In this document: piece by piece, positions 1 through 64,000 of the stretch
Layout of the letters: every line of letters begins with the position of its first letter
Position numbering within the stretch: the first letter of the stretch is position 1
Origin: Acidobacteriota bacterium
Lineage (GTDB): Bacteria > Acidobacteriota > Vicinamibacteria > Marinacidobacterales > Marinacidobacteraceae
Assembly: GCA_022828085.1 (NCBI GenBank)
Contig: JAJEIY010000031.1
Location: 1-64,000, forward strand
Direction of reading: 5' to 3'
DNA: 64,000 bases
The notes under the pieces: model-generated
Database searches by the model: none
What the model was told of the DNA's origin: nothing
Seen by the model: the letters and a program-made list of their open reading frames with translations, nothing else
Program-made: the position numbers and the translations under genes

Positions 1-54
1 AGTGCCTTTCCGCCGGGCTTCGCCCAGCGGGTGCCGGTCGGAGACCGGCGTTCC
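1..54 (+). repeat. Two-hairpin dispersed repeat, copy 1
   Basis: This is the first copy of an intergenic palindromic element. Stem 1 is CCGC-CGGGC with loop TTC; a GT linker leads to stem 2 of the form GCCGGT-N5-ACCGGC, followed by GTTCC. It is repeated exactly at 88-141. The same architecture with different stem sequences recurs elsewhere in the window. Confidence 0.85.
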
Positions 55-87
55 AAGCCGGGTGCGTCACCCACGCGGATCAGCGTG

Positions 88-141
88 AGTGCCTTTCCGC
101 CGGGCTTCGCCCAGCGGGTGCCGGTCGGAGACCGGCGTTCC
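88..141 (+). repeat. Two-hairpin dispersed repeat, copy 2 (exact duplicate of copy 1)
   Basis: All 54 bases match 1-54, after 33 bases of unrelated spacer. The copy ends directly at the 3' end of the CBS-domain gene on the opposite strand, so it could act as its transcription terminator, although no T-run follows. Confidence 0.85.
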
Positions 142-142
142 C

Positions 143-580
143 CTACCCCCCGATGCCGTCGGCGGTGAAGAAGCTGACCACCGACTCGAGTTCTTCCTTG
201 CCTTCGTCGAGTTTGTGCTTCAGGACTCGGCGTACGGTCGCCATCCCCATGACTTCGTCGCCGTCCACGATCGGGAGATGCCGGAAATGGTTGGAGACCA
301 TGATCTCGAGCGCCTGTTCCAGCGAGGTGTCCGAAGTGATGGTGACCGGCTGGGCGGTCATCGCGTCTCCGACAACCGTGGTCTCCGGATCCCGATGCAG
401 GGCGACCACCCGGGTCATCAGGTCCCGTTCGGTGAAGATCCCGGCGAGGGTGCCATCGGGGTTCATGACCGCCGCCGCCCCGGTGCGGTCCCGCACCATG
501 GCCTGAACCGTCGCGCAAACGGTCTCGTCCGGGGGAACCCGGGTCGCCGGCCGGTGGCTGATCTTGAGCAGCGGGTCCAT
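143..580 (-). CDS. Two-CBS-domain protein
   Basis: A 145-residue soluble protein made of a pair of CBS domains (about residues 8-62 and 72-128), the adenosine-nucleotide-sensing Bateman module. Typical signatures are GIFTERDL near residue 47 in the first domain and HFRHLPIVDGDEVMG near residue 98 in the second. There is no fused catalytic, transporter or DNA-binding domain, so it is a stand-alone sensor of unknown partner. I chose the ATG at 580 because AAGGA lies 6-7 bases before it and the CBS homology starts there; the frame stays open for 30 more codons upstream. It is divergent from the BshA gene. Confidence 0.9.
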   Translation of the reverse strand: MDPLLKISHRPATRVPPDETVCATVQAMVRDRTGAAAVMNPDGTLAGIFTERDLMTRVVALHRDPETTVVGDAMTAQPVTITSDTSLEQALEIMVSNHFRHLPIVDGDEVMGMATVRRVLKHKLDEGKEELESVVSFFTADGIGG

Positions 581-661
581 GACGTTGTCCTTCGGTGATC
601 GTGGTGTGAGAACGGCTAGTTTCGCAAAAGGCGGGCGCGATGGCAATTTTCGCTTGCCGCC

Positions 662-689
662 GCCGGGCAAGGGAACAGAATTGCCCGGC
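662..689. other. Stem-loop upstream of bshA
   Basis: A perfect 9-bp inverted repeat, GCCGGGCAA and TTGCCCGGC, encloses a 10-base loop and ends 25 bases before the bshA start. It could be a leader hairpin or an operator between the divergent CBS and bshA genes. Nothing in the sequence decides between these. Confidence 0.5.
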
Positions 690-714
690 TCCTCGTCAGA
701 GCAAGACTCCCCGC

Positions 715-1857
715 ATGCGCCTCGCCATCGTCTGTTATCCGACCCACGGCGGGAGCGGTGCGGTCGCCTCCGACCTGGCGATCGGGATGGCGGACGCCGG
801 ACACGACGTCCACGTCGTCAGCTATGCGGTGCCTTTCCGGCTGCGGCGGTTCCATCCGGGAGTGCGGCTCCATGAAGTGGAGATCGCGTCCTATCCGCTC
901 TTCCGCTACCCCCCGTACACGCTCGGTCTCGCGACCAAACTGGCCGAGGTCGCGAGCGAGGGCGGCTTCGACATCATCCACGCGCACTACGCGGTTCCCA
1001 ACGCCGTCAGCGCCTTCCTGGCGCGCGAGATCATCGGAGACGGCCGGACCCGCGTCGTGACCACCCTTCACGGGACCGACATCACGCTGGTAGGTGCGGA
1101 CAAGTCGTTCGACCGGGTCATCCGCTTCGCGCTGGAGCGTTCCGACGCCGTCACCGCGGTTTCGGACTATCTCGCGGACCGCACCCAGCGCGACTTCGCT
1201 CCCCACGTTCCGGTCGAGGTCATCCCCAACTTCGTGGACACGGAACTGCCGGCTCCCGGCCCGGAGCGCTACGCCCGCGAGGCCTGGGCGCCGAACGGCG
1301 AACCGATCCTCATGCACATCTCGAACTTCCGGCCGGTGAAGCGCATCAGCGACGTGGTGCGGGTCTTCGCCGAGGTCCGGCGGGAGGTCCCCGCGAAGCT
1401 GGTCCTGGTCGGGGAGGGGCCGGAGCGGCTCTTCGCGCAGCAGCTCGTGCGGGAACTGGAAATCGCCGCGGACGTCGTTTTCCTGGGGCAGCAGGACGAC
1501 ATCCGGGGACCCCTCGCCTGCGCGGACCTCCTGCTGCTGCCGAGTGAACAGGAGAGTTTCGGCCTGACCGCGCTGGAGGCGATGGTGAGCCGGGTACCGG
1601 TGATCGCGACGACGATCGGCGGCCTCCCGGAAGTGGTCACCGACGGGGAGGCAGGGCGGCTGTTCCCGGTGGGCGAGGTGCGGGGGATGGCCGCGGAAGC
1701 GGTCCGGCTCCTGACCGACGAGCCGGCGCGCCGGGCGATGGGTGACGCCGGGCGGGCGCGGGCCATCGCCCACTTCGCACGCGAAGTGGTGCTGCCGCGC
1801 TACGAGGACCTCTACCGGCGGGTGATGGCCGGCTCCCTGCCGGTCACGGTCGACTGA
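715..1857 (+). CDS. bshA: Glycosyltransferase BshA, N-acetyl-alpha-D-glucosaminyl L-malate synthase
   Basis: A 380-residue GT-B glycosyltransferase of family GT4. In the BshA family it joins UDP-GlcNAc to L-malate, the first step of bacillithiol synthesis. The family signatures are clear: CYPTHGGSG at residues 7-15, HAHYAVPNA at 89-97, HGTDITLVG at 119-127, IPNFVD at 170-175, HISNFRPVKR at 201-210, and the EX7E motif at E280/E288. The ATG at 715 is chosen because the family starts with this strand; the frame remains open upstream but that part resembles nothing. No bshB or bshC is near, so the pathway genes would be scattered, and another sugar-transfer role cannot be excluded. Confidence 0.88.
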   Translation: MRLAIVCYPTHGGSGAVASDLAIGMADAGHDVHVVSYAVPFRLRRFHPGVRLHEVEIASYPLFRYPPYTLGLATKLAEVASEGGFDIIHAHYAVPNAVSAFLAREIIGDGRTRVVTTLHGTDITLVGADKSFDRVIRFALERSDAVTAVSDYLADRTQRDFAPHVPVEVIPNFVDTELPAPGPERYAREAWAPNGEPILMHISNFRPVKRISDVVRVFAEVRREVPAKLVLVGEGPERLFAQQLVRELEIAADVVFLGQQDDIRGPLACADLLLLPSEQESFGLTALEAMVSRVPVIATTIGGLPEVVTDGEAGRLFPVGEVRGMAAEAVRLLTDEPARRAMGDAGRARAIAHFAREVVLPRYEDLYRRVMAGSLPVTVD

Positions 1858-1879
1858 CCGCGGCGCGCCCGATCCTCGA

Positions 1880-2836
1880 CTACGCGCGATAGATCGCTTC
1901 CCGGTAGCCGAGGGGCTCCGGGCGGTCGGCCAGATACGCCTGGTCCGTGAGGCTCGGAACATCCAGTCGCTTCGCCCACGCGGCGAGGGAACGGACTGGC
2001 GCCGCCAGGGGAATCTCCCCCGCCAGGAACGCGGCGATCTCGCTGCCCAGGCGTTCCCGAGCCGCCGGATCGAGCGGTTTCCCGAGGTGGCCGGCCAGGT
2101 GCAGGAGGACGTTGTGGTGCTTCCCCACGGATGCCGGTTCGGCGAGCCCGGCGAGGAAATCCTCCCGGTAGCGCGGCAGCGCGCGCCGGCCGTCCCGCGT
2201 GGCGGCGAGAAAGCGGCCGAGCCGGCGGGCGGTCCGTTCCGAATGCGCCATCAGGACCATCTTCCAGCGCGCGTGGAACGCGTAGAGCGTCGCGGCGTCG
2301 GGCGAGCCCGAAGCGAGTTCCCCGATCTCCGCGAGCGCGAAGACCCGGGTCAGCCAGTGGTCGCGGCGCGCGGGGCTCTCGAGATCCACTTCCGAGATTC
2401 GCGGCGCCTCGGGAAGCGCCGCCGCGAGGCGGCTCGCGAAGATCCCGGTCCCGTCCTCCGAGATCACGGCGCCGCTCTCGTGAAGCTTCACGTCGCCCAT
2501 GCCGCAGCTCGGTGAACGGGACTTGAGCACGATTCCGGCGACGCGGGCCGCGTCGAAGGCGGCGGCGGTCCGCTGCGCGTAGTCGTCCATGAGCGGGGTC
2601 AGGTCTTCATCCCGCGAGCCGAGCAGCGTGGTGACGGTTCCCCTCCGTTCAAGCCGGATCTTCGGCCGCGGCACCCCGAGTCCGATCCCGACTTCGGGGC
2701 ATTCGGAAACCAGTTCGAACGCGCCGGCCAGAGCGTCGGTCACATAGCTGCTCCGGCGGTGCCCGCCGTCGTAGCGCACCTCTTCGCCGAGGAGGCAGCC
2801 CGAAACCGCGATCCGGATCCGAGGCCGCTGCTCCAT
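1880..2836 (-). CDS. DUF523-DUF1722 two-domain protein
   Basis: A 318-residue protein with an N-terminal DUF523 domain (about residues 8-150, with SGCLLGEEVRYDG at 12-24 and the cysteine motif SRSPSCGMG near 110) and a C-terminal DUF1722 domain (about 165-300, with FHARWKMVLMAHS). This combination is the YbgA-like family, often found beside photolyase or other DNA-repair genes. Conserved cysteines in DUF523 suggest a redox or metal role, but no biochemical function is established. It starts two bases after the stop of the uracil-DNA glycosylase gene, so the two are almost certainly co-transcribed, which fits a repair-related role. Confidence 0.9.
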   Translation of the reverse strand: MEQRPRIRIAVSGCLLGEEVRYDGGHRRSSYVTDALAGAFELVSECPEVGIGLGVPRPKIRLERRGTVTTLLGSRDEDLTPLMDDYAQRTAAAFDAARVAGIVLKSRSPSCGMGDVKLHESGAVISEDGTGIFASRLAAALPEAPRISEVDLESPARRDHWLTRVFALAEIGELASGSPDAATLYAFHARWKMVLMAHSERTARRLGRFLAATRDGRRALPRYREDFLAGLAEPASVGKHHNVLLHLAGHLGKPLDPAARERLGSEIAAFLAGEIPLAAPVRSLAAWAKRLDVPSLTDQAYLADRPEPLGYREAIYRA

Positions 2837-2838
2837 CG

Positions 2839-3564
2839 TCACTCCCCGCACAGCTCTCGGGCGGTCGCGAACACCTCGTGGAACATGGGCCGGGTGAGCC
2901 GGCCCGTGAACGTGTTCTGCTGGCTCGGGTGGTAGCTTGCGAGCAGGTGGGTTCCGGAGGCGATCCGGGCCACGGCGCCGTGGCCGAAGCGGGGAAGCGG
3001 GGTCGGGACCGCGCGGCCGAGCGCCTTCCAGGTGCGGAGAAAGCTCCGGAAGGCAATCGAGCCGAGTGCGAGAACCACCTGGAGCCTGCCCGCCTCGCGG
3101 AGCTCCTCCTCGAGAAACGGTTGGCAGGCGGCGAGTTCCTCGGTGGTCGGGCGGTTGCCGGGAGGAGCGCAGTGGATCGCGGCGGTGATTCGGGTGCGGA
3201 GCAGCCGGAGCCCGTCGCCCGGATCCGGCGAGTAGGGCGCCGACGAGAAACCGAACCGGTAGAGCGCCTCGTAGAGCCACTCCCCCGACCGGTCTCCGGT
3301 GAACATCCGGCCCGTTCGGTTCGCGCCGTGGGCCGCCGGAGCGAGACCGACGATCAGCAGGCGGAAACCCTCGTCTCCAAGCGACGGAACGGGCCGCGCC
3401 CAGTATTCGGAGCCGCGAAACCGCCGGGGCGGCTCGCGCGCGACCGCTTCGCGATGGGCCACGAGGCGCGGACAGGCGCGGCACGCGGTAACGCGCGAGT
3501 GGAAGTCGGAGGGGACAGTCACGAGCGCCCCGATTGTCGCAGCCCGGTTGAATCGCGGCGCCAT
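2839..3564 (-). CDS. Uracil-DNA glycosylase, family 5 (UDGb)
   Basis: A 241-residue Fe-S uracil-DNA glycosylase that removes uracil, and in this family also hypoxanthine, from DNA to start base-excision repair. Motif A is GLAPAAHGANRTGR at residues 73-86; it lacks the usual acidic catalytic residue, which is the mark of family 5. The second motif HPSQQNTFTGR follows near residue 216. Four cysteines, C28, C31, C132 and C147, have the spacing of the family's 4Fe-4S cluster. It is the first gene of a two-gene minus-strand operon with the DUF523 gene. The ATG at 3564 is the longest start; a GTG 15 codons downstream is possible. Confidence 0.93.
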   Translation of the reverse strand: MAPRFNRAATIGALVTVPSDFHSRVTACRACPRLVAHREAVAREPPRRFRGSEYWARPVPSLGDEGFRLLIVGLAPAAHGANRTGRMFTGDRSGEWLYEALYRFGFSSAPYSPDPGDGLRLLRTRITAAIHCAPPGNRPTTEELAACQPFLEEELREAGRLQVVLALGSIAFRSFLRTWKALGRAVPTPLPRFGHGAVARIASGTHLLASYHPSQQNTFTGRLTRPMFHEVFATARELCGE

Positions 3565-3592
3565 CCGTCAGAATGTGCGGCCGGAATCCCGA

Positions 3593-4354
3593 ATGACCGC
3601 CCTGGAGCAGCTCCTCGAGCCCGACTGCCCGGGACGCGCCCGCCTCGCGCTGAGCTGGGCTCCGGGAACCGATGCCGCGGCGCCGGTCTGGATCTTCCTT
3701 CACGGGCTGGGGTCGGACCGACAGGGAGAAAAGGCGGTCAGGTTCCGCGATCACCTCTCCGGACGCGGGCCCGGATTCCTGTCCCTCGACTTCACCGGAC
3801 ACGGCGACTCGGGGGGTGACTGCCACGGTCTTTCGCTCACCCGGAACCTCGAAGACGTCGGCCGCGCCGTTTCCTTCCTTCGGGAGGAGGCGCCCGCGGC
3901 GCCACTGGTTCTGGTGGGGTCCTCGATGGGGGGAATCACGGCGCTCTGGTACGCGGCGCTTCATCCCGGCGACATCCACCGCGTCTTCGCGATCGCTCCC
4001 GCCTTCCTGATGGCCGCGCGCTTCGCAGCCAGCCTCTCCGCCGAGGCTCGCCGGGACTGGGCCAACCGGGGGTTCGTGCCGGTGCCGGTGGGGGACCGGG
4101 ACCTCGAAATCGGGTGGGGCATCGTCGCGGACGAAGACGGCTACGGGATGGAGCGGCTGGCCGCGGATCTCGGGACTCCGTCCGTCCTGATCCACGGGGA
4201 CGAGGATGCCGTGGTTCCGCCGGAGCTCTCGCGGGACTTCGCCGGATCCTGCCACGCCGCGGAACTCGTGGAGATCGAGGGCGGCGACCATCGGTTGAGC
4301 GGTGCGAAGGACCTCCTGTTCGAGATCGTGTGGACCGCCGCGTCGGCAAGCTGA
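3593..4354 (+). CDS. Alpha/beta-hydrolase
   Basis: A 253-residue cytoplasmic alpha/beta-hydrolase fold enzyme. The oxyanion region FLHGLGSD is at residues 35-42, the DFTGHGDSGG loop at 66-75, the nucleophile elbow GSSMGG at 109-114 (Ser111), an acidic residue in IHGDEDAVVP and the catalytic His in EGGDHRLSG near the C-terminus. The closest general type is a short carboxylesterase or lysophospholipase-like hydrolase; the substrate cannot be told. The stop overlaps the start of the MscS gene (ATGA), so the two form an operon. Confidence 0.88.
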   Translation: MTALEQLLEPDCPGRARLALSWAPGTDAAAPVWIFLHGLGSDRQGEKAVRFRDHLSGRGPGFLSLDFTGHGDSGGDCHGLSLTRNLEDVGRAVSFLREEAPAAPLVLVGSSMGGITALWYAALHPGDIHRVFAIAPAFLMAARFAASLSAEARRDWANRGFVPVPVGDRDLEIGWGIVADEDGYGMERLAADLGTPSVLIHGDEDAVVPPELSRDFAGSCHAAELVEIEGGDHRLSGAKDLLFEIVWTAASAS

Positions 4355-5424
4355 TGTCAACCCTCTTCGTCGCCCTGAGCCTGTACGCGGCTGTCCTGGT
4401 GGTCGCCTTCGGCGCCGGGCTGGTGATCGAACGGGCCGCGCGCGCCTTCTTCCGCAAGAAGGCGGAAAAGACCAGGACGGATTGGGACGACTGGCTGGCC
4501 ACCGAAGGGTTCCACCTGGTGCCCTCCCTGTTGCTGGCAGTGGTCGCGACGCGGGTCCTGATGGCGATCCGGCCGCCATCGGAGGTGGTGGCGCCGCTCG
4601 TGACCACCGGTCTGCAGGTGGTGCTGGTGCTCGCCGCCATCCGGGTCGGAGTGGACGTCGGGCTCGCCAGCCTCCGCATGCGGCAGCAGCGGCTCGGCCA
4701 GCAGGGCGTCTCCATCCTCCGCAACACCCTGGTCGGGGTGGCGTTGACCGTCGGCATCCTGGTGGTGCTGGACCAGCTCGGGATCTCGGTGGCGCCGCTG
4801 CTCGCGACCCTGGGAGTCGGGGCGCTGGCCCTCGCCCTCGCGCTCCAGCCGACCCTCGGCAACATCTTCGCCGGAATCCAGCTCGTGGCGGCGGCGCAGT
4901 TCAAGGTGGGCGACTTCCTGCGGGTCAACGACGCGGGAGTCGAGGGCTACGTGACCGACATCGGCTGGCGGACGACCACCCTCCGAACTCTGCTCGACAA
5001 CCACGTGATCATCCCGAACTCCCAGCTCGCGGATTCGGTGCTGACGAACCTGCACACGCCCGACCCCCGGGTCCGGCTCAGCATCGGCGTCGGGGTCCAC
5101 TACGACACCGACCTCGAAGAGGCGGACCGGATCGCGCGCGAGGTGATTCGCGAAGTCCAGGACGGGACCGAAGCGGGCGTGTCCGGTTTCGCGGGCCACA
5201 TCCGCTGGAGGGAATTCGGCGACTCGGCGATCACGTACGATGCGATCCTGCAGGCGAAGAAGCCGCTCGACCGTTTCGATCTGGCCAGCGCCTTCATCAA
5301 GCGGCTTCACCGACGCTACGACGAGGCCGGGATCGAGATCCCGTATCCGATCCGGAACCTGTATCTGCGCACCGGGCTGGAGGTGACCGGCCCCGGAAAC
5401 ACACCGGAATCTGAAGGCGGATAG
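4354..5424 (+). CDS. MscS-family mechanosensitive channel
   Basis: A 356-residue small-conductance mechanosensitive channel homologue in the inner membrane, which releases solutes on osmotic down-shock. Hydrophobic helices lie at about 3-25, 50-68, 76-100 and 122-145. The glycine/alanine-rich pore helix, TLGVGALALALALQPTLGN, is near 152-170. The cytoplasmic beta domain follows, with GDFLRV and the VTDIGWRTTTLRTLDN-like loop ending in the conserved HVIIPNSQLA. The start ATG overlaps the stop of the hydrolase gene by ATGA. Confidence 0.92.
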   Translation: MSTLFVALSLYAAVLVVAFGAGLVIERAARAFFRKKAEKTRTDWDDWLATEGFHLVPSLLLAVVATRVLMAIRPPSEVVAPLVTTGLQVVLVLAAIRVGVDVGLASLRMRQQRLGQQGVSILRNTLVGVALTVGILVVLDQLGISVAPLLATLGVGALALALALQPTLGNIFAGIQLVAAAQFKVGDFLRVNDAGVEGYVTDIGWRTTTLRTLLDNHVIIPNSQLADSVLTNLHTPDPRVRLSIGVGVHYDTDLEEADRIAREVIREVQDGTEAGVSGFAGHIRWREFGDSAITYDAILQAKKPLDRFDLASAFIKRLHRRYDEAGIEIPYPIRNLYLRTGLEVTGPGNTPESEGG

Positions 5425-5477
5425 CGGGCTTTCGAACCAGCGCATTCTCAAGGGTCTTCACAAGGAGGAGTTTGCAG

Positions 5478-7226
5478 GTGACAGCAGCACAACCTGCGGG
5501 CGGCGGCGCTCCGGCGTCCTCGATCCGCTACCAGCCGGACGAACGACCGCCGGAGGCGCTCGCCTTCGGGCTCGGTCTCCAGATGGCGATCCTGCAGATC
5601 GCCGGCATCGTCCTCACGCCCGCCATCGTGATCCGCGCCGCGGGGCTGGGCGAGCCGTACCTCTCCTGGGCGGTCTTCGCCGCGCTGACCGTGTGCGGTC
5701 TTTCGACCATCCTGCAGGCGAACCGGGTCGGCCGGTTCGGGGCCGGGCATGTCCTGCTCATGGGCACCTCCGGCGCCTTCATCGCGATTTCGGTCGCCGC
5801 CCTCCGGGAGGGGGGGCCGGCGCTGCTCGCGGTTCTGGTCCTCGTTTCCTCCCTGTTCCAGTTCGGCCTCGCCTTCCGGCTCGCCTGGCTTCGCCGGGTG
5901 ATCACCCCGACGGTCGCGGGGATCGTCATCATGCTGATCGCGGCCACGGTGATGCCCATCCTGTTCCCGCTGCTCGGCGACGTACCCGAGGGAGCCGGCC
6001 CGCTGGCGGCCCCGCTGAGCGCCGGAGCGGCCCTCGCGGTCTTCGCCGGACTCGCGCTCCGGGCAAGGGGATTCCTGCGGCTCTGGGCGCCGATCATCGG
6101 GGTGGCCGTCGGCTCCACGGTCGGCGCCCTCACCGGCATCTTCGACTTCGGGCCGGTCGTGAGCGCGGGCTGGATCGGCATCCCCACCGGATGGCCGGGA
6201 CTGGACTTCTCCTTCGGAGCCTCCTTCTGGGCGCTCCTGCCCGCCTTCATCTTCGTGACCCTCATCGGGGCCATCGAGACGATCGGGGATTCCATCGCCA
6301 TACAGCGGGTTTCGTGGAGGAAACCGCAGGCGCCTGACTACCGGGTGGTGGCCGGTGCGGTCGCCGCCGACGGCGTCGGCAACCTGCTCTCGGGTGTCCT
6401 CGCGACGGTGCCCAACACGACCTATTCGAACAGCATCTCGATCACGGAGTTGACCGGCGTGGCCTCACGGCGGGTCGGGACCTGGATCGGAGCCAGTTTC
6501 CTCGGACTCGCGCTGTTGCCGAAGGTCGCTGCCCTGTTCCTCGCGATCCCCGGCCCGGTGGTCGGCGCCTTCGGGATCGGCCTCATCGGCATCCTGTTCA
6601 GTCTGGGAATGCACATGGTGGTGAAGGACGGGATGAACCTCCAGAAGGCGGTCATCGTCGGCCTCTCCTTCTGGGTGGGCAGCGGCTTCCAGGGCGCGGC
6701 GATCTTTCCCGAACTGCTCGAGGGCTTCTGGGGGGTCCTGCTGGACAACGGCATGACCGCCGGCGGCCTGATGGCCATCCTGCTGATGGTGTTCCTGAAC
6801 CTGACGGGAGCTCGGCCCAAGCGGCTCGACACCAGTCTCGACATGGCGGCGGGACCGAAAATCGAGGAGTTCCTGACCGCCGAGGCCTCCCGGCGCGGCT
6901 GGGACGGGAGCTCCACGAACCGGCTCGTTTCGGCGGGGGAGGAGGCGCTGCTGACGCTCCTGGACGCTGGGGAGACGGCAGCGGCCGCGGCCCGGCAACT
7001 CCGCCTCACCGCGCGGACCGGCCGGCGCTCCGCGGAGCTGGAGTTCGTGGCGGTGGCCGGCGATGTGAACATCGAAGACCGGATGACCATGCTCGGCGAC
7101 CGGCCGGAGGTTCCCGATGAGAGCGAAATCTCGTTGCGCCTCCTCCGGCACTACGCCAGTTCGGTGCGCCACCAGAAGTACCCCGACGTGGACATCGTGA
7201 CGGTCGAGGTGGAAGGGCGCGTCTGA
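5478..7226 (+). CDS. NCS2-family nucleobase permease with C-terminal regulatory-like domain
   Basis: A 582-residue protein. Residues about 20-460 form a nucleobase:cation symporter-2 (xanthine/uracil permease) with some 13 membrane segments, including the substrate-region signatures ETIGDS and the NTTYSNSISITELTGVASR stretch. About 120 extra residues follow, starting KRLDTSLDMAAGPKIEEF; they contain a region (LVSAGEEALLTLLDAG) that looks like a degenerate GHKL/anti-sigma ATPase-type module lacking the key Asn. The start is GTG at 5478: a strong AGGAGG at 5463-5468 sits 9 bases before it, while the upstream TTG at 5472 is too close. The substrate is likely a purine or uracil, unproven. Confidence 0.88.
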   Translation: MTAAQPAGGGAPASSIRYQPDERPPEALAFGLGLQMAILQIAGIVLTPAIVIRAAGLGEPYLSWAVFAALTVCGLSTILQANRVGRFGAGHVLLMGTSGAFIAISVAALREGGPALLAVLVLVSSLFQFGLAFRLAWLRRVITPTVAGIVIMLIAATVMPILFPLLGDVPEGAGPLAAPLSAGAALAVFAGLALRARGFLRLWAPIIGVAVGSTVGALTGIFDFGPVVSAGWIGIPTGWPGLDFSFGASFWALLPAFIFVTLIGAIETIGDSIAIQRVSWRKPQAPDYRVVAGAVAADGVGNLLSGVLATVPNTTYSNSISITELTGVASRRVGTWIGASFLGLALLPKVAALFLAIPGPVVGAFGIGLIGILFSLGMHMVVKDGMNLQKAVIVGLSFWVGSGFQGAAIFPELLEGFWGVLLDNGMTAGGLMAILLMVFLNLTGARPKRLDTSLDMAAGPKIEEFLTAEASRRGWDGSSTNRLVSAGEEALLTLLDAGETAAAAARQLRLTARTGRRSAELEFVAVAGDVNIEDRMTMLGDRPEVPDESEISLRLLRHYASSVRHQKYPDVDIVTVEVEGRV

Positions 7227-7250
7227 CCGGTCGAAGCACGGAGCGCCGAG

Positions 7251-7847
7251 ATGACCGCCACCCGTCGCTTCGCGGCGCTCGCGCTCGCCCTCGCGGCCGC
7301 CGCCGCGGCCGGAGAGTCCTGGACGGTCGCGTCGGGCGAGGTCCGGGTGCGGTGCCGGCTCACCGTGGGGGGGAGCTTCGACGCCGTCACGCCGGAGATC
7401 TCCGGCAGCCTCCTGCTGGATGACGCTGGCGGTCCCGGGGTCTCCGGGCAGCTGCGGGTGAGACTCGACGCGCTGGATACCGGTATGGAACTCCGGAACG
7501 CCCATCTTCGGGAGACCTACCTGGAAGTCGACCGGGGCGAGGAGTTCCGGGAGGCCGTGCTGACCGCCGTGGAGCTCGGCGAGCCGTTTCCGCCCGGAGC
7601 GAGGGACCACGAAACGGGGTTCGCGGGGCTGCTGTCGCTCCACGGAATGGAGCGGTGGGTCGAGGGAGAAGCGCGGCTCGTGCGGCGCGACGGGCGGGTG
7701 CGGGTCGAGGCCGGTTTCCCGCTGAGCCTCGCGGAGTTCGCGATTCCACCTCCCCGTTATCTGGGGGTGGGCGTGCGCGACGAAATCCGGATCACGGTCA
7801 CCTTCGATGCGGCGATCGCTCCCTCGCCTCCGGGAGCGACGCCGTGA
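7251..7847 (+). CDS. YceI-like periplasmic lipocalin-fold protein
   Basis: A 198-residue exported protein: signal peptide about residues 1-20 (Arg-rich start, alanine-rich core), then a YceI-type beta-barrel (about 22-185) with the alternating pattern of this isoprenoid-binding family, including MELRNAHLRETYLEVDR and GLLSLHG. YceI proteins bind polyisoprenoid chains or amphiphiles in the periplasm. Its stop overlaps the GTG of the next gene (GTGA), tying it to the CxxCH barrel protein, so the two probably act together at the cell envelope. Confidence 0.82.
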   Translation: MTATRRFAALALALAAAAAAGESWTVASGEVRVRCRLTVGGSFDAVTPEISGSLLLDDAGGPGVSGQLRVRLDALDTGMELRNAHLRETYLEVDRGEEFREAVLTAVELGEPFPPGARDHETGFAGLLSLHGMERWVEGEARLVRRDGRVRVEAGFPLSLAEFAIPPPRYLGVGVRDEIRITVTFDAAIAPSPPGATP

Positions 7848-8983
7848 CCGGCGCGGGTGGACCTCGCGGGTACTTCGGCCTCGTTTTCGCCGTGTCGGTG
7901 GCGTGCTCGAGCGCTCTGCCGGCGGCCGCGGAACCCATGTTCCTGTCGAAGCAGTATCCGCGGTGCACCGCCTGCCACTACCCCGCTGCGGGGGGAGGAC
8001 TGCTGACGCCCTACGGACGCTCGCTCTCGCGGGAGGAGATCTCGACCTTCGGCCGCCGGGACGCGTCCGCGGCGGCGGGTCCCCGGGCCGAGGAGGAGTT
8101 CCTCTTCGGCGCCGTCGGCAGCGACGCCCCGTTGCAGCTCGGGCTGGACCTCCGGCCCTCGCAGTTGCGCATCGAGGCCGCCGGCCGCGAACTGCCCGAC
8201 CGGAACCTCCTCATGAACCTGGATCTGCAGGCGGCCTGGCGGTTCGGGAACTGGACCGCCTACGGCACCGCGGGGCGGCGCCCCGGCGGCGGCTTCGTCT
8301 CGTATGAACACTGGATCGCCCGGCAGGTGTCGGACCGGGTCAGCGTCCGCGGAGGGCGTTTCCTCCCGGCCTACGGAGTGCGCTTTGCCGATCACACCGC
8401 ACTTTCCCGAAGGCAACTGGGGTTGGGCGAGGACGACCAGGTCTACGGGGTGGAGGTGGGACTCTCCTCTGATCGAGCGCTGCTCCAGGTCGCCGTGGGG
8501 CCAGGACGCGCCGAGTCGCTTCTGGACGACGACGGGAGAGCGGCCTCCACGCTGAGCGGCCGCCTGCAGCACGACTTCGGATCCCGCACGGTGCTGGTGG
8601 GATCGGTCCTCCATCGCGGCGACTCGGACCGGGCTCCCCGCAGCACGGCGGCGGGTGTCTCGTTCGGGTACGCCCCGGTGGGGTGGCTCACGACCTGGAC
8701 CCAGGCCGATGTCCGCAGCCAGGATCTGCCGGGCGCCAACCGCACCGTGATCCTCACCAATCAGACGTCGGTCGAGGCTTGGCGCGGGATCTGGTTTCGG
8801 GTCTCGCCCCAGTGGTACCGGGTGCCGGACAACCCGCGCGCCGAGATCCGCAGGATGGTCTACGGGCTGGACCTCTACCCCCGCACCCACTGGCACGTGA
8901 ACCTGTCCTGGTACCGGGACCGGTTCGTGTCTTCCGACCGGCTCGACAGGCGGCTGCTCCTGCAGTTGCACCTCTACCTGTAG
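7844..8983 (+). CDS. Outer-membrane barrel-like protein with N-terminal CxxCH heme motif
   Basis: A 379-residue exported protein. After a signal peptide ending near residue 29 comes a single c-type heme site, C41-T-A-C44-H45, in the context KQYPRCTACHYPAAGGG. The rest, about residues 90-379, is beta-strand-rich with alternating hydrophobic residues and ends in LLLQLHLYL, as expected for an outer-membrane barrel. I recognise the general type (barrel proteins with one N-terminal heme motif) but not a characterised function; an electron-transfer role at the outer membrane is an inference. The GTG start at 7844 overlaps the yceI stop. Confidence 0.78.
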   Translation: MTGAGGPRGYFGLVFAVSVACSSALPAAAEPMFLSKQYPRCTACHYPAAGGGLLTPYGRSLSREEISTFGRRDASAAAGPRAEEEFLFGAVGSDAPLQLGLDLRPSQLRIEAAGRELPDRNLLMNLDLQAAWRFGNWTAYGTAGRRPGGGFVSYEHWIARQVSDRVSVRGGRFLPAYGVRFADHTALSRRQLGLGEDDQVYGVEVGLSSDRALLQVAVGPGRAESLLDDDGRAASTLSGRLQHDFGSRTVLVGSVLHRGDSDRAPRSTAAGVSFGYAPVGWLTTWTQADVRSQDLPGANRTVILTNQTSVEAWRGIWFRVSPQWYRVPDNPRAEIRRMVYGLDLYPRTHWHVNLSWYRDRFVSSDRLDRRLLLQLHLYL

Positions 8984-9031
8984 GGGCGGTCCGTAGTCCG
9001 GCGCCGGCGCTGTCGGGCGAGGACGCTTTGG

Positions 9032-9037
9032 TATGTT
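9032..9037 (+). promoter_or_regulatory. Extended -10 element of the cytochrome-like lipoprotein gene
   Basis: TATGTT preceded by TG one base upstream (an extended -10) ends 7 bases before ATG 9045. This matches the leaderless spacing seen at other genes in this window. No good -35 is visible. Confidence 0.45.
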
Positions 9038-9044
9038 CGGGGCC

Positions 9045-9515
9045 ATGGCCAGCGCGCGATGCCTCCACGTTCTCCTCCTGGCCGCCGGGGTCTTCGCCGG
9101 GTGCGGTTCGTCCGACAGTCCGGCTCCGGCGGCCCCGACGGCTCCTCCCCCCGCTCCGCCCGCGCCTCCGCCTGCACCACCACCCGCGGAAGAGGCGCTG
9201 ATGCCAACGCTTTCGAGCATCCAGGCGCTGGTGTTCGAACCCCGCTGCGTCGAACACCACGGGGACCACGCCGTCGAGGCCGGGCTCGACCTCAGCGAGG
9301 GGACGTCGCACGCGGCGCTGGTGAACGTGCCCAGCACCCAGGCGGGCATGGACCTGGTGGAACCGGGAGATGCGGAAAACAGCTACCTGGTCCACAAGAT
9401 CGAAGGTCGCGAAGGCATCGTGGGCGCCCGGATGCCCCCGAGGGGGGATCCGCTCACCGCCGAGGAGATCCGGGCGATCCGGGACTGGATCACCGCTGGC
9501 GCCCTGAGCGAGTGA
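9045..9515 (+). CDS. Lipoprotein with degenerate cytochrome c-like domain
   Basis: A 156-residue lipoprotein: signal peptide with lipobox FAGC (Cys20), a proline-rich linker to about residue 50, then a small domain resembling the planctomycete-type cytochrome c fold. Its familiar landmarks are QALVFEPRC at the heme site, a PGDAENSYLVHKIEG segment and a final RMPPRG with ITAGAL. The heme site reads C68-V-E-H-H where CxxCH is expected: the second cysteine codon is CAC (His). It may bind heme by one cysteine, or not at all. ATG 9045 is preferred over ATG 9033 because the signal peptide and the -10 spacing fit it better. It sits 61 bases after the barrel gene. Confidence 0.78.
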   Translation: MASARCLHVLLLAAGVFAGCGSSDSPAPAAPTAPPPAPPAPPPAPPPAEEALMPTLSSIQALVFEPRCVEHHGDHAVEAGLDLSEGTSHAALVNVPSTQAGMDLVEPGDAENSYLVHKIEGREGIVGARMPPRGDPLTAEEIRAIRDWITAGALSE

Positions 9516-9520
9516 GTTCC

Positions 9521-9563
9521 GGGGGCGCCGGCCGCGCCGCCGCTCCCGTTGCCCGGCGCCCCC
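9521..9563. terminator. Terminator-like stem after the lipoprotein gene
   Basis: An 11-bp perfect inverted repeat (GGGGGCGCCGG and CCGGCGCCCCC, loop 21 bases) starts 6 bases after the stop codon. There is no T-run, so it is at best a factor-assisted terminator. It separates the envelope cluster from the convergent toxin-antitoxin module. Confidence 0.5.
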
Positions 9564-9633
9564 GGGGGGCGGCGGGGTCGTCCACGCGCGCGATGCCGCG
9601 TGGGATGCCGTGCGTCTGTGCGGTGCGTTGCTC

Positions 9634-10065
9634 CTACGGCGCGGCGATCACGATGCCGGGGAGGTCGAAGCGCTCGAAGTCCGCGAGGTTGTAGGTCAGG
9701 ATCTGATCGACGCGTTCCCTTTGGGCGCAGTGGGCGTGCAGCGCGTCGTACACCGCTCCGCTGCCCAGGCCGAGCGTGGCCACCTCGCGGAGGACTGCCC
9801 GGTAGTCATCTGCCAAGAGCGGCGACACCGCCAAGCGGCGCAGGACGCTCTCCTCGATGAGCCGGCGCGCCTGTTCGGGAGCAATCCGTGGCGCCACCGG
9901 CAGCGCCGTCAGCGTCGCGTAGCACTCGGCGACGGCATGGGTGGAACAGATTCCCGTGTGTTCGCCTTCCGTATAGCGGCGAAACGCCTGGAAGGCCGCT
10001 TCGTGGCTGCCGAGCTGATCCACGAGCGCGGCCACCAGGACCGAGGTGTCGAACAGGGTGTGCAC
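9634..10065 (-). CDS. vapC: PIN-domain toxin, VapC type
   Basis: A 143-residue PIN-domain ribonuclease. The acidic active-site set is visible: D6 in LFDTSVL, E47 in AVAECYATL, D107 in GAVYDALHAHCA, with D120, N126 and D129 at the end (QILTYNLADFERF). VapC toxins cleave tRNA or rRNA until neutralised by the paired antitoxin. It starts with GTG directly after the antitoxin's TGA (TGAGTG, no gap), so its translation must be coupled to that of the antitoxin. Confidence 0.9.
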   Translation of the reverse strand: MHTLFDTSVLVAALVDQLGSHEAAFQAFRRYTEGEHTGICSTHAVAECYATLTALPVAPRIAPEQARRLIEESVLRRLAVSPLLADDYRAVLREVATLGLGSGAVYDALHAHCAQRERVDQILTYNLADFERFDLPGIVIAAP

Positions 10066-10335
10066 TCAGCTACCGGCCGCGCGGGCTGTCCGCGATGCGT
10101 GGGCGGCGCGCTCGTCGCGAAGGAACTGTCCAACATCGAGTGCGACGCGCGCGGAACCGTGATGCACCAGGATGCCGTGTTTGCGGACCAGCGCCGGCTG
10201 GACGCCGGCCTTCCGCAAGCGAATGCCCTCGCCGGCAGCTTCGATCTCGAGTTCGCACCCCGGCGCGAGGTGGAACTGGTCGCGAAGCGGTTTGGGAACG
10301 ACCAGCCGGCCCGCCGCATCAATGGTAACGATCAT
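10066..10335 (-). CDS. vapB: AbrB/MazE-fold antitoxin, VapB type
   Basis: An 89-residue protein with a swapped-hairpin AbrB/SpoVT DNA-binding domain at residues 1-45 (MIVTIDAAGRLVVPKPLRDQ, with a hydrophobic strand near 30-40) and a C-terminal tail that would bind the toxin. It is the upstream gene of the pair, as is usual. ATG 10335 is chosen because the AbrB fold begins exactly there and because a -10-like TACCAT ends 6 bases upstream; the frame is open far further but that part is not AbrB-like. Confidence 0.88.
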   Translation of the reverse strand: MIVTIDAAGRLVVPKPLRDQFHLAPGCELEIEAAGEGIRLRKAGVQPALVRKHGILVHHGSARVALDVGQFLRDERAAHASRTARAAGS

Positions 10336-10340
10336 GGCAT

Positions 10341-10361
10341 GATGGTATCTGGAATGCCATC
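10341..10361. promoter_or_regulatory. Operator-like inverted repeat of the first vapBC
   Basis: GATGGTAT-N5-ATGCCATC is an 8-bp inverted repeat with one mismatch, lying over the -10 region and 5 bases before the antitoxin start. AbrB-type antitoxins commonly repress their own promoter through such sites. A second short palindrome, ATCATGGCATGAT, spans 10331-10343. Confidence 0.55.
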
Positions 10362-10370
10362 CACGGGCAA
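10342..10370 (-). promoter_or_regulatory. Promoter of the first vapBC module
   Basis: On the minus strand TTGCCC (10370-10365) and TACCAT (10347-10342) are separated by 17 bases, and the -10 ends 6 bases before the ATG. Transcription would start at or next to the start codon, giving a leaderless message. Confidence 0.5.
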
Positions 10371-10643
10371 CGGTGGGTGCCCAGCCCGCTTTGCTCCTCG
10401 TCGGACTCCCGCCGGGATCCGCCGCAACCGCCAACGAGAGCGAGTCGATTCCGGACAACACACTGCTGGACGAAGGCATCAGGAGGCTTCCCGAGCCTCC
10501 GCGGAAGCGCAGGCCGTCCGGCATCGGTTTCCGTCCGTCCGCGACATGGTTCGTTGCCTGGGGAGCGGAGCTGGCGTGGTGTACGCTCGGCGGCTGGCCG
10601 CGTGGCGGCCCGCACCAAAGTTGTAGCGAGGGAGGCGAGACCC

Positions 10644-13600
10644 ATGTTTCTTGCGCTTGCACCGTCCCGGAACCGGCGTTCGCGGTTCCCGTTCCTGCTG
10701 ACCGCGGTCCTGCTGCTGGTGGCGGCGCCGGCGGCCTCGCAGACCGCCGAGCAGGTCGAGTCCGTCCTGAACCGGATCGAGTGGCGGAACATCGGTCCGG
10801 CGATCATGGGAGGCCGGATCGACGACATCGCCGTCGTCGAGACCGACCCCAAGGTGTTCTGGGTGGGCACCGCCTCCGCGGGGGTCTGGAAGACCGTGAA
10901 CCACGGGATCACCTGGATCCCGCAGTTCCAGAACGAGGAGGTGTCCTCGATCGGCTCCATCGCGGTGGCGCCCTCCGACCCGTCGGTGGTGTGGGTGGGC
11001 ACCGGGGAACCCGCGAACCGGCAGAGCAGCTCCTGGGGCAACGGGGTGTATGTCTCAATGGACGGGGGGACCACCTGGACCCACAAGGGGCTCGAGGACA
11101 CCCACCACATCGGCCGGGTCCTGGTGCATCCCACCGACCCCGGCACGGTCTACGTCGCGGCGCTCGGCCATCTCTGGGGCCCGAACGAGGAGCGGGGCGT
11201 CTACCGGACCCGGGACGGCGGCGAGACCTGGGACCGGGTGCTCCACGGTGACGAGAACACCGGGGCGGTGGAACTCGCGATGGACCCCGCGAGTCCGGAC
11301 ACCCTCTACGCCGCGCTCTACCAGCGCCGGCGCCGCGCCTACGGGTTCGCGGGCGGCGGCCCGGGCAGCGGCATCCACCGCACTACGGACGGCGGGGACA
11401 CCTGGACGAAGCTGGGCGGCGGCCTCCCCGAGGGAGACACCGGACGGATCGGGCTCAACGTGTACCGGCGCGACCCGCGGATCGTCTACGCGATCGTCGA
11501 GAACAGGGAGGGCGGGGTCTTCCGGTCCGAGGACAAGGGATTGACCTGGGAGCGGATGAGCGACACCAACCCGCGGCCCATGTACTACAGCCAGATCCGC
11601 ATCGACCCCAACAACGACCAGCGGATCTGGGTCCTCGGGACCCAGATGTACTACTCCCAGGACGGGGGCCGGACCTTCGCCACCGACTGGGTCCAGCGCA
11701 TCCACGTGGACCACCACGCCCTCTGGATCGATCCCGCCGACTCGAACCACATGGTGCTCGGGAACGATGGGGGCATCCACATTTCCTGGGACCGGGGCCG
11801 GAGCTGGGACTTCGTGAACACCGTCGCGCTCGGGCAGTTCTACGAGATCGGCCACGACATGAGCACGCCCTACATGGTCTATGGCGGGCTTCAGGACAAC
11901 GGAAGCTGGGGCGCGCCGTCGCGCACCTTCTTCCGGCAGGGGATCAGCAACGAGGACTGGTTCCGGATCGGGGGCGGGGACGGGTTCTACACCGAGGCGA
12001 TCCCGGGCGATCCGGACACCGTGTACGTGGAGTCCCAGAACGGCAACCTGCGGCGGCTGAACCGCCGGACCTCCGAGACCAAACTGATCCGGCCGCAACC
12101 GGAGAACGGCGGCGAGCGCTACCGCTTCGACTGGAACAGCCCCATCGTGATCTCGCCGCACGACCCGGACACCGTGTACTACGGCGGAAACCGGCTCTTC
12201 ATCTCGTCCGACCGGGGCGACGCCTGGACCCGGACCGATGACCTGACGAAGCGCCTCGACCGGGACGAGCTGCCCATCATGGACGTCCCGGTGACCGAGG
12301 ACACGCTGTCACGCCACGACGGGATCTCGAGTTTCGGGCAGATCGTGACCATCGCCGTCTCCTCGCTCGAAGAGGGGGTCATCTACGTGGGGGCCGACGA
12401 CGGGAACGTGCAGCGGAGCCGGGACGGGGGCCAGACCTGGGACAACCTGACCGGCAACCTGCCCGGAGTCCCCGACCAGACCTACGTGACCCGGTTGATC
12501 GCGTCGGCCCATTCGGCGTCCCGGGTCTACGTCACGCTCGACGGACACCGGAACGACGACTACTCCACCTACGCGTTCGTGAGCGACGACTACGGGGACA
12601 GCTTCCAGTCCATTGCCGGAACGCTCCCGCCGGAGGCGGCGCTGAACGTGATCCGCGAGCACCACGAGAACGAGAACTTTCTGGTGACCGGCGGCGAGTT
12701 CGGGGTGTACGTGACGCTCGACCGGGGGGCGAACTGGCACCGGATCCGGGGCCAGATCCCCACCGTGCCGGTGGACGACCTGGCGATCCATCCGCGGGAG
12801 AACGACCTGATCCTGGGCACCCATGGCCGGAGCATCTGGATCGCCGACGACATCGCGCCGCTCACGACCCTCGACGCTTCCGTGTTCGAGAAGGACCTCC
12901 ACCTTTTCCCGGTGCGGGATGCCGTCGCCTGGCGGATCTACACCCACAAGGGGAATACCGGCCACAAGTTCTTCATCGCCGAGAACCCCCCCGAGGGCGC
13001 CCTGCTCCACATCTATGCGAAGGCCGCCGGGGAGGCCGAGATCACGATCGGCGCTGCGGGCGGCGACGCGGTTCGCACCCTGAAGGCGGAGCTCGAGCCC
13101 GGGCTCAACCGGGTGAACTGGGACCTCCGCTACGACTCACCGGTCCCCGACGGCGGCCAGGGCTTCGGGGGACCGCCGCGGGGTCCGCGGGTGCTCACCG
13201 GCGCCTACACCGTCCGGGTGGCGAGCGGCGACGCGTCGGCGGAGGGATCCGTCGCGGTGTCGGAGGATCCCCGCATCCAGATTCCGGAGGCCGACCGGCG
13301 CGCGAACCACGACGCGCTGGTGCGGCTCACGTCGATGGTCGCGGGGATGACGAAGGCCCACGAGGCGGCGGATGCCACCGCCAAGGAAGCGGCGGAGCTG
13401 GTCCAGGCCTTCGCGTCCGAACCGGACGGCGATCTGAAGTCCCGGATCGGGGAGTTCCAGGAGGCGGCCGCGGAGGCGGCGAAGAACCTCTCGCGGAACG
13501 AGGGGCGTCAGGGACGCGGCGCCTGGCCGCGGCCGCTCTTCGCCCGCATCGGGGCCGAAGCCCGGAACCTCGACGCCTACACCGAGGCTCCGAATGCCGA

Positions 13601-13751
13601 GGTCCTGGCCCGGATCGAGGCGCTGAGCGCGGAGTACGACGAACGGATCGCTGCCTGGGAGGCCGTGCGGGGCCGGATCGACTCCCTGAACGAAGCGCTC
13701 CAGGGCGAGGGCCCGCCACGCCTCACGCCACGGCCGGATGCTGCGAATTGA
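10644..13751 (+). CDS. Large exported Asp-box (VPS10/BNR-type) beta-propeller protein
   Basis: A 1035-residue protein with a signal peptide (about residues 1-33, cleaved near PAAS-QT) and about ten Asp-box repeats of the form S/T-x-D-x-G-x-T-W, for example SMDGGTTW, TRDGGETW, TTDGGDTW, SEDKGLTW, SRDGGQTW and TLDRGANW. These build a sortilin/BNR-like propeller over about residues 40-740. The last 300 residues are a beta domain followed by a helical, charged tail. Members are often annotated as glycosyl hydrolases or VPS10 proteins, but no catalytic residues can be assigned. GGAGG about 8 bases before ATG 10644 supports the start. It is followed by an amidohydrolase gene after 58 bases. Confidence 0.88.
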   Translation: MFLALAPSRNRRSRFPFLLTAVLLLVAAPAASQTAEQVESVLNRIEWRNIGPAIMGGRIDDIAVVETDPKVFWVGTASAGVWKTVNHGITWIPQFQNEEVSSIGSIAVAPSDPSVVWVGTGEPANRQSSSWGNGVYVSMDGGTTWTHKGLEDTHHIGRVLVHPTDPGTVYVAALGHLWGPNEERGVYRTRDGGETWDRVLHGDENTGAVELAMDPASPDTLYAALYQRRRRAYGFAGGGPGSGIHRTTDGGDTWTKLGGGLPEGDTGRIGLNVYRRDPRIVYAIVENREGGVFRSEDKGLTWERMSDTNPRPMYYSQIRIDPNNDQRIWVLGTQMYYSQDGGRTFATDWVQRIHVDHHALWIDPADSNHMVLGNDGGIHISWDRGRSWDFVNTVALGQFYEIGHDMSTPYMVYGGLQDNGSWGAPSRTFFRQGISNEDWFRIGGGDGFYTEAIPGDPDTVYVESQNGNLRRLNRRTSETKLIRPQPENGGERYRFDWNSPIVISPHDPDTVYYGGNRLFISSDRGDAWTRTDDLTKRLDRDELPIMDVPVTEDTLSRHDGISSFGQIVTIAVSSLEEGVIYVGADDGNVQRSRDGGQTWDNLTGNLPGVPDQTYVTRLIASAHSASRVYVTLDGHRNDDYSTYAFVSDDYGDSFQSIAGTLPPEAALNVIREHHENENFLVTGGEFGVYVTLDRGANWHRIRGQIPTVPVDDLAIHPRENDLILGTHGRSIWIADDIAPLTTLDASVFEKDLHLFPVRDAVAWRIYTHKGNTGHKFFIAENPPEGALLHIYAKAAGEAEITIGAAGGDAVRTLKAELEPGLNRVNWDLRYDSPVPDGGQGFGGPPRGPRVLTGAYTVRVASGDASAEGSVAVSEDPRIQIPEADRRANHDALVRLTSMVAGMTKAHEAADATAKEAAELVQAFASEPDGDLKSRIGEFQEAAAEAAKNLSRNEGRQGRGAWPRPLFARIGAEARNLDAYTEAPNAEVLARIEALSAEYDERIAAWEAVRGRIDSLNEALQGEGPPRLTPRPDAAN

Positions 13752-13809
13752 CCGGGTGGTTGTGAGTTAATTCCCGGCCCAGACTGTTCCTTCCAGGAGA
13801 TACCAGCCC

Positions 13810-15534
13810 ATGTCCCGTCTGCTCGACAAGAACCTGAGCCGCGCCGAGTTCCTGAAGCTCTCGGGGGCCGCCGCCGCTTCCGGTCTCGCGACCGCCTGCG
13901 GCGCGGGCGGTGGCTCGGCCACACCGCAGCTGATCGTCCACAACGCCCGGGTTTACACCTCCGAGTACGGCGAGGGTCAGGAGACCATGGACCAGGCGCA
14001 GGCGCTCGCCGTCAACCACGGCAAGTTCGTCGCGGTGGGTTCGAACGAGGACGTGATGAATCTCGCCGGACCGGGCACCGAGGTGGTGGACGCGGGCGGC
14101 ATGACCGTGGTCCCCGGCTTCATCGATGCCCACTGCCATCCGGGCGGGATGCGGGACCTCTTCGAGGTGAACCTCGACGTCCGCACCATCGAGGACATCA
14201 AGATGGCGGTCCGGGCCGCCGCCGCCGACACCCAGGCCGGCTACTGGGTGGACGGGTTCAAGTACGACGACACCAAGGTCACCGACGAGAACGGCCAGTA
14301 CCGCCGGATCACCAGGCACGATCTGGACGAGGCGACGACGGACGTTCCGGTGCGCGTCTCGCACCGGGGCGGACACATCTACTGGTACAACTCGAAGGCC
14401 TTCGAGATGGCCGGCATCACGAAGGACGTGGCCGACCCGCCGGGCGGCCGGTTCGAGAAGGACGCGAACGGGGAACTGACCGGGCTCGTCGAGGAGAAGG
14501 CCGACGAGGTCTTCGACGGCGTCGGGCAGCGTCGGGTTTATGGTCGCGCCGAGTTCCAGCAGGGCGTGGCCCACATGTCGATGCTGATGACGGCCGCTGG
14601 AATTACCAGCGTGCACCAGACCGGCGGCGACTCGGACGGCCTCCTCGCCCTCGAAGACGCCTACGCCGCCGGCGAGCTGCGCTACCGGATGTACTACTTC
14701 GCGTCGGCGGACTCCGACCTGCACCGCGGCCTGAAGGAGGCCAAGATCCACCGCGGGTTCGGGAACGAGTGGCTGCGGATCGGAGCGATCAAGTACGGCG
14801 CCGACGGCTCCGCCTCCGGCCGCACCATGTACATGAGCACTCCCTACGAGGGCACCGACGACCACGGCATCCTCACCATGACTCCCGAGGAGATCATGGA
14901 GGCGGTCGAGGACTCCCATGCGCACGATTTCCACATCGGGATCCACGCGAACGGGGACCTGACCATCGGTTACGTGCTGGACGCCTACGAAAAGGTCCTT
15001 GCGGAAGCGCCGCGGGATGCGCGGCACCGGCTCGAGCACTGCTCGCTGGTGAACCCCGAGCTGCTCCAGCGGATCCACGACTCCGGTTCGATTCCCACCC
15101 CGTTCTGGACCTACGTCCACTACCACGGGAACAAGTGGGTGGAGTACGGCGAGGAGAAGATGAAGTGGATGTTCGCCCACAAGTCCTTCCTCGATTACGA
15201 CATCAAGGTCGCCGGCGCCTCCGACTACGTGCCCGGGCCCTACGAGCCGATGATGGCGCTCCAGGCCATGGTGACCCGCAAGGACACCCAGGGCCGGGTC
15301 TGGGGTGACAACCAGAAGGTCACGGTGGACGAGGCGCTCCGCATCGGGACGATCAACGGCGCCTGGGCCTCCTTCGAGGAGGACATCAAGGGCAGCATCA
15401 GGATCGGCAAGCTCGCCGACTTCGTGATGCTCGAGCAGGATCCCCACGACGTTGCGGCCGACGATCCGGACCAGCTCAAGCACATCCCGATCCACCGCAC
15501 GGTGGTCGGCGGCAAGACGATGTTCCAGGCCTAG
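13810..15534 (+). CDS. Exported amidohydrolase family 3 (YtcJ-like) metal hydrolase
   Basis: A 574-residue metal-dependent hydrolase of the amidohydrolase superfamily. Metal-site motifs: DAHCH with H108 and H110, IKYGADGSASG (the usual carbamylated-Lys region), GIHANGD, HRLEHC, and GASDYVPG with the final Asp. The N-terminus, NLSRAEFLKLSG followed by an alanine-rich core and Cys30, looks like a Tat lipoprotein signal, but the twin arginine is only a single Arg (SRAEFLK). The substrate is unknown; related proteins act on N-acyl amino acids, formamides or cyclic amides. AGGAG lies about 10 bases before ATG 13810. Confidence 0.88.
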   Translation: MSRLLDKNLSRAEFLKLSGAAAASGLATACGAGGGSATPQLIVHNARVYTSEYGEGQETMDQAQALAVNHGKFVAVGSNEDVMNLAGPGTEVVDAGGMTVVPGFIDAHCHPGGMRDLFEVNLDVRTIEDIKMAVRAAAADTQAGYWVDGFKYDDTKVTDENGQYRRITRHDLDEATTDVPVRVSHRGGHIYWYNSKAFEMAGITKDVADPPGGRFEKDANGELTGLVEEKADEVFDGVGQRRVYGRAEFQQGVAHMSMLMTAAGITSVHQTGGDSDGLLALEDAYAAGELRYRMYYFASADSDLHRGLKEAKIHRGFGNEWLRIGAIKYGADGSASGRTMYMSTPYEGTDDHGILTMTPEEIMEAVEDSHAHDFHIGIHANGDLTIGYVLDAYEKVLAEAPRDARHRLEHCSLVNPELLQRIHDSGSIPTPFWTYVHYHGNKWVEYGEEKMKWMFAHKSFLDYDIKVAGASDYVPGPYEPMMALQAMVTRKDTQGRVWGDNQKVTVDEALRIGTINGAWASFEEDIKGSIRIGKLADFVMLEQDPHDVAADDPDQLKHIPIHRTVVGGKTMFQA

Positions 15535-15585
15535 GAGCGCCAGTCTTCAGACCGGCATCGCTCCCCCGAGGGGAGCGAAACTCCC
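15535..15585 (-). repeat. Two-hairpin dispersed repeat, copy 3 (inverted)
   Basis: Read on the minus strand it has stem 1 CGCTCCCC-TC-GGGGGAGCG, linker AT, stem 2 GCCGGT-CTGA-AGACTGGC and GCTCC. Stem 2 contains one non-Watson-Crick pair. It begins at the base after the amidohydrolase stop codon and could terminate that transcript. Confidence 0.8.
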
Positions 15586-15797
15586 GACGCTCCGGCGGCG
15601 CATGGAGTCACCCCCCACAGGATGGCGCCGCGCACCACGTCTGTTCGTCCGGGGTTGCGCCATCGCCGTTTGCCGGCGCGCGACCGCATGGACTACGCAA
15701 AGGAGTTTCGCCCGCTTTGCGGGCGATGCCGGTGTGAACACCGGAGCTCCTGACGCTGGAAACGCTGCTCGCGGGCGTTGGGATCGCGTCGCCGCCG
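15586..15797. other. Non-coding gap with repeat copy 4
   Basis: No convincing gene lies between the amidohydrolase and the TerB-like gene. Open frames that cross here include peptides such as SFARFAGDAG, which are only translations of the dispersed repeat. Apart from repeat copies 3 and 4 I see nothing recognisable. Confidence 0.6.
15702..15750 (+). repeat. Two-hairpin dispersed repeat, copy 4
   Basis: Leading GGAGTTT, stem 1 CGCCCGC-TTT-GCGGGCG, linker AT, stem 2 CCGGT-GTGA-ACACCGG, then AGCTCC. It has the same layout as the copy at 21590. Confidence 0.85.
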
Positions 15798-16250
15798 TCA
15801 GCCCTTCGCCCGGAGCTTCGCCGCGATGAACGCCGGATGCTCCACGTGCAGCAGCGTCGCCAACTTGCGGATGACCTGTTCTTCCTCTCCCGCAAGCCAG
15901 CCGTCGGCGAACGCCACCCGGAACAGCAGTTCGATGATCGTCGCCTTGTGCTCCCGGGAGAGACTCCGGTCCACGAGCCGGGTGAACTCGTAGAGCGAGA
16001 CCGCCTCGGACGACCGCTGGCCGGCAATTGCGACGACTTCCGCGGTTTCGTCTGCGCTCAGCGCAAACGCCGACTCGATGCTCCGGACGATCTCGCGGCT
16101 CTCCCGCTCGTCCACGTCGTGATCGGCCGCCGATACTTCCAGCAGCAGCACGGCGGTCGCGATCTGGACGTCCCGCGGTGAAGGAGGCGGGGGAGGGGAG
16201 TGTTCGGGGCGGCGTCGGCCGCCGCCCACGAGATCGGTGATCCAGCCCAT
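15798..16250 (-). CDS. TerB-like helical protein
   Basis: A 150-residue all-helical protein of the TerB (tellurite resistance B-like) fold. After a proline-rich N-terminal linker (about residues 18-25), residues 28-145 carry the acidic metal-binding motifs of the family: EVSAADHDVDERES near 39 and FADGWLAGEEEQVIRKL near 112. TerB-like domains bind calcium and occur in stress and signalling contexts; no other ter genes are present here, so tellurite resistance should not be assumed. GGAGGA sits 4-5 bases before ATG 16250. Confidence 0.82.
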   Translation of the reverse strand: MGWITDLVGGGRRRPEHSPPPPPSPRDVQIATAVLLLEVSAADHDVDERESREIVRSIESAFALSADETAEVVAIAGQRSSEAVSLYEFTRLVDRSLSREHKATIIELLFRVAFADGWLAGEEEQVIRKLATLLHVEHPAFIAAKLRAKG

Positions 16251-16321
16251 GGAATCCTCCTGCTCCGCCGCGGCGGTGGCGCGCGAACTCTACCGATTCG
16301 CCGGATCGGCCCTCCCCAAGG

Positions 16322-17902
16322 TCAGGAAGCCACCGCCGGACGGCGCGAACGCCAGATCCAGAGCCCGAAGGCGCCCAGGCCGAAGAACATCACGAGCAGG
16401 CCGACCACTCCGCCGATGAACGGGACCTCCACGGCCAGCACCAGGATCCCGAGTCCGAGCGCGACCCGCCCGATCCGCTGGACGTTCGAGGAAGCGAGAC
16501 CGAGGATCGCCTGGCCGATCACCATGGCCGCGATCACCCGGGAGGCGTAGAGCAGGAACACGTAGAGCATGCCGACGGCGAACGCGAGCGGCAGGCCGAT
16601 GAAGGTGATCGCGAGCAGGATTGCCGCGAAGGGGAGTCCCACGAACAAAAGGAGTCCGAGCAGCAGTGGGGCGATGGGTCTGCCACCGATGGCGGCCATC
16701 GCTCCGAGGGGGCCGGACGCGAGCAGTACGAGCACCATCCCGAGGGCCAGTCCCATGCCCCAGCGGGTGGCAATGCTCATGACTTCGTCCCAAACGCTGG
16801 TCTCCTCGGGCTCCGGCTCGGACCACTCCACCTCCGGCGCCCCGGACTCGCGCTCGGGCTCCGAGGGGCCGGTGTAGTGGGCGTCTCCGCCGATCGACGC
16901 TCCCGAACCGAGGTGCAGTTCGTCCCCGGTGAACTTGAGATCGCCCTCGATCGGCGCGGTCACCTCCAGCCTGCTTCCCCCGGCAAGCACCGAGCCTCCG
17001 ACCGGTCCCGCCACCGTAAGGCGATCGCCCGCCATCATGACGCCGCCTCCTACGGTCGCTCCGGTGAGGATCGAGACCCGTTCTCCTCCAGCGGCCAGCC
17101 CTCGGCCGACGTCCCCCGCGATCCGGACAGTCTGGGCGGCGCCCCGAACACTGAGGCCCACGCTGCCGTCCACGATCAACTCGTTTCCGAATCCGAAGAC
17201 ATCGCCATCCACCCGGCCGCTGATGATCAGGGCGCGACCGGCGAAGTACAGATCCCCGCGCACCGTGCCGGCGACCGTGGCTTCGTCGCAGAGAAGCAGC
17301 AGGTCGTCGTCCACCACCTGTTCCGGGGCGATGCGGCACCGCGCGGACTCCCCGGCGATCACCTCAAGCGCTTCCGCCGGCGAACTGAGAGCGCCCATTC
17401 CAGGCAGGAGCGCCGCCAGCAGCAGCGGCATGACGCCGGCGCGGGGCCGGCGGATGGCGTTCGATGCCAGGGCAATACCGATGAGGGTCATGATGACGAT
17501 GCCTCCGTAGGCAATCTGAAGTCCGATCTGCTGTACGTCCAGCAGGGAGAGAAGGCGGAACCCGAGATCCGAGAGCACGGGAAGGGCGTCCGGCATCGGG
17601 GTCTCCGCCGCCGCTTCGCCGACTCCGGTAAAGAAACGCCGCACCGCGACGAGGCCCAGCGAGAGCACGAGTCCCGCGGCCACCACCCACCCGAGTTCAC
17701 GCGAGACCTCGCGCTCTCGCACCGCGTCGGGGGCCGCCGCCGCCCGGAGGACGTCGCTCTCGCGGCGGAGCCCTTCATAGAGCCGGTGGCAGGCGAAGCA
17801 GCGGGTCAGGTGCGACCGCGCCGCCGCCGCCTCGGCGCGGGGCAGCTCCTCGTCGAGCAGGGCGAGGAGTCTCAGTTCCGGGAGATGCTGCGGGTCGGCC
17901 AT
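16322..17902 (-). CDS. Anti-sigma factor fused to a bactofilin-like and multi-TM region
   Basis: A 526-residue membrane protein. Residues about 1-45 form a zinc-finger anti-sigma domain with HxxxCxxC (HLTRCFACH); TM helices follow near 70-90, 115-140 and 150-170. Residues about 180-330 are glycine/valine-rich short repeats (VAGTVRGDLYFAG, ISGRVDGDVFGFG, LTVAGPVGGSVLAGG) typical of a bactofilin-like, polymer-forming right-handed helix. Four or so TM helices follow to the C-terminus. The gene overlaps the ECF sigma gene by ATGA, so it is the partner anti-sigma. A zinc-finger anti-sigma joined to a bactofilin-like domain is unusual. Confidence 0.85.
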   Translation of the reverse strand: MADPQHLPELRLLALLDEELPRAEAAAARSHLTRCFACHRLYEGLRRESDVLRAAAAPDAVREREVSRELGWVVAAGLVLSLGLVAVRRFFTGVGEAAAETPMPDALPVLSDLGFRLLSLLDVQQIGLQIAYGGIVIMTLIGIALASNAIRRPRAGVMPLLLAALLPGMGALSSPAEALEVIAGESARCRIAPEQVVDDDLLLLCDEATVAGTVRGDLYFAGRALIISGRVDGDVFGFGNELIVDGSVGLSVRGAAQTVRIAGDVGRGLAAGGERVSILTGATVGGGVMMAGDRLTVAGPVGGSVLAGGSRLEVTAPIEGDLKFTGDELHLGSGASIGGDAHYTGPSEPERESGAPEVEWSEPEPEETSVWDEVMSIATRWGMGLALGMVLVLLASGPLGAMAAIGGRPIAPLLLGLLLFVGLPFAAILLAITFIGLPLAFAVGMLYVFLLYASRVIAAMVIGQAILGLASSNVQRIGRVALGLGILVLAVEVPFIGGVVGLLVMFFGLGAFGLWIWRSRRPAVAS

Positions 17903-18492
17903 CAGTCGATGCCCTCCCCGGCGAGCCGGTCCCGCATCCGGCGCCGTCCGCGCAGCAGCAGCACCCCCACGTTCGTGCGCGTGACGCCCAGCATGTCCGC
18001 GATCTCCTGGTAGCTGAGCCCGGCGCCGTAGCGCAGCGTGAGGGCGAAGCGCTGCCGGAGCGGCAGCCCGGAGAGCGCCTCGCGGACCCGCTCCCGCCGC
18101 TCCTCGGTGATCAGCCGCTCGAGCGGGCTCGGGGCGTCGGCGGGCAGTTGCGCCGCGCCCTCGTCGTCGAGCGGTTCCGAACGGCGGTTCTTCCGCGCCT
18201 CGTCCCAGCAGCGGTTGGCGGCGATCCGGAAGAGCCACGGCCCGAAGGGGCGCGACGAATCGAACGAATCCAGCCGGAAGCGGGTCTTCATCATGATCTC
18301 CGCGGCCAGGTCCTCGCCGGAGTCTCCGGGAAGCGTCCGGCGGCAGAACGCGAGCACCTGCGGATGGAAGTGCCGATAGAGCGCCGCCCAGGCGTCCTGG
18401 GCCGCCTGGCCGGCGGGACCAACGTCCGCACCCTGTTTGTCGGCCTCCTGGCAGGTTCGGACGAGATCCGTGATTTCCTGATCGTGGAGCAT
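17902..18492 (-). CDS. ECF-type RNA polymerase sigma factor
   Basis: A 196-residue group IV sigma factor with region 2 (about residues 28-100, including PWLFRIAANRCWDEARK) and region 4 (about 130-185, including LPLRQRFALTLRYGAGLSYQEIADMLG with the recognition helix VTRTNVGVLLLRGRRRM). No extra C-terminal domain. ATG 18492 fits the family's length; the frame stays open upstream for 70 codons without sigma homology. Its ATGA overlap with the anti-sigma gene shows a regulated pair, and an ECF-style promoter lies directly upstream. Confidence 0.92.
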   Translation of the reverse strand: MLHDQEITDLVRTCQEADKQGADVGPAGQAAQDAWAALYRHFHPQVLAFCRRTLPGDSGEDLAAEIMMKTRFRLDSFDSSRPFGPWLFRIAANRCWDEARKNRRSEPLDDEGAAQLPADAPSPLERLITEERRERVREALSGLPLRQRFALTLRYGAGLSYQEIADMLGVTRTNVGVLLLRGRRRMRDRLAGEGID

Positions 18493-18504
18493 CCCTCCGG
18501 TACC

Positions 18505-18532
18505 TATACGTCCCGGACGGGCAGACGTTACA
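18505..18532 (-). promoter_or_regulatory. Putative ECF-type autoregulatory promoter
   Basis: On the minus strand TGTAAC (18532-18527) and CGTATA (18510-18505) are separated by 16 bases, close to the TGAAAC-N16-CGTA/C pattern of many ECF sigma promoters. It ends 12 bases before the sigma start codon, so the factor probably drives its own operon. Confidence 0.55.
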
Positions 18533-18592
18533 GCGCGCGGGGCGGCCCGCCGTCCTCTGTGTGATGCTTCCCGCCCGCGGGAGGCTCCGAGA

Positions 18593-19426
18593 GTGCGCAG
18601 GTTGCTGAGGCGTTTCGCCGGCCGGTTCGTGTTGACGCTGTCCCTGGTGCTGCTGGAAGCGGCGGGCTGGACTCTTTTTCCGCTGGTCATCGGACGCGCC
18701 ATCGACAGCGTCCTGGCGGACTCGCCACGCGGCCTCTACGAGTTCGCCGCGCTCGGGATCGGCGTCATGGGCCTCGGGATCGCCCGGCGCTTCGTGGACA
18801 GCCGGGCCTATGCGCGCGTCTTCCGGCGGCTCGGCGAGGAACTCGTCGTCCGGGAACCGGGGGGCGGCGCCTCGACGAAGACGGCGCGTCTCGGGATGCT
18901 CCAGGAGTTCGTCGAGTTCTTCGAGAACCAGGTGCCGGGCCTCATCACCGGGATCATCGGTCTCGGGGGCACGCTCCTCATCCTGTCCGCGCTGAACCGG
19001 CCGGTCTTCTTCGGGTGCCTTGCGGTCACCGCGGTCAGCGCGGTTCTTTATGCCCTGACGGGAAGGCTGACCACCCGCTACAACCAGGGACTCAACGACG
19101 AGCGCGAACGGCAGGTGGACGCCGTCGAGAGCGGCGATGCGGCGCGCGTCGGCGTTCACCTCCGGGCGCTCATGCGCTGGAACATCAAGTTGTCCGACCT
19201 GGAGGCGGTCAACTTCGGGGTGGTGTGGTTGTTCCTGATGGGGTTGCTGGTGTTCTCGATCGGATCGGCGGCAGAGCGGACCGTCGAGTACGGCACCGTC
19301 TTCGCCGTCGTGATGTACGTCTTCCAGTTTACCGAGTCCGTGATCGTGCTGCCGCTCTACTACCAGCAGTGGCTGCGGCTGAGGGAGATCTCGGGCCGGC
19401 TCGGCGCGATCGGAGCGCCGGCGTAG
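18593..19426 (+). CDS. ABC transporter six-TM domain protein without ATPase
   Basis: A 277-residue integral membrane protein related to the six-helix transmembrane domain of ABC exporters. Helices lie near 8-30, 45-65, 118-135, 140-160, 205-225 and 235-255. No Walker A, signature or Walker B motif is present and no ATPase gene is adjacent, so it is a stand-alone TM domain. It could pair with an ATPase encoded elsewhere or have another role. The GTG start at 18593 has GGGAGG 8 bases upstream. It is divergent from the sigma operon. Confidence 0.75.
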   Translation: MRRLLRRFAGRFVLTLSLVLLEAAGWTLFPLVIGRAIDSVLADSPRGLYEFAALGIGVMGLGIARRFVDSRAYARVFRRLGEELVVREPGGGASTKTARLGMLQEFVEFFENQVPGLITGIIGLGGTLLILSALNRPVFFGCLAVTAVSAVLYALTGRLTTRYNQGLNDERERQVDAVESGDAARVGVHLRALMRWNIKLSDLEAVNFGVVWLFLMGLLVFSIGSAAERTVEYGTVFAVVMYVFQFTESVIVLPLYYQQWLRLREISGRLGAIGAPA

Positions 19427-19486
19427 GGTTGTCCGGCCGACCCGGAGAGCTACGCAGCGCCGCGACCGGCAGTCCGGCCGGTCACT

Positions 19487-20230
19487 TCAGGTGGTTGCCG
19501 CGAGACTGAAGTCGGCCCAGACGCCGAAGTGATCGGACATGGCTTCATCGTCCGCATTTCGCTTCGGCCAGATTCCGAACGGGATCGCCCGCCTCAGGTC
19601 CGGTGTGTGGGCGATGTGATCAATGGTCAGTCCCGGCGCCCCGGGAATCTCGCCGGCCGTAGGAATCTCCAGACCCTCGAAGGCCCTGAGCAGTGCCTCG
19701 TGTGCCTTCTTCGGCGCCCGCATCCGCGGAGTCCGCTGATTGAAATCCCCCAGGACGACCATGCGGTCCGTGGTACGCCGCCAGGGAAGCTGTTCGAACG
19801 CCTCCAGCCAGGCGTGGTGATCCTCCCAGAGCTCGCGGTCCTTGCGGCCGTTGCGAACGTGGGCGCCGTCCCAGGGAACACAAACCCCAACAACCGTCAG
19901 CGGTCCGATCGGCGACTCGGTGACTCCCTTGACGAACCGGCCCCCGGGAAAACCGGGCGAGCCAACGCAATCCGCGCCGGTCCACGGGTGTCGGCCCCAG
20001 AGCACTACTTTCCTGCGGTCCTCGCGGAGCAGGTCATAGCCCCAGTCCGTGCCGGCATCGATCACGTGGCCTTCCCCTGGCAGGAGACCGGCCGATCCTT
20101 CCGTGACGCACAGGATGTCGCACTCGGCAACCGCGATGGAGGTGCGTACGCGAACGCCCCTCGCGCTGCCGGGCACAGCCCATCCCGTGTTCCAGGTGCC
20201 GATGCGCACGGCCCCCGACCGGTCATGCAC
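19487..20230 (-). CDS. Endonuclease/exonuclease/phosphatase (EEP) family nuclease
   Basis: A 247-residue EEP-superfamily metal-dependent phosphodiesterase. Catalytic landmarks: N14 in RIGTWNTGW, E44 in LCVTEG, GDFNQR near residue 160, IDHI near 210 and the terminal MSDHFGVW motif. EEP enzymes cut DNA, RNA or phosphoinositides; the context favours a nuclease. GTG 20230 is used because the fold starts just after it; an ATG at 20299 would give a 77-base overlap with the upstream gene. Either way it overlaps the nucleotidyltransferase stop and is co-translated with it. Base composition looks less GC-rich than the flanks. Confidence 0.82.
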   Translation of the reverse strand: MHDRSGAVRIGTWNTGWAVPGSARGVRVRTSIAVAECDILCVTEGSAGLLPGEGHVIDAGTDWGYDLLREDRRKVVLWGRHPWTGADCVGSPGFPGGRFVKGVTESPIGPLTVVGVCVPWDGAHVRNGRKDRELWEDHHAWLEAFEQLPWRRTTDRMVVLGDFNQRTPRMRAPKKAHEALLRAFEGLEIPTAGEIPGAPGLTIDHIAHTPDLRRAIPFGIWPKRNADDEAMSDHFGVWADFSLAATT

Positions 20231-21023
20231 GCGAAGCGGAGACCGTGGGCCAGGCGCCGCGGACCGAGCCACGGTGGCGGGCGAGTACGCGGAACCCATC
20301 GGACGACGGATCCGGAATGACCGGATTCCCCCCCGAGTCGAGGTAGAGGCACCCGACTTCATCTGGCGGAAGGTCCGCCACCAGGGCTCGGGCGTCTTCC
20401 ATCGCGCTGAGCCACCGGCGCTTGAGGGTGCCGAGGTCGAGCGGTTCCCGGAGCGCCAGCCGGCCGAGGTCCGCGTCGGTGTAGGCCGCGTGCCGCGCCG
20501 TCTGCTCCAGCAGGAAGTCGGGGGTGTAGCCCGGATCCTGGCCGCAGGCGGCCCACGCCAGCGCTCCCAGCGACAGGTAGGTGTCGTTGCAATGGAGCAC
20601 GTCCACGAAGTCCCGGATCTCGTGACGCCCCGCCAGCGCCAGGACCTTGTTGATGGCGGCGTCGGCAACGTGCAGGCGATACCCGAACTGGTCGTCCTCC
20701 TGAATCGGATAGAACCGGAACGCGCTGTCCTGGGCCCACTCGATCCTCAGCGAGGCGGCGCCCGATCGGGTGACCGCGCGGTGAAACGCCGGGGTCCGGA
20801 GCAGCCAGGAGACTTCGTGGCCGGCTTTCCGCAGGGTTGCCGCATCCGCCTCCGCGCAGAGGGCCACGCTTTCTCCGAGATCGTGAAAGAGATCGAGATC
20901 GAGCGAGTAGCGCGGCGTCCGCTGCTCCCGGTGGAGCACCGTCGCGCCGGCGACGTAACTGTCCGGACTGCGGTTTCCCGCAATGAGGCGCAGGACCTCA
21001 ACCTGGAAGGAACCTAGCGGCAT
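20223..21023 (-). CDS. AbiEii/MNT-like nucleotidyltransferase (toxin-like)
   Basis: A 266-residue protein of the AbiEii/minimal nucleotidyltransferase type. The N-terminal part has GATVLH and the metal-binding SLDLDLFHD motif near residues 38-48; the middle has INKVLALAGRHEIRDFVDVL near 135, typical of these proteins. AbiEii-like enzymes add nucleotides to tRNA or proteins and are paired with an antitoxin. Its start overlaps the preceding small gene by 10 bases and its end overlaps the EEP nuclease gene, so three genes form one unit. Confidence 0.8.
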   Translation of the reverse strand: MPLGSFQVEVLRLIAGNRSPDSYVAGATVLHREQRTPRYSLDLDLFHDLGESVALCAEADAATLRKAGHEVSWLLRTPAFHRAVTRSGAASLRIEWAQDSAFRFYPIQEDDQFGYRLHVADAAINKVLALAGRHEIRDFVDVLHCNDTYLSLGALAWAACGQDPGYTPDFLLEQTARHAAYTDADLGRLALREPLDLGTLKRRWLSAMEDARALVADLPPDEVGCLYLDSGGNPVIPDPSSDGFRVLARHRGSVRGAWPTVSASRA

Positions 21024-21286
21024 AACCGGGCGGCGGTACGGAACCCCTTCCGTCCGCCGTGTTGCCGCAGGCCGCGGACGATCTCCGGGATGTCGTCGAG
21101 CGTTGCCACCAGATCGGGGCGGAGGTACCAGAAGCACTGCGTATGGAACGTGCGGAACGCTCGGCGCGCTTCGCGGACCCGCACCATGTCGCGCGCCTGC
21201 TCAGGGGAGAGCTCGCGGCGGCTTCGCAATCCACCCTTGCGGCCGATCCGGGCGAAGTACTCCCTGAGTGTGGAGGGTGAATCCAT
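21014..21286 (-). CDS. Small antitoxin-like protein upstream of the nucleotidyltransferase
   Basis: A 90-residue basic protein. The first half (REYFARIGRKGGLRSRREL, then SPEQARDMVRVREARRAF) resembles short GGxxR helical modules of antitoxin-like proteins; the second half (FHTQCFWYLRPDLVATLDD, then IPEIVRGLRQHGGRKGF) recalls small proteins encoded just before AbiEii-type nucleotidyltransferases. By position it is probably the antitoxin or regulator. The ATG at 21286 fits: a -10-like TAATAT ends 6 bases upstream and there is no Shine-Dalgarno, so the message may be leaderless. The family assignment is from memory and moderate. Confidence 0.75.
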   Translation of the reverse strand: MDSPSTLREYFARIGRKGGLRSRRELSPEQARDMVRVREARRAFRTFHTQCFWYLRPDLVATLDDIPEIVRGLRQHGGRKGFRTAARLCR

Positions 21287-21292
21287 GCGGGC

Positions 21293-21316
21293 ATATTAAC
21301 GTAAGCTGCTTACGTT
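21293..21316 (-). promoter_or_regulatory. Palindromic operator and -10 of the three-gene operon
   Basis: A perfect 19-bp palindrome, AACGTAAGC-A-GCTTACGTT on the minus strand, spans 21298-21316. It runs into TAATAT (21298-21293), which ends 6 bases before ATG 21286. The AT-rich patch stands out in its GC-rich surroundings. It is most simply an autoregulatory operator. Confidence 0.65.
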
Positions 21317-21589
21317 TGGGCACCGCTCGAGGTGGCCGGCTGAAACATCGCCGCACGGGTTTCGCGCCGCGGCGCGATGCCTGTTCCCACCGGAAGACGC
21401 CCCTCGCGTGTCCTCCCGCCCGCCCGGCCGGAAACGAACACTCCGCGGCGGCCGGCCGCGAATTCCGGGACGCCATGGGCACTGATCGCGGGGACCTGAA
21501 ACAAGAATGGCGAAGCGCCGCACGCGCGTGCGTCGTTGCCGTTCGGCCAATCCCTCGGACGGCGGTGCACCGCGGCGAAATGACGCCCG
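21317..21589. other. Non-coding gap
   Basis: No supported gene. The frames that are open here have no start, composition or motif that suggests a real protein, and the C-terminal peptides come from repeat copy 5. Confidence 0.55.
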
Positions 21590-21638
21590 GGAGTTTCGCC
21601 CGCTGCGCGGGCGATGCCGGTCCGGAGACCGGCGCTCC
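21590..21638 (+). repeat. Two-hairpin dispersed repeat, copy 5
   Basis: GGAGTTT, stem 1 CGCCCGC-TGC-GCGGGCG, linker AT, stem 2 GCCGGT-CCGG-AGACCGGC, then GCTCC. It ends 26 bases before the alpha/beta-hydrolase start, so it lies upstream of that gene's promoter. Confidence 0.85.
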
Positions 21639-21651
21639 GGCGCCCGTCTCC

Positions 21652-21657
21652 TAGAAT
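21652..21657 (+). promoter_or_regulatory. -10 element, leaderless spacing
   Basis: TAGAAT ends 7 bases before ATG 21665. No Shine-Dalgarno precedes the ATG. No convincing -35 is visible. Confidence 0.45.
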
Positions 21658-21664
21658 CCCGGCG

Positions 21665-22984
21665 ATGCGTGTCCTGCACCGGAGGCTGCTCATTGTCTCG
21701 GCGGTGGTCCTGGCGCTCGTTCCGGTGGGGTTCGGGATCCGGCTGCTCGACCGGATGGCGCTGGCCTACACGACCGGGCTTCGCCGGAGCGTGGACAGCC
21801 CCGGGTTCGGCGGCGTCATGCCGCCCGCCGACGGGCCGCCGCCCGGGGTGGCATTCATCGGTTTCTCCCGTCCCGCGGAGGACGCCGCGGGGTTCGTGAT
21901 GCGCCGGGTCACCGCCCAGGGCCGGGAGGCCGGACTCCGGGACGGCGACCGGGTCACCGCGGTGGACGGCGTCGCCTACCCGGACGCGCGGGAAGCGATG
22001 GGGGGACTCATCGGCACCCGGACCGCGGGCGAGACGGTGGACCTCACGGTCGTGCGGAGCGGCGAGGAACTCACGCTGCCGCTCCGCCTCTCGCGCTACG
22101 TGCGGCATCCGGGGGACCTCGGACTGCCGTTCGAGGAGGTCGCCGTCGCGTCGGGAAGCGGCCACACCCTGCGGGGGTGGTGGATCCCGCCCCCCGGGGA
22201 CAGCGACGGCCGGTCCGTGGTGTGGGTGCACGGCGCCCATTCCTCGCGCTACCAGGCGCTCGACCACGGCGCCGAGTTCCTGCACGCGCGGGGGTACGGG
22301 ATCCTCACGATGGATCTCTCGGGCCGCGGCTCGAGCGACGGCGAGTACATCACCTACACCTGGAACGAGCGGCACGACGTCCGCTCGATGGTGCGCTACC
22401 TGCGCTCGCGGCCGGACACCGACGCGTCGCGGGTGGTCGTCTTCGGGACCTCGAACGGCGCCGCCTCCGCGATCTACGCGGCTGCCGCCCTCGGCGACCT
22501 TCCCGCGCTCGCGCTCGACGCTCCCTACGCCGACCTCTGGCGGGCGGCCGGCTCCATGCTCGAAATGAGGGGAGGAATACCGGCGCTCCGGGGTCCGCTC
22601 GCGCTCTTCGTCCGGGCCAGAACCGGCCTTCGCATCCGTGAGGTCCGGCCCATCGAGGTCATCGCGGACATCCCCGGTCCCGTCCTCTTCCTGCACGGCG
22701 ACCGGGACCTGCAGGTCCCCCCGGAGCACAGCCTCGAACTCCACGAGGCCCGGATGGAAGCAGGGTTGCCCTCCCGGCGGTGGATCCTCCCGGGCGGCGA
22801 ACACGGGTTCGACGCCTATCCGCTGCCTGGAATCTTCTGGAACCGGGTCGCGGACTTTTTCGACGACGCGCTGGGCGGCCGACCTCCGGGACGGGAACTC
22901 GGTGGACCGGCTCCCGACACCCTCGACGACCCGCTCTGGACCAGTGACGGCCAGAACGGACCGGGTCGCGGAGGAACCCGTTGA
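21665..22984 (+). CDS. PDZ-domain alpha/beta-hydrolase, membrane-anchored
   Basis: A 439-residue protein: N-terminal signal anchor (about residues 8-28), a PDZ domain (about 55-140, with GFVMRRVTAQGREAGLRDGD), then an alpha/beta-hydrolase domain (about 155-415) with VWVHGAHSSR, a GRGSSDGE loop, the nucleophile elbow GTSNGA, FLHGDRDLQVP and the catalytic His in GGEHGFDAYP. A peptidase- or esterase-like function in the periplasm is likely. It is first in a run of genes with start-stop overlaps that ends with AmpG. Confidence 0.85.
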   Translation: MRVLHRRLLIVSAVVLALVPVGFGIRLLDRMALAYTTGLRRSVDSPGFGGVMPPADGPPPGVAFIGFSRPAEDAAGFVMRRVTAQGREAGLRDGDRVTAVDGVAYPDAREAMGGLIGTRTAGETVDLTVVRSGEELTLPLRLSRYVRHPGDLGLPFEEVAVASGSGHTLRGWWIPPPGDSDGRSVVWVHGAHSSRYQALDHGAEFLHARGYGILTMDLSGRGSSDGEYITYTWNERHDVRSMVRYLRSRPDTDASRVVVFGTSNGAASAIYAAAALGDLPALALDAPYADLWRAAGSMLEMRGGIPALRGPLALFVRARTGLRIREVRPIEVIADIPGPVLFLHGDRDLQVPPEHSLELHEARMEAGLPSRRWILPGGEHGFDAYPLPGIFWNRVADFFDDALGGRPPGRELGGPAPDTLDDPLWTSDGQNGPGRGGTR

Positions 22985-25404
22985 CGGGGGGATTCCGCGG
23001 CCTGGGCGGCATCGCCCTGGTGCCGGGGCTGCTCGCCGGCTGCGCGGCGCCCGATGCGCCGCAACCCGCCACGATCGGGCCGGCGTCCGGCTACGAGGAA
23101 TTGGCGGGGCGGCTCGCCGGCTTCGTCCAGGCCGAAATGGAACACAAGCGGATCCCGGCCCTGGCGCTCGCCATCACCGACGGCGACCAGGTCGTCTGGG
23201 CGCGGGGTTTCGGGGAGGCGCGTCCCGGCGTGCCGGCCGACGCGGACACGCTCTTCCGGGTCGGGTCGGTGTCGAAGCTCTTCACCGACATCGCCGTGGT
23301 GGCGCGGCGCCAGGCCGGCGAGCTGGACCTCGACGGCGAGGTCTCGGAGGTCCTTCCGGGGTTTCAGCCCGCGAACGTCCCGGAAGAGGGCGGGGTCACG
23401 CTGCGCCGGCTGATGGCGCACCGGGCCGGGCTGGTCCGTGAGCCCCCGGTGGGGCACTACTTCGACGACACCGATCCCTCGCTCGCCGCGACCGTCGAGA
23501 GTCTGAACGGCGTCCCGCTCGTCTTCCCTCCGGGAACGAGGCAGAAGTACTCGAACGCGGGGATCGCGGTGGTCGGACGGGTTCTGGAACGCGCCGCCGG
23601 AATGCCCTTCGCCCAGGCGGTGACCGAAGAGGTGCTGGCGCCGCTCGGGCTGGAATCCAGTTCCTTCTCGCTGGCTGCCGCCCCGGCGGAACGGGTCGCC
23701 CACGCCACGATGTGGAGCTACGACGGCCGCGAGTTCCCGGCTCCCGGGTTCCCGCTCGGAATGGCGCCCGCCGGTTCGATGGTGACCTCGGTCCGCGATC
23801 TGGGCCGGTTCCTGACCCTGCTGGCGGGAGGCGAACTCCCGGGAGTGCTGGATTCGGACGCGCTTGCCGAGATGTGGCGGGTTCAGTTCCCGGCGGACCG
23901 GGGCGATCCGGAGCCCTCGGGGTTCGGGCTCGGCTTCTTCGTCGGCGCGCTCGAAGCCCCGGACGCCGCCGGCGAAACCGCCTCCCACCGGATCGTGCGG
24001 CACGGCGGCGCGATCTACGGCTACGCGACGGAACTGGCGTTCCTCCCCGAGGCGGGTCTCGGCGCCGTGGCGGTCAGCAACGTGGACTTCACGAACGCGG
24101 TGGTGTCCCGGATCGCCGAACTCGCGCTGCGGGGAGCGCTCGGGCTCCGTTCCGGGACCGATGTCTCCTTTCCCCGCTCCGAACCACTTCCCGAAGGCCT
24201 CCCGGCCCGGCTCCACGGCGTCTATGAGGCTGAGGACGGCGCGAGCCTCCGGGTGCTCGCCCGCGGCGGCCGCGCCGAGCTGGAGATCGGGAGCGCCACT
24301 GTGGAACTTCGCGCCTCCGGGACACCGCGGGTCCTCATCGCCGACTCGCGGCTTTCCTTCGGCCCGGAGATTGCCGTCCACGGCGGCGACGCGGGAGAGG
24401 TCCGGTCCCTGGGCATCGGGGACCGCGAGTTCCGGCGCGTCCCCGAACCCCGTCCGCCCCCTCCGCCGGCGGAGTTCCTGCCCCTGATCGGCGAGTACGG
24501 CTGGGACCACAACATCCTTTTCGTGTTCGAGCGGGACGGAGCGCTCACCGTGCTGATCGAATGGCTCGAGCGCTATCCGCTGACCCCCGACCCCGAGCAT
24601 CCGGACCGCTTCCATTTCCCGGACCGGGGCCTCTACCCCGGCGAGTCGCTCCGTTTCCTCCGGGACGCCGGCGGCCGCGTCACCGGCGCCGACCTCTCCG
24701 GGATCGTCTTCGAGCGCCGTCCCGGACCGGGGGAAGGGACCTTCCGCATCGAACCGCTGCTCCCGGTCGAGGAACTCCGCCGTCTCGCCGATGCCGGTTC
24801 TCCGCCCGTCGAGGAAGGCGACTTCCTCGATTCGGACTTGGTGCGCCTGACCGGCCTCGACCCCACGATCCACCTCGATGTCCGCTACGCCGGCGAGAAC
24901 AACTTCATGGGGACCGCCTTCTACCAGGTCGCCGACGCCTTCCTGCAGCGCCCCGCGGCCGAGGCGCTGGCCCGCGCCCACGCCACGCTCGGAGACCACG
25001 GATACGGAGTGATCGTGCAGGACGGCTACCGGCCCTGGCGGGTCACGAAGATGTTCTTCGACGCGACTCCCGAGCATCAGCGCATCTTCGTGGCCGATCC
25101 GGCGTCGGGATCGCGGCACAACCGCGGCGCGGCGGTGGACATCGGCCTTTACGACCGCGCGACCGGCGAGGTGCAGGCCTTCGTCTCGGGCTACGACGAG
25201 TTCTCGGAGCGCGCCTTCCCGCGCTACGCCGGGGGAACCTCGGAGCAGCGCTGGCTCCGCGAACTGCTGCGGCAGGTCATGGAGCGCGAGGGGTTCGACG
25301 TCTACGAACACGAGTGGTGGCATTTCGACTACCGCGCCTGGGAGCGCTACGGCATCCAGAACGTGCCGCTCCACCGCATCGGGGAAGGGGAACCCGGGCC
25401 GTGA
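22981..25404 (+). CDS. Lipoprotein fusion of a beta-lactamase-like serine hydrolase and a VanX-type D-Ala-D-Ala dipeptidase
   Basis: An 807-residue lipoprotein (lipobox LLAGC, Cys21). Residues about 38-390 form a class C beta-lactamase/penicillin-binding-like serine hydrolase with S96-V-S-K99 (SxxK), Y190-S-N192 (YxN) and H342-G-G. After a beta-rich linker domain (about 400-600), residues about 625-807 form an M15D peptidase of the VanX type: QDGYRPW with the substrate Arg, SRHNRGAAVD with His and Asp seven residues apart, and EWWHFD with catalytic Glu and zinc His. The product would cleave peptidoglycan-derived peptides at the outer membrane or periplasm. TTG 22981 overlaps the previous stop. 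Confidence 0.9.
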   Translation: MTGGFRGLGGIALVPGLLAGCAAPDAPQPATIGPASGYEELAGRLAGFVQAEMEHKRIPALALAITDGDQVVWARGFGEARPGVPADADTLFRVGSVSKLFTDIAVVARRQAGELDLDGEVSEVLPGFQPANVPEEGGVTLRRLMAHRAGLVREPPVGHYFDDTDPSLAATVESLNGVPLVFPPGTRQKYSNAGIAVVGRVLERAAGMPFAQAVTEEVLAPLGLESSSFSLAAAPAERVAHATMWSYDGREFPAPGFPLGMAPAGSMVTSVRDLGRFLTLLAGGELPGVLDSDALAEMWRVQFPADRGDPEPSGFGLGFFVGALEAPDAAGETASHRIVRHGGAIYGYATELAFLPEAGLGAVAVSNVDFTNAVVSRIAELALRGALGLRSGTDVSFPRSEPLPEGLPARLHGVYEAEDGASLRVLARGGRAELEIGSATVELRASGTPRVLIADSRLSFGPEIAVHGGDAGEVRSLGIGDREFRRVPEPRPPPPPAEFLPLIGEYGWDHNILFVFERDGALTVLIEWLERYPLTPDPEHPDRFHFPDRGLYPGESLRFLRDAGGRVTGADLSGIVFERRPGPGEGTFRIEPLLPVEELRRLADAGSPPVEEGDFLDSDLVRLTGLDPTIHLDVRYAGENNFMGTAFYQVADAFLQRPAAEALARAHATLGDHGYGVIVQDGYRPWRVTKMFFDATPEHQRIFVADPASGSRHNRGAAVDIGLYDRATGEVQAFVSGYDEFSERAFPRYAGGTSEQRWLRELLRQVMEREGFDVYEHEWWHFDYRAWERYGIQNVPLHRIGEGEPGP

Positions 25405-26126
25405 TTCTGGATCTGCTTTCGCGGGAGGGCCGGGAGGCGGCGCGGATCCGGCGCGCCGCCAAGACGCTCACCGAGCGCTACGCGCAGCCGGAGCCCCGGA
25501 TGGACGCCGCCGAGCGGCTCGTCCGCATCGGAACGCCCGAGGCGATCTACCAGCTTGCCCGGCGCTTCACCATCACCTCCGGAAACCTGGAACAGGACGA
25601 CAAGGAAAAGCGCTGGGTCCGCGACCTCCTGGTCGAGCTGGAAGACCGCGCCTCCGAACCCGTCAAGCGCTACCTGAAGGGCCACGACGAGATCACCTGG
25701 GCGATGGACGCGCTCGCGAAGCTGCTGCCGGCCGGCGAGCTGGCCGCGTTCCTCTTCGAAGTTCTGCAGGACGGAGATCCGGTGGCGATCCGGGGGTCCA
25801 AGGCGGTCCAGATCCTCGACTTCCTTGCCGGGCTGGAGGCGGAAGAAGTCGCTGCCCCGGTGGCGCGCTGCCTCACGAGCAGCGACGACACGGTGCGGAT
25901 CGCCGCGGTGGCGGCGCTCCGCGGCTACCGGGATCCGGACACCCGGGAACCGCTCCTCGAGGCCTTCGTCTCGGACGAAGAGGACTCCGTGCGGGTCCGG
26001 ATCGCGATCGCGGAACTCTTCGCCGATCTGGAGTGGGAGATCCGCGGCCATCGTCCGGGGGTGGAGCGCGTCCTTCCCGATGGCTTCCGGGTCAGCTCCC
26101 GCGGCCGGATCGTCCGGGCCGGATAG
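25401..26126 (+). CDS. HEAT-repeat protein
   Basis: A 241-residue soluble alpha-solenoid with recognisable HEAT-like repeats: MDAAERLVRIGTPEAIYQLARR near 35, SKAVQILDFLAG near 130, VRIAAVAALRGYRDPDTREPLLEA near 170 and VRVRIAIAELFADL near 200. No catalytic motif. Such proteins are scaffolds for protein-protein contacts. It starts with GTG overlapping the stop of the fusion gene (GTGA), so it is translated with it, but a cytoplasmic partner is not evident. Confidence 0.82.
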   Translation: MILDLLSREGREAARIRRAAKTLTERYAQPEPRMDAAERLVRIGTPEAIYQLARRFTITSGNLEQDDKEKRWVRDLLVELEDRASEPVKRYLKGHDEITWAMDALAKLLPAGELAAFLFEVLQDGDPVAIRGSKAVQILDFLAGLEAEEVAAPVARCLTSSDDTVRIAAVAALRGYRDPDTREPLLEAFVSDEEDSVRVRIAIAELFADLEWEIRGHRPGVERVLPDGFRVSSRGRIVRAG

Positions 26127-26160
26127 TGGCGACGCGGGGCCGGCCTGACGCCGCGCGCTG

Positions 26161-27597
26161 ATGGTCTCGGCCTCCACCGTTCTCGTCGTCCTCGGTTATC
26201 TCGCGGGGATCACCGCCTTCGGCATCTGGGTGGGCCGGCGGGACCGCTCGGTCACCGGTTTCTTCCTTGCCGGCCGCTCGGCGCCCTTCTGGGCGGTGGC
26301 CGCCTGCGTGGTGGCCACCGAAACCAGCGTCCTCACCTTCACGTCGATTCCGGGGTTTGCCTACGAGGGCAACTTCGGGTTCCTCCAGTTGGCCATCGGG
26401 TTCCTGCTGGGCCGCGTGGGGATCGCGCTGGTGCTGCTCCCCGCCTACTTCCGCGGCGAGGTGTTGACCACCTACGAACTGCTGCTGAAGCGGTTCGGCG
26501 CCCGCGTGCGGAGCGCCGCGGCGGCGATCTTCCTCGTGTACCGCAACCTCGCCGACGGTGTCCGGCTGCACGCGGCGGCCCTCATGGTCGCGATCGTCGC
26601 CGGCGTTCCCGAGTGGTGGTGCATCGTGGCGCTCGCCGCCGCCATGGTGGCGTTCTCCGAAGAGGGCGGGGTCAAGGCCACCATCTGGACCGACGTCATT
26701 CAACTCGGCGTGTACCTCGTCGGGGCGGGGATCGTGGTCGCGGCGCTCTGGCAGGGGAGCGGCGCCGAGCCGCTCGACTGGATTCCCGCGGCGCGCGAGG
26801 CCGGCAAGTTCGACGTGGCGTTCCCCGCGTTCGACCTGACCATCCCCTACACCGTCTGGGCGGGCGTCATCGGCGGGTTCTTCCTCACCTTCGCGACCCA
26901 CGGGGCGGACCAGTACCTGGCGCAGCGGCTGCTCGCGGCGCGTTCGCTTCGCCACGCCCAGGCGGGTCTCGTCCTCTCCGGCATCGGAGCGCTCTTCCAG
27001 TTCGTGCTCTTCCTGGGCATCGGCGCCTGGCTGTGGCACTACTACGGAGGGCGCGAGTTCGCCCGGCCCGACGAGGTGCTCCCGACCTTCGTCGCCGAGC
27101 ACCTGTCGGGCGCCGCCGCCGGGATCACGCTCGCCGCGGTGGTGGCGGCCGCGCTCTCGCCGTCGCTGGTGAGTCTCGCCTCCACCACGGTGCGGGACTT
27201 CTGGCTGCCCTGGAAGCGGCGCCGGGCGGCGGCCGGCGCGGCCGCGGACGACGAATCGGGACAGGTGCGGGTGGGGCGGCAGTTCGTCGTGGTGTGGGGC
27301 ATCGTGCAGACCGCGGTGGCGCTCGTTGCGCAGCGGGCGCCGTCGGCGCTGGAGGCCGGGCTGTCGATCCTCTCCTACGCCTCCGGTCCCACCGTGGGCG
27401 CCTTTCTGCTCGCGGTCTTCTTCCCGCGGGCGCAGCCCAACGCGGTACTGATCGGGATGGGCGGCGGGTTCGCCGCCCCGGCGCTGATCCGGCTGGCGGG
27501 ATTCCCGCTTGCCTGGACCTGGGACGTTATGGTCGGCTCGCTCGCCACTTTCGCGGTGGGCTGGCTCTTGAGCCGCTCCCGCACCACGGAGCCGTGA
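26161..27597 (+). CDS. Sodium:solute symporter (SSS family)
   Basis: A 478-residue inner-membrane symporter with about 13 TM helices. Family landmarks: GRRDRSVTGFFLAGRSAPFW in the first cytoplasmic loop, ATETSVLTFTSIPGFAY in TM2, and the ATHGADQYLAQR loop with a sodium-site helix (LSPSLVSLASTTVRDFW). The substrate is not determined by the sequence; its place between a D-Ala-D-Ala dipeptidase and AmpG suggests an amino acid, peptide or sugar released from the wall. ATG 26161 is 34 bases after the HEAT gene; the stop overlaps the next start (GTGA). Confidence 0.9.
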   Translation: MVSASTVLVVLGYLAGITAFGIWVGRRDRSVTGFFLAGRSAPFWAVAACVVATETSVLTFTSIPGFAYEGNFGFLQLAIGFLLGRVGIALVLLPAYFRGEVLTTYELLLKRFGARVRSAAAAIFLVYRNLADGVRLHAAALMVAIVAGVPEWWCIVALAAAMVAFSEEGGVKATIWTDVIQLGVYLVGAGIVVAALWQGSGAEPLDWIPAAREAGKFDVAFPAFDLTIPYTVWAGVIGGFFLTFATHGADQYLAQRLLAARSLRHAQAGLVLSGIGALFQFVLFLGIGAWLWHYYGGREFARPDEVLPTFVAEHLSGAAAGITLAAVVAAALSPSLVSLASTTVRDFWLPWKRRRAAAGAAADDESGQVRVGRQFVVVWGIVQTAVALVAQRAPSALEAGLSILSYASGPTVGAFLLAVFFPRAQPNAVLIGMGGGFAAPALIRLAGFPLAWTWDVMVGSLATFAVGWLLSRSRTTEP

Positions 27598-29129
27598 CCG
27601 ACTACCGGACGATCCTCGCCGCCTTCCGCTCCTGGCGGACGCTCTCGGTCACCCTTCTCTCCTTCTCCTCGGGTATTCCCCTCGGCCTCGTCTGGTTCGC
27701 CATCCCGGACTGGATGCGGGACATCGGGGTGGACATCCGCATCGTCGGGCTCTTCAACCTGGCGCAGATCCCCTGGGCGTTCAAGATCCTCTGGTCGCCC
27801 TTCATGGACCGTTACGTCCCCGGTTTCTGGGGACGGCGGCGCGGCTGGATGGCGGTCACCCAGGTGGCGCTCCTGGCGCTCTGCATCCTGCTCGGGGGCG
27901 CCGGGGATCACCCCGACGCCATCTGGGTGGTGGCCGCGCTGGCGCTGGCGGTCGCGATCGCCTCGGCATCGCAGGACATCGTGGTGGACGCCTACGCGGT
28001 GGAGGTGCTGCGTCCCGAGGAGCACGGGGTGGCGGTGGGCGCCCGGGTGGCGCTCTACCGGGCGGCGATGGTGGTCGCCGGGGGCGGCGCGATCAGCGCG
28101 GCGGCTCTCTTCGGCTGGGGCGTGGTGAACGCGCTGCTGGGGCTGCTCTTCCTGCCGATGCTGCTTGTGACCTGGCGCGCCCCGGAGCCGGAGGAGCGCT
28201 TCGATCCGCCAAGCACGTTGCGGGACGCGGTGTGGAAGCCCTTCCTCGAGGCGCTGTCCCGGCCCCGGGCCTTCGAGATCTTCGCTTTCGTCTTCTTCTA
28301 CAAGTTCGCCGACAACCTGGCCCAGTCGCTCACCCGGCCCTTCCTGATCGACATGGGCTACGGGGCCGGACACCGGGGGATCGCGCTCGCCACCGTGGGA
28401 GCGGTGGTGACCATCGTCGGCACGTTCGCCGGCGGGCTCTTCACCACCCTCGCCGGACTCGGACCGGCGCTCTGGGCGTTCGGCGTGCTCCAGATCTTCT
28501 CCAACCTCGGCTACTTCTTCGTCGCCGGCGCCGAGGGGAGCCTGGCGTGGATGTACGGCGCCTCGGCCTTCGAACTGTTCACGGGCGGCCTGGGCACGGG
28601 AGCGTTCTCGGTCCTCCTGCTGCGGATCACCGAGAAGCGCTTCTCCGCGACGCAGTACGCGCTCTTCTCCGGACTCTTTGCCCTGCCGCGCCTCCTCGCG
28701 GGTCCCTTCAGCGGCTTCGCGGTGGACGCGCTGGGCTGGCGGACGTTCTTCCTGTCCACCATGGCAATGGGGATTCCGGGACTGATCCTCCTCCATCGTT
28801 TCTCGCCCCTGGGGGTCCGGGATCCCAGGATCCGGCTCGGCGCGGGGGATGAGCCGGAGGCGCCCCGGCTCTCCACGGGGCTCGCCGGCCGTTTCGGCGT
28901 GTCCGCGCTTCTCGGTGGCGGGACGGTGTTCACCTTCGCCGTCCTGCTGGGGGCGCTGAAGGCGGCGCGCCTCGAACCCGAGGCCGGCTTCTCCCTCATG
29001 GCCGGGCTCCAGCCGATCGTGAACCCGGCGACCTTCGCGGACTGGGTTCAGGTGGGAGGAATCCTGGTGCTCGGGCTGATCTCGGGCCTCTTCGGCGCCG
29101 CTTTCGCGGCCGCGAGGCGGCGTACCTAG
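27594..29129 (+). CDS. ampG: AmpG-family muropeptide permease (MFS)
   Basis: A 511-residue major-facilitator protein of the AmpG type, which imports anhydromuropeptides for wall recycling. Typical features are the early FSSGIPLGLVWFAIPDWMRD, the PWAFKILWSPFMDRY loop, the QDIVVDAYAVE motif near residue 130, and FYKFADNLAQSLTRPFLIDMG-type segment near 235. Helices number about 14, with two extra at the C-terminus after a loop near 410. It overlaps the SSS symporter gene by GTGA and ends the cell-wall scavenging run. Confidence 0.9.
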   Translation: MTDYRTILAAFRSWRTLSVTLLSFSSGIPLGLVWFAIPDWMRDIGVDIRIVGLFNLAQIPWAFKILWSPFMDRYVPGFWGRRRGWMAVTQVALLALCILLGGAGDHPDAIWVVAALALAVAIASASQDIVVDAYAVEVLRPEEHGVAVGARVALYRAAMVVAGGGAISAAALFGWGVVNALLGLLFLPMLLVTWRAPEPEERFDPPSTLRDAVWKPFLEALSRPRAFEIFAFVFFYKFADNLAQSLTRPFLIDMGYGAGHRGIALATVGAVVTIVGTFAGGLFTTLAGLGPALWAFGVLQIFSNLGYFFVAGAEGSLAWMYGASAFELFTGGLGTGAFSVLLLRITEKRFSATQYALFSGLFALPRLLAGPFSGFAVDALGWRTFFLSTMAMGIPGLILLHRFSPLGVRDPRIRLGAGDEPEAPRLSTGLAGRFGVSALLGGGTVFTFAVLLGALKAARLEPEAGFSLMAGLQPIVNPATFADWVQVGGILVLGLISGLFGAAFAAARRRT

Positions 29130-29164
29130 TCCGCGGCGCCGCCGTGCCGCCAAGGGCGGCGGGC

Positions 29165-29170
29165 TAGATT
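29165..29170 (+). promoter_or_regulatory. -10 element, leaderless spacing
   Basis: TAGATT ends 8 bases before the ATG of the TonB-dependent receptor; no Shine-Dalgarno is present. The 49-base gap has no room for a cobalamin riboswitch. Confidence 0.45.
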
Positions 29171-29178
29171 CCCGGTAC

Positions 29179-31362
29179 ATGCACCGGGCGCGTTTCGCGG
29201 TAGCGGTCCTCCTTGTCCTGAGTTGCGCCGTGTCCGCGTCCGCCTTCACCGGCAAGGTGGTTCTCCAGAGCGGCGAACCGGCGGCGGGGGCGATCGTCCA
29301 GATCCTGGGGCATCCGGGCTCGGCCGTAACGGACGGCCAGGGCCGGTTCGAGTGGCTGCCCGACCCGGCGCCCCCCTTCCACGTGCTGGTCGTGCTTCCC
29401 GGAGACCGGTACACCACGCCCGTCTTCGTCGAATCCGTCGACGCGGAAGAACTGCAGATCCGGGTGGAAGCCCTGGCTCTCCACGAGAGCGTCACGATCA
29501 CGAGCGGCGCGGTGCCGCATACGGAAGCGACCCCGGGGAATGCTCCGGCCGTCATTGCCGGAGAGGCGATTCGCGTGCGGCAGGCGCCGCGGCTCACCGA
29601 TGTGCTCGAAGCGGTGCCCGGAGGAAGCCGCGGGAGCGATCTGCACGCGGGCGCGCCCACGATCCGCGGGCTCTCCCGCGGAAGAACGGTGCTCCTCCTC
29701 GACGGGGCCCGGGTGACTTCGGAACGGCGGGCCGGCGCCAGCGCGTCCTTCCTGGACCCGTTCTTCCTCGAGACCGTGGAGGTGGTGCGCGGTCCCTCCT
29801 CGGTGTCGTACGGCTCCGACGCGTTCGGTGGAGTCATCCACGCCCGCACGCGACGGCCGATACCGGGCGGTCCCGTTGGAGCGCGGGCTCGCGGAACCCT
29901 GGGAGCCGGGCTCCCGGAGGCCAGTTTCGGGGCGGAGGTCCAGGGGTCCGCTCTGGGCACCGGGTTCCTGGCCCAGGCGCGGCGGCGGGTCTTCTCCGAG
30001 TACTCGAGTCCCGAGGGCAAGGTCGAAGGCTCGGGCGCCGAGGACTACGGGATGCTGCTCCGGGCCGCCAGAGGCCTGGGCGGAGGACATCTGGGAGTGG
30101 CCCTGCAATACGACGCGGGACGCAACGTCGGACGGCCGCGGCGGTCTTCGGCCACCACGTCCTATCCCGATGAAGACTCCCTCCGGCTGGTCACCGACTA
30201 CCAGTTCGCGCCCCGCTGGGGGTTCGCGCGGCTGGATACCACGGCCTTCGTCGGTGCGCATCGGCTGGTCACCCGGCGGGAGGCGAACGGCGAAACGGCC
30301 GACTCCGAGGTTGCCGCGCACGACTTCATGTTGCGCGGGCGCGGTATCCGGCCGTTCGGCGACGGCCGCCTCGAACTGGGAACCGAGTTTCTCAGCCGGT
30401 TCGGAATCTATTCGGAGACCCGGGGCGGACCGGACGATCCGGTTCTGAACGCCGCGGCGCGCCGTTCGGCGTTGGACGGCGCCCTGCGCCGGGAAGCGTC
30501 GGTGTACGGCCACGCCGAGACCCCGTTGGCGCCCCGGCTTGCCGGGAGCGCCGGAGCCCGCCTCTCCGCGGTGGCGACGCAGTCGGGCCTGGTCGACCGC
30601 CAGGAGCGCCAATCCACCAGTCACGGCGCTCTCAGCGGGTTTCTCGCGCTGCGCGCCGACCTTTGGCGCGGGGTGGCCCTGACCGGCCAGCTCTCCCGGG
30701 GCTTCCGTGACCCGACCCTCTCCGACCGCTACTACGCCGGCCTGAGCGGGCGCGGCATCGTGTTCGGGAATCCCGATCTGACTCCCGAACGGTCGCTCCA
30801 GTCGGACCTGTCGCTTCGTTACGACGGTGACGGGGTCCACGGCGGTTTCTACGCCTATCGCTACCGGATCTCCGACCTCATCGAGCGCCATGAGGAGGGA
30901 GAAGACCTGTACTTCTTCAGGAACCGGGGAGAGGCGACCCTTTCCGGCGTCGAGTTCGAGGTCCAGGTCGGAAACCCGAACGCCCCGTTCCTGCTGGATC
31001 TTTCGGCCGCCCTCACGCACGGTGTGGCCGACGGCGGCGCCGCTCTCGACGGAGTGCCTCCCGCCAACTTCCGGGCGGGCCTGCGCCGCCGCCTGCCGGC
31101 GCAGAGCTTCGCCGAGGTCGTTCTGCTGGCCTTCGCCGCGGACCGCGACCCCGGACCGACCGAAGCCGCGTTGGACGCCTACGCGCGGCTCGATGCCGCC
31201 CTCGGGTTTCCCCTGAGCGGCGGCGCGGAACTGCGCTTCTCCGGCCGGAACCTCCTGAACGCCGCGTATCCCATCAGCGCCGATTCCCGCGCCGTCCTGG
31301 CTCCGGGACGGAGTCTCGTCGGCACGATCGTCTGGAACCTCGGAGCGTCGTCGGGGCCCTAG
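29179..31362 (+). CDS. TonB-dependent outer-membrane receptor
   Basis: A 727-residue TonB-dependent receptor: signal peptide (about residues 1-22, ending ASA-FT), a short carboxypeptidase-regulatory-like beta domain (about 24-90), a plug (about 105-215, with PTIRGLSRGRTVLLLDGAR and VVRGPSSVSYGSDAFGGVI), and a 22-strand barrel to the end. The substrate is not given by sequence. A cobO-type gene follows 4.5 kb downstream beyond the inserted module, so a corrinoid receptor is one possibility, unproven. Confidence 0.92.
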   Translation: MHRARFAVAVLLVLSCAVSASAFTGKVVLQSGEPAAGAIVQILGHPGSAVTDGQGRFEWLPDPAPPFHVLVVLPGDRYTTPVFVESVDAEELQIRVEALALHESVTITSGAVPHTEATPGNAPAVIAGEAIRVRQAPRLTDVLEAVPGGSRGSDLHAGAPTIRGLSRGRTVLLLDGARVTSERRAGASASFLDPFFLETVEVVRGPSSVSYGSDAFGGVIHARTRRPIPGGPVGARARGTLGAGLPEASFGAEVQGSALGTGFLAQARRRVFSEYSSPEGKVEGSGAEDYGMLLRAARGLGGGHLGVALQYDAGRNVGRPRRSSATTSYPDEDSLRLVTDYQFAPRWGFARLDTTAFVGAHRLVTRREANGETADSEVAAHDFMLRGRGIRPFGDGRLELGTEFLSRFGIYSETRGGPDDPVLNAAARRSALDGALRREASVYGHAETPLAPRLAGSAGARLSAVATQSGLVDRQERQSTSHGALSGFLALRADLWRGVALTGQLSRGFRDPTLSDRYYAGLSGRGIVFGNPDLTPERSLQSDLSLRYDGDGVHGGFYAYRYRISDLIERHEEGEDLYFFRNRGEATLSGVEFEVQVGNPNAPFLLDLSAALTHGVADGGAALDGVPPANFRAGLRRRLPAQSFAEVVLLAFAADRDPGPTEAALDAYARLDAALGFPLSGGAELRFSGRNLLNAAYPISADSRAVLAPGRSLVGTIVWNLGASSGP

Positions 31363-31883
31363 CAGCCCGTTGAAGCGACGGGACGGCGTATCCCGTCTGA
31401 ACCGGGCCGCTGCGCTCCCATCGTCGCGTTTCGGCCGGAAACCAGCCGGTGTTCCGCCCCCATGCGGCTCGGCAGCCGGGCGCCTCGCCGCTCTTGGTGA
31501 GGCGCACCGCTTTCGGGACACCCGCACCAGTCCATGGTGACAGTTTCTGGAACATGCGGTGATCCACAAACGTAACGGTCAGCGAGCCTTCTACGCCAAT
31601 CATTGGCCAAAACCGCGACAACCACCCATCGCCTGGTTATCGTCGCGTCGCTGACGCCGTTGACGATCGTACGTGACCGATTGTCATTACATTCATTACA
31701 GCCCGTTTTCGTAGACAGTCAAAGTATTGGGACCGATACGAGCTGGCGCCGCGCTGTGAAACAATCCAAGTACGTCGTACGCAGTAAGAAATCATCCTTT
31801 GGTTCGCATGCGGGTCTCGGTTGTCACCCGCGATACGTGACACATGACACTGACACACATTACGTTGAGATGAGGAAGGGACG
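31363..31883. other. AT-richer non-coding region before the two-gene insert
   Basis: The composition drops sharply from about 31560 on. The segment right after the TonB gene begins AGCAGCCCGTTGAAG, like the ends of some insertion sequences, but no matching end or transposase is present. Near the downstream gene there are three TGACAC copies (31838, 31845, 31851) and an inverted TGTCA at 31822. A 94-codon frame (31603-31887) touches the next gene but is not convincing. I take this as a promoter region plus decayed junk. Confidence 0.55.
31838..31856. repeat. Short TGACAC direct repeats
   Basis: Three copies of TGACAC at 31838-31843, 31845-31850 and 31851-31856 lie 28-46 bases before the start of the helix-turn-helix/PLD-like gene. 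They are candidate binding sites for its own N-terminal DNA-binding domain. Confidence 0.45.
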
Positions 31884-33581
31884 ATGAATCTCACAGTTTC
31901 CGAGTTGGCTCTTGCCGTAGGCAAACAGGAAAACTATGTGCGTCAACACATACACCGGCGCCACCTTTCGGTTCGCCGACAGGGCCGCACTGTCCGGGTT
32001 CCTCTGGACGAGGCGGTGAAGTGGGCGGGAACACGAGGACTTTCGTTTGTGCCGCCGAAGCGGATCAGCTTGACGTTGCTCGACCAGGGGGAAAGGATCG
32101 GGCGACTCACCGTCCTTGCCTGGCATCCCGAAGGCGGTTTGGCGCGGAACCTGTTCACGTTCATGCGTCATCGAAAACGCGACGCTCTGGGACCGTGGTC
32201 CACCGAACCGGATGCAACGTGGACCCTCGAGGAACTCGATGACGATCTGAGTCTGCTGTCCTTCAACGGCTCGTACGAGGAATGCCATGAGCACGTCGAC
32301 AACATCCTTTCGTCGGGTGTACTCGAGGCGCACGAGCGGGAGATTCACTACATCCTCGAAGACAACCCGAGGAACCACTGGGCCTACCGGGACTACCGGC
32401 GTCAGTCGGTGGGTTCGATACGGAGCCCGTTCGCCACCCACAGCGCAGCGATTACCGAGTACTGGAGTTTCGAAGACGGACCTCATCGACAGTGGTTGTC
32501 GCTGTCGGATCCGCTTGCGGGGCGATTGCGCTTGGCGCTTCGACGCCTTGGCTTTCCGCTCGACCGATGTCCGGAGCGCGTCGGCAACCTTCTGGTCGCT
32601 GCCGCCGAAGACGCGATCACGTGTCGACTCACCGCGCATCACGACCAGACGCTTCGACTTCATGTCGACGCCAAGGGACTTCTTCCCCAGACATATCGCG
32701 CGACCGTATGGGCGAGTCACAGCGGGGACGAGGTGCTTCGACGGGAGGTGCCGGTCATGCCGGGGCAGACCACGATCGAACTCGTTTCCGAAGTGGACCG
32801 TACAGGCTTCGCCATCTGCCGCGACTTCGACGGGCAGTACGTGGATCTGGTGGAGAACCTGCCTGGAATGGAGGCCGCCCATGCCGGGCGGTGGGGCGAG
32901 CAGCCGCTCCAGCGGGTCCGGGATCCAGTCGTGCGCGTTCCGCAGCGCGTCCACCCGTCCCGTCCGGCCGCCGCCTTTCCGGAACGCTTTCGGCGGACCG
33001 TCCGGCTCGATCGGGGTATCCGGCAGCAGTGGCTGCACCGCGTGGCGCACCAGAGGGAGGCCGGGGCCCGCCGCGACGCCAACCTGGTGCGTTTCGGCCC
33101 CGGCCGGTTCGCCGACGCGGCACGGCACTTCCTCTACCTCGTTTCCCACGACTCCGGCCACCCGGGGCCGACCTATCTGGCCGACCCGTGCTTCGTCGGA
33201 CACACGATGGCGGATGAAGTGGCCCAGCTCTTCATGGACGTGTGTGCCGCGATTCGGCGCCGGCCGCTGCGGATCCTGTGCGCGGAGCGGCCTCCAAGCG
33301 ACGCTCCGGCGTGGTGGGCCCGCTACCTGCGAAAGGTCGACGCGAACGTCACCGTGCGGACCTTCGTGAATCGCTCCGATGAGCGAGGGTGTTTTCACGA
33401 CCGATACCTGATTACTCCCGTACGCGAGATCCTGATCACGAACTCGTTCAACGGATGGAATCGTTTCGGCGTGACCTTCGTGAGTCTTCCCTACGGGCTC
33501 TACCGTGCGGAAGCGGAGCAGTTGTGGGCCCTGGACCCCGACAACCCTGCTTCGGACGTCCTCGTCCGCGAGATTTCGTGA
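31884..33581 (+). CDS. Helix-turn-helix protein with C-terminal PLD-like (HDR-motif) domain
   Basis: A 565-residue protein I do not recognise as a named family. Residues about 1-50 form an excisionase/MerR-like helix-turn-helix (NLTVSELALAVGKQENYVRQ, then a wing RRQGRTVRVPLDE). Residues about 60-430 are of unknown fold. The last 150 residues resemble phospholipase D-like enzymes of the VPA1262 kind: TYLADPCF near 430, a strand PLRILCAERP, then CFHDRYLIT near 510 and ITNSFNGWNRFGV, where H-x-R-x replaces the usual HxK. GAGGAAGGGA lies directly before ATG 31884. The stop overlaps the next start (TGATG). Base composition is less GC-rich than the neighbours, suggesting transfer. Confidence 0.75.
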   Translation: MNLTVSELALAVGKQENYVRQHIHRRHLSVRRQGRTVRVPLDEAVKWAGTRGLSFVPPKRISLTLLDQGERIGRLTVLAWHPEGGLARNLFTFMRHRKRDALGPWSTEPDATWTLEELDDDLSLLSFNGSYEECHEHVDNILSSGVLEAHEREIHYILEDNPRNHWAYRDYRRQSVGSIRSPFATHSAAITEYWSFEDGPHRQWLSLSDPLAGRLRLALRRLGFPLDRCPERVGNLLVAAAEDAITCRLTAHHDQTLRLHVDAKGLLPQTYRATVWASHSGDEVLRREVPVMPGQTTIELVSEVDRTGFAICRDFDGQYVDLVENLPGMEAAHAGRWGEQPLQRVRDPVVRVPQRVHPSRPAAAFPERFRRTVRLDRGIRQQWLHRVAHQREAGARRDANLVRFGPGRFADAARHFLYLVSHDSGHPGPTYLADPCFVGHTMADEVAQLFMDVCAAIRRRPLRILCAERPPSDAPAWWARYLRKVDANVTVRTFVNRSDERGCFHDRYLITPVREILITNSFNGWNRFGVTFVSLPYGLYRAEAEQLWALDPDNPASDVLVREIS

Positions 33582-35713
33582 TGCCGGTCAAACCGGGCGG
33601 CGCTTCCTCCCTGTCAGCGGCCGCCCGCGAGACCGTCTGGCGGATCTTTGGCGCCGGAGCTCAGCCGGGGGCCAAGGGCTCGGTTTTCGACAGGATCGAA
33701 CCCATGATCCGGAAGCATGTGCCGTCCGCCGACCAGGACCGCGCCATCGTAACGATCAGCGATTGGTTCGAATCGGGCGCTCACGTCAGGTGGTTGAATC
33801 CGGACCGCGCCGAGCTGGTCGCCGATCTGGTGATCGAGGGAGTCGGTTCGCGGCGCTCCGAAGAAGCGGTATGGGCGATCGGATCGATCGGAAGCGAACT
33901 GTCCGCCGCGATGATCAGGCGGCGTTGGGACGGGGAAGAGGTCCGCACCCTCGTGGATGCGGCCGTCAGCGTGCTGAACCGGACCGAGGCTCGCGTGCGG
34001 CACGAGGATCGTGCAGCTGGGCTGGAGGAGGAGGCGGGCAACTTCGAGGGAGTCGTATCCCGGGACGGGATCGTGACCGCCTTCGCGCGGCTCGAAGAAG
34101 AGAGCCTCGAGCTGGTGAATCAGGGATTGCATCCGACGGTGGCCAATCTGATCGATCTCGCGGTCGAGCTCTTCCCCGAACAGGCTCCCGTGCTGGTCTC
34201 CAGGCTGGAGGCGCCGACCATGCAGGCCAGGGCGGCCCGACGCATGGTGGCCCGAACGCCGCCGGGCGATCCCGGCGCGATCGTGGGATGGATCACGGAG
34301 GACGCCGCCGATACGGCCGTCGCGCTGGCCATCGTGCACGTGCTGGGTGCGGCGAGGAAACTGGACGACAGCCAGTCCCCGCGAAAAGACCCTTCGCCCT
34401 CGGGGAAGGCGAGCCCCGGGCAGGCGCCGGAACGTCCCCCGGACGACGCCGGAAAGCTGGTTCTTCAACTCCTGGGGCGCCTGGCGAACCTGGATTCACC
34501 GGATTGCCTGCGGTGGATCGGCGAGGTCCTGAATCAGGCTCCGCGGGCGCTGTCGTTGCCGGACGGCGGACAAAAGCCAAAGCTCCTGGCCCACCTCGAG
34601 CACGAGTGCACGAGACTGGCGGTGAGCCGCTTCCGCGAGCCGGGGTCCGCGCCCCTGCTCCCGCACTTCCAGGTGGGGCTCCTGCCCGGCCGGGGAAGGC
34701 ACTGGGTGCGCCACCAGATGGCGATTGCCCGGGCGATGCGTACTTCGGCGCCGGGACGAGCGGAGGAACTCGCGCGAGCCACCCTGGACGAACATCGGCG
34801 ACAGTTGGCGGAACAGCAGGATGGCCGTTACCTGGCCCCCGACTGGGACTCCTGGAGCGATCGGGAATGGCTCGAAGGCCTGGGAACGGCGCTGGCCCTG
34901 GGCCGCAAGGATCTGGATCTCCGCGCCTGGGTCGCCAACGAGTGCCGGGACCTGCCGCTGAGCGTCTGGGACGCCGAGGAGGATCCCGATGGATTCGCGA
35001 TGGCGGAACAGATTGCGCAGCACTGGTTCCTCGTCGCGCTCCTCGCGATTCCGCAGCGGGAAGAGTTCGGCCGACCCTTCGAGCCGCCCGTGGTGCGCGC
35101 CCTCGCCGAGGCTGTCTGGGCTCACTGCAGATTCTGCCGGCCGCATCTCCAGACGCATCCGGAAGCGTCGGTCGCCGCCGAGCTGGCGGCCCGTTACGCG
35201 ATGCGGAGCGGGCGGGACAACGACCAGTGGCTGCTCGACCAGGCCCGCGGCGAAGGCCTGGGTCCCGGAGCTCTCCGCGTCCTGCTGGAAGAGCGGCGAT
35301 CCCGGGGCCGTCGGCCGGCCGGGGGCATTTCCGACGTTGACGACGTGATCGTGGCGGAACTCGTGCGGATCGCACTGGACCGGTTCGATGATGGTGGCCA
35401 GTTCGACCTGGACGGCCTTCGCGACTGGGGAAGGCTCTGGCTCCTGATCGGCGCGGTGGACCCGGCGGAGAGGACGGCGATGGCCATTGTCAGTTTCCCT
35501 TTGCGCGGCGCGGACAGGCACTCGCGGATCCTGGCGCTCAAGCTCCTCGGACTGGTTGTTCGCCACCGCAAACCACGTCCCGGCGTGGCCGAGTACGTGG
35601 TACCGCTCTACAACCAGCTCTGGCCAGTGTTCGCCGTCACCCCGAACCAGGAAAGGGAAGACCGCGAGGAAATCGAGAAGGCCTTCCTGGGCTCGGACCT
35701 CATCGCCGGGTAG
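33581..35713 (+). CDS. Large helical protein of unknown function, partner of the PLD-like gene
   Basis: A 710-residue protein with no family I can name. It is predicted soluble and mostly helical, rich in Leu, Ala, Arg and Glu, with short HEAT/ARM-like helix pairs (for example VDAAVSVLNRTEARVRHE near 125 and LAIVHVLGAARKL near 250), a Pro/Ser-rich linker near residues 262-285, and Trp-rich stretches near 420 (WDSWSDREWLEGLG). No signal peptide, TM helix, Walker or nuclease motif. Its ATG shares a base with the stop of the PLD-like gene, so the two are co-translated and probably work as one system. The start has no Shine-Dalgarno of its own. Confidence 0.72.
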   Translation: MPVKPGGASSLSAAARETVWRIFGAGAQPGAKGSVFDRIEPMIRKHVPSADQDRAIVTISDWFESGAHVRWLNPDRAELVADLVIEGVGSRRSEEAVWAIGSIGSELSAAMIRRRWDGEEVRTLVDAAVSVLNRTEARVRHEDRAAGLEEEAGNFEGVVSRDGIVTAFARLEEESLELVNQGLHPTVANLIDLAVELFPEQAPVLVSRLEAPTMQARAARRMVARTPPGDPGAIVGWITEDAADTAVALAIVHVLGAARKLDDSQSPRKDPSPSGKASPGQAPERPPDDAGKLVLQLLGRLANLDSPDCLRWIGEVLNQAPRALSLPDGGQKPKLLAHLEHECTRLAVSRFREPGSAPLLPHFQVGLLPGRGRHWVRHQMAIARAMRTSAPGRAEELARATLDEHRRQLAEQQDGRYLAPDWDSWSDREWLEGLGTALALGRKDLDLRAWVANECRDLPLSVWDAEEDPDGFAMAEQIAQHWFLVALLAIPQREEFGRPFEPPVVRALAEAVWAHCRFCRPHLQTHPEASVAAELAARYAMRSGRDNDQWLLDQARGEGLGPGALRVLLEERRSRGRRPAGGISDVDDVIVAELVRIALDRFDDGGQFDLDGLRDWGRLWLLIGAVDPAERTAMAIVSFPLRGADRHSRILALKLLGLVVRHRKPRPGVAEYVVPLYNQLWPVFAVTPNQEREDREEIEKAFLGSDLIAG

Positions 35714-35852
35714 AGTTGGACCTCGGGTCCTCCCGTGACCCTGGCAGGGAGATACTCCCGCCCTCGACCCGTGCCCCGGCGCGCCGTGGGATGCGAACAT
35801 CCTGCGCGGCGCCGTCCGCCGCCTCCCAACGGTGGTTCGCGCGACCCGCACC

Positions 35853-36467
35853 ATGACGAAACCCACGGACGAACACACCGCCCACCAGGAACGGATGCGG
35901 GCGCTCCAGGCGGAGGTCCGGGAGAAGCGCGCCGCGGCCAGCGACCCGGGACGCGGCCTGGTGCTGGTCCACACCGGGGACGGGAAGGGCAAGTCCAGTT
36001 CCGCCTTCGGGGTCATCGCGCGAGGGCTCGGCTGGGGATGGAAGGTCGCCGTGGTGCAGTTCATCAAGGGTGAGTGGAAAACCGGCGAGCGCCAGTTCTT
36101 CGAGCGCTTTCCGGACCGGGTCGTCTGGCGCACCATGGGCGAAGGGTTCACCTGGGACACCCAGGACCGCGCCCGGGACATCGAAGTGGCGGCTGGCGCG
36201 CTCGCCGTCGCCCGGGGGATGCTGGCGTCCGGAGACTTCGACCTGGTCGTCCTCGATGAAATCAACGTCGTGATGAGCTACGACTATCTGGAAGCCGGGG
36301 CGGTGCTGGAAGCGCTTCAGGCGCGCGCAGCCTCGACGAGCGTGATCCTGACGGGCCGCGGCGCCCGCGGCGAAGTGATCGATTACGCCGATCTCGTCAC
36401 CGAGATGCGCGAGGTGAAACACCCGTTCACCGCCGGAGTCAAGGCCCAGCGCGGCCTCGACTATTGA
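35853..36467 (+). CDS. cobO: Cob(I)yrinic acid a,c-diamide adenosyltransferase
   Basis: A 204-residue CobA/CobO/BtuR-type corrinoid adenosyltransferase, which transfers the 5'-deoxyadenosyl group of ATP to cob(I)alamin or cobyrinate. Landmarks: P-loop HTGDGKGKSSSAFG at residues 40-53, VVQFIKGEWKTGE near 74, DLVVLDEINVV near 133, TGRGA near 168 and the conserved end HPFTAGVKAQRGLDY. ATG 35853 is chosen; a GTG seven codons earlier is possible. No other cobalamin genes are adjacent, so salvage rather than synthesis is likely. Confidence 0.93.
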   Translation: MTKPTDEHTAHQERMRALQAEVREKRAAASDPGRGLVLVHTGDGKGKSSSAFGVIARGLGWGWKVAVVQFIKGEWKTGERQFFERFPDRVVWRTMGEGFTWDTQDRARDIEVAAGALAVARGMLASGDFDLVVLDEINVVMSYDYLEAGAVLEALQARAASTSVILTGRGARGEVIDYADLVTEMREVKHPFTAGVKAQRGLDY

Positions 36468-36494
36468 GATCCGGCGGGCGGGAACGCCGCGCAG

Positions 36495-36516
36495 GGCCGG
36501 CTGAAGCCGGCCTTCC
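36495..36516 (+). repeat. Two-hairpin dispersed repeat, copy 6 (second hairpin only)
   Basis: GGCCGGC-TGAA-GCCGGCC followed by TTCC, 27 bases after the cobO stop. The first stem is not clear. It probably closes the cobO transcript. Confidence 0.65.
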
Positions 36517-36575
36517 AGGCGGTCCCCGCCACCCTGGGCCTCAGCGTCTAGCCTTCGGGCGACAACGGGAAAGAA

Positions 36576-38139
<1,564 letters not shown>

Positions 38140-38141
<2 letters not shown>

Positions 38142-38164
38142 TGCCGGCCGGAGGCCGGCGCTCG
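38140..38164 (+). repeat. Two-hairpin dispersed repeat, copy 7, between convergent genes
   Basis: GAT then GCCGGCC-GGA-GGCCGGC and GCTC. It starts at the stop codon of the SDR/DUF2867 gene and lies 16 bases from the 3' end of the convergent aminotransferase gene, so it could end both transcripts. Confidence 0.65.
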
Positions 38165-38179
38165 GCGCCGGCGCGCCCC

Positions 38180-39433
38180 TTACGCGACGATCAGCGGACG
38201 CAGCGCCTTCAGGCCCGCCAGCGCCCGCTCCACGTGCTCCGCGGTGTTGTACAGGTGCGGTGACAGCCGGAAACCGCCGGAAGTCGAGCCGGCGATGCCG
38301 TGCTCGTCGTACATCCGGGAGAACACCTCGCGGCGGGACTCGGCCGGCACCTCCACGATGACGACGCCCGCCGAGAGGGCGTCGTCGATCGGGGTCACCA
38401 GCGGGATGCCCGCTTCCGTGAGGCCCTTCTTGAGGCGGCCCGCCAGGTCGTACATCCGTTTCTCGACCCGCTCCGCGCCGATCTCGGCGTGGAACTCGGC
38501 GGTGGTGCCCATCGCCGCGAGACAGGCGTCGTCGCGCTGTCCCATGGATTCGAACTTCCGGGCCCCGCTCGGGTCCGGGTCGGCGTCGCCGCCCCAGCCG
38601 GGGGCCACCTCGGAGGGCCAGAGCTTCGGAATGGTCTCGGTGCGGACCACCAGCACGCCGCACTCCTTGGGTCCGCAGAACCACTTGTGGGAACTGCTCG
38701 TGAAGGTGTCGGCGCCGATCGCGGGCACGTCCACCGACAGCCCGCCGAAGCTCTGGGCTCCGTCCACGTGGACGTGGATGCCGCGTTCGTGCGCGGCGTC
38801 CGCGATCCGGCGCACCGGCAGGTGAATGCCGGAGACGTTCGAGACGTGGGTGATCGCAATCACCTTCGTGTTCGCGCCCAGCGCCTCGATGAAGGGAGCG
38901 GCGAGATCGTCCGCCGCCGCCGGCGCTTTCGGCGCCGACACCCGCCGGACCGTGAAGCCGTAGCGGGCCGCGCGGACGTCCCACGCGACGTTGTTCGTGG
39001 GATGGTTCTGGTCCCAGAGGACGACCTCGTCGCCCTCTCCGAGAACCAGGCCGGCGTTCACGATGTTGTTCGCCTCGCTGGTGTTTCGCACGAGGGCCAG
39101 TTCGTCGGCCGTGACTCCGAGCTGCGCCGCCACCTCCTCCCGCGCCGACTCCCGCAGGTCCCCGAACTTCCCCCGGTTCTGGAACGAGCAGTCGTGGTCG
39201 ATGTCGCGGGTCAGCTCGCTCACCCGGTCCGCCACCGACCGGGGCGAGGGACAGAGGTTGGCCGCGTTCATGGGCACCTTGTCCTCTTCGAAGGGGAACT
39301 CCCACCGCACCATCCGGAACAGCGCCTCGTCGTCGGCGGCGACGGCCCGGAGGGCCGGGAAAGCCGCCGGAACGGCGGCCGTGGTGCGCAGGAACGAGCG
39401 CCGGGTAACGGCATTCGAGAGGGACTTCGTCAT
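38180..39433 (-). CDS. Exported class V aminotransferase-fold PLP enzyme
   Basis: A 417-residue fold-type I PLP enzyme of the class V (NifS/CefD) group. A twin-arginine signal is visible at the start (TRRSFLRTTAAV). Active-site landmarks: RNTSEANNIV near residue 123, HVDGAQSFGGL near 222 (the PLP ring-binding Asp) and TFTSSSHKWFCGPKECGVL near 240, where the Lys of SSHKW binds PLP. Isopenicillin N epimerase-like or cysteine desulfurase-like activities are possible; the periplasmic location argues against Fe-S assembly. GGAGG lies 8 bases before ATG 39433. Confidence 0.88.
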   Translation of the reverse strand: MTKSLSNAVTRRSFLRTTAAVPAAFPALRAVAADDEALFRMVRWEFPFEEDKVPMNAANLCPSPRSVADRVSELTRDIDHDCSFQNRGKFGDLRESAREEVAAQLGVTADELALVRNTSEANNIVNAGLVLGEGDEVVLWDQNHPTNNVAWDVRAARYGFTVRRVSAPKAPAAADDLAAPFIEALGANTKVIAITHVSNVSGIHLPVRRIADAAHERGIHVHVDGAQSFGGLSVDVPAIGADTFTSSSHKWFCGPKECGVLVVRTETIPKLWPSEVAPGWGGDADPDPSGARKFESMGQRDDACLAAMGTTAEFHAEIGAERVEKRMYDLAGRLKKGLTEAGIPLVTPIDDALSAGVVIVEVPAESRREVFSRMYDEHGIAGSTSGGFRLSPHLYNTAEHVERALAGLKALRPLIVA

Positions 39434-39459
39434 GGCGGGCGCCTCCGAGGTCAGCGAGT

Positions 39460-40647
39460 CTAGCGGGTTCCCGGCGGCGAGGCCGAGACGAGGTCCCCGG
39501 GCCGCCGGGCGCTGCCGTGGGTGATGACCGAGCGGAACAGAACCGGACAGATCAGCGAAGTGACCGCGGCGATCATCACCGCGATCGCCCGGTCGGTCTC
39601 GTCGAGAAGCCCGAGTTCGAGCCCCACGGTGGCGACGGCGATCACGAGGCTCAGCCGGGCGGAGAGCAGGAATCCGGTCGCGGCGGCCGCCCTGAGCGAG
39701 AAGCCCCAGAACACGAACAGCAGGGCCGGCAGGAACTTGACGAGGAACGCCACGCCGATGATGACTCCGGCGCGCGCGAGCGCTTCGGGGTTCAGGAGGG
39801 CCCCCACCTCGAAACGAAGGCCGACGTTGATGAAGAAGATGGGGATCAGGAAGCCCCAGGAGATCCCCGAGAGCTGGTGGCGAAGCCCCTCGGGCGGATG
39901 GAAGAGCAGCGCGAAGACGCCTCCGGCGAGGAACGCGGCCAGGATCGGCTCCACGTCGAGCACGGTCGAAAGCCCCACGAAGATGAGCAGCAGTGCGAGG
40001 GCGCCGCGAATCCCCATCTCGTCGGGGTCGTCCTTGCGGAACAGCCGGGACACGCGGAGCGGGTGCCACCAGAGCACCAGCTTCATCACCCGCAGCACCA
40101 CCACGACCGCGACCAGCAGCAGCGGCCCGTTGATGAGCTCGATCCCCCAGCCGTCCCTCGCCCAGATGGTGATCTCGGCGACCAGCAGCAGGGTCACCAG
40201 GTCGGCGATCACCGCCGAGACCAGGATCGCCTGTCCGAGGCTCTCGGTGGTGATCCCGGCGCTCCTCAGACTCGGCAGCACGAGGGCGGCCGAGGTGGTG
40301 GCGAGCAGCGGGGCGTAGAAGACCGGCAGCTCCAGCCACACCGTGGCCAGGAAGGAGAGCGCGAAGGTGCCGGCGAAGACGACGAGCGCCTGCCCGATGG
40401 GCCCCGCGCCGCCCCGCCGCAGGGCCCGGAAGTCGATCTCGAAACCGGCGAGGAACATCAGCATGAGGAGCCCGAGGGTCCCGATCTGATCCAGCAGCTC
40501 GGTGCCCTGCACCAGTCCGAAGACCGGGCCGATCAGGACCCCGAAGAGAATCTCGACGACCACCGCGGGCGCGCGCAGCCAGGAGGCGACCGGGGGCAGC
40601 AGGAAGGCGGCGATCCCGACGATCACCAGCGCGCCGGAGCCGTCCAT
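39460..40647 (-). CDS. Cation/proton antiporter, CPA2 (KefB-like) family
   Basis: A 395-residue inner-membrane exchanger with about 11-12 TM helices and no C-terminal RCK domain. Landmarks: GVLIGPVFG near residue 37, MFLAGFEIDFRALRR near 65, ILVSAVIADLVTLLLV near 140 with the acidic exchange residue, and FLIPIFFINVGLRFEV near 270. It would exchange Na+ or K+ for protons. It overlaps the M20 peptidase gene by ATGA, so both are translated from one message. Confidence 0.88.
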   Translation of the reverse strand: MDGSGALVIVGIAAFLLPPVASWLRAPAVVVEILFGVLIGPVFGLVQGTELLDQIGTLGLLMLMFLAGFEIDFRALRRGGAGPIGQALVVFAGTFALSFLATVWLELPVFYAPLLATTSAALVLPSLRSAGITTESLGQAILVSAVIADLVTLLLVAEITIWARDGWGIELINGPLLLVAVVVVLRVMKLVLWWHPLRVSRLFRKDDPDEMGIRGALALLLIFVGLSTVLDVEPILAAFLAGGVFALLFHPPEGLRHQLSGISWGFLIPIFFINVGLRFEVGALLNPEALARAGVIIGVAFLVKFLPALLFVFWGFSLRAAAATGFLLSARLSLVIAVATVGLELGLLDETDRAIAVMIAAVTSLICPVLFRSVITHGSARRPGDLVSASPPGTR

Positions 40648-41945
40648 CAGCGGGTCCCCAACACCGCGGCCGCGGCCAGCGCCAGCGCTCCGGTGGAGTG
40701 CACCAGCTCGTCGACCGGGCAGTGCTCGCCGGGCCGGTGCGCCAGTTCGAGAATCCCCGGCCCGTAGGCGACGCAGTCCGGGACTCCGGCGACCCGGGCG
40801 ACGTGTTTGTGGTCGTAGGTGCCGGGGCTCGCCACCTCCTCGACCTCGGCGCCGAGGGCGCCCCGCACCCCGTATCGCACCGCCTCGGTGGCGAGGGACC
40901 CGGCCGGCGTCCGCACCGGCTCGACCGTGAGCAGTTCTTCGACCCGGTAGCGCCGGCCGGGTTCGCGGTCCGCGCACGCCCGGACCCGGTGAGCCACCTC
41001 TTCCCGGACGGCCTCGAGTCCCTCTTCGGGCAGGAACCGGCGGTCCACCACCAGTTCGGCCCGGTCGGGAACCTGGGGACTCTCGGTTCCGGCGCCCGCC
41101 TGTCCGCCCCGGATGCTGTTCACGTTGACCGTCGCCACGCGGGCCCCCTCGGGGACCACGGGAAGGGCGGTGCGGCGGGCGGCCAGTTCCGGGACCCATT
41201 CGTTCCGGATTTCTTCGAGAAGGGGCGCCAGGTCGGCGATGGCGTTCCGGCCCAGGAACGGCATGCTGCCGTGGGCCACCTCACCTTCGGCGACGACCCG
41301 GAACCAGTACACCCCGCGGTGTCCCACGCACACCCGGCGTGAGCCGAAGGGTTCGGGAATGATCACGGCGTCGGTGTCGCGGGCGATCTGTCCCGACTCG
41401 GCCAGCCAGGCGACGCCGGCGTGTCCCCCGGTCTCCTCGTCCGCGGTCCCCGAAATCTCCAGAGTGCCGCCGAGCCGGGCGCCCGCCCGCTGGAGGACGA
41501 TCGCGGCGAAGAACGCCGCCGCGACGCCCCCTTTCATGTCGCTCGCCCCGCGGCCCCAGACGGCGCCGTCGCGCACTGCGCCCGAGAACGGGTCCGTGGT
41601 CCAGCCGGAGCCCGCGGGGACCACGTCGAGGTGTCCGTTCAGGTGGAGCCGCCGGCCGCCCCCTCCAAGCGGACTCTCCAGCCGGCCGATGACGTTTCGC
41701 CGGGGATACGCGGCGGAGCCGGGTGGGCAGGCGTCCGCCGGAGGGTCGTCGAACGTCACCTCGAAACCGGCGGCCGCGAGCCGGTCCCCGAGGAGAGCGG
41801 CGCACTCGCGGTAGTTCTCGCCCGGGGGATTCACGGTCGGGATCCGGATCAGCTCCCCGCAGAACGCGGCGATCTCCGCTCGGGCCGCTTCCGCCTGGCG
41901 AAGGATCCGCGCCTCGAGGCGGGCGGCGACCGGATGGAGCGGCAT
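40647..41945 (-). CDS. M20-family metallopeptidase (ArgE/DapE-like)
   Basis: A 432-residue zinc peptidase/deacylase of family M20. The metal ligands and catalytic residues are in order: HLNGHLDVVPAG, GRGASDMKGG, the Glu pair in GTADEETGGH, PEPFG and the final His in HRPGEHCPVDELVHS. The lid domain spans about residues 200-320. It could act on N-acyl amino acids or dipeptides. ATG 41945 is preceded by TATCCT, a -10-like hexamer ending 8 bases upstream, and no Shine-Dalgarno, again a leaderless arrangement. It is divergent from arsR. Confidence 0.9.
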   Translation of the reverse strand: MPLHPVAARLEARILRQAEAARAEIAAFCGELIRIPTVNPPGENYRECAALLGDRLAAAGFEVTFDDPPADACPPGSAAYPRRNVIGRLESPLGGGGRRLHLNGHLDVVPAGSGWTTDPFSGAVRDGAVWGRGASDMKGGVAAAFFAAIVLQRAGARLGGTLEISGTADEETGGHAGVAWLAESGQIARDTDAVIIPEPFGSRRVCVGHRGVYWFRVVAEGEVAHGSMPFLGRNAIADLAPLLEEIRNEWVPELAARRTALPVVPEGARVATVNVNSIRGGQAGAGTESPQVPDRAELVVDRRFLPEEGLEAVREEVAHRVRACADREPGRRYRVEELLTVEPVRTPAGSLATEAVRYGVRGALGAEVEEVASPGTYDHKHVARVAGVPDCVAYGPGILELAHRPGEHCPVDELVHSTGALALAAAAVLGTR

Positions 41946-41953
41946 CGAAACCG

Positions 41954-41959
41954 AGGATA
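41954..41959 (-). promoter_or_regulatory. -10 element of the M20 peptidase-antiporter operon
   Basis: TATCCT on the minus strand ends 8 bases before ATG 41945. It lies 34 bases from the -35 of the divergent arsR promoter, so one regulator could cover both. Confidence 0.4.
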
Positions 41960-41992
41960 CCGCCCTGGACGACCGCTGCCCGGTGTCCGTAC

Positions 41993-42030
41993 TTGACTGG
42001 CCGGCCATAGTTCGATAATATTGGAAATAT
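41993..42030 (+). promoter_or_regulatory. Promoter and operator of the first arsR
   Basis: TTGACT (41993-41998), 17 bases, TAATAT (42016-42021), 7 bases, ATG: a near-consensus sigma-70 promoter giving a leaderless transcript. A palindrome ATATT-GGA-AATAT (42018-42030) covers the -10, the start point and the start codon, a natural site for repression by the encoded ArsR. Confidence 0.75.
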
Positions 42031-42382
42031 GGAAACAACGGCCACCCATCCCGCCGCCGAGGCGCTGGAATCGCGGTGCGCAATCTCCCCGGAGCACCGC
42101 CTCGACGTCTTCCACCGGTTGGCGCAGGGCGGTGCGGACGGACTCGCGGCGGGGAACGCCGCCAGACACTGCAAGTGGCCGGCGCCGACCTGCTCGTTCC
42201 ACCTGAAGGAGCTCGAGAAGGGTGGGCTGCTGAACTGCTGCCGCCATGGCAGGTCGCAGGTCTACACGGTGAACTTCCGGGCGATCCGGGCCCTGCTCGG
42301 ACATCTGACGGAACACTGCTGCTCCGAGGAAGAGTGCGGCGACGAGGCTCCGCCGGCCGCCGGCAAGGGGCCACTTCGATGA
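42029..42382 (+). CDS. ArsR-family metal(loid)-responsive repressor, copy 1
   Basis: A 117-residue winged helix-turn-helix repressor. Recognition helix region: APTCSFHLKELEKGGLL near residues 50-66; wing: CCRHGRSQVYTVN near 69. Cysteines in the C-terminal helix, HCCSEEEC near 94, plus the wing CC, could bind As(III), Sb(III) or a thiophilic metal; the CC-x4-C pattern resembles ArsR proteins whose inducer site is in the C-terminal helix. It is about two-thirds identical by eye to the next gene, so the two arose by tandem duplication. No arsenical pump or reductase is adjacent. Start fixed by the promoter spacing. Confidence 0.88.
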   Translation: METTATHPAAEALESRCAISPEHRLDVFHRLAQGGADGLAAGNAARHCKWPAPTCSFHLKELEKGGLLNCCRHGRSQVYTVNFRAIRALLGHLTEHCCSEEECGDEAPPAAGKGPLR

Positions 42383-42500
42383 TTCCGGGGGCCGCGGGCG
42401 GTTGGTCCGCTCCCGGCAACGGCCGGGTTCGCCCGCGCCGGCGCGGGGGAGCGTCGCGTGCGTTCGGGGCTCGCCCCGTCCGTTCCCTGGCGACCAGGGG

Positions 42501-42538
42501 TTGACATTCGGTATTTATTTCAATACTATTGGAAATAT
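42501..42538 (+). promoter_or_regulatory. Promoter and operator of the second arsR
   Basis: TTGACA (42501-42506), 17 bases, TACTAT (42524-42529), 7 bases, ATG 42537. The stretch CTATTGGAAATATG matches the first arsR promoter in sequence and spacing and carries a partial ATT-GGA-AAT palindrome. Confidence 0.75.
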
Positions 42539-42896
42539 GGAAACGACAACGGCGTATTCGACGGCCGAAGCCCTCGAGATGCTGTGCGCCCTCTCCCAGG
42601 AGAGCCGCCTCGACATCTTCCGGTTGCTCGTCCAGAGCGGCCCGGACGGACTCGCGGCCGGCGCCATCGCCCGGCACTGTCATCTGCCGGCGCCGACCTG
42701 CTCGTTCCATCTGAAGGAGCTCAAGAAGGGCGGGCTCCTCCGGTGCTGCCGCCACGGCAGGTCCCAGATCTACACCGTGAACCTGCAAGGCATCCGGGAT
42801 CTGCTCGACTATCTGACGGAGCACTGCTGCACCGACCACTGCGACCACGAGGCGACGAATGGCGCCGACGGTCGGGAACCGGAGGCGGTGGACTGA
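42537..42896 (+). CDS. ArsR-family metal(loid)-responsive repressor, copy 2
   Basis: A 119-residue paralogue of the preceding repressor with a better preserved first helix (LEMLCALSQESRLDIFRLL). Recognition region APTCSFHLKELKKGGLL, wing CCRHGRSQIYTVN, and a C-terminal Cys/His cluster HCCTDHCDHE at about residues 98-107, likely the inducer site for arsenite or a soft metal. No Shine-Dalgarno; start fixed by the leaderless promoter and by alignment with copy 1. Two repressors in tandem with near-identical operators probably cross-regulate. Confidence 0.9.
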   Translation: METTTAYSTAEALEMLCALSQESRLDIFRLLVQSGPDGLAAGAIARHCHLPAPTCSFHLKELKKGGLLRCCRHGRSQIYTVNLQGIRDLLDYLTEHCCTDHCDHEATNGADGREPEAVD

Positions 42897-43128
42897 ACAT
42901 TTTGCGACGGGCTCCGCTTGGGGTGGACAAATAACGAAGGTCCGGGAGCGGGTTGGCCGCTCCCGGTGGCGCGGCGGGTGAGGGAAGGAGTGCCCACGGC
43001 CGGAAGGGGACCGGAGTCGGGACCGGTGCGCGCCGGTTTCCCCGGTGCGGACCCGCGGGGGACGGTTCGCCGTTCCCCCTGAAGGGCGTCTGGCGCGCCC
43101 CCGGTTGGTGTGTCGGCACCGTGTTCGC
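42897..43128. other. Spacer duplicated between arsR cassettes
   Basis: No gene. The start of this spacer (GGTTGGCCGCTCCCGG, near 42948) resembles the spacer after the first arsR (GGTTGGTCCGCTCCCGG near 42399), so the duplicated unit included the 3' flank as well as the promoter and gene. Confidence 0.55.
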
Positions 43129-43164
43129 TTGCGTGCGGTGCAATAGTTCGATAATATTGGAAAT
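43129..43164 (+). promoter_or_regulatory. Third copy of the arsR-type promoter
   Basis: TTGCGT (43129-43134), 17 bases, TAATAT (43152-43157), 7 bases, ATG 43165. The block TAGTTCGATAATATTGGAAATATG is shared with the first arsR promoter except for its flanks, so the ArsR proteins should also bind here. Confidence 0.7.
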
Positions 43165-43470
43165 ATGAAAATAAGGACTCGAGAGTTGAAGACAACGGAT
43201 CCGGAATCCGCCGATGCGTGCTGGCTGAACGCTCTGACCGAGCCGGTCCTGGAGGCGCTCACCCGTCTTCCCCGGTCGGTGGTTGCCGAGAGTCTCGGCG
43301 GCGTGAAGATCGCCGAGCGCTGCCATCACGGCGGTGTCCGCCGCGGGTCTCCGCATGCCCGGTTGCTGCGCGCGCTGTCGCGGCGCCCCACCCCGCGACG
43401 CCGCTGCCGGCAGGAAGGCCACCATCCCGGGGTCATCTGCTACGGACCCCACGGATCCGGAGACGCATAG
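43165..43470 (+). pseudogene. Short frame behind the third ArsR-type promoter, probably decayed
   Basis: A 101-codon frame with an ArsR-type promoter and leaderless ATG. Its first half (ELKTTDPESADACWLNALTE, then PVLEALTRLPRSVVAESLGG) has plausible composition; the second half turns into an Arg/Pro/His-rich tail typical of out-of-frame GC-rich DNA, which suggests truncation or a frameshift near 43330. It is not an ArsR copy and I do not recognise it. It may be the remnant of a metal-resistance gene once controlled by the repressors, or a real small protein. Confidence 0.4.
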
Positions 43471-43577
43471 GCCGGAAGTGACGCGCCGGAGCCGGACGGC
43501 GTCCGGCGACGCCGCGCCGGCGTCCCGCGCGGAGCGAACTGCCGCGGCGGGCCGCCTCCTCCGGGAACGGCGCCGAA

Positions 43578-43583
43578 TAGAAT
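43578..43583 (+). promoter_or_regulatory. -10 element upstream of the P1 peptidase signal-peptide region
   Basis: TAGAAT ends 7 bases before codon GTT 43591, exactly where an in-frame signal peptide begins. By the local rule the real translation start should be here. Confidence 0.4.
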
Positions 43584-43737
43584 CAAGGCCGTTCTGTTCC
43601 CTCGGCGAGCCCCAGCCCTGCTGCTCCTCGCTCTCGGGACCGTCATCCCGCTTTGCGGAAACGCCGGGGAACCCGAACGCCGGCAGGTCGTCCTTCCTTC
43701 CCCCGATCCCGGACTCGTTGCGGTTGCCGGCATCGAG

Positions 43738-44718
43738 GTGGGCCACCACGAACTGGACGGCCTCCCCACCGGCTGCACCGTAGTCCTGGCCCGGGAGGGC
43801 GCGGTTGCCGGGGTTGACGTCCGGGGTTCCGCTCCCGGAACCCGCGAGACGGATCTGCTCGATCCCGAGAACACGGTGGAGCGCGTGCACGCCGTGGTCC
43901 TGTCCGGGGGCAGCGCGTTCGGCCTCGCGTCCGCCGACGGAACGGTGCGGTTCCTGGAAGAGGCCGGGATCGGCTATCCGGTGGGGCCCTTCCGGGTGCC
44001 GATCGTCCCGGCCGCGATCCTGTTCGATCTCGGAGTGCAGGGTCCGGGGGCCGTCCGTCCGGGCGCCGACTGCGGCTACCGGGCCGCCGCCGCCGCGAGC
44101 CGGGACCCGGTGCGGCGCGGCAACGCGGGCGCCGGCGCCGGAGCCACCGTGGGGAAAAGCCGCGGTCTCGCCCGAGCGATGAAGGGCGGGGTCGGCTCGG
44201 CCTCGCTGCGCTTTCCGGACGGCCTCGTGGTGGCGGCGCTCATCGCGGTGAACGCGGTGGGCGACGTGGTGGACCCCGCGGACGGGACGGTGGTCGCCGG
44301 GGTTCGTAACGACGCGGGGAACCTCGCGGACGCCCGCCGGCTGCTGCTCGAGCCGCTGTCCGGTCCGCCCGCCGGCCCGGACGCGGAACGCGCCGGCCCC
44401 CTCGCCGGCGCCAACACCACGATCGGCGTGGTGGCGGTGAACGCTCCGCTCAGCAAGGCGGAAGCGAACAAGGTGGCCGAGATGGCGCACGACGGGCTGG
44501 CGCGAACCATCTACCCCGTGCACACGCCCGCTGACGGAGACACCCTGTTCGCGCTCTCCACCGGGCGGGGGCCGGAGACGCGCCTCAGCCGGGTCGGGGC
44601 ACTCGCCGCCGAGGTGGTGGCGCGGGCGGTTCTGGACGCCGTCCGCTCGGCGGAGTCGCTTCCCGGACTGCCGGGCGCGGGGGATCTCCCGGCGCCTCCG
44701 GACCTCCAGGGCCGCTGA
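43738..44718 (+). CDS. P1-family (DmpA-type, S58) aminopeptidase; true N-terminus probably upstream
   Basis: A self-processing N-terminal-nucleophile hydrolase of the DmpA/BapA family, 326 residues from GTG 43738. Landmarks: LPTGCTVVLAREGAVAGVDV near residue 9, VLSGGSAFGLASADG near 55, the self-cleavage region ANTTIGVVAVNAPLSKAEA near 227 and the end DGDTLFALSTG. However, homology and a typical export signal (residues RRAPALLLLALGTVIPLCG) continue in frame upstream to about 43591, with no ATG, GTG or TTG there. The start may be GTT 43591 or CTG 43594 (AAGG five bases upstream), or the base call may be wrong. It is followed by an SSS symporter gene after 6 bases. Confidence 0.82.
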   Translation: MGHHELDGLPTGCTVVLAREGAVAGVDVRGSAPGTRETDLLDPENTVERVHAVVLSGGSAFGLASADGTVRFLEEAGIGYPVGPFRVPIVPAAILFDLGVQGPGAVRPGADCGYRAAAAASRDPVRRGNAGAGAGATVGKSRGLARAMKGGVGSASLRFPDGLVVAALIAVNAVGDVVDPADGTVVAGVRNDAGNLADARRLLLEPLSGPPAGPDAERAGPLAGANTTIGVVAVNAPLSKAEANKVAEMAHDGLARTIYPVHTPADGDTLFALSTGRGPETRLSRVGALAAEVVARAVLDAVRSAESLPGLPGAGDLPAPPDLQGR

Positions 44719-44724
44719 CCGCGC

Positions 44725-46086
44725 GTGTCCCCGCATCTCGCCGTCCTCGCCGCGTACTCGGCCCTGCTGATCGCCGTCGGCTGGGTTGTCTCCCGAAAGG
44801 CGCGCTCCGCCGAGGGGTTCTTCGTGGCGGGCCGCCGTCTCCCCGCCCGGCTGGTCTTCGCGACGGTGCTGGCCGCGAACATCGGGGCCGGCTCCACCAT
44901 CGGTGCGGCGGCGCTCGGCTACGAGCACGGGCTGGCCGCCTTCTGGTGGGTGGGGGCGGCGGGCCTCGGCACCCTGCTGCTCGCCTGCTGGCTGGGTCCG
45001 CGGATGTGGCGGGCGGCGTCCGCAGCCCGCCTGCGGACGGTGGGCGATTTCCTCGAGCTGCGCTACGGCGCGGGGGTGCGGGTCGCCCTCACCGGCCTCC
45101 TGCTGGTGGCCACCCTCTTCGTGCTCGCCGCCCAGTTGCTCGCCGCCGGGGTGCTCATCGAGGGAGCGGCGGGGATTCCGCTGCCGCTCGCGATCCTCGC
45201 TGCCGCGGTGGTGATGACCGCGTACTTCGCGGTCGGCGGTCTCCAGAGCGCGGCCTCGGTCAACTTCGTGCAGCTCGGCGTGCTGCTCGCCGGCCTCGGA
45301 CTCGCGGTCCCCTACGCGTTTGCCGCCGCCGGGGGAGGTGCGGGAATCCAGGGAAGTCTCGGGGAGGACGCACTGGACGTCTTCGGCAGCGCCTCGCTCG
45401 CGTTCGGCTACACCGCGCTGCTGATCCCGGCCTTTCTCGTTTCGCCGGGGATCCTGCAGAAGCTGTTCGGAGCCCGGGACGAGAGCGCCGTCCGGCGCGG
45501 TCTGACCGCCGCCGGAATCGCGCTGCTCGCCTTCGCGGCGGTTCCGCCGCTTCTCGGAGCGGCGGCCGCGGTCCTCCATCCCGGACTCCCCAACCCCGAC
45601 GCCGCCCTCCCGGCGCTGCTGATCGACTCGCTTCCCCTGTGGCTCGGGTGCCTCGGGGTCGCGGCCCTGTTCTCGGCCGAGGTGTCGAGCGCCGACGCGG
45701 TGCTGTTCATGCTCTCGACCTCGCTGTCACGCGATGTCTTCCATCGTTTCCTGCGGCCCGACGCCGATGACCGCACGGTCCTGCGGGTGGCGCGCGGCGC
45801 CGCGGTGGTCTCCGGACTCGCGGGCGTCGTCATCGCGATCCTCGCCCAGAGCGTGATCGCTTCGCTGACCGTCTTCTACTCGGTCCTGGGGGTTTCGCTC
45901 TTCGTGCCGGTGGTCGTCGGCCTCCATCGCTGGCGGCCTCCGGCGCGGGCCATCCTGAGCGGCGCCGGCGTCGGGGTGCTCGTGTTTCTGCTGGCGCCGG
46001 AGGACGGAGTCCTGCCGGCGCCCCTGCTGGGGATCGCGGCGTCGGCCGTGGTGGTGTTCCTCCACCTGCGGACTGCCAGACGCTGA
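44725..46086 (+). CDS. Sodium:solute symporter (SSS family), second copy
   Basis: A 453-residue symporter with about 13 TM helices, only distantly related to the one at 26161. Landmarks: SRKARSAEGFFVAGRRLPAR in the first loop, LAANIGAGSTIGAAALGYEHG in TM2, AVGGLQSAASVNFVQLG and FSAEVSSADAVLFMLSTSLSRD (sodium site and conserved loop). GTG 44725 begins 6 bases after the aminopeptidase stop, so uptake of the amino acids or beta-peptides released by the peptidase is a reasonable guess. Confidence 0.9.
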   Translation: MSPHLAVLAAYSALLIAVGWVVSRKARSAEGFFVAGRRLPARLVFATVLAANIGAGSTIGAAALGYEHGLAAFWWVGAAGLGTLLLACWLGPRMWRAASAARLRTVGDFLELRYGAGVRVALTGLLLVATLFVLAAQLLAAGVLIEGAAGIPLPLAILAAAVVMTAYFAVGGLQSAASVNFVQLGVLLAGLGLAVPYAFAAAGGGAGIQGSLGEDALDVFGSASLAFGYTALLIPAFLVSPGILQKLFGARDESAVRRGLTAAGIALLAFAAVPPLLGAAAAVLHPGLPNPDAALPALLIDSLPLWLGCLGVAALFSAEVSSADAVLFMLSTSLSRDVFHRFLRPDADDRTVLRVARGAAVVSGLAGVVIAILAQSVIASLTVFYSVLGVSLFVPVVVGLHRWRPPARAILSGAGVGVLVFLLAPEDGVLPAPLLGIAASAVVVFLHLRTARR

Positions 46087-46100
46087 CCGGAGCCGCAGCG

Positions 46101-47246
46101 TTGGTTTCCGAGGGCCCCGGCCGGGCACCGAGATCCGCCGACGTGACGGTCGTCGGGGCCGGACTCGCCGGACTGCAGTGCGCCCGGTTGGTCGCCGAGG
46201 CCGGGCTCGACGTGGTGCTGGCGGATCGGAAGGAGGACGTCGGGGAGCGGGTGCACACGACCGGGATCTTCGTCCGCAAGTCCCTCGAGGACTTCGCGCT
46301 GCCCCCGTCCTGCCTGGGTCCGCCGGTCCGCCGGGCGGTGCTCTATTCGCCGGCGCGGCGCGCACTGCCGCTGGCGAGCCGCCACGACGAGTTCCGGGTG
46401 GGCCGGATGGCGGCGCTCTACCGTGAAATGCTCGGCCGCTGCCTCGAGTCGGGGGTCCGCTTCGTCTCCGGCGCCCGCTATCGCGGCTCCCGCCGGACGG
46501 GAGGGGTGATCGTGGCCGAGTTGGAACGCGAAGGACGGACCCTGAGCTGGGAGACCGGTCTCCTGGTGGGCGCCGACGGCGCGAATTCCCAGGTCGCCCG
46601 CGACCTGGGCCTCGATTCCAACACCGAATGGCTCGTGGGTCTGGAGTCGGTGCACAGCGGGGTGCCGCTCGCGGAGGGGGCGGCGCTCCACTGCTTCCTG
46701 GACCCCCGCATCGCGCCCGGATACCTCGCCTGGGTGGTTCAGGACGGCGAGGAGACGCACGTGGGGGTGGGCGGCTATCCCGACCGCTTCCATCCCCAGA
46801 CCGCGCTCGCGGCATTCACCGCCAGTCTCGACGGGCATTTCGCGCTCGATGAGGGCCGGTTCCTCGAACAGCGCGGCGGCCGGATCCCCGTGAACGGCGT
46901 GCTGCGGCGGATCGGTACGGACATGGGGTTGCTCGTCGGCGATGCCGCGGGTGCGGTCTCGCCGCTCACCGCGGGTGGTTTCGATGCTTGCCTGCGGCTC
47001 TCCCGGCAAGCCGCCGACGTCATCGTGCGGCGCTTCGAGACCGGCGACCCCGGGGTGCTCGCGACGTATTCCGGTGCGAACCTCCGGGCCCGGTTCTGGT
47101 CCCGCCGCTGGATGCGGGCGCTCCTGGCCGGGGTCCGGAGCCGGGCGGCGATGGAAGCGATCTTCTGGCTGCTCCGGTGTCCGCCGTTCCGCAACCTGGC
47201 GTGGCAGGTCTTCTTCCGGCGGCGTTCCTTCCCGGACCTGGAGTGA
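46101..47246 (+). CDS. FAD-dependent oxidoreductase, geranylgeranyl reductase-like
   Basis: A 381-residue flavoprotein with an N-terminal dinucleotide-binding fold (VTVVGAGLAGLQCARLVAE at about 15-33), a second conserved segment GLLVGADGANSQVARDLG near 153, and the FAD-ribityl motif LLVGDAAGAVSPLTAGGFDA near 277. These belong to the group that includes geranylgeranyl reductases and halogenases; there is no halogenase WxWxIP. The substrate is unknown. TTG 46101 is 14 bases after the symporter stop. A GTG start further in would break the FAD fold, so the TTG or a nearby codon is needed. Confidence 0.82.
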   Translation: MVSEGPGRAPRSADVTVVGAGLAGLQCARLVAEAGLDVVLADRKEDVGERVHTTGIFVRKSLEDFALPPSCLGPPVRRAVLYSPARRALPLASRHDEFRVGRMAALYREMLGRCLESGVRFVSGARYRGSRRTGGVIVAELEREGRTLSWETGLLVGADGANSQVARDLGLDSNTEWLVGLESVHSGVPLAEGAALHCFLDPRIAPGYLAWVVQDGEETHVGVGGYPDRFHPQTALAAFTASLDGHFALDEGRFLEQRGGRIPVNGVLRRIGTDMGLLVGDAAGAVSPLTAGGFDACLRLSRQAADVIVRRFETGDPGVLATYSGANLRARFWSRRWMRALLAGVRSRAAMEAIFWLLRCPPFRNLAWQVFFRRRSFPDLE

Positions 47247-47263
47247 CGTTACCGGCAGGGGCC

Positions 47264-47304
47264 GCCGGTCTCCAGGCCGGCACGCGCGGCGCTGGGTGCC
47301 GCGC
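47264..47304 (-). repeat. Two-hairpin dispersed repeat, copy 8 (inverted)
   Basis: On the minus strand stem 1 is GCGCGGC-N7-GCCGCGC (47304-47284) and stem 2 GCCGG-N8-CCGGC (47281-47264). It lies 17 bases after the oxidoreductase stop codon. The TCC tail is missing. Confidence 0.65.
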
Positions 47305-47390
47305 ACGTCGCGACGCCACCCACCCTCAAGATGCATCCGGCCTGGAATCCATGCTCCGCTCCCCCCGTTCGGCACGGGCGCCCGCGGTGT

Positions 47391-47795
47391 CTACTGCCAG
47401 TCTTCGACCGTGAGGCCCGGGACACGGCGGAATTCCCGGACGTTGCCCGTTATCAGCGTCGCGGCAAGCGCCCGCGCGTGGGCTGCGATCAACAGGTCGT
47501 TGCGCCCGATCGGCTGGCCGGCCCTCTCCATTGCGCTCCGGATTTCGCCGTAGAGCCGGTCGGCCGGTTCCGCGAGTGGGCGCACATCCACGGCCTCCAG
47601 GACCGCCTCGACCTGCTCGCTCAGGCGCGCGGAACCGCGTCGCGCGGCGCCGTAGCGCAACTCGGCGGCGACGATGACGCTGATCGCGTAGCTGGCTCCG
47701 GCAAGCGCTGCGACGCGCGCCGCCAGCGGGCCGTCGGGACGCCGGATCAAGGTCGAGACGACATTGGTGTCCAGCATGTACCGCAGCGGGGCCAC
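47391..47795 (-). CDS. vapC: PIN-domain toxin, VapC type (second module)
   Basis: A 134-residue PIN ribonuclease with D9 (YMLDTNVV), E45 (IVAAELRYGA), D100 (GRNDLLIAAHA) and N118 (LITGNVREF), closest to the enterobacterial VapC type that cleaves initiator tRNA. It starts at GTG 47795, one base after the antitoxin stop; an internal ATG at 47777 (MLDTNVV) could also serve, giving the usual family start. Confidence 0.9.
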   Translation of the reverse strand: MAPLRYMLDTNVVSTLIRRPDGPLAARVAALAGASYAISVIVAAELRYGAARRGSARLSEQVEAVLEAVDVRPLAEPADRLYGEIRSAMERAGQPIGRNDLLIAAHARALAATLITGNVREFRRVPGLTVEDWQ

Positions 47796-47796
47796 G

Positions 47797-48060
47797 TCAG
47801 AAGATCTCTTCCGGCTCCACCGGAGGATCGTCGATCACCGGAAACTCTTCCTCCAGCGGCGAGAGCCGTGCCAGCACCTCTGCCAGTGACGGAGTTCGAT
47901 CGATGGGCTCAAGGATCAAACGGTTCTCATCCCGATAGACGACGACCTCTTCCGCCGCCAGTTCGAATTCGCGAGGTATGCGGACCGCCTGATTCCGACC
48001 GTTCCGAAACAGACGGGCCTGGCGGGCGTGCTGCGTGAGAGCGGAGACGTTCTCCGACAT
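47797..48060 (-). CDS. vapB: VapB/VagC-type antitoxin (second module)
   Basis: An 87-residue AbrB-fold antitoxin with the VagC signature ARLFRNGRNQAVRIPREFEL at about residues 14-33 and an acidic C-terminal toxin-binding tail (SPLEEEFPVIDDPPVEPEE). Its ATG lies inside a 17-bp perfect palindrome and 6 bases after a -10 element, so the operon is self-repressed and probably leaderless. Confidence 0.9.
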   Translation of the reverse strand: MSENVSALTQHARQARLFRNGRNQAVRIPREFELAAEEVVVYRDENRLILEPIDRTPSLAEVLARLSPLEEEFPVIDDPPVEPEEIF

Positions 48061-48074
48061 ATGCTGAGCATATG
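48058..48074. promoter_or_regulatory. Operator palindrome of the second vapBC
   Basis: CATATGCT-G-AGCATATG is a perfect 8+1+8 palindrome that covers the start codon and the -10. This is the expected position for an AbrB-type autorepression site. Confidence 0.65.
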
Positions 48075-48095
48075 CCGCGGTGCGCTAGCCGTCAA
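48067..48095 (-). promoter_or_regulatory. Promoter of the second vapBC
   Basis: On the minus strand TTGACG (48095-48090), 17 bases, TATGCT (48072-48067), 6 bases, ATG 48060. A near-consensus promoter with leaderless spacing. Confidence 0.65.
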
Positions 48096-48133
48096 TTCCG
48101 CGAAGCGCCGCCCCGGGCCATAATCCGCGCGCC

Positions 48134-48922
48134 GTGACCATCGCCTCCCCCTTCTCGCTCGCCGGGATGGACGTCGTGGTGATCGGCGGCGCCTCCGGGA
48201 TCGGCGAAGCGAGCGCGCGGCTGGCCGCCCGCTCCGGCGCCCGGGTGGTGGTGGCCGACCGGGACGAAGCCGCCGCCGGCCGGGTCGTCGCCGCCATCGC
48301 TCGGGAGGGTGGAACCGCCGTCGCCCGTGAGGTGGACATCCGCTCCGGGCAATCGGTCGGGAATCTGTTTCCCGGACTTGAGTCGGAGGGGTTCCAGCCG
48401 CGCGGACTGGTCTCCACCCCGGGCGTGAACGTGAGGAAGCGCCTCGCCGATACGAACGAGGAAGAGTTCGAGCGGGTCGTCTCATTGAACCTGAAGGGGA
48501 CCTTCCACGCGCTGCGCCACGGGGCGGCCAGCCTCGCGCGTTCCGGCGGCGGCAGCATCGTGCTGCTCTCCTCGATCCGCTCCCAGGTGGTCGAGGCGGG
48601 GCAGGGGGTCTACGCGGCGACCAAGGCGGGCATCGTCCAGCTCGCCCGCACCGCGGCGGCGGAGTGGGCCGCCTCCGGGGTCCGGGTGAACGCCCTCGCC
48701 CCGGGAGTGGTCGAGACGCCGCTCACGGCCCAGATCGAGAAGCGGCCCGACTGGAAGCAGGCGTACACCGACAAGACCCTGCTCGGACGCTGGGCGTCGG
48801 CGGAAGAGATGGCCGCGCCGACGGTGTTCCTGTTGTCCCCGGCGGCGAGCTACGTCACCGGCTCGGTGCTCTTCGCGGACGGCGGCTGGACGGCGGTGGA
48901 CGGCCGGTTCGATCCGCTCTGA
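48134..48922 (+). CDS. Short-chain dehydrogenase/reductase
   Basis: A 262-residue classical SDR. NAD(P)-binding GGASGIGEASARLAA at about residues 19-33, catalytic Asn region VSLNLKGTFHALRH near 115, Ser in VLLSSIRSQ near 140 and YAATK near 155, then NALAPGVVETPLT and a C-terminal FADGGWTAVDG. VADRD after strand 2 suggests NAD(H) rather than NADP(H). GTG 48134 is 10 bases after CATAAT, a possible -10. The gene is divergent from the vapBC operon. The substrate is unknown. Confidence 0.9.
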   Translation: MTIASPFSLAGMDVVVIGGASGIGEASARLAARSGARVVVADRDEAAAGRVVAAIAREGGTAVAREVDIRSGQSVGNLFPGLESEGFQPRGLVSTPGVNVRKRLADTNEEEFERVVSLNLKGTFHALRHGAASLARSGGGSIVLLSSIRSQVVEAGQGVYAATKAGIVQLARTAAAEWAASGVRVNALAPGVVETPLTAQIEKRPDWKQAYTDKTLLGRWASAEEMAAPTVFLLSPAASYVTGSVLFADGGWTAVDGRFDPL

Positions 48923-49031
48923 GCGGGCGGGCAGGTGGCTGTTCCGGAGCCGGCGGGTCCGAGGCTGGGGCGATAGCGGGGCCGGCGGGTTCCGGCCGGG
49001 GCGCCCTCCGGGAATGGGTGGGTTGCGCCGT

Positions 49032-49076
49032 GCGCGGCATGGAGTGCCGCGCGTGCCGGCCGGAGGTCGGCGTTCC
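49032..49076 (+). repeat. Two-hairpin dispersed repeat, copy 9
   Basis: Stem 1 GCGCGGCA-TGGAG-TGCCGCGC, linker GT, stem 2 GCCGGCC-GGA-GGTCGGC (one G-T pair), then GTTCC. It lies between the SDR and the convergent addA-like gene and ends 12 bases from the latter's stop codon. Confidence 0.8.
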
Positions 49077-49087
49077 AGGCCGTCGCG

Positions 49088-52000
49088 CTACACGTAGAGC
49101 AGGACGCCCCTGGCGGGTTGACCGGTGGCGCGCTCCACCGCCCGGGCGTAGAGAGCGACCTGCCGGCGGTAGCGGGCCTCGGTGGCCTGGAACCCGGGGT
49201 CCTCGGGCGGCCGGGAATCCGTCTTGAAGTCGAGGACGGTCCAGGCGCCCCCGGCGTGCGGCTGGAAGACCAGGTCGGCGACTCCCTCCACCAGGGTCGG
49301 GCCCGAACCGGCGGGAAGGGAGGTGTCCCCGGGGTCTGCGAACGACTCTCCTGCCAGCGCCGATCCGGGTTCGAATCCGTCACCCGGGGACGCACTTCCG
49401 CCGGCATCCTCCGCGGCCGGTTCCAGGTGGAGGAGCGGCAACTCCCGATAACAATTCCCGTGTTCCGCCGCCCGCCGCGCCTCGGCCAGCAGCGGGTGGC
49501 CGAGCGCGGAAGTCACCGCTTTCGCCGCGGCCCGGCCGAGTTCTTCCTCGAGCTCCAGTTCCCGGGCGGCGCGGGCGGCCTCCGCTTCGATCCCGGCCTC
49601 GTCGGCGTCGAAAGGAATCCGCTCGAGGACCCGGTGGACCAGCTCTCCGAACGCGACCCCGGCAGGACGCCCGGAATCCCGCGGCGGCCCTTCCACCCCC
49701 AGTCTCTCGACGTCCACCTCCCGGAGATCGCCGGCGGCTTCCAGCGCGGCGAACGCGGTGGCCGGGATTGCCCGGCGGGTCGGGACCTGCCCGGCGTCGA
49801 TGGCCTGCTGCCGCCGGGCGAGGAAGGCGGCTTCGGCTGCCTTGCCGCCGCCGGAGGCGTCGCCCTCGGCATCCGTCCGGAGCAGGTCCCATAGCGGGCC
49901 GGTTCCCCGCCGGCCGTCCGCTCCGTTCGCGGGGCCCGATCCCCCCGTCCGGGGTGCGATGGCGCCATGTCCGAGCAACGGCTTGAGCCCCGCCGCTACC
50001 GGGGCGAGCAGGCTTTCCTCCGGGAAATCTCCCTCGGATACCGGCGCCGCCAGCAGATCCCGGGCGCGGGTCATCGCGACGTAGAGCAGCCGGTCCAGTT
50101 CGGCGAGGTCCTCCGCCTCCTCGGCCGGCGTTCCCTCGAGCAGGTCCCAGGGAACGATGCCGGCGCCCAGATCGCACGCGTAGAGCCGCTCCGCCGCGTT
50201 CACGATGCGGCTCGCCCGTCCGTGGCGCTGCACGGCCCCGTCGCAGAGCGCCACCACCGGGAACTCGAGGCCCTTGGCGGTATGGGTGGTCATGATCCGC
50301 ACCCCGCGTACGTCCTCGTCGATGGCGTGGGCCGATCCCGCATCCGGATTCTCCGCTTCCGACGCGAGTTGCTCCACGAACCCGCGGAAGGAGAGTCCTC
50401 CGCGCGCCTCGAAGGCGCGGGCCGCCTCGGCAAGCCGGCGGAGGTTCGAGAGCACCTGATCCGGTGAGTTCCAGAAGGCGAAACCGGTCTCCGCGCGGTG
50501 CCTTCCCAGGAGCTGCTGGAGCGTCACCGCGATCGGCTGGTGGGTACGGCGCCGGTGCAGGTCGTAGAGGAACGCCAGCCCGTCCCGGATCGTCCGGTCC
50601 ACCTGTCCCGCGTCGTTGCCGTCATCCAGCTCCAGGAGCCGGGCCCGGGCGGGCCGCAGACGAATCTCGGGATGGCGTTCCCGAAAGAGGAAGAGGTCCT
50701 GGTCCGGGATCGCGAACAGGGGGCCTCTGAGGGTGGCGTAAACGCTCAGCTCGTCCTCGGGGAACTCGACGGCGGTGAGGGCCGCCCGCAGGAACGACAG
50801 CTCGGCGCTGCCGATGTAGGTCTGCACCGCCGCCAGCGAGTGCGGGATGCCGAGGTCCTGAAGGGCGTCGGCATAGGGCTGGGGTACGAGCCGCCGGTAG
50901 GAGCGGAAGCGGCGGAACAACAGGCAGATGTCGCTTGGCTCCACCGGACGCGGCGCCCCGCCGTCGGGCGAGGAGACCTCGAAGCCGCTGTCGAGGAGCC
51001 CACCGACGAAGGCCGCGACCGCCTTTGGCTCCTGCTCCTCGAGGTGTTTGACGTAGGGCGCGTGCGCCAGCCGGATGGCCGCGAGCGCGGGTCCCGGCAT
51101 CGGCTCCCGGGCGGCGTGGAGCGGCACGTAGTCCACCTGCCGGGCGAGACCTCCAAGTCCCGGGCCCGTCTCGAACTTCGGCCCGAGATTCCTGTTCACG
51201 AAGTCGCAGACGCCGGGCACCGAACGGAAGTTCGTGGTCAGCCGAACCTCGGCGGCGCCGCTCGCGAGCAGCCGCTGCTTGACGCGCAGGTAGTGGCCCA
51301 CGTCGGCCCGCCGGAACCGGTAGATGGACTGCTTCGGATCCCCGACCAGGCAGAGCCGGCCGGGACGCGGGACCGCCTCGCCCCAGTCGCCGTCCGGCGG
51401 TTCCCCGGCGGTGAGCAGCAGGACGATCTCCGTCTGCATCGGGTCGGTGTCCTGGTATTCGTCCACCACGAGGTGGCGGAATCGCCCGGCGAGTTCCCGG
51501 CGGACCTCCGCGTGGTCCCGCAGCAGGCTGCGCGTCCGCAGGAGCAGGTCGTCGAAGTCGAGCAGGCCCGCTTTCGCCTTCGCGTTCTCGTAGTCGTCCA
51601 CCAGCCCGCGCAGGTCCTCCCGCAGGAGTGCCGCCAGGTCAGCGTTGCTCTTCTGCTGGAACGCGGCCAGCCGGGTCCGGAACCCGTCCCGCCATCTGCG
51701 CGTGTGGGGGAAGCCGGAAGGCGTGCGGCCGCCATACGCCGGGACCCTCAGCTCCGCGAGCGCCTGCTCGAGCCAGTCCAGGTCCCTTCCGGAGGCGGCT
51801 TCCCGCACCCGGATCTCGCGGGCGAGATCCGCGGCGGCGGCGAGGGAGCGGATCAGCCAGTTGGGTCTCGCCCCCGGCGGGTCCTTCGGGAGCGACCGGT
51901 AGAGCTCCTCGAGCATGAAGAGCGAAGGGACCGGTTCGCGCTCCTCGCCGCCGGGTCGTTCCACCAGCTCCAGGATCGCGGTCTCCGCATCCCAGGCGCG

Positions 52001-52594
52001 CCGCTTCCACGGTGCGTCGAGCGATCGGTAGTCCAGGAGCCGGAGGCCGGCCTGGTGGAGGACGTCGAGCGGACTCACCATCGGGTTCCGGCTGCGGCGC
52101 AGCAGGCGGGCGATTCCCGGTCCCGGCCCCTCGAGCTGCCGGTCCACAAAACGGCGGAACACCCGGTCGAAGAAGGCCCGCTGCTCGGCGTCCGTCAGGA
52201 TCTGGAAGTCGGGATCCACCCCCGCCTCGATCGGGCGCTCCCGCAGGATGGTGGCGCAGAAGGCATGGATGGTCCCGATGGACGCCTCCTCGATCTGGGA
52301 CAGCGCGGCTTCGAGCCGCGGTCCCGCGGCCGCTTCCTCCGGGCCTTCCGCCGCCTCCCCGATCCGGGACTCGAGGCCTTGCCGGATCCTGAGCCGCAGT
52401 TCGCCGGCGGCTTTCTCCGTGAAGGTGATCGCGGCGATCTGCCCGATCCGGGCGGTGCCGGCGGCCACCATTTCGACCACCCTGCCGACGACCGACGTGG
52501 TCTTTCCGGTGCCGGCCGCCGCCTCCACGATCAGCGTGGTGTCATGGTCCCGGCGGATGCGCTCCCGGGCCGCGGCGTCCGGAAGCGCGTTCAC
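49088..52594 (-). CDS. addA: UvrD-like helicase-nuclease, AddA type
   Basis: A 1168-residue superfamily 1 helicase with a C-terminal RecB-type nuclease, as in the AddAB/AdnAB double-strand-break repair complex. Helicase motifs in order: Walker A EAAAGTGKTTSVVGR at 24-38, AITFTEKAAGELRLRIRQ, VVDEYQDTDPMQ, LVGDPKQSIYRFRRAD, TTNFRSVPG, MTTHTAKGLEFPVVAL and LLYVAMTRARD. Nuclease: FGELVHRVLERI, then GVADLVF and VLDFKTDS (PD-(D/E)xK). GTG 52594 overlaps the stop of the partner gene (GTGA). Confidence 0.93.
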   Translation of the reverse strand: MNALPDAAARERIRRDHDTTLIVEAAAGTGKTTSVVGRVVEMVAAGTARIGQIAAITFTEKAAGELRLRIRQGLESRIGEAAEGPEEAAAGPRLEAALSQIEEASIGTIHAFCATILRERPIEAGVDPDFQILTDAEQRAFFDRVFRRFVDRQLEGPGPGIARLLRRSRNPMVSPLDVLHQAGLRLLDYRSLDAPWKRRAWDAETAILELVERPGGEEREPVPSLFMLEELYRSLPKDPPGARPNWLIRSLAAAADLAREIRVREAASGRDLDWLEQALAELRVPAYGGRTPSGFPHTRRWRDGFRTRLAAFQQKSNADLAALLREDLRGLVDDYENAKAKAGLLDFDDLLLRTRSLLRDHAEVRRELAGRFRHLVVDEYQDTDPMQTEIVLLLTAGEPPDGDWGEAVPRPGRLCLVGDPKQSIYRFRRADVGHYLRVKQRLLASGAAEVRLTTNFRSVPGVCDFVNRNLGPKFETGPGLGGLARQVDYVPLHAAREPMPGPALAAIRLAHAPYVKHLEEQEPKAVAAFVGGLLDSGFEVSSPDGGAPRPVEPSDICLLFRRFRSYRRLVPQPYADALQDLGIPHSLAAVQTYIGSAELSFLRAALTAVEFPEDELSVYATLRGPLFAIPDQDLFLFRERHPEIRLRPARARLLELDDGNDAGQVDRTIRDGLAFLYDLHRRRTHQPIAVTLQQLLGRHRAETGFAFWNSPDQVLSNLRRLAEAARAFEARGGLSFRGFVEQLASEAENPDAGSAHAIDEDVRGVRIMTTHTAKGLEFPVVALCDGAVQRHGRASRIVNAAERLYACDLGAGIVPWDLLEGTPAEEAEDLAELDRLLYVAMTRARDLLAAPVSEGDFPEESLLAPVAAGLKPLLGHGAIAPRTGGSGPANGADGRRGTGPLWDLLRTDAEGDASGGGKAAEAAFLARRQQAIDAGQVPTRRAIPATAFAALEAAGDLREVDVERLGVEGPPRDSGRPAGVAFGELVHRVLERIPFDADEAGIEAEAARAARELELEEELGRAAAKAVTSALGHPLLAEARRAAEHGNCYRELPLLHLEPAAEDAGGSASPGDGFEPGSALAGESFADPGDTSLPAGSGPTLVEGVADLVFQPHAGGAWTVLDFKTDSRPPEDPGFQATEARYRRQVALYARAVERATGQPARGVLLYV

Positions 52595-55500
52595 GGCAGA
52601 CTCCGGATCCCGGCGACATCGTCGAGGGCGGCGGCGAACCCGGGCCGGGCCTTCGTCCGCGCGTAACCCGCGGGCCGCGGTCCGCAAACCGGCAGGTAGT
52701 CGCAGTAGTCGCACACCCGGTAGCCGACCCCCGGGTTCGGCAGGGCGGGGAAGCGTCCGCCCTGGACCGCCCGGTCGAGTCCCGCGACGAACGACTCGAA
52801 GACCGCCCGCGAGTCCTCGCTCGCCGCGTCCACCTCGGTTTCGAGGTAGGCGCCGCGGACCGTCGCGTAGTAGAGCCGGCCCGAGGCCGCGGGCGATCCG
52901 GACAGCGCCTCGTAGGCCAGGGCGTAGAGGAGTGGCTGCAGCGCCCGGCCGCCGAACAGGATGCTCTGGGTGTCGGTGGTCTCGATCGAGGCGCGTCCGG
53001 TCTTGTAATCCGTAATCTGCACGGTTCCGTCGGAGCGCCGCTCCACGACGTCGATGGACCCGTGGAGCCGGAGCCCGCCGGGAAGCACCGCCGCCTCCGT
53101 CCGGCTGGCCGGGTCGGCGGGTTGTCGCGCCCCCATGCCGAAGGTGAGCTCGTTCGCCAGGGGGACGCGGCCGGTCTCGGCGTACCGCTGCAGGAAGCCG
53201 CGCAGGTCGCCGAGCAGCCCGTCCATCTGGTCGCGCCAGACGCGCTCGATCGCGGGCGCGACCCGCTCGCGCACGTCGGCCTCCACCCGCCGGAAGATCT
53301 CCGTCAGCAGCTCGAACGCCTCGTCGAGCCGTTCGCTCCGGAGCGGGGCCAACCCGCGTTGCCGGAATTCCCGTCCCAGGTGGAAGAACACGTCGTGCAG
53401 GAGGGAACCGCGGGTGAGGGGGTCCAGGTGGATCAGCGCCTCGGGACGTTCGACCGGCCGCAGCCGGACGAGGTTCTTGAGAAAGAACTGATAGGGGCAG
53501 GCGGCGTACGCCTCGAGGCCGGTCGCCGAAAAGGAACGGTTCCCGGGACGGTGCCGTTCCAGCGCCTCCAGCGCGGCCTGGTTCGGGTTCAGGAAGCCGT
53601 CGGGAGACTGCCACTTCCACTGCTGGCGCATGTACTCCTGGCGAAGGGCGCGCGCCAGACCCGGATCGGAGAGCAGATACGCCGCCGTTCCCGCGTCCCC
53701 GGCGCGGGCCTCCGGCCTGCCGAGCGCCGACGCGACCTGCGCGAGATCGAACTCGCGCCGGTCGATCGCGAGCGACGCGTCGCGGGGAGCGCGAATCCCG
53801 CGCACCACCTTGCTCTCCCGGCCCGCCCGGGAACGGATTTCGGCGAGCGTCGGAATCTCCCCGAGACCCGCCCGGAACGTTTCCGCCAGGTAGTACGACG
53901 GCACCTGGGGACGGCCCTCGACGAGGTTCAGCGAGGAATAGCTGAGCGTGAGTCTCCGGGTGGCCGCGCCGATCCCGATCCGTAGCCGCAGGCGCTCGCG
54001 CCCGGCGAGGTCGGAACGGACCGGCAAGTCCGGAGAAAGCGCCTCGCGGTTCCGGTCGAGGAGCATCGGATCCTCGCGAAGCACCCGGGGGAACGCGCGT
54101 TCGGACAGTCCCGGAACGGCCACCACGTCGAAGGCGAGCCCGCGCGCGGCCTCGATGGGCCCTACCCAGACCCGGCCGTAGCGGCTGCCCCGGGAGCGGG
54201 TGACGACCTCGGCGAGCCGCCTGACGAGGCTGTCCCGCACTTCTTCGAGGGTGACCTCGGTGACGTCCCGCATCGGGTCCATTTCCGCCAGGCAGTCGAC
54301 GACTCCCTGGGGATGGAGCAGGGCGGCCCGGGCCAGTCCTTCGAGGTGACGCGTCCACTCGGAATAGCTCGCGTGCGGGGAGGGGAGGGCCGCCAGCCGG
54401 CGGAGGATGGGAAGGGCGGTCTCCGTCAATCGCCGGAGGTCCTCCTGGCGCAGCCGGAGGTGCTCCCGCCTGGCGTCATCCGCTTCCGCCTCTTCGTCCT
54501 GCCGCAGCCGGTCCGCGAAGCGGGCGAGGCGCCTTTCCCAGCGGTCGAGACCCCCGATGACCTCGGAATCCAGGATGAGACGCTCCCAGCGGCGGGGCGC
54601 CACGAAACCCGGAACATCCGTCGCGCTGCCTTGTGCAGCATCGGTCCCGGGGTCCGCCGCCGGTGCGGCCGGGGTCTCCCCGAGCGAGAGGTATTCGGCG
54701 AACCGCGTCGCGGAGAGCCCTTCCCGGGCGCAGTCGAGGAGGACGACAAAGGCCCGCCCGGCCGGATGCGGCCGCCGGGCGCCGGCATCGAAGAATGCGG
54801 GAATCCCGGCGCGCCCGAAGGCTTCCTGAAACGCCGAGGCCTGGCCCGCGGGCTCGGGGAGGAGGACGGCCATCCGGTCGAAGGGAACACCTTCGCCTGC
54901 CTCGGCGAGAAACGCGCGGGCGTGCTCGATGGCCTCCGCGGCGGTTCCGGGCGCCGCGATCACGCTGAGCCCGCGGCGCTCCCGGTCGGGGCCGGGCCGC
55001 CGGGTGGCGAACAGATGGCGTTGCGCGGAAGCCACCGCATCCTCGGGCTCCGCGTCCCCGGAGCCCGGTTCGGCTGCCGGAGACGGCACGGCGCCCAGCG
55101 CGAGAGCGGCTTTCTCGGTCGCGGTGTCCCCCTCGGGCAGCGTCAGGAACACCTCCGGGGCCGCTGCCGTGAGGGCGCCGGTGAAGCGGCGCGCCGCGCG
55201 GTCCCAGAGCGGAACGTCCAGCAGGAGGAGCGGCAGCCCTGCCGGGGGACCGGCGCCGCCCTCGATCCGGCGGGTGGCGGCGGCGAACGTTTCCGCCCGG
55301 TCGGCGAGGCGCGTTTCGGCCAGCGTTTCCGCGTAGGCGCCGTAAAGCGCCGCGAGGCCGTCGTCCCGGCCGGCCAGCCGGTCGGCGCCGACGCCTGCCA
55401 GCCGCAGTTCGTCGAACGTGGAGGCGAGCCGGACGGCGAGCCCCGGACCCTCGGCCGCTTCGCCGAAGCGTCCGAGCGCTCCCTGCCGGCGCGCCCGGTG

Positions 55501-55797
55501 GATGACCCGGACCACCGCCGCGAGTCTCGCGGCGGGGGTCAGTGGCCTGAGCCCGCGCGCCGCCAGCTCGGAGCGGGCGAGATCCTGGGCGAGGACGAAC
55601 AGACCGAAGCGGAAGGCGCCGAAGAGCGCGCCGGAGGCGCCCCTCGTCTCTGCCGCCCCGTGGACCATCCGGTCCGCGGCGTGGCGGTTGGGCGCGACGA
55701 CGAGGAACGGCTGCTGCGCGCCGAGTTCCTCGAGGAACCGGCGGGCCGCCGTGATCCGTACCGCCGCCCGCGGGCTCTTGGCGAATCGCTTCCGCAC
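52591..55797 (-). CDS. addB: PD-(D/E)XK nuclease with inactive helicase-like region, AddB type
   Basis: About 1068 residues; partner of AddA. The N-terminal half has a helicase-like layout but no Walker A (PFLVVAPNRHAADRMVHG where a P-loop would be). The C-terminal part has RecB-type nuclease residues: AYAACPYQFFLKN, LTRGSLLHDVFFH, LHGSIDVV and ITDYKTGRAS. Cysteines ACPYQF plus CDYCDYLPVC (C-x2-C-x5-C) match the AddB 4Fe-4S cluster. The frame opens at TTG 55827; GTG 55797 is preferred because TAGGGT ends 7 bases before it and there is no Shine-Dalgarno for the TTG. GTG 55806 is also possible. Confidence 0.88.
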   Translation of the reverse strand: MRKRFAKSPRAAVRITAARRFLEELGAQQPFLVVAPNRHAADRMVHGAAETRGASGALFGAFRFGLFVLAQDLARSELAARGLRPLTPAARLAAVVRVIHRARRQGALGRFGEAAEGPGLAVRLASTFDELRLAGVGADRLAGRDDGLAALYGAYAETLAETRLADRAETFAAATRRIEGGAGPPAGLPLLLLDVPLWDRAARRFTGALTAAAPEVFLTLPEGDTATEKAALALGAVPSPAAEPGSGDAEPEDAVASAQRHLFATRRPGPDRERRGLSVIAAPGTAAEAIEHARAFLAEAGEGVPFDRMAVLLPEPAGQASAFQEAFGRAGIPAFFDAGARRPHPAGRAFVVLLDCAREGLSATRFAEYLSLGETPAAPAADPGTDAAQGSATDVPGFVAPRRWERLILDSEVIGGLDRWERRLARFADRLRQDEEAEADDARREHLRLRQEDLRRLTETALPILRRLAALPSPHASYSEWTRHLEGLARAALLHPQGVVDCLAEMDPMRDVTEVTLEEVRDSLVRRLAEVVTRSRGSRYGRVWVGPIEAARGLAFDVVAVPGLSERAFPRVLREDPMLLDRNREALSPDLPVRSDLAGRERLRLRIGIGAATRRLTLSYSSLNLVEGRPQVPSYYLAETFRAGLGEIPTLAEIRSRAGRESKVVRGIRAPRDASLAIDRREFDLAQVASALGRPEARAGDAGTAAYLLSDPGLARALRQEYMRQQWKWQSPDGFLNPNQAALEALERHRPGNRSFSATGLEAYAACPYQFFLKNLVRLRPVERPEALIHLDPLTRGSLLHDVFFHLGREFRQRGLAPLRSERLDEAFELLTEIFRRVEADVRERVAPAIERVWRDQMDGLLGDLRGFLQRYAETGRVPLANELTFGMGARQPADPASRTEAAVLPGGLRLHGSIDVVERRSDGTVQITDYKTGRASIETTDTQSILFGGRALQPLLYALAYEALSGSPAASGRLYYATVRGAYLETEVDAASEDSRAVFESFVAGLDRAVQGGRFPALPNPGVGYRVCDYCDYLPVCGPRPAGYARTKARPGFAAALDDVAGIRSLP

Positions 55798-55804
55798 GGT
55801 CCTC

Positions 55805-55810
55805 ACCCTA
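55805..55810 (-). promoter_or_regulatory. -10 element of the addBA operon, leaderless spacing
   Basis: TAGGGT on the minus strand ends 7 bases before GTG 55797. No -35 is evident. Confidence 0.35.
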
Positions 55811-55863
55811 GGATCGAAACGCGACAAATCCTGTCGGGGAAGCGGGCGCCGCCTCCGGATCGG

Positions 55864-57078
55864 CTACCAGGTCTGGGTTTCGTCGGAATGCAGTTTCGGT
55901 GGCAGGCGGTAGGAGATCAGCGGATCGCGCAGTTGCGAGTTGTCCACGAGCGCGGTGAACCGGTCGACTTTCGCCTTCGCTTCCCAGCGCGGCACCAGGC
56001 TGCGCAAGCGCCTTGCCAGGCGGCGCTTGTTCCGGAGGTAGAAGAGCAGCCCCCGGGTGGATTGGGGCGGGTAGTTGAGCTTGTCCGCCAGCTCGTCGCC
56101 GATCAGGGCGCGGGACACGCGATACACATAGTCGGCGAGATGCTGGCGCTCCCGGGGCTTCCGGATGCCGATCACCACCGGCGCGGAATTGACCAGGGCG
56201 TTCGCCATCACGATGCCCTCGATCGTCGGCCGCGGCTCGCAGGCGATGGCAACCCGGCAGAGCTCGAGCGCCTCCGCCTCGCTCGTGAACAGGATCGTTT
56301 CCGGAACGCCCATCAGGTGCGCCGAGTAGCGCCAGATCTGGACGAACGCCTCCCGTTCTTCCCGGGTCGGCTCGGCTCCGAGTCTCATCGCCGCCTCGAG
56401 CACCCGCGCCGAGAAGTTGGCGGCGGCCAGCGAAACGTGCCCGATATGGATCGGCGTCCCGACCTCCGCCTCGTCCCACTCGTCGGATCTCCTGAGGTGA
56501 TACCGCACCTGGGCGTGGATAAGCCGGATCCTCACGCTCAGCTTCCAGCCCTCGCCCTGGCGTTCGAGACCCCCCGGGATCGTGATCTCGATGAGTTGGC
56601 GGATGTTCTGGCGGAGACGCCGGACCCCGTGGTCCGTCAGCCTTCCGGTGGTGAAGAACGACTTGCTGATGAGGGTCGTGAAGCCCCAGACGATGCTCGA
56701 GCCGACCAGCGCCTGGACGTAGAGGTCCGAATCGGCGTGAAAGGCCCGGCAACCCGGATAGACCGCCTTCGAATCGAACCAGTCGGGCTGGATGGAACTG
56801 GATTCGATGAGTTCCCGGAGTTCCGCCGGCGCGTCCCGGAAGCCGGCCTCGTCCTCCTCCATCCCCGCCGTGATGATCTCGTGGATCCGTTTCTGGGGCA
56901 GGTCCACCATGGACTCGATCGCCGCATCGGCGAGCGGGTCCCCCTTCGTGGTGTGCTCGATGTACCGGTGCGCCAACTCCGGATCGTTCCAGCGCGCCCT
57001 CTCGTAGCCGGTGCGGTACGCGGACGGAACAAGGACCTCCGGAGGTTGCGGCGCGAATCGCTCCTGGCGCGTGGACAT
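55864..57078 (-). CDS. MpaB/DUF2236-family oxygenase-like protein
   Basis: A 404-residue all-helical protein of the DUF2236 family, which includes the heme-dependent rubber oxygenase Lcp and the oxygenase MpaB. Visible landmarks: VYPGCRAFHADSDLYVQALVGSSIVWGFTTLIS-type core near 105-130, RLTDHGVRRLRQ near 145, RIRLIHAQVRYHLRR near 180 (the conserved RxxxHAxV helix) and HVSLAAANFSARVLEAAMRLG near 215. No signal peptide. ATG 57078 follows a 9-bp repeat tract through which the frame also runs in an S-V-G pattern, so an N-terminal extension is possible. Function unassigned. Confidence 0.8.
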   Translation of the reverse strand: MSTRQERFAPQPPEVLVPSAYRTGYERARWNDPELAHRYIEHTTKGDPLADAAIESMVDLPQKRIHEIITAGMEEDEAGFRDAPAELRELIESSSIQPDWFDSKAVYPGCRAFHADSDLYVQALVGSSIVWGFTTLISKSFFTTGRLTDHGVRRLRQNIRQLIEITIPGGLERQGEGWKLSVRIRLIHAQVRYHLRRSDEWDEAEVGTPIHIGHVSLAAANFSARVLEAAMRLGAEPTREEREAFVQIWRYSAHLMGVPETILFTSEAEALELCRVAIACEPRPTIEGIVMANALVNSAPVVIGIRKPRERQHLADYVYRVSRALIGDELADKLNYPPQSTRGLLFYLRNKRRLARRLRSLVPRWEAKAKVDRFTALVDNSQLRDPLISYRLPPKLHSDETQTW

Positions 57079-57084
57079 GCAATG

Positions 57085-57144
57085 ACCGACCGAACCGACC
57101 GTACCCACCGAACCGATCGAACCGACCGAACGAACCGGGCGAAC
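57085..57144. repeat. Imperfect 9-bp tandem repeat between the RND and DUF2236 genes
   Basis: About six units of ACCGACCGA with variations (ACCGACCGT, ACCCACCGA, ACCGATCGA, ACGAACCGG) fill the gap. On the minus strand each unit is three codons (Ser-Val-Gly), in frame with the DUF2236 gene, from GTG 57108 onward. Confidence 0.8.
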
Positions 57145-57145
57145 T

Positions 57146-60100
57146 CTATACCTGACGCGTTCCCACGATAACCCTGGCGGTGGTCGGACCGGGTTCGCGC
57201 GGGCTTTCCCCGGTCGGCAACGATCTCCTGCCCCGCAGCAACAGGGCGGCGTCGTCGCCCAGGCTGTAGAGCGCGGGAACGATGAGGAGCGTCACCAGAG
57301 TGGCGAAGGCGACCCCGAAGGCGAGCGAAGCGGCCATCGGGATGAGGAACTGCGCCTGGATGCTGCGCTCGGCCATCAGCGGAGCGAGGCCGGCGCAGGT
57401 GGTCACCGAGGTCAGGATGATGGGCCGGAACCGGAGGGGGCCGGCCGCGAGGACCGCCTCCCGGGTGGGCATCCCGGCGCGGCGCTCCCGGTTGATGAAA
57501 TCCAGCAGCACCAGGGCGTCGTTCACCACGATCCCGACGAGCGGCACCATGCCGAAGAAACTGGGAATCGAGAACGGCACCCCCATGATCAGGTGGCCGA
57601 AAATGGCCCCTGCGAGCCCGAAGGGCACTGCCGCCATGATGACGAAGGGTTGTGTCCACGAGGAGAGCGGCACCGCGAGCAGCGCGTAGATGAGGATGAG
57701 CGCCAGCAGCACGTTCTGCTGGAGAGCCTCCAGGGTCTCCGCCTGATCGCCGGCCAGTCCGACGACGTCGAATCGCAGGTCGGGATACCCGTTCCCGAGA
57801 TCGGGAAGCACCCGCGCCTGGACATCGGCCAGCACCGCCCCGGCGGAGGCGACCCGGGGGTCCACGTTCGTGTGGACGGTGATCGCCCGCGCCCCGTCCA
57901 CGCGCCGGATTGCCGCCAGCTTCTCGGCGCGCGCGAGTTCGGCAACCTCCCCGATGGGAGCCACCCCGCCGTCCGCACGCCGGACCCGCATCCCGGTCAC
58001 GTCTTCGGGCCGGGTGCGGCCCGATTCCGGGTAGCGCAGGAGCACACGGATTTCATCGCGTCCCCGCTGGATCCGCTGCACTTCCTCGCCGTAGAACGCC
58101 TGGCGCAACTGGCGTCCGAATTCGCCGGCGCCGATCCCGATCCCGGCCCCGCCGGAACGGACGCGCGCCACCAGTTCGGGAGCGCTGCCGTCCCAGTCGT
58201 CCCGCACCGCGCTGACTCCCCCGTACTCGCGGAGGAGCGTCTGCAGGCCCGCCGACGCCTCGTGCAACGCCTCCATGTCGTCTCCGCTGATCCGGATCGA
58301 GATGTCCGCCTCCTCGCCCAGGATCGACGTCAGGACCGTCACCTCGCCGCCGTGCGGAAGCGTGCCGGTGAGGCCGCGCAGCCGGTCGCCGATCCCCCGG
58401 GCGGTGAATCCGGCCCGCTGCTCGGCGGGAATGAGTTCGAGCACCACCTGGCCGATGGTGGTTCCGGACCCGGCCAGCGCTCCCCCGATGGCTCCTCCCG
58501 GGCCGAAGGGAAGCTGCTGGCCGGAGAGCGCCGTCAGGTTCCGCTGCGGGTCCACGCCGTACTCGGCGCGGACCTCTTCGCGGATCCGGACGATCGCGGC
58601 CTCGACCTCTCCGACGACTTCCGCCGTGGCGTTCGCCGAGGAACCGGGCGGGAGCGAGACCTGCACGGTGATCACGTCGCTGTCGAACGGCGGCGTGGTC
58701 TCCACCGGCACCCAGCCGCCGCCCAGGAGGCCCAGGGACAGCGCCAGCGACAGGATCCCGAGGGCCACCGTCGCGAGCCGGTTCCTGAGCGACCAGCCCA
58801 GCGCCGGGCGGTAGAGGACGTCGATGCTCCAGTCGAGAGCGCCCTGGAAACCTGCCCGGATCCGGGCGAGCCGGCGGCTCGGCCGCACCCCGAGCCCCCC
58901 GTGCGCCATGTGGTGGGGAAGGATCCAGGCGGCGTCCACCAGCGAGAAGGCGAGTACCGGGATGACGATGCGGGGAAGGGTGCCCATGAGGTCGCCCCAG
59001 ATGCCGGGGAGGCCCAGCAGCGGCCCGAACGCCGCCATGGTCGTCAGAACCCCGAAGGAGGCGGGGAAGAGGACCTGGCGCACGCCCCTGACGGCCGCGG
59101 CTTCCACCCCCGTCTTCGCGAGGGAGACGTGGCGCTGCACGTTCTCGCCCACCACGATCGCGTCGTCCACCACGATCCCGAGGGTCAGGATGAACCCGAA
59201 CAGGCTGAACATGTTCACGGTCACCCCGAGTCCGGGCATCATCAGGAAGGCGCCGAAGAAGGCCACCGGGAGTCCGGCGGCGGTCCAGACCGCGAGACGG
59301 CTCGACAGGGTGAAGAAGAGAACGAGGAAGATGAGGGCCAGGCCCTGCAGCCCGTTCCGGACGAGGACGTCCATGCGGCTCTCGAAGAGCTGCCAGGCGT
59401 CGAACCAGGGAGTCACCGAGAGCCCCTCCGGCATGCCTCGTTCGATCTCGCGGACTTCGGCGTGGACGGCCTCCGCAGTCTCGAGGAGCCGGGCGCCGCT
59501 CGCGAGCATGACCTCGAGGAGCGCCGCGGGCTCCCCGTTCATGCGCGCCGTCCGCTGCACGTCCGCGAAACCATCGGTGACGACGGCGACGTCTCCGACC
59601 GTGACGACGCCGCCGCCGGGCGCGGCGATCAGGGGAATCCGGGCGAAGTCCTCCCCGGTGACCGCTTCCGCCTCGGTGCTGACCCGCAACTCGCCGCTGT
59701 CGGAACGGATCGAGCCGCCCGGGACGTCCGCCGAACCCCGGCGGATCGCCATCGCAACCTGGTCGAACGTCAGCCCGAATCGGGTGAGGACGTCCTCCGA
59801 AACCTCGATCGAGATCTCGTAGTCCCTCCCCGAGGCGATCTCCACCGTCGCCACCCCGGGGATGGGGGTGAGCGCGTCCCGGACGCGGTGCGCCGCCTCG
59901 GTGAGGCTCCGTTCGTCGGCGTCCCCGTGGACCGCGATCCGCAGCAGCAGCGGATCCACCCGCACCTCCGCGATCACCGGTTCCTCGGCGTCCGCCGGCA
60001 GGGTCGTGAGGGACTCCACCCGTTCCCGGATCTCGTCGCTCACGCTCCGGAAATCGGCCCAGCGTTCCACCTCGACGGTGAGCACGCCGACCCCCTCGGT

Positions 60101-60403
60101 CGCGAGGCCGGCGATCTCCTTCACCCCCGAGACGTCGTCGAGCGTCTCCTCGAGTCCCGTAAGGACGCTGTCCTCGATCACCTCGGCGCCGGCGCCCGGG
60201 AACACGGTGGTGACGGTCAGCGCCGAGGACCGCGTCTCGGGGATCATCTCCTGCGGGATGCCGCCCAGGGTGAGCAGCCCGCCCAGCGAGATCCCGAGCA
60301 GCAGGAGGTTGGCGGCCACCCGGTTCCTGACGAACCAGGAGATCACCCCCGACTCCGGGCGACTGCCCGGTCCGGTGGAGGGCCCCTCCACCTTCGCGTC
60401 CAT
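57146..60403 (-). CDS. RND efflux transporter, inner-membrane permease
   Basis: A 1085-residue AcrB/MdtB-like resistance-nodulation-division pump: TM1 near residues 28-48, a large periplasmic porter loop, TM2-6 with [26 protein letters not shown] near 400-425 (the proton-relay Asp pair in VDDA), a second periplasmic loop and TM8-12 with [21 protein letters not shown] near 990. The heavy-metal HME signature is absent, so it is of the multidrug/hydrophobe type. It is third in an operon after its outer-membrane and adaptor partners. Confidence 0.93.
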   Translation of the reverse strand: [1085 protein letters not shown]

Positions 60404-60410
60404 GTCCGAA

Positions 60411-61574
60411 CTACTCGCCGTCCGGGATCGCCGCCAGCCGCACCGTCATCCCCTCGGTGACGATCGCCGGCGGGTTCGTCACCACCCGATCCCCGTGCGC
60501 GAGTCCCGAGCGGACCAGCAGGTCTCCGTCTTCCGTGGACCAGAACGCGTCCACCTCGCGGATCGCGATCCGGTCCCCGTCGGTCACGACCAGCACCCGC
60601 CCGTCCTCCCGGAACGCGCTGCGGGGCACCACGGCCACCCCGGGATACTCGCGTCCCTCGATCTGCGCCCGCACGAACATCCCCGCCACCAGCGGCGGAC
60701 GGCCTCCCGGCCCCTCTCCGTAGGGATCCCGGACCTCGATCACCGCCGGAAAGAACCGCGTTGCCGGATCCACTTCGCCCGCCATCCGCACCAGCCGGCC
60801 CTCCCAGCTCCAGGTGGTCGAGGCGAGCGCCGGACCCAGCACCGCCGTCAGCCGGGCGCGCGGCCCCTGGCCGCCGGAAGCGCCTCCGAACGGCAACTCC
60901 ATGAGCTCCAGTGCGGCATCCGGCAGCGACACCCGGATTTCCGCCACGTCCACCGAGAGGAGTTCCACCAGCGGCACTCCGGGCGCGGCCCATTCGCCGA
61001 CCTCGGCGTTCCGTGAGCCCACGAGGCCCGTGTGGGGCGCCCGCACCTCCGTCTTCCGGAGCTCGTTCTCCGCCCGTTTCAGCGATGCCTCCGCCGCCGC
61101 GACCCCGGCGCGCGCCGCGGCGAGCTGCGGGACCCGAAGCGCGAGGGCATCCGGTTCCGCGCCTTCTCCCGACCACTCTTCCTCCGCGAGCCGCGACAGG
61201 CCTTCCTCCGACTGCAACTGCAGCCGGGCCTGCGCCACCTGGCTCCGCGCCATCTCCACCGCCTGTTCATAGGCGAGCGACTCGATCCGGAAGAGCGCCG
61301 CGCCCTCTTCCACCCGCGCTCCGTCGCGCAGGCCGGGCGCCGACCAGACGACCTGGCCCGCCACCTCGGCCGCAACGGTAGTCCGCCGCGACGGGCGTAC
61401 GGTCCCGTCCGCCTGGACCGTCACCCGCTCGGGACCCACGCGGACCGTTGCCGCCCGCACCTCGGGCAGCACCGTTTCGATCTCCTGCGCCTGCGGCCTG
61501 GGGCCGAGCGCGACCAGGAGCGCCAGCACGGCGCCCGCGCCGATCAGTATCGGTATGAACAAGAACCTTCGCAT
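60411..61574 (-). CDS. RND periplasmic adaptor (membrane-fusion) protein
   Basis: A 387-residue HlyD/AcrA-type adaptor: N-terminal signal anchor (FLFIPILIGAGAVLALLVAL), lipoyl half-motifs around 65-95 (TVAAEVAGQVVWSAPGLRDG) and about 165-195 (TEVRAPHTGLVGSRNAEVGE), a coiled-coil hairpin between (about 95-160), a beta-barrel and a membrane-proximal domain. It links the inner-membrane pump to the outer-membrane channel. The stop is 7 bases before the pump gene; the start overlaps the channel gene by ATGA. Confidence 0.92.
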   Translation of the reverse strand: MRRFLFIPILIGAGAVLALLVALGPRPQAQEIETVLPEVRAATVRVGPERVTVQADGTVRPSRRTTVAAEVAGQVVWSAPGLRDGARVEEGAALFRIESLAYEQAVEMARSQVAQARLQLQSEEGLSRLAEEEWSGEGAEPDALALRVPQLAAARAGVAAAEASLKRAENELRKTEVRAPHTGLVGSRNAEVGEWAAPGVPLVELLSVDVAEIRVSLPDAALELMELPFGGASGGQGPRARLTAVLGPALASTTWSWEGRLVRMAGEVDPATRFFPAVIEVRDPYGEGPGGRPPLVAGMFVRAQIEGREYPGVAVVPRSAFREDGRVLVVTDGDRIAIREVDAFWSTEDGDLLVRSGLAHGDRVVTNPPAIVTEGMTVRLAAIPDGE

Positions 61575-63067
61575 CACCGCTCCCCGGCGTCCGCCGTCTC
61601 GTCCCCATTCGTGCGCTCGAACCCGCCCCCGAGCGCCAGCGAGAGGTTCACGCGGTTGTCGAGCCGCGCCCGCAACTGCGACAGGTGGCCCGACTCCGCC
61701 ACCAGGACCGCCCGCTCGGCTTCCAACTCCATGAGTCGCGTGACGAAGCCCCCGCGACGCTGGCTCCGAGTCCGTGAAAGCGCCCGGCGGCTCGCCGTGA
61801 GCGCCTCCGCCGAACGTGACTCCATCTCCCTGAGCGACTCCTCCGCGGAAAGCGCCGCCTCCACCTCCTGGTAGGCCGTCAACACCGTCCGCGCGTACAC
61901 CGCCAGCGCCTCGCGATCGCGCGCCTCCTCCTGACGGATCTGCGCCCGGATCCGGCCTCTCTGGAACACGGGCGCCGCAATCCGCGCGATCAGGCTCCAC
62001 ACCGAGAAGTCCCCGTTCACGAGTTGCCGCAGCCGCGTGGACGCCGTGCCCACGGAGCTGGTCAGCGGAAACTGGGGATAGCGCGCCCGCCGCGCCATTT
62101 CGGTGAACTCCTGCGACATGGCGAGGCGCCGCTCGGCGCTTGCCACGTCCGGACGCCGGGAGATGAGGTCCGCCGGCGCTCCCGCCGGAACCGCACTCCG
62201 GGCCGCGGGCAGGTCGCCGCCGAGTTCCCAGTCCGGCCCGGGCTCTCCGTCGGGATAGTCCGTGAAGAGAACCTCCAGACTCCGCACCGCGGCCGCCCGC
62301 GCCTGCCGCCGGCTGGCGGCGGCCGCCCGCGCCTCGGCGAGACGGGCTTCCGCGGCGTCGACCTCGGCAAGGGCCGCGTCGCCGATGCGCGCCCGTTCCC
62401 GCGTCCAGCGCACCGTCTCCCCCCGGCTCGCCGCGATCGCTTCGGCGATGCGCGCCTGCTCCCGGGCCTCGACCGCCAGGAAGTAGAGGCGCGAAGCCTG
62501 GCCGGCCAGCGAGACCCGCGCTCCCGCGACCTCGGCGACCGCCGCCTCCATCACGGCGTTCGCGGCGCGCGCCCGCGGCGTCGCGGCGCGCCAGAGGTTC
62601 GCTTCCCAGCTCAGGTCCAGGGAGAGCCCGTAGCGGACGAAGTCCGCCGTGAGGACCTCCTCCTCTCCGAAACCAGGGATCGGCAGCCCGGCGGATGCCG
62701 CGATGTCCGAGATCGGCAGGCCGATGAAGGCCTGCCGCGCCTGCAGACGGTCCACTCCCGCTCCGACCTGGGGATAGAGCGCGCTCCTCGCAATCCCCGC
62801 GTCGGCGGCCGCCTGCGCGAGGCGCGCCGCCGCCTCCCGAAGCGTGAGGTTGCCCGATATCGCCCGCTCGACGACCCGATCGAGGGCCGGATCGCCGAAC
62901 GAGGTCCACCAGTCCGCGGTCGGAGCGGCCTCCGCCGCGGCGGCCGCGGGAGCCGCCGGCTCGGGCGTGAACTCGACCTCCGGGTCCGCGATCGGAGCCC
63001 GCAGACCACCGCAACCGCTCGCCAGCGCGCAGGCGACGGCCAGCGCCGTTCGTCGGCCCACCTTCAT
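61574..63067 (-). CDS. TolC/NodT-type outer-membrane efflux lipoprotein
   Basis: A 497-residue outer-membrane factor of the RND system. Signal with lipobox ALASGC (Cys19), a Pro/Ala-rich linker and two repeated OEP domains of long coiled helices (about 50-250 and 265-480), including NLTLREAAARLAQAAADAG and LISRRPDVASAERRLAMSQE. First gene of the efflux operon. ATG 63067 has no Shine-Dalgarno; TACACT, a -10-like hexamer, ends 8 bases upstream. Confidence 0.93.
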   Translation of the reverse strand: MKVGRRTALAVACALASGCGGLRAPIADPEVEFTPEPAAPAAAAAEAAPTADWWTSFGDPALDRVVERAISGNLTLREAAARLAQAAADAGIARSALYPQVGAGVDRLQARQAFIGLPISDIAASAGLPIPGFGEEEVLTADFVRYGLSLDLSWEANLWRAATPRARAANAVMEAAVAEVAGARVSLAGQASRLYFLAVEAREQARIAEAIAASRGETVRWTRERARIGDAALAEVDAAEARLAEARAAAASRRQARAAAVRSLEVLFTDYPDGEPGPDWELGGDLPAARSAVPAGAPADLISRRPDVASAERRLAMSQEFTEMARRARYPQFPLTSSVGTASTRLRQLVNGDFSVWSLIARIAAPVFQRGRIRAQIRQEEARDREALAVYARTVLTAYQEVEAALSAEESLREMESRSAEALTASRRALSRTRSQRRGGFVTRLMELEAERAVLVAESGHLSQLRARLDNRVNLSLALGGGFERTNGDETADAGER

Positions 63068-63075
63068 GGCGCGTG

Positions 63076-63081
63076 AGTGTA
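63076..63081 (-). promoter_or_regulatory. -10 element of the RND efflux operon, leaderless spacing
   Basis: TACACT on the minus strand ends 8 bases before ATG 63067. No -35 is evident and no TetR/MarR repressor gene is adjacent. Confidence 0.4.
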
Positions 63082-63120
63082 TTCGTTGGCCACTCCCCGC
63101 GGGGCGGGAGTCCGCCCCTG

Positions 63121-63149
63121 TTGAAGGGCGGCGTCCGCTCGCGTACGAT
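63121..63149 (+). promoter_or_regulatory. Promoter of the TPR-protein gene
   Basis: TTGAAG (63121-63126), 17 bases, TACGAT (63144-63149). Unlike the leaderless examples, it leaves a leader of about 50 bases with GGAGG at 63195-63199 before ATG 63206. Confidence 0.5.
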
Positions 63150-63205
63150 CATCGGTTCGCATTTCGGTTCCCGTCAGGCTGCGGCCTGTCTTGACGGAGG
63201 CTTTC

Positions 63206-64000
63206 ATGATCCAAACGCCCCTCCATCCGGCACCCCGCCGGTCAGCTGGTTTCCGACGCCGGCGCCTCCCCATCGCAGTATTGGGCCTGGCAGCCGTCGT
63301 GGGCGTCCCGAGCGCCCTCGCGCAGGACGAGGCGCCGCTCAACCGCCGGGAGGTTTCCCGCGCCATCGACATCGCCGAGGATCACCTTGAGGACGCCGAG
63401 CGCGCGCTCCGGGACGAGGATGCGGAAGCTGCGCAGGCGGCCTACAGTCAGGCAGGGGGCCTCTTTCTCCGGGTGCTGCAGGATCATCCCTACCGCCGGG
63501 ACATCCGCCTGCAGCTCGGCCGCATCTACCTCCACTTCGAAGAGTGGGAGAACGTCGCCAGCACCTTCGAGCAGGCCCTGATGACGGATCCGCCAACGGA
63601 GGAGGAGGACATCGACGGCTGGGCGTTCGAGAACGTCGAGGACGCCGACGAGATTCTCGAAGCCTGGACCGCGGTGACGAGCGCCTACGGGATGCTCGAG
63701 GACGACCTCAACGTCATCGAGGCCGGGCAGAAGGTCATCGAACTGAACCCGAACCCGCCGGCGAGCACCTTCGTGGCGATCGGATCCAGCATGGCCCGGC
63801 AGGGACAATTCGAAGAAGCGTCCGACATGGCCCGGCGCGCCCTGGAGATCGAGCCCAACAGCGCCATGGCCCACTCGACTCTCGGTCAGGCCGCCGCCGC
63901 CGGGGGCGACCTGGACGAGGCCGAGGCTTCCTTCCGGCGTGCGGTCGAGCTCGACCCGAACACCGCCCGGGCTCACGCCGGCCTCGCCGACATCTACTAC
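63206..64000 (+). CDS. Exported tetratricopeptide-repeat protein, 3' end beyond the window
   Basis: At least 265 codons, running off the right edge without a stop. Signal peptide of about 40 residues (Arg-rich start RRSAGFRRRRLPIAVLG and cleavage near SALA-QD), then helical TPR units: DIRLQLGRIYLHFEEWENVA and STFEQAL, ASTFVAIGSSMARQGQFEEA, SDMARRALEIEPNSAMAH, STLGQAAAAGGDLDEAEASF and RRAVELDPNTARAHAGLADI. TPRs mediate protein contacts, often in envelope or secretion complexes. GGAGG lies 6 bases before ATG 63206. Confidence 0.88.
   Translation, partial: MIQTPLHPAPRRSAGFRRRRLPIAVLGLAAVVGVPSALAQDEAPLNRREVSRAIDIAEDHLEDAERALRDEDAEAAQAAYSQAGGLFLRVLQDHPYRRDIRLQLGRIYLHFEEWENVASTFEQALMTDPPTEEEDIDGWAFENVEDADEILEAWTAVTSAYGMLEDDLNVIEAGQKVIELNPNPPASTFVAIGSSMARQGQFEEASDMARRALEIEPNSAMAHSTLGQAAAAGGDLDEAEASFRRAVELDPNTARAHAGLADIYY

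Follow-up and report, generated by a model that had tools for sequence, protein, structure and literature searches.

The locus studied here raises the question of whether two adjacent genes of an Acidobacteriota genome encode an antiphage defense system or serve the cell in some other way. A sequence-only reading had described them as an AT-richer insert between a TonB receptor gene and cobO and as a candidate defense or mobile-element system. In the window (the whole stretch of 64,000 nucleotides that was analyzed), the open reading frames of P1 (positions 31,884 to 33,581, 565 amino acids) and P2 (33,581 to 35,713, 710 amino acids) lie on the plus strand, and the TGA of P1 and the ATG of P2 have one base in common, in agreement with the TGATG overlap described. 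The flanking genes were also as described and encode a TonB-dependent receptor (PF00593, E = 2.6e-32) and a CobA/CobO/BtuR protein (PF02572, E = 1.1e-61). The AT-richness held for a part of the stretch: the GC content was 54% in the leader (31,500 to 31,883) and 64% in P1, versus 70% in the whole window, values equally low in 0.3% and 2.1% of same-length stretches, respectively, whereas that of P2 (68.5%, equally low in 15%) was not remarkable. Comparison with relatives gave dN/dS values of 0.10–0.20 for P1 and 0.17–0.36 for P2 with both reading frames maintained. Because both frames stay open at such low values, the pair exceeds what is expected by chance.

Residues 1–50 of P1 (31,884 to 32,033, plus strand) are predicted to form an excisionase/MerR-like winged helix-turn-helix (HTH). 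Profile matches of this HTH with P1 alone were weak (E = 0.0029 for TIGR01764 and 0.011 for HTH_17, both under the cutoff). TIGR01764 matched four of the eight P1 proteins found, the value of 0.0029 being the best of these under-cutoff matches, and the predicted model has two helices, two strands, and a helix in this region; the HTH noticed earlier is supported. The gene is preceded by an AT-richer operon leader (31,640 to 31,883, plus strand) that is conserved with a mean column identity of 86% across six genus loci. In this leader no sigma-70-like or terminator-like site was found, and an Rfam search of positions 31,340 to 31,920 gave no match. It contains a tandem CATTACA-N2-CATTACA (31,685 to 31,700, plus strand), and nowhere else in the genome (3.57 Mb) are two CATTACA copies separated by 0–8 bp; given this single occurrence, the tandem is predicted from the sequence to be the probable operator for P1's own HTH. 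The exact tandem was present in two of six further genomes (G001 and G004), each time upstream of a P1, and degenerate copies were present in G002, G006, and G007. CATTACA is repeated 5′ of P1 in three diverged lineages, namely the window lineage, a diverged copy in the same genus (L013/L044), and a Caldilineaceae locus (L045), where the copies overlap and are excluded by the exact-tandem pattern. A 7-mer repeated in and common to the P1 upstream regions occurred in 0 of 4000 shuffles. For a 6-mer, 0 of 4000 shuffles were counted on one strand and 76 of 4000 on both, and for a 5-mer 80 and 1299 of 4000, respectively, with shorter words giving a weaker test. At least three copies of CATTACA were found in 0 of 200 shuffles of L044. 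As the counts alone were not significant (shuffling gave at least two copies in 9 of 100 cases for the window and in 61 of 200 for L045), the case for an operator rests on the repetition of CATTACA and its place.

The resemblance of P1 to proteins of the VPA1262 kind was confirmed at the profile level. Using hhalign, the P1 profile aligned to 13 VPA1262 proteins with Prob 97.8 and E = 7.3e-13 over 433 columns, and to three VPA1262 members with Prob 92.5 and E = 4.8e-7; the VPA1262-like region comprises residues 83–539 (32,130 to 33,500, plus strand). The P1 of the window gave no match to NF040700 at E = 0.1 or 10 and did not reach the curated cutoff of 80 bits. Three of the eight P1 proteins matched this model (best E = 2.3e-9); the L013 copy scored 26.4 bits. 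D-P, H-D-R, and S-x-N residues are invariant in P1 and the VPA1262 proteins. Judged by these profiles, P1 carries a distant VPA1262-family domain. P1 shares with the family (NF040700, NF040699), with which ∼480 residues align, not only these residues but also a large co-directional partner gene downstream and defense-type neighbors: plasmid VPA1262 genes preceded a large partner gene in 10 of 10 inspected cases, and 4 of the 10 (raw count) had CBASS, restriction, DUF4297/RT, or SIR2 genes as neighbors. It differs from the family in its N-terminal winged HTH, which is absent from the aligned VPA1262 proteins, in scoring below the curated cutoff, and in a partner whose sequence resembles neither type of VPA1262 partner. 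Toxin–antitoxin genes (HipA, RES) were also observed near the VPA1262 genes of L031 and L032.

The C-terminal motifs were located at residues 434–437 (DPCF), 505–510 (HDRYLI), and 519–524 (TNSFNG), as initially reported. In the predicted model, residues 393–565 (33,060 to 33,578, plus strand) adopt a PLD fold; VIA-align Z values were 12.7 for NucT, 12.3 for PLD 7e0m, 10.6 for Zucchini, 10.5 for SauUSI, 9.5 for TrmB, and 9.4 for BfiI. Foldseek placed TrmBL2 first (E = 2.2e-5) and gave E = 2.9e-5 for 7e0m. Overall confidence in the P1 model is low (pLDDT 62, pTM 0.41), with pLDDT values of ∼60–84 across most of residues 400–565, and profile searches of PDB sequences with P1 found nothing. At the level of this model, the proposed PLD fold was recovered and not an unrelated one. 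H505-D506-R507 (33,396 to 33,404, plus strand) is a variant of the HKD motif that is invariant in 8/8 P1 proteins and, at the aligned place, in 13/13 VPA1262 proteins; the subsequent S521-F522-N523 (33,444 to 33,452, plus strand) is invariant in the same eight and conserved as S-x-N in the same 13. In all eight P1 proteins, H-x-R takes the place of the canonical HxK(x)4D and the Asp position is occupied by Pro or Gly; each chain holds a single H-D-R/S-x-N motif. P1 lacks both the Lys and the Asp of the HKD motif, so its catalysis may be lost or altered. The single-motif PLD nucleases NucT, BfiI, SauUSI, and Zucchini have the same fold, but P1 has Arg in place of Lys, lacks the Asp four residues on, and has a big additional N-terminal part.

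TrmB joins a winged HTH to a PLD-like domain that is catalytically dead, and it is possible, though unlikely, that P1 is likewise a transcription regulator with a merely ligand-binding PLD-like domain, P2 being a separate effector or co-regulator and no nuclease being involved. As in the archaeal TrmB/TrmBL2 regulators, one P1 chain holds both an HTH and a PLD-like domain, and the Foldseek rank of TrmBL2, the Z value of TrmB, the absence of the HKD Lys and Asp, and the unique predicted CATTACA operator would all fit such a regulator. However, the invariance of H, D, R, S, and N extends to the 13 VPA1262 proteins, which have no aligned N-terminal HTH, and by Z value TrmB is outranked by nucleases and phospholipases (NucT, 7e0m, Zucchini, and SauUSI, with BfiI at 9.4). 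P1 is also much larger than TrmB/TrmBL2, has a motif conserved as in VPA1262, and is coupled to a helical partner. Its likeness to TrmB-type regulators, in which the PLD-like domain binds sugar, is confined to the fold.

The AlphaFold2 model of P2 (33,581 to 35,713, plus strand; pLDDT 81, pTM 0.75) is almost wholly helical, which fits the large helical partner proposed before, and P2 is accordingly described as a predicted α-helical solenoid. The structures retrieved by Foldseek were helical repeats of a generic kind (best match: E = 1.8e-4, TM 0.16; importin-13: TM 0.34), and nothing convincing emerged when PDB sequences were searched with a P2 profile. Relatives of P2 were not detectable outside the P1–P2 pair. 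Comparison with three VPA1262 partner alignments yielded Prob values of 0.1, 5.2, and 0.2; these refer to sequence only, and the fold may still be common. At one locus (L039), P2 is interrupted by an in-frame stop at codon 546.

In all eight loci found (the window and seven others, in two phyla), P2 directly follows P1, so that the pair is conserved in its adjacency and was nowhere reduced to single genes in housekeeping places. Six loci lie at the TonB/cobO site in one Acidobacteria genus, the contig of one of them covering the cobO side only. Of the remaining two, L013/L044 adjoins a type IIG restriction enzyme (1078 bits), and L045 lies in a Chloroflexota defense island with a helicase resembling DrmD (E = 8.5e-96), a TmtA/Sacsin-like protein (E = 1.8e-59), and an effector of the SAVED-PDDEXK type (E = 1.3e-122) within ∼8 kb. 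Identities in the two most distant loci were 43–44% for P1 and 33–37% for P2. The pair is missing from two of the seven other members of the genus. Downstream of the TonB gene (67% identity), G008 and G009 carry different genes. The empty site was not recovered: comparison of G003 and G005 with the 14 kb surrounding the pair yielded just repeats and matches of short length. The window site contains no mobile-element genes. A fresh insertion is not what was found: the pair is kept at a fixed site across six genus loci and is, in its own genus, vertically inherited among housekeeping genes. No relative of P1 was found in plasmids and phages, of the L045 P1 in plasmids, or of P1 in four viral-contig scans, each of which was seeded by two exact peptide patterns that distant relatives can escape. 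A profile search with three candidates scored per genome recovered P1 in 1 of 396 genomes of the phylum, its own, and a search of the class of the Caldilineaceae genome likewise recovered 1 of 396, its own. An eighth hit besides the seven loci, L046 (36% over 67 residues), lies out of frame within an efflux-pump region and was dropped as due to chance.

The constant TonB/cobO site and the strong purifying selection would suit a domesticated housekeeping role in the genus, e.g., in DNA repair or in TonB/cobalamin gene regulation, whatever the origin of the pair. We regard such a role as improbable, as one diverged second copy of the same genus adjoins a restriction enzyme and another belongs to the Chloroflexota defense island, and as the pair is absent from two of the seven other genus members. 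A toxin–antitoxin-like or mobile-element maintenance pair, with P1 as autoregulator, either protein as the toxin, and the pair retained to stabilize the locus, is quite improbable: it would match the predicted autoregulation, the translational coupling, and the HipA and RES genes near the VPA1262 genes of L031 and L032, but usual toxin–antitoxin proteins are far smaller than P1 and P2, the site is free of mobile-element genes, and dN/dS is low at a position fixed in six genomes.

The defense assignment of the earlier reading stands in part. It is favored by restriction or multisystem neighbors at two of the eight loci and in the four of ten plasmid VPA1262 cases (raw counts), whereas the window locus and its five genus equivalents lie among housekeeping genes; the claim is weakened because the pair of the own genus is inherited vertically in these surroundings. 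PADLOC-DB 2.0.0 contained no match for P1 or P2 at E = 10. Two scanned VPA1262 proteins weakly matched the PLD-like phage-defense candidates PDC-S05 and NsnC of PADLOC (L078 with E = 7e-9 and 3e-6, respectively; L081 with E = 1.1e-5 for PDC-S05), whereas neither P1 nor P2 matched them. The small HTH protein mad1 of MADS matched the HTH of the diverged L013 P1 (E = 0.02), but the likeness is confined to the HTH, and other MADS genes were not seen at L013.

The pair is best read as a new and seemingly rare HTH-fused variant of the uncharacterized VPA1262 type. Whether it is a self-regulated two-gene defense system, in which P1 is repressor and PLD-fold effector and P2 its partner, appears about evenly balanced to us. 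We infer that P1 would combine repressor and effector in a single chain, its winged HTH binding the tandem CATTACA at its own promoter and holding the operon low. The VPA1262-like C-terminal part would be a PLD-fold phosphodiesterase, probably a nuclease, and homodimerization of P1 would bring two H-D-R/S-x-N motifs together. P2, produced via translational coupling, would bind P1 and act as scaffold, brake, or infection sensor; upon infection, P1 would be released from the operator, or freed by P2, and cut nucleic acid. A wider proposal, put forward tentatively, is that VPA1262-type operons form an undescribed antiphage class with a conserved H-D-R PLD-fold effector, whose helical partners would be interchangeable and would determine what is sensed. 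The three-gene form would add a second small H-D-R protein completing the active site, and in the window variant the winged HTH would let the nuclease repress its operon at CATTACA, coupling operator loss to activation.

If this is true, the CATTACA repeats would provide a defined operator for testing regulation, and P1 would be an effector serving as its own repressor and a PLD-fold effector with Arg replacing the catalytic Lys. The VPA1262 family, which two papers in the literature searched mention by an island gene number only, would gain a function.

The gene for P1 (31884-33581, forward strand, 565 amino acids), a helix-turn-helix (HTH) protein with a VPA1262-like region, is followed by that for its predicted helical partner P2 (33581-35713, forward strand, 710 amino acids). 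The two share one base in a TGATG junction, and the two co-translated genes described in the sequence-only reading were thus found as claimed, between a TonB-dependent receptor gene upstream and cobO. The downstream neighbors encode a CobA/CobO/BtuR adenosyltransferase and an NAD-binding/DUF2867 protein. The description of the pair as an AT-richer insert applies to the leader and P1 in comparison with the window and fails for P2, which is hardly AT-richer. Both proteins stayed below all curated cut-offs of Pfam and NCBIfam; PADLOC gave a match for neither, and the PHROGs library nothing better than one match with E 0.14. The stretch from the TonB gene to the P1 leader contains a dispersed repeat roughly 110 bp long (31390-31499). 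Scoring of 40 among 85 candidates gave at least 34 matches for it in its own genome, and the related genomes G005 and G003 carry many copies. On either strand it folds somewhat better than shuffled sequences (z -2.3 and -2.1), and it had no match in Rfam. A second short dispersed repeat, GC-rich (38103-38182), has further copies at 49054-49088 and in loci L039 and L043; many were found in G003 and few in G005.

Residues 1-50 of P1 make up an excisionase-like winged HTH, modeled as helix, helix, two strands, and helix; TIGR01764 matched four of eight P1 proteins below the cut-off (best E 0.0029), in line with the earlier excisionase-like assignment. The proposed kinship to the VPA1262 family (NF040700) was well supported for residues 83-539 by hhalign of the eight P1 against 13 VPA1262 proteins (Prob 97.8, E 7.3e-13, 433 columns). 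NF040700 directly matched three of the eight (best E 2.3e-9); the window's own P1 was absent from the reported matches. As the whole P1 model was weak (pLDDT 62, pTM 0.41), the fold assignment rests on the C-terminal domain, for which all 50 identified VIA-align rows were PLD (phospholipase D)-fold proteins, headed by NucT (Z 12.7, rmsd 3.0, 144 residues). The modeled PLD fold of this part, anticipated from the sequence, is well supported. BfiI (Z 9.4), TrmB (9.5), and MITD1 (9.3) scored lower than NucT. It is rather unlikely that P1 is a TrmB-like regulator. The motif F-H-D-R-Y...S-x-N was invariant in 8/8 P1 proteins, and H-D-R and S-x-N likewise in 13/13 VPA1262 proteins. In comparison with the catalytic HKD motif, P1 has Arg in place of Lys, and Pro or Gly at the Asp position. 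The constraint on these residues suggests an active or binding site, and P1 would presumably act as a nuclease.

CATTACA occurs only twice in the 64 kb of the window (31685 and 31694), three times in L044 (3830, 3838, and 3843), and twice in L045 (7960 and 7965), always upstream of P1, in regions otherwise unalignable by eye. In 0/4000 dinucleotide shuffles and 0/4000 random real triples did all three 250-nt stretches share a repeated 7-mer, as the actual upstream regions of the three loci do. The tandem (0-8 bp apart) was found once in the window's own genome (reversed control: none) and in two of six further genomes, once each, both upstream of P1. At least one copy of [CT][AG]TTAC[AG] was present within 400 nt upstream of P1 in 8/8 loci, and at least two in 7/8. 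On these findings, CATTACA is very likely the target of the P1 HTH, whose recognition part is nearly identical in all eight P1. The repeats of L045 directly follow a TATAAT box, a placement as for a repressor site, and P1 would repress its operon.

P1 was present in 6 of 100 related genomes including its own (5/7 other genomes of the genus, 0/92 outside it), and P2 in the same six; G001 carried two copies. Five genus genomes share the genomic site, four with the order TonB receptor-P1-P2-cobO, and the G001 contig (5.4 kb) spans the cobO side only. A scan of 84,980 species, one genome each, gave eight hits: the five known genus loci, from named Acidobacteria MAGs, L044, a second, diverged copy on the same contig as L013, L045 from a Caldilineaceae (Chloroflexota) MAG, and L046, which was dropped as a chance match. 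The SB and CO MAGs are presumably sponge-derived. Bin61 (MPMW) is an Acidobacteria bin from the sponge Aplysina aerophoba (PMC5649159), and the jk18x naming pattern is used for bins from Caribbean Ircinia sponges (PMC9531527).

The adjacency of the pair was conserved, with P2 downstream of P1 in 8/8 loci (window, L039-L043, L044, and L045). All five genus loci retain the TGATG junction. In L045 the two genes also overlap, and in L044 they lie a few tens of bases apart. With dN/dS of 0.10-0.20 for P1 and 0.17-0.36 for P2, both genes are clearly under purifying selection; the highest values came mostly from pairs involving L039. This locus (genome G004) has an in-frame stop at P2 codon 546, an intact P1, and the tandem CATTACA; P2 may be dispensable there or the system decaying. 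The AlphaFold2 model of P2 was confident and nearly all-helical (pLDDT 81, pTM 0.75), as expected for the large helical partner proposed. Foldseek with this model returned generic helical repeats only, and no sequence kinship to VPA1262 partner proteins was found.

NF040700 matched in 7/396 genomes of the phylum (three above cut-off) and in 0/14 control genomes. A plasmid search with two protein queries gave 13 VPA1262 records (7 and 6). A co-directional downstream partner of at least 449 amino acids was found in 10/10 inspected contexts of these 13; in one context an IS element intervenes. Five three-gene operons were examined, and in three of them a small gene with its own HDRF motif directly follows the VPA1262 gene (L078:7649-8290, L079:7518-8201, and L033:6524-7198); the extra gene as annotated in L080 and L081 had no visible HDRF motif. 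Such an arrangement may bring two HDRF-type motifs together in a single active site, as if its second half were encoded apart. Most of these proteins have no PADLOC model: the VPA1262 pairs of L031, L075, and L076 went unmatched, and for L078 and L081 the PLD-type matches were weak. The name VPA1262 occurs in two of the 5.39 million papers searched; in one of them it denotes a Vibrio parahaemolyticus island gene without assigned function (PMC1464126). The literature searched on PLD proteins and antiphage systems (DISARM, CoCoNuT, and similar), outside which most subscription papers lay, did not name the pair.

Clear defence neighbors accompanied 4 of the 10 inspected plasmid genes as a raw count: restriction endonucleases (L075), a CBASS cyclase and S-4TM effector (L076), DUF4297 and a reverse transcriptase (L077), and SIR2 (L081); the other six contexts had no clear one. 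For the pair, proposed earlier as a defence or mobile-element system, known defence genes were near at L044/L013 and L045 and not at the other six loci, which have housekeeping neighbors. In L044/L013, a divergently transcribed type IIG restriction enzyme (1078 bits) adjoins the pair. Near that of L045 are a DrmD-like helicase (E 8.5e-96), a TmtA/Sacsin-like ATPase (E 1.8e-59), and a SAVED-PDDEXK effector (E 1.3e-122). L045:1-16960 of this Caldilineaceae MAG is a dense defence island, in which weak evidence hints at two AbiEi/AbiEii-like genes (AbiEi_2 E 0.095), with one putative tyrosine-recombinase-like gene. The architecture, VPA1262 kinship, PLD fold, and predicted operator of the pair are well supported; the whole defence mechanism is evenly poised between holding and failing, and the pair would serve in defence.
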